Shown here: positions 1 to 8,314 of the stretch, piece by piece | Numbering within the stretch: position 1 is the first letter of the stretch | How the letters are laid out: each line of letters begins with the position of its first letter | NCBI GenBank assembly: GCA_002686955.1 | Contig: NYZA01000039.1 | Coordinates: forward strand, 1-8,314 | Origin: Gemmatimonadota bacterium | Lineage (GTDB): Bacteria > GCA-2686955 | Length of the DNA stretch: 8,314 nucleotides | Direction: 5' to 3' | Notes under the pieces: model-generated | The model's database searches: none | What the model was told of the DNA's origin: nothing | The model's input: only the letters and a program-made list of their open reading frames with translations | Position numbers and translations under genes: made by a program

Positions 1-166
1 ATTTCTCACCAACTTTCGTCGCGAGGCGGCGCAGATTCGTGCCCTGGCGGTGCTTCGCACCGTTTCGCGCGGAGGCGTACTGGTTGCACGTCGCACAGAG
101 CGAAACGGGGGGAAGTGCTGCCAGGGTGCGGAGATGCGCCGCCACAGCAGAAAGTTGGTGAGAAAT
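1..166. repeat. Long imperfect inverted repeat, possible MITE or mobile-element end
   Basis: The outer 17 bases (ATTTCTCACCAACTTTC, 1-17) are repeated perfectly as the reverse complement at 150-166. Further paired blocks lie inside in matching order: 25-33 with 135-143 (9 bp), 42-48 with 120-126 (7 bp) and 61-68 with 100-107 (8 bp). Unpaired gaps on the two arms are nearly equal (7/6, 8/8 and 12/12 bases), so the whole stretch can fold into one long hairpin with a loop near 69-99. One frame is open from base 2 to a stop at 173-175, but its arginine-rich 57-residue product resembles no family I know. The repeat stops 6 bases before the stop codon of the minus-strand gene. The window starts exactly at the repeat, so the left boundary may not be the true one. 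The structure is seen directly; mobile origin is inferred. Confidence 0.6.
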
Positions 167-171
167 GCGGG

Positions 172-996
172 CTAGTTCAGCCGGATCGCCAGATCGTAGG
201 CATGCGCGAGGGTACTCTGCACATCGTACGTGTCGTGGGCCTCGGTCGTGCGAGCGAGATAGCGCGACAGATCGTCCACGGCCCGCCACCAGTGACCGAG
301 GTCGTGGTGCAACATGCCGCGATCCCTGATCTCCGGGAGTCTCCCCGGCGTGGCTTGCAAGAGACGGATCACCGAAACCAGGGCGTGATCCGCGTCGCCG
401 CTTCGCCGATAGGCGCGTTTGAGTGTTCGCAAGATCCGGAGCGCAAGATCCTTGTTCGTCAAAGGCGCGGGTTCATGCGGAGCCATGACCTTGCCACCGA
501 TCGTTTGGCGCGCCTTGCGGAGCGCTTCCGCGGTGTCGAACACCTGTCCGCCGTCGAAGAGGTCGACGAAGAGATCGGCGCCGACCCGTAGCACCAGTTG
601 ACCCGGGAGAATCACGGGATGACAGGTGTGTCCCGCTTCCCGCAGGGCTCCCAAATAGGGGATTGCGAAGGTGGCCGCGATTCCGAGCCCTCTGCACAAC
701 ACTTGGCTCAGAAAGCAGTTGCGAGGGTCGTAATAGTCCACCGTGTTGCCACGCATACGGTTGTGGACGAAGAAGTAGTGGTTCAACGTGCGCACGATGT
801 CGATCGGTTGCAGATCACCGGAAAGCTCGCGGGTTGCACCGGCAACGAATTCGCGATAGCTCTCGAGCGTTGCCTCCATGTCGAAATCGGCGGCATGGTC
901 GGCCTCGACGAGCAACGCCGCGCGCGGAAGGTCGATGTCGGGATCCTCCGAACGGAGAAGCGTCGCGAGCGGGTCCGCGGAGCTGGGGAGCTTCAT
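172..996 (-). CDS. SirB1-family transglutaminase-like protein with C-terminal TPR-like region
   Basis: This 274-residue protein matches the SirB1/UPF0162 family, a transglutaminase-fold core followed by TPR helices. The core is clear: HNRMRGNTVDYYDPRNCFL at residues 77-95, then RGLGIAATFAIPYL, LPGQLVLRVG (130-139) and LFVDLFDGG (142-150). Residues from about 180 to 274 are helical and TPR-like. Two positions differ from the family as I recall it: Gln133 stands where LPGH(F) normally carries His, and Cys94 stands where RNS(F/Y)L normally has Ser. I see no signal peptide, so it is probably cytoplasmic. The biochemical role of the family is poorly defined. The start was chosen because ATG at 996-994 overlaps the stop of the porin gene (ATGA) and immediately precedes the family-like N-terminus. 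No Shine-Dalgarno is visible, which fits translational coupling. The open frame continues upstream to 1143 but only as porin shadow. Confidence 0.82.
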   Translation of the reverse strand: MKLPSSADPLATLLRSEDPDIDLPRAALLVEADHAADFDMEATLESYREFVAGATRELSGDLQPIDIVRTLNHYFFVHNRMRGNTVDYYDPRNCFLSQVLCRGLGIAATFAIPYLGALREAGHTCHPVILPGQLVLRVGADLFVDLFDGGQVFDTAEALRKARQTIGGKVMAPHEPAPLTNKDLALRILRTLKRAYRRSGDADHALVSVIRLLQATPGRLPEIRDRGMLHHDLGHWWRAVDDLSRYLARTTEAHDTYDVQSTLAHAYDLAIRLN

Positions 997-1982
997 GGCG
1001 TGAAGCGCCAGGCGAGCACGATCCGATCGGTGGTGGCGTCCGAGCGATCGCCCGGAGCTTTTGCCCTGCTCAGATGGGTGAATTCCGCGATCAAGGCCGA
1101 CCCCTTCCACACCCGAATCCCGACGAATGGCGTCCACTCCCAAAGGGCGTTGTAGAGCACATCACGATCCGGATCGATCCTCGATGCACGGATGCCCGGA
1201 ACGACACCGCGCCAATCGAGCGCCCCTTCGACCGTCGAGCCGGTCATGTCGGTACCCGTCAGCCGGTTGTCGGCAGCCAACCATTCCCCCCATATCGAGA
1301 GCGACCTCCACTCGAGCGATAGATCTACCTCCCAGGCGAAACCGTTACCGTGCGTGCTCGACCGCGCCCAGTTCAGTCCGGCTCCGCACGAAAGCCCCTC
1401 GCCCAGACGGAATGCCGACCGGGAGATCCACTGCTTCTCGTCGTCGTCATCTTCGTTTTTCGGCCCCTGGCCATTCATCGCCGCCAGCTCGATCTCGATC
1501 GCTCTCGAGGCCCAGCTTCTCGACCAGCGAAACATCAGACCTTCATCGCGACCGACATAATCGGATTCGCCCTTCGGGGCGGCGAACTCCTGATTGTTCG
1601 CTCCGAACAGGTCGTAGACGATATCCCGCTCGGTCGTCCGCAGCTTGGAGCTCGCGATCAACGCCCCACGCGAAAAGGGCTTCTTGAATCGACCGAGTTG
1701 AATCTCAAACCCTTCGAGTATCTCCGCCTCGACATAGCCGTCGAGCAGCTCCACATCATCGGGTCGCACTTTCACCTCGATCGACAGAGAGCGCCGCTTC
1801 CCCAAATCCTCCTCGATCGCGAAACGCGAGCGCCGCAGGCCGAACGAGAAGGGCTCCTCGTCGTTCGGGCGCTCCAACTGGAACTGCATGAGTGGGTCGA
1901 TCTTGGTGGCGGGAGTGGGGGGCAATACGCCGAGCAGGAGCATTACGAGCAAGCTCGCCCTGACGCAGCCGCCGCCCGACAT
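993..1982 (-). CDS. Phosphate-selective porin O/P-like outer-membrane protein
   Basis: The product is 329 residues. A signal peptide (about residues 1-26, hydrophobic LLVMLLLGVL) precedes a beta-barrel-like sequence. The OprO/OprP signature is recognisable: FGLRRSRFAIEEDL (47-60), an alternating strand VKVRPDD, DGYVEAEI (81-88), then the family hallmark LGRFKKPFSR (96-105) with SSKLRTTERDIV just after. The rest alternates amphipathic strands with polar loops, including an acidic loop at 177-182 and a lone Trp-rich strand WEWTPFVGIRVW (281-292). It ends LAWRFTP, with the aromatic residue third from the end rather than last. It is shorter than the roughly 400 residues usual for OprP, so it may be a smaller 12-16-strand variant. 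Family members pass phosphate or polyphosphate; substrate here is inferred only. The start is ATG at 1982-1980, 5 bases after GAGGGG, a good ribosome site; two upstream ATGs at 2001-2006 lie inside the preceding gene. Confidence 0.8.
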   Translation of the reverse strand: MSGGGCVRASLLVMLLLGVLPPTPATKIDPLMQFQLERPNDEEPFSFGLRRSRFAIEEDLGKRRSLSIEVKVRPDDVELLDGYVEAEILEGFEIQLGRFKKPFSRGALIASSKLRTTERDIVYDLFGANNQEFAAPKGESDYVGRDEGLMFRWSRSWASRAIEIELAAMNGQGPKNEDDDDEKQWISRSAFRLGEGLSCGAGLNWARSSTHGNGFAWEVDLSLEWRSLSIWGEWLAADNRLTGTDMTGSTVEGALDWRGVVPGIRASRIDPDRDVLYNALWEWTPFVGIRVWKGSALIAEFTHLSRAKAPGDRSDATTDRIVLAWRFTP

Positions 1983-1989
1983 CGTCCCC

Positions 1990-2829
1990 TCAGGCCTCGC
2001 CATCATCCAGGCTCCACTGGATATCCACGGCGTGAGGATCGATCCGCGCGCGCAGCTCCCTGATCCATAGCTCAACCGACTCGCCGGGACCGAGGCGCAC
2101 GCGCGCCTGGACGCGACCATCGTCCCGGCGCTCGCGCAAGAAGAGCAGCACTGCGTGGGTTGATTCCTCCACGCTGTCTTCGATCCCGGCGGTCAATGCC
2201 TGCGCATCGCTTCCCCGTGCTTTCAGAGTCAAGGTGGGGCCCGCGAGTTTGTCCTCGCCGGCATCGTCCTCGGGTGTGCGCGAGCCCCACAGCAGAATCG
2301 GGATGAGCAGCAGAACGAATGCCGCCGTGCTTACCCCGGCGAGCGCGAATTGGCCCAGGCCGCATGCCATACCGAGCCCGATGTGCACGAAAATCAACGC
2401 GGTTTCGACCGGGTTGCTGACCACGTTGCGGAAGCGGATGAAGCTGCCGAGCCCCACGAGCCCCATCGCGCGTTCGAAGCTGTCGTTGATTACGAGCACC
2501 ATCAGCGCCGCGGCGACGGTAAGGATCACCTGCGTCTGGACCATGCGGCGCGCCCGTTTTCCGCTCCCGTTCGATCGCCGCCGCAGGGGGTGGAACGCCA
2601 GGACCGCGCCGATCGCCGCGGCAAACACCAGCCGCACCAAGAGCTTGAGTAGCTCCTCGACCGTATAGTCCGGTGCTCCGAGCGAGGGCAGTTCCAGAAC
2701 GGCACTCGAATCCGGAAGCTGTGCTCCGGCGGCAAACGCCGTGCCCGCGGCGAGCCATGCGACGCTCACCGCGAATGCGCTCGTTCGTGCGTGCGGCTTG
2801 GTATCGGTTTCCGTGTCTGCTTCGAACAT
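1990..2829 (-). CDS. DUF4956 / MgtC-like inner-membrane protein
   Basis: The product is 279 residues. An N-terminal hydrophobic stretch (17-34, ending TAFAAGA) could be a cleaved signal or a first membrane segment. The core follows: a helix at 58-80 (LLKLLVRLVFAAAIGAVLAF) ending in a basic PLRRRS stretch, a second helix at 98-114, then GLGSFIRFRNVVSNPVETA (126-144), which is the DUF4956-like signature, and IGLGMACGLGQF (150-161). A last helix (166-181) leads to a roughly 95-residue soluble tail that resembles the small C-terminal domain of MgtC-type proteins. The function of DUF4956 is not established; it often neighbours VTC polyphosphate polymerase and CotH-like kinases. It is the first gene of the minus-strand block; the porin starts 7 bases after its stop. 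The start at 2829 has no visible Shine-Dalgarno. The frame runs on to 3477, but that part is antisense to the lamin-tail genes and was rejected. Confidence 0.8.
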   Translation of the reverse strand: MFEADTETDTKPHARTSAFAVSVAWLAAGTAFAAGAQLPDSSAVLELPSLGAPDYTVEELLKLLVRLVFAAAIGAVLAFHPLRRRSNGSGKRARRMVQTQVILTVAAALMVLVINDSFERAMGLVGLGSFIRFRNVVSNPVETALIFVHIGLGMACGLGQFALAGVSTAAFVLLLIPILLWGSRTPEDDAGEDKLAGPTLTLKARGSDAQALTAGIEDSVEESTHAVLLFLRERRDDGRVQARVRLGPGESVELWIRELRARIDPHAVDIQWSLDDGEA

Positions 2830-2884
2830 GGCGGGAGGATAGACCTTGCCCGGGACGAGGGAAAGGCGCCCGTCGCCCGTGAGC

Positions 2885-2936
2885 TGGACACCGAGCCGAC
2901 GTTCCAAGCTATAGTCTCCGCCGAGATCGTGGTGAA
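2885..2936. promoter_or_regulatory. Candidate divergent promoter pair sharing CTATAG
   Basis: The space between the two divergent blocks holds the palindrome CTATAG (2909-2914), which can serve as a -10 on both strands. On the plus strand, TGGACA (2885-2890) lies 19 bases before TATAGT (2910-2915). On the minus strand, TTCACC (complement of 2931-2936) lies 17 bases before TATAGC (complement of 2908-2913). Both are imperfect matches to a housekeeping sigma-70-type consensus, and promoter rules in this lineage are unknown, so this is a weak inference from spacing and position. Confidence 0.3.
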
Positions 2937-2976
2937 ACGGATCAACTTGCGAATCGCTCCAGACAGTCTCGAATGC

Positions 2977-3504
2977 TTGATAAAGAGGGTGCCGGCGGCG
3001 GCGCCCATTCTGGCCGCCGCTCCGATGCTCTGCCTCCTCGCGTGCGCCGAGAAGGGGGTCGCGCCCGAGCCGGATCCGGAACCCAGGGTCGTGCTGAACG
3101 AGCTCATGGCCGACAACGCGGGAACGACAGCCGATGATGACGGGGAGTTCGATGACTGGATCGAAATCCTCAATGTGGGAGAAACCGAGATCCCGCTTTC
3201 CGACCTGGCTCTTACGGACCGCTTGGACGACACCGATCCGTGGATCCCGGAGGGGACCGAGGCGTTGAGCCCAGGGGAACGGGTGTTGATCTGGGCGGAC
3301 GGAGACGACACCGCATTGCACGCCGATTTCAAGCTTAATGTCCTCGGAGAGACCGTGGTCTTGCATTGGTCTCGGGAGGGCGGCATTATCGATTCGGTTA
3401 CCTACGAGGCATTGGACGCCGACGAGGCATATGCCCGATTCCCGGATGGCGAAGGGCCCTGGCGCCGAACCGATCAACCCACCCCAGGAGGGAGCAACTC
3501 ATGA
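2977..3504 (+). CDS. Lamin-tail-domain (LTD) lipoprotein
   Basis: The product is about 175 residues if started at TTG 2977. It has a lipoprotein signal: basic IKR, an Ala/Pro-rich hydrophobic core, then LLAC (lipobox, Cys23). A short PEPDPEP linker leads into one LTD domain (about 37-170) with RVVLNELMADN, DGEFDDWIEILN, GERVLIWADGDD, the HADFKL motif, and a closing YARFPDGEGPWR...TDQPTPGGSNS. LTD folds are Ig-like beta sandwiches common on surface and secreted bacterial proteins, where they are thought to help bind or anchor other macromolecules. The start is uncertain: no good Shine-Dalgarno precedes TTG 2977; GTG 2929 or 2932 would give a long, odd signal; GTG 2989 would drop the basic residues; ATG 2791 would overlap the divergent gene. 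The stop overlaps the next start (ATGA). Its LTD region is clearly paralogous to the next gene. Confidence 0.8.
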   Translation: MIKRVPAAAPILAAAPMLCLLACAEKGVAPEPDPEPRVVLNELMADNAGTTADDDGEFDDWIEILNVGETEIPLSDLALTDRLDDTDPWIPEGTEALSPGERVLIWADGDDTALHADFKLNVLGETVVLHWSREGGIIDSVTYEALDADEAYARFPDGEGPWRRTDQPTPGGSNS

Positions 3505-4292
3505 GACGCGAAACGACAACGCTCGCAACAGCACTCCTCACCTGCGCATTTGCGGCGACGCGGGCATCCGCCGGGCTATTCCTGAACGAAGCCATGCCGA
3601 TCAATAACGATACAATCGCCGATGAAGGCGGAGATTACGATGATTGGTTCGAGCTTTACAATAGCTCCGCGACGCCGATTTCATTGTTCGGTTTCTCGGT
3701 GAGCGACAGCCCGGAGGACACAGTCACCTGGGCTTTCCCCTACACGACGATTCCGGGCCACGGATTCCTGATCGTCTGGGCGGACGACGATCAGGAGCAG
3801 GGCCCCCTGCACGCACCCTTCAAGCTGAGCGGCAGTGGCGAGAGTCTGGTTCTCTGGTTCGGTTCCACCATCGTCGACTCGGTCTCGTGGGGACCTGCGG
3901 AGGCCGACGAATCGTATTCGCGCCTGCCCGACGGGGTAGGTGAGTGGTCCTGGACCGACCAGCCGACCCCCGAGGCATCGAACAAAGCGACCGGGATCGG
4001 TGATGGCGGGCTGCCGCCGTCGCGACCGATGTTCGCTTTGGAACCCGCTCGGCCGAACCCCTTCAATCCACGCACGACGGTCCCGATCGCTCTGGATGCC
4101 GCTGTGAAACGACTGCGGGTCGTGGCGTACGATGTTGCCGGTAGGGCGGTGGAGACTCTGTACGACGCGCCCGCCGATGCTGGTACCATGCGTCTCTCTT
4201 GGCAAGCATCCGACCTGCCCAGCGGAATCTATGTCGTCCGGGCGGAAGCGGATGGTCAGCGACAATCGAGGAAACTCGTTCTTCTCAAGTAG
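3501..4292 (+). CDS. Secreted LTD protein with FlgD-like / type IX-style C-terminal sorting domain
   Basis: The product is 263 residues. A signal peptide (1-24, ending RASA) precedes an LTD domain (about 25-162): LFLNEAMPIN, GGDYDDWFELYN (43-54), IVWADDDQ, LHAPFKLSGSGESLVLWF, IVDSVSW, and SRLPDGVGEWSWTDQPTP. After a Gly/Pro linker comes a C-terminal module (about 178-263): EPARPNPFNPRTTV, VVAYDVAGRAVETLYD, an AGT...LSW strand, LPSGIYVVRAEA and the final RKLVLLK. This pattern is that of FlgD-Ig-like/T9SS type A sorting domains, which direct secretion across the outer membrane and surface attachment in FCB-group bacteria. No catalytic domain is present, so the protein may be structural or adhesive. 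The start ATG 3501 overlaps the upstream stop and follows AGGAGGGAG by a suitable distance. The lipoprotein gene begins 31 bases downstream. Confidence 0.88.
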   Translation: MRRETTTLATALLTCAFAATRASAGLFLNEAMPINNDTIADEGGDYDDWFELYNSSATPISLFGFSVSDSPEDTVTWAFPYTTIPGHGFLIVWADDDQEQGPLHAPFKLSGSGESLVLWFGSTIVDSVSWGPAEADESYSRLPDGVGEWSWTDQPTPEASNKATGIGDGGLPPSRPMFALEPARPNPFNPRTTVPIALDAAVKRLRVVAYDVAGRAVETLYDAPADAGTMRLSWQASDLPSGIYVVRAEADGQRQSRKLVLLK

Positions 4293-4323
4293 ACCACCGC
4301 CTCATTCCGTTTGGAGAGCCTCC

Positions 4324-5004
4324 ATGACATTCAAGCGATTCATTGAATCGTATCTCGCATTTGTATGTTCAGGCGTGCTCGTGGGCTGCGGCGACAAGAA
4401 CGAAGTGCAACCCCCTGCGCAACCGCTCCCGAACGATCCCCCGCCCGCCGCGCGAGCGGTTTCGGAAAAAGGCGAGGCACCAAAGATGTTGACGGCCGGC
4501 GATCGAATCGAGGTCTACGCCGAGGTGCTCCAGCAGGTGTTGCGCAGGGATTCCTCTCCAAGGAGCGGGGTTTTTGTCGATCCGAGTGGGCTCCTCGGCC
4601 TCGACGACTTGCAGCGCCACCAGGTCTTGGTCGCGCTCGAATCCGTGGAAGCGCGCGCCTTCTTCGGTGCCCGGGAGGATGTGCTGGAGGCGGTGAAGGA
4701 GAGAGACGAGGAGCGCGATCGAGACGAGGCCGCTCGCTTGAACAAGGCCAACAAGAAACGAGATCAGAGTGGTTCATCCACGGCGGCAACACCCTTGGAG
4801 CTCGCACCAGTCGCCGACGACGAAGCCCCGATGCTGGTGATCAGCCTTGAAGTCGGGTCCTTTCTAGCCGAGCGGGCGTCGATCGTCGGTTCTTCGTGGC
4901 ACATAGAATCCGGAGAAAAGCGGACGCGCTTCGCGGCCGCCTGGAGCGACGATCAGTGGCGGGTGCGGGAAGATCGCTCCGCCGAGACGGGTGAGGGCGA
5001 ATAG
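4324..5004 (+). CDS. Predicted lipoprotein of unknown function
   Basis: I do not recognise this 226-residue protein. What can be seen is a lipoprotein signal with basic FKR, a hydrophobic stretch and LVGC (lipobox, Cys22), then a Pro-rich low-complexity tether (29-42). A globular-looking part follows (55-118; RIEVYAEVLQQVL, GVFVDPSGLLGLDDLQRHQVL). Next is a highly charged helical segment (119-147, rich in Glu, Arg, Asp and Lys), likely a coiled coil or long single helix. The C-terminal part (165-215) reads as short beta strands, with LVISLEVGSFLAERASIVG and WHIESGEKRTRFAAAWSDDQWRV. The start ATG 4324 is 5 bases after GGAGAG. The gene lies 31 bases after the sorted LTD protein, so it probably shares that transcript and may serve the same cell surface. 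No terminator-like hairpin is obvious after the stop. Confidence 0.75.
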   Translation: MTFKRFIESYLAFVCSGVLVGCGDKNEVQPPAQPLPNDPPPAARAVSEKGEAPKMLTAGDRIEVYAEVLQQVLRRDSSPRSGVFVDPSGLLGLDDLQRHQVLVALESVEARAFFGAREDVLEAVKERDEERDRDEAARLNKANKKRDQSGSSTAATPLELAPVADDEAPMLVISLEVGSFLAERASIVGSSWHIESGEKRTRFAAAWSDDQWRVREDRSAETGEGE

Positions 5005-5032
5005 TACGCCGAATAAAACATCCACTTTGTAC

Positions 5033-5066
5033 TTGACGCTGGCGATCGTCTGAACTAATTGTCCCA
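5033..5066 (+). promoter_or_regulatory. Weak upstream promoter candidate for the barrel gene
   Basis: TTGACG (5033-5038) matches a -35 box well, but the following region offers only ACTAAT or TAATTG at 15-17 bases. It is listed because the 251-base gap before the barrel gene must contain its control region. The TACAAT site at 5158 is the better candidate. Confidence 0.15.
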
Positions 5067-5136
5067 TGGTTTATGGAATCCGTTCCGCGAGACGGATCGT
5101 CCGGGGGCATTGTGGGCACAACATAGAGAATCGCGG

Positions 5137-5163
5137 TTCCAAACCTCACGCTTTGTATACAAT
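5137..5163 (+). promoter_or_regulatory. Candidate promoter for the outer-membrane barrel gene
   Basis: TACAAT (5158-5163) is a 5-of-6 match to a -10 box and sits in the perfect palindrome TTGTATACAA (5153-5162). A weak -35-like TTCCAA lies at 5137-5142 with a short 15-base spacer. Transcription would begin near 5170, giving a leader of about 85 bases that holds the hairpin at 5180-5196. This is inference from consensus and location. Confidence 0.35.
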
Positions 5164-5179
5164 CGCTTTCGCGAGGAGT

Positions 5180-5196
5180 GAGACGACGGTCGTCTC
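5180..5196 (+). promoter_or_regulatory. Palindrome in the leader of the barrel gene
   Basis: GAGACGAC-G-GTCGTCTC is a perfect 8+1+8 palindrome. As RNA it gives a 7-bp stem with a CGG loop, about 50 bases ahead of the ribosome site GAGAGGAG (5243-5250). It could be an operator for a dimeric regulator or a 5' stabilising hairpin. The symmetry is seen directly; the role is unknown. Confidence 0.45.
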
Positions 5197-5255
5197 GGCC
5201 GCTCCGATTACCCCTCGCTGTCTGGTGCGCAAATCGAATTCTGAGAGGAGTTCCA

Positions 5256-6227
5256 ATGAGGCTATTTGCTAAAGGACTGCTGTCCAGTGTCGGCCTGACG
5301 CTGGTTTTCGCTCCGGGGGCGCTCGCCAACTGGAGCCGAGTCAATGCAATGGGCGGAGACGACCGTCTTCTGCTCGATGACAATACGATCCGATACCGTT
5401 TCCCCCACCAACTGGTCAACTACCACGACGTAAACGTCGAGGACGGGGCCGGTTTCTCGATCGTACATGAGTACGGAGACGCAACCGTCGGTGCCATGCA
5501 CGATGCAACACCCGGTTCGACGAACTTCCTGAACCTCATGTACGCGCGCAACAACTGGGGGGCGATCCTCTGGTTGGACCACCAATCGGACGGCGAAGAT
5601 CTGCCGGGCTACACCGGCGCTTGGGTCAACTTCGGCACCGAGCTCGGCGGCGGCGATTTCGCCATCGGTGGTGGCTTCTTCTCCGACGATCCAGGCGGGG
5701 GCGGCGATGCCGTCACCGGCTTCGAGGGCCATGCGAACTTCCGCGGCGCCGATGGCGTCAGCACCTGGTTAAACTTGGGCCCGATCGGTGAGGTCACCTT
5801 CGAGAGCGTCGCTGACGATCACAGCATGTTCAGCGTGGAGGCGGGCCTTGGCGGCAACCATACCTTCGGCACCAGCGGCACCGTTGTCTGCGGTGTATTC
5901 GCCAGTTTCGAAAACTTTAGCCCCGATGTCGGTGACGCCATCAGCACGATCATTCTGCCCGATTTTCACGTAGGCGCGGAGTACGATGTCGGCAGCTGGT
6001 TCGGCTATGGTGTGACTCTGCGTGCCGGAGCGAACCGCATGACCGAGTGGGAAGATGGCGCCATCACCCACATGTTCATGCAGGACTTCGGTTTCGGAAT
6101 CGGAAACGATCGTGTTTCGATCGACGGCGTGCTGCACGACGATGTGCTCAGGGACGGTCCCTACATCGTCGGTGGAGAGGACAACGGCCTCTTCACGCAG
6201 CTCTCCGTGACGATCGGTCTCGACTAG
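5256..6227 (+). CDS. Predicted outer-membrane beta-barrel protein
   Basis: The product is 323 residues. A classic signal peptide (MRLFAKGLLSSVGLTLVFAPGALA, cleavage after residue 24) is followed by a long run of alternating hydrophobic/polar strands and Gly/Asp-rich turns, as in porin-like barrels. The mature N-terminus (NWSRVNAMGGDDRLLLDDNTIRYRFP) has the look of a conserved lead motif, RVxAMGG...DDxxNI...FP, that I associate with uncharacterised barrels of FCB-type bacteria. Later strands include WGAILWLDHQ, FAIGGGFFSDDPGGGG, GVTLRAGANRMTEW and FMQDFGFGIGNDRVSIDGVL. It ends in FTQLSVTIGLD, not in an aromatic residue. A single Cys (212) is present. No substrate can be assigned. The start ATG 5256 is 5 bases after GAGAGGAG; upstream in-frame codons from 5178 lie in non-coding leader. 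It seems to be a single-gene unit, bounded by its own promoter region and the downstream hairpin. Confidence 0.8.
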   Translation: MRLFAKGLLSSVGLTLVFAPGALANWSRVNAMGGDDRLLLDDNTIRYRFPHQLVNYHDVNVEDGAGFSIVHEYGDATVGAMHDATPGSTNFLNLMYARNNWGAILWLDHQSDGEDLPGYTGAWVNFGTELGGGDFAIGGGFFSDDPGGGGDAVTGFEGHANFRGADGVSTWLNLGPIGEVTFESVADDHSMFSVEAGLGGNHTFGTSGTVVCGVFASFENFSPDVGDAISTIILPDFHVGAEYDVGSWFGYGVTLRAGANRMTEWEDGAITHMFMQDFGFGIGNDRVSIDGVLHDDVLRDGPYIVGGEDNGLFTQLSVTIGLD

Positions 6228-6281
6228 GAAGCCGCGATCTTTCCAGCCGGATCGGTGCAAATGGCCGATCTCGCCAGACCT

Positions 6282-6315
6282 GCCCCCTCATCCGCTCCAC
6301 GGTGGATGAGGGGGC
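6282..6315 (+). terminator. Strong stem-loop after the barrel gene
   Basis: GCCCCCTCATCC (6282-6293) pairs perfectly with GGATGAGGGGGC (6304-6315) around a 10-base loop, giving a 12-bp GC-rich stem. Short outer blocks GACC (6277-6280) and GGTC (6318-6321) can extend it past a small internal loop. It begins 54 bases after the barrel stop and ends 41 bases before the antiporter start. No U-run follows, so it is either a non-canonical terminator or a 3'-end protecting hairpin. Confidence 0.65.
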
Positions 6316-6342
6316 TTGGTCAGTACAGTGAGCCTCGCACGA

Positions 6343-6361
6343 TTCATGGATGATCCATGAA
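6343..6361 (+). promoter_or_regulatory. Palindrome spanning the antiporter start codon
   Basis: TTCATGGATGATCCATGAA is a perfect 9+1+9 palindrome, and the antiporter ATG (6357-6359) lies in its right arm. As RNA it can form a 7-bp stem with a 5-base loop, burying the start codon. The left arm contains another ATG (6346) that opens a 4-codon frame (Met-Asp-Asp-Pro-stop) whose TGA overlaps the antiporter ATG. No clear Shine-Dalgarno precedes either ATG. It could be an operator, a translation-control hairpin or a mini-upstream frame. Confidence 0.45.
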
Positions 6362-8267
6362 TAGCAGAAGCCTGATCCTGGCTGCGACAGGCCTGCTCCT
6401 CTTCGCCATCTGCGGACCGCTGCTGCGGCCGAACGCGGATTACCTGGCTCGAATAGCGGTTCTCGATGGCGTGCCAGGTGTGCTCTCCGATCTTTCCGAT
6501 TCGCTCTCCTCGCCCGGAGTGTCGCTGCTGGTTTCGGGGCCGGAAGGCGAGGCGCTCACCCGTGACCTTGAAGCGGCGATCCGCGCGATCGATGGGCTCG
6601 AGGTCGATGCATCCTCGTCTCAGGTCATCGAGGCGGAACTCCGGAGCGACCTCGATCCGCCACGTCTGTTGCTGCACTCCGGCCCGACCTGGCGCCGAGA
6701 AGTGACCGGCCAGCCGCACCACTGGCACTCGCTCCTACCTCCCTTCGTCGCGATCTTGCTAGCCCTCACCCTACGCAAGACCATCCCTGCTCTATTGCTC
6801 GGAGTCTGGTCCGGATCGATGTTAATGGCGAGTGGAGACCTGCTCACGCGAATCGCGGCGGGTACGGTCCACGTAATCACCGACTACATCGTTCGGGTTT
6901 CGTTTTTCGAATACGAGAGCCTCTTGCTGCCTTCCACATGGACCCCGGCGAACTTCCAACTCGAGATCATCCTCTTCGTTCTCGGTTTGATCGGGACTGT
7001 CGGCATCGCCAGTCGCGCTGGCGGCATCCAAGGCGTGATGAACCTGCTGCTAGAGAAGGTCGCGGGTGTGCGCTCCGCTCTTCTGACGACCTTCGCGATG
7101 GGCCTCGCCATCTTCTTTGACGACTACTCGAACACCTTGATTGTCGGCAACACAATGCGGCCGCTCACCGACAGACTGCGAGTGTCGCGCGAGAAGCTGG
7201 CCTACATCGTTGATTCGACCGCGGCGCCCGTGGCCGGAATCAGCGCGCTATCCACTTGGGTTGCGTACGAAGTTTCGATGTTCGCCGGACCTGTCGCCGA
7301 GCTTGGGATGGGCGACAATCCGTACTCGGTCTTCCTGCAAACGATCCCATTCCGCTTCTATTGCCTGCTCACGCTTGCAATGGTGGCACTATTGTGCTGG
7401 ACCGGTCGGGATTTCGGCCCGATGCTCCGTGCGGAGCGCCGCGCGCGCGAAACCGGCGCCGTTGTCGGCGAGGGTAGCTCCCCAACTCTCTCCGCCTCGA
7501 TGGAAAAGGCTCGTCCGAAAGAAGGCATACCGGCGCGCTGGTACAATGCCGTCGCACCGATCGGTCTGGTGCTGGCGGCAACGGTTTTTCTCATCGGATC
7601 GACCGGGCACGCGGGCCTTCCACCAGGTACGAACGTCGACCTCTTGAGCGGCGCCTACCTGCGCGCGGTGCTCGGAAACGCCGACTCCGCCTACGCGCTC
7701 TTCGTTGCATCATGGCTCGGGTTCGGCCTCGCCTTTCTGCTTGCGGTCGGGCAGCGGATCTTGTCTCCGGTCGAAGCCCTTCGCGCCGGTCTGGCGTCGT
7801 TCGGGGCGGTTTCGAGCGCAATCGCGATCCTGCTGCTCGCCTGGGGCATCGGCAAAGTCTGCGCCGATCTCGGCACGGCGCACTATCTGATCGCGCTCCT
7901 TTCGGGACGGATCTCCCCGGTGGTCTTCCCAGCCGGTCTCTTTCTGATCTCCTGCCTGGTGAGCTTCTCGACCGGGTCGTCGTGGTCCACGATGAGCATC
8001 GTGCTTCCGAACACGGTCTTTCTTGCGCATGCGATCGGGGGGGAATCCGCCATCGGCGCCGAAGCGATGACGATCATGAGCATCGGTGCCGTGCTCGAGG
8101 GCTCGATCTTCGGCGACCACTGCTCGCCGATCTCCGACAGCACGATCATCTCGTCGATGGCGGCCGGCACGGATCACATCGATCACGTGCGAACGCAGTT
8201 GCCGTACGCGCTGATGGCCGCGGCCGTGACGGTGGCGGCCTATCTCGTCCTGGGGTTCACCCTCTAG
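6357..8267 (+). CDS. nhaC: NhaC-family Na+/H+ antiporter with N-terminal soluble insertion
   Basis: The product is 636 residues, a multi-pass inner-membrane protein. Family motifs are strong: LPPFVAILLALTLRKTIPALLLGVW (127-151), FFDDYSNTLIVGNTMRPLTD (253-272), REKLAYIVDSTAAPVA (278-293), FSTGSSWSTMSIVLPN (537-552) and the hallmark GDHCSPISDSTIISS (586-600). The family exchanges external protons for internal sodium (some members carry organic acids or amino acids instead), so the expected role is sodium/pH homeostasis. A first membrane helix (about 6-21) is followed by roughly 100 mostly hydrophilic residues before the transporter core; the usual NhaC proteins of about 450-520 residues lack this. 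A charged cytoplasmic loop lies at about 352-394. The start ATG 6357 has no clear ribosome site and is buried in a palindrome; a start further inside would lose the first helix. The stop codon lies in the downstream hairpin. Confidence 0.9.
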   Translation: MNSRSLILAATGLLLFAICGPLLRPNADYLARIAVLDGVPGVLSDLSDSLSSPGVSLLVSGPEGEALTRDLEAAIRAIDGLEVDASSSQVIEAELRSDLDPPRLLLHSGPTWRREVTGQPHHWHSLLPPFVAILLALTLRKTIPALLLGVWSGSMLMASGDLLTRIAAGTVHVITDYIVRVSFFEYESLLLPSTWTPANFQLEIILFVLGLIGTVGIASRAGGIQGVMNLLLEKVAGVRSALLTTFAMGLAIFFDDYSNTLIVGNTMRPLTDRLRVSREKLAYIVDSTAAPVAGISALSTWVAYEVSMFAGPVAELGMGDNPYSVFLQTIPFRFYCLLTLAMVALLCWTGRDFGPMLRAERRARETGAVVGEGSSPTLSASMEKARPKEGIPARWYNAVAPIGLVLAATVFLIGSTGHAGLPPGTNVDLLSGAYLRAVLGNADSAYALFVASWLGFGLAFLLAVGQRILSPVEALRAGLASFGAVSSAIAILLLAWGIGKVCADLGTAHYLIALLSGRISPVVFPAGLFLISCLVSFSTGSSWSTMSIVLPNTVFLAHAIGGESAIGAEAMTIMSIGAVLEGSIFGDHCSPISDSTIISSMAAGTDHIDHVRTQLPYALMAAAVTVAAYLVLGFTL

Positions 8268-8285
8268 CAGTCCACGGGCTGCTAG
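8264..8285 (+). terminator. Hairpin overlapping the antiporter stop codon
   Basis: CTAGCAG (8264-8270) pairs perfectly with CTGCTAG (8279-8285) around an 8-base loop; the TAG stop lies in the left arm. There is no U-tract in the remaining 29 bases, so terminator function is uncertain. It could equally be a small dispersed palindromic repeat. Confidence 0.4.
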
Positions 8286-8314
8286 CTGACGTCGGAGTGC
8301 GATCGTGCCGATAA

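Follow-up and report, generated by a model that had tools for sequence, protein, structure and literature searches.

The window analysed here (8,314 bp, the full length of contig NYZA01000039.1, C39 of genome G000) carries a variant of the VTC/CotH/DUF4956 envelope gene set, a kind of locus that is known but little described. Six of its genes make up two divergent three-gene blocks, and this six-gene block is a real, conserved unit in the only two sequenced genomes of this little-known phylum. The source genome is a fragmented assembly of 270 contigs with a completeness of 84.5%. The features of the window are as follows.

172..996, minus strand: SirB1-like protein, 274 aa, PF13369 core and TPR
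993..1982, minus strand: outer-membrane porin of 329 aa with a signal peptide; distant Porin_O_P relative, about 16 predicted strands
1990..2829, minus strand: predicted DUF4956 inner-membrane protein, 279 aa, TM region and C-terminal ferredoxin/ACT-like domain
2830..2976, no strand: divergent intergenic region, no sigma-70-type promoter match
about 2977..3504, plus strand: LTD1, PF00932, lipobox-like LLAC signal; a TTG start is assumed, GTG at 2989 is possible
3501..4292, plus strand: LTD2, LTD domain and C-terminal Por_Secre_tail (T9SS type A sorting domain)
4324..5004, plus strand: lipoprotein-like protein of 226 aa with a VGC lipobox; belongs to no known family
5256..6227, plus strand: outer-membrane-type protein, between the lipoprotein and NhaC genes
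6357..8267, plus strand: NhaC-type Na+/H+ antiporter, PF03553, probable seventh member

Conservation of the divergent locus

The genes DUF4956–porin–SirB1-like are read from the minus strand and LTD1–LTD2–lipoprotein from the plus strand. The earlier note described these as two tightly coupled blocks sharing a short divergent gap, and the spacing agrees with this: the SirB1-like and porin genes overlap by 4 bp, as do LTD1 and LTD2, the porin and DUF4956 genes lie 7 bp apart, and the gap between DUF4956 and LTD1 is about 147 bp. No known RNA or tRNA was found in the 8,314-bp window, and no phosphate-chemistry enzyme is encoded in the locus.

Linkage was compared between two genomes of the phylum, G000 and G001, both of which are incomplete (G001 is 83% complete). 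Contig G001:C724 carries all six genes in identical order and divergent arrangement, with protein identities of 41-54%:

L026:4716-5540: SirB1-like orthologue, 41% identity
L026:3727-4719: porin orthologue, 42% identity
L026:2906-3730: DUF4956 orthologue, 50% identity
L026:2124-2663, minus strand: LTD1 orthologue, 54% identity
L026:1333-2127, minus strand: LTD2 orthologue, 50% identity
L026:512-1324, minus strand: lipoprotein orthologue, 46% identity

The substitutions between the two genomes are concentrated at third codon positions in the six genes, which is the pattern expected for genes under protein-level selection. Further, LTD domains are few (G000 has 37 and G001 13), so chance would not be expected to place two of them beside DUF4956 in both genomes. 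The earlier note asked whether the six genes stay together in related genomes, and named unlinked blocks as the finding that would speak against a common system; in the two genomes compared the linkage is retained. A chance neighbourhood was rejected on the basis of the synteny in G001 together with the parallel clustering in another phylum that is described below.

We consider it very unlikely that the blocks are two independent operons whose common intergenic region is incidental, in a lineage where genes rearrange slowly. Such an explanation would fit with the linkage coming from two genomes only, and with the lack of any shared promoter motif in the divergent intergenic regions, which align poorly between these genomes, but it leaves aside that LTD genes are rare and that an unrelated phylum has porin, DUF4956 and LTD genes clustered with VTC and CotH as well.

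The NhaC gene lies downstream of the lipoprotein gene in both genomes. In G001 the two overlap with no gene between them, and as the orthologue there directly follows the lipoprotein gene, NhaC is likely to be a seventh member of the conserved unit. The outer-membrane-type gene at 5256-6227 is absent from the G001 locus; it was either inserted in one lineage or lost from the other.

Kinship with VTC and CotH loci

When named genomes were scanned with the DUF4956 alignment, G001 came up together with 28 other loci, of which nearly all belong to Myxococcota. The order porin–VTC–(gene)–DUF4956 was seen in 26 of these 28, the remaining two being cut by contig ends. In Citreicoccus inhibens, the only locus that was checked with Pfam, VTC was confirmed, a thymidylate-kinase-like gene lies between VTC and DUF4956, and a metallophosphatase gene follows DUF4956. 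The Myxococcota porins match the model of the window porin weakly (E about 2e-5 to 8e-3), some of them with the iterated model only.

The same partners were found together in a further phylum. A match to the porin model in genome G241 adjoins VTC, DUF4956, CotH and LTD genes, and DUF4956 is present in 30 of the 42 genomes of that phylum. Porin, VTC and DUF4956 are consecutive in 19 of the 21 loci read there, with CotH and/or LTD nearby, and the remaining two break off where their contigs end; the order in this phylum is CotH/LTD–porin–VTC–DUF4956. Its porins match the two-row model of the window porin directly, with E-values of 1e-10 to 3e-4. In other genomes, 18 VTC regions were examined; DUF4956 was near VTC in 16 of them and CotH in eight, and a porin was not detected in any of the 18. 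DUF4956 is mentioned in three of 5.39 million papers searched, yet most of the bacterial VTC genes in this analysis have it nearby.

The claim that DUF4956 and LTD genes are neighbours of VTC and CotH is thus substantiated by loci in other phyla, and extends to the porin. As the three recur at VTC/CotH loci they are, judged by sequence similarity and gene order, recurrent components of one envelope gene set around a VTC of the polyphosphate polymerase type, the porin being part of it in some diderm lineages.

It was also claimed that CotH and VTC are missing. This is correct for the locus, as VTC is absent from the window and from G001:C724, and CotH from the locus in both genomes, but it does not apply to the genome as a whole: G000 has 17 CotH matches at scattered places (G001 has three) and a single VTC match, on contig C97, in the arrangement DUF4956–CotH–VTC. 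No VTC match was detected in G001, which is 83% complete. In a tree of DUF4956 proteins the window protein, its G001 orthologue and the Myxococcota proteins form one clade with a support of 100/100 and a long stem, and the copies on C97 and C157 of G000 fall outside of it. The possibility that the window gene is part of the canonical VTC/CotH operon of G000 was rejected on these grounds, as it is a distinct paralogue and the C97 copy lies elsewhere in the tree. A VTC remnant between the porin and DUF4956 genes was likewise rejected, since the 7-bp gap leaves no room for one.

Our favoured explanation, which we hold at somewhat less than an even chance, is that the locus derives from this recurring envelope set by having neither VTC nor CotH, and that it has a phosphate or polyanion route. 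A locus that has neither polymerase nor kinase and still retains DUF4956, porin and LTD genes suggests that DUF4956 and the porin are a functional pair independent of polyphosphate synthesis.

Predicted proteins and possible function

The DUF4956 protein scores 35.2 bits against PF16316, above the curated cut-off of 30.6. The MgtC family model PF02308 gives 15.9 bits, under its cut-off of 31.4, and the MgtC sequence match is weak (E 0.017). The predicted structure (mean pLDDT 70.6, near 90 in the C-terminal domain) consists of a membrane part and a beta-alpha-beta-beta-alpha-beta domain. When the C-terminal domain was searched with Foldseek against 350,542 chains, ranks 1-2 were 7qa5 and 2lqj (E about 3e-3), the C-domains of MgtC from Pseudomonas aeruginosa and from Mycobacterium tuberculosis. 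It should be noted that the VIA-align Z of 10.4-10.7 against these domains is tied with other ferredoxin-like folds, this being a common fold. From the fold matches together with the weak MgtC sequence matches, the modelled DUF4956 protein is likely to be MgtC-like in nature. Among solved structures, no sequence relatives were found for either DUF4956 or the porin.

An MgtC-like protein next to a porin and an antiporter opens for an ion-stress function, where the three adjust Mg2+, Na+/H+ or membrane energy and the kinship with VTC is historical. The MgtC-like C-domain would agree with this, and so would the NhaC gene, directly after the lipoprotein gene in G001 and downstream of it in the window. 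Still, we regard the explanation as unlikely, as most DUF4956 relatives accompany VTC and not ion transporters, and the NhaC link comes from two genomes, one of which has an intervening gene.

The porin had been described as of the phosphate/polyphosphate type, and this is an indirect assignment, made through its relatives. PF07396 (Porin_O_P) gave no match to the window porin at E 0.1, and the G001 orthologue reached 16.6 bits, below the cut-off of 20.9. On the other hand, the two-row porin model found weak relatives over 336 genomes, the five that were checked are Porin_O_P proteins, and relatives of the window porin score above the PF07396 cut-off. The window porin thus appears, indirectly and through these relatives, to be related to the phosphate-selective Porin_O_P family. 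Its predicted structure is poor (mean pLDDT 56) and gives a barrel with 15 resolved strands; at this pLDDT, the Z of 16.2 against OprP/OprO (2o4v, 4rjw) is tied with general OmpF-type porins.

The SirB1-like protein matches PF13369 (E 1e-24) and TPR_9 (E 1e-12), and scores 37.2 bits against the NCBIfam equivalog NF008188, far under the cut-off of 391. The proteins of both the window and G001 read PGQ in place of the PGH of the SirB1 family, and the two differ at the position of a possible catalytic cysteine. The protein may act as an adaptor. No relatives of the SirB1-like and lipoprotein genes were found near any other DUF4956 locus examined. For the lipoprotein no homologues were detected beyond the two genomes among the 336 searched, and comparison with solved structures gave nothing meaningful (E 1.6).

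LTD1 scores 46.2 bits against PF00932 (cut-off 34.3), and the LTD domain of LTD2 scores 39.7 bits. The C-terminal tail of LTD2 reaches 27.7 bits against PF18962 (Por_Secre_tail, cut-off 27) and 27.2 bits against TIGR04183 (cut-off 23), and SprA (SprA_N) is encoded in both G000 and G001. With a T9SS type A tail on the protein and SprA in the genomes, LTD2 is probably exported to the surface as T9SS cargo. LTD1 was seen to carry a lipobox-like signal (LLAC) as well, which corrects the first reading.

The sorting tail above cut-off and the encoded SprA are also what a surface-assembly module would show. Here LTD1, LTD2 and the lipoprotein would, by way of T9SS, build up a surface layer or modify one, CotH kinases would act in trans, and DUF4956 and the porin would serve assembly rather than phosphate transport. 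Several of the CotH matches in G000 share long open frames with LTD domains (e.g. on C46, C107 and C134), and in Gram-positives, pel exopolysaccharide loci come with a set of CotH, polyphosphate-polymerase-like and DUF4956 genes (PMC7112168). The locus, however, encodes no glycosyltransferase, kinase or polymer synthase, and the closest kin of its DUF4956 adjoin VTC and a porin, LTD being detected beside them, with the models used here, as a single weak match. We find surface assembly rather unlikely as the main function.

Returning to the favoured derivation from the VTC/CotH set, the locus may have a phosphate, polyanion or surface-modification role. The MgtC-like DUF4956 protein in the inner membrane would let phosphate or polyanions move or would regulate their passage, its C-terminal domain serving as a sensor or as the surface for a partner, and the partner porin would pass the same anions across the outer membrane. 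At the cell surface, the LTD lipoprotein and the LTD protein exported by T9SS would be at work, and the SirB1-like TPR protein might take the place of VTC as soluble partner. The data show that the genes are linked, which families they are homologous to, that the operons are akin and that a T9SS context exists; in this scheme we infer the substrate, the direction of transport, all protein contacts and the membrane topology. A DUF4956 regulator or gate with an anion porin is favoured on two grounds: in Salmonella, MgtC promotes the uptake of phosphate (PMC6658541), and in eukaryotes the VTC complex links the making of polyphosphate to translocation across the membrane (PMC9911596). Several observations weigh against the scheme: the locus has no enzyme of phosphate chemistry, the porin model scores alike for OprP/OprO and OmpF-type porins, the MgtC sequence match is weak and the fold a common one, two incomplete genomes carry the variant, the VTC operons have no counterparts of the SirB1-like and lipoprotein genes, and the 18 VTC regions of other genomes gave no porin.

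Further, we speculate that DUF4956 might be an MgtC-like gate or regulator forming a trans-envelope phosphate/polyphosphate route with its dedicated porin; at VTC loci this route would carry the polymer made by VTC, and at the present locus it would work polymerase-free under the SirB1-like partner and the surface LTD proteins. This wider proposal is improbable as it stands, but if true, the DUF4956–porin route would give bacteria a modular equivalent of the VTC complex of eukaryotes. Porin–VTC–DUF4956 operons occur in culturable Myxococcota, Myxococcus xanthus among them, which makes the idea of a DUF4956–porin pair testable.

Comparison with known systems

The locus resembles the VTC–DUF4956–CotH loci (PF09359, PF16316, PF08757) in its DUF4956 gene, in the LTD genes found near many of them, and in the related porin of Myxococcota and the phylum of G241. 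It differs from them in having neither VTC nor CotH, in the order DUF4956–porin–SirB1-like, in a lipoprotein of its own and in the divergent placement of the LTD genes. Compared to the MgtC family (PF02308), the DUF4956 protein has the same succession of a TM region and a small alpha/beta domain, with MgtC C-domains as its best fold matches, whereas it falls under the MgtC cut-offs, has a signal-like N-terminal extension and belongs to a separate Pfam family. The SirB1-like protein shares the transglutaminase-like core and TPR of the SirB1 family (PF13369, NF008188) but scores far beneath the equivalog cut-off. As to OprP/OprO (Porin_O_P, PF07396), the porin is not detected by the family model and is about 80-100 aa shorter, while its relatives above the family cut-off point to a distant sequence kinship with these porins. 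The barrel of about 16 strands is predicted from a model that scores equally against general porins.

The palindromic repeat at the contig start

1-175: palindromic element, partial, as the window begins inside it

Full copies of this element are about 184 bp long with ends CTAGCCCGCATTTCTCACCAACTTTC forming an inverted repeat, and about 40 copies at 82-99% identity were found across the genome, many of them at contig ends. The apparent insertion point is a CTAG, and the stop codon of the SirB1-like gene lies inside that CTAG. The element folds as a strong hairpin (z -11.9) and looks MITE-like; it gave no match in Rfam, and no copy was detected in G001, the only other genome of the same phylum.

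Genes downstream of the lipoprotein

5256-6227: outer-membrane-type protein, 323 aa, with signal peptide, between the lipoprotein and NhaC genes
6357-8267 (+): NhaC-type antiporter, 636 residues, PF03553

The outer-membrane-type protein matched no known family, and its gene has no counterpart at the corresponding place in G001. The N-terminal half of the antiporter is unusual, as the PF03553 match starts only at residue 299 of 636, and the top-scoring NCBIfam model was of the Tet(35) type with a score far under the cut-off of the model.

VTC loci elsewhere

L005:8413-12487 (same genome, outside the window): canonical DUF4956–CotH–VTC set, CotH with beta-helix

This set is preceded by a subtilase gene. 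In two other genomes VTC and DUF4956 are adjoined by a gene which by eye looks TolC-like (L033:5543-9535 and L034:9143-11881), perhaps an alternative to the porin as outer-membrane partner. The myxobacterial porin–VTC–DUF4956 operon was also found at L066:5997-10555, in an entry that bears the name Comamonas sp. KCTC 72670 but is probably mislabelled. In Clostridium perfringens, the NELoc-2 table lists 'tubulin/FtsZ GTPase' proteins of 222-226 aa adjoining VTC and CotH, with the cytoplasmic membrane as predicted location (PMC2879425); judged by size and place, these may be DUF4956 proteins under a wrong annotation.
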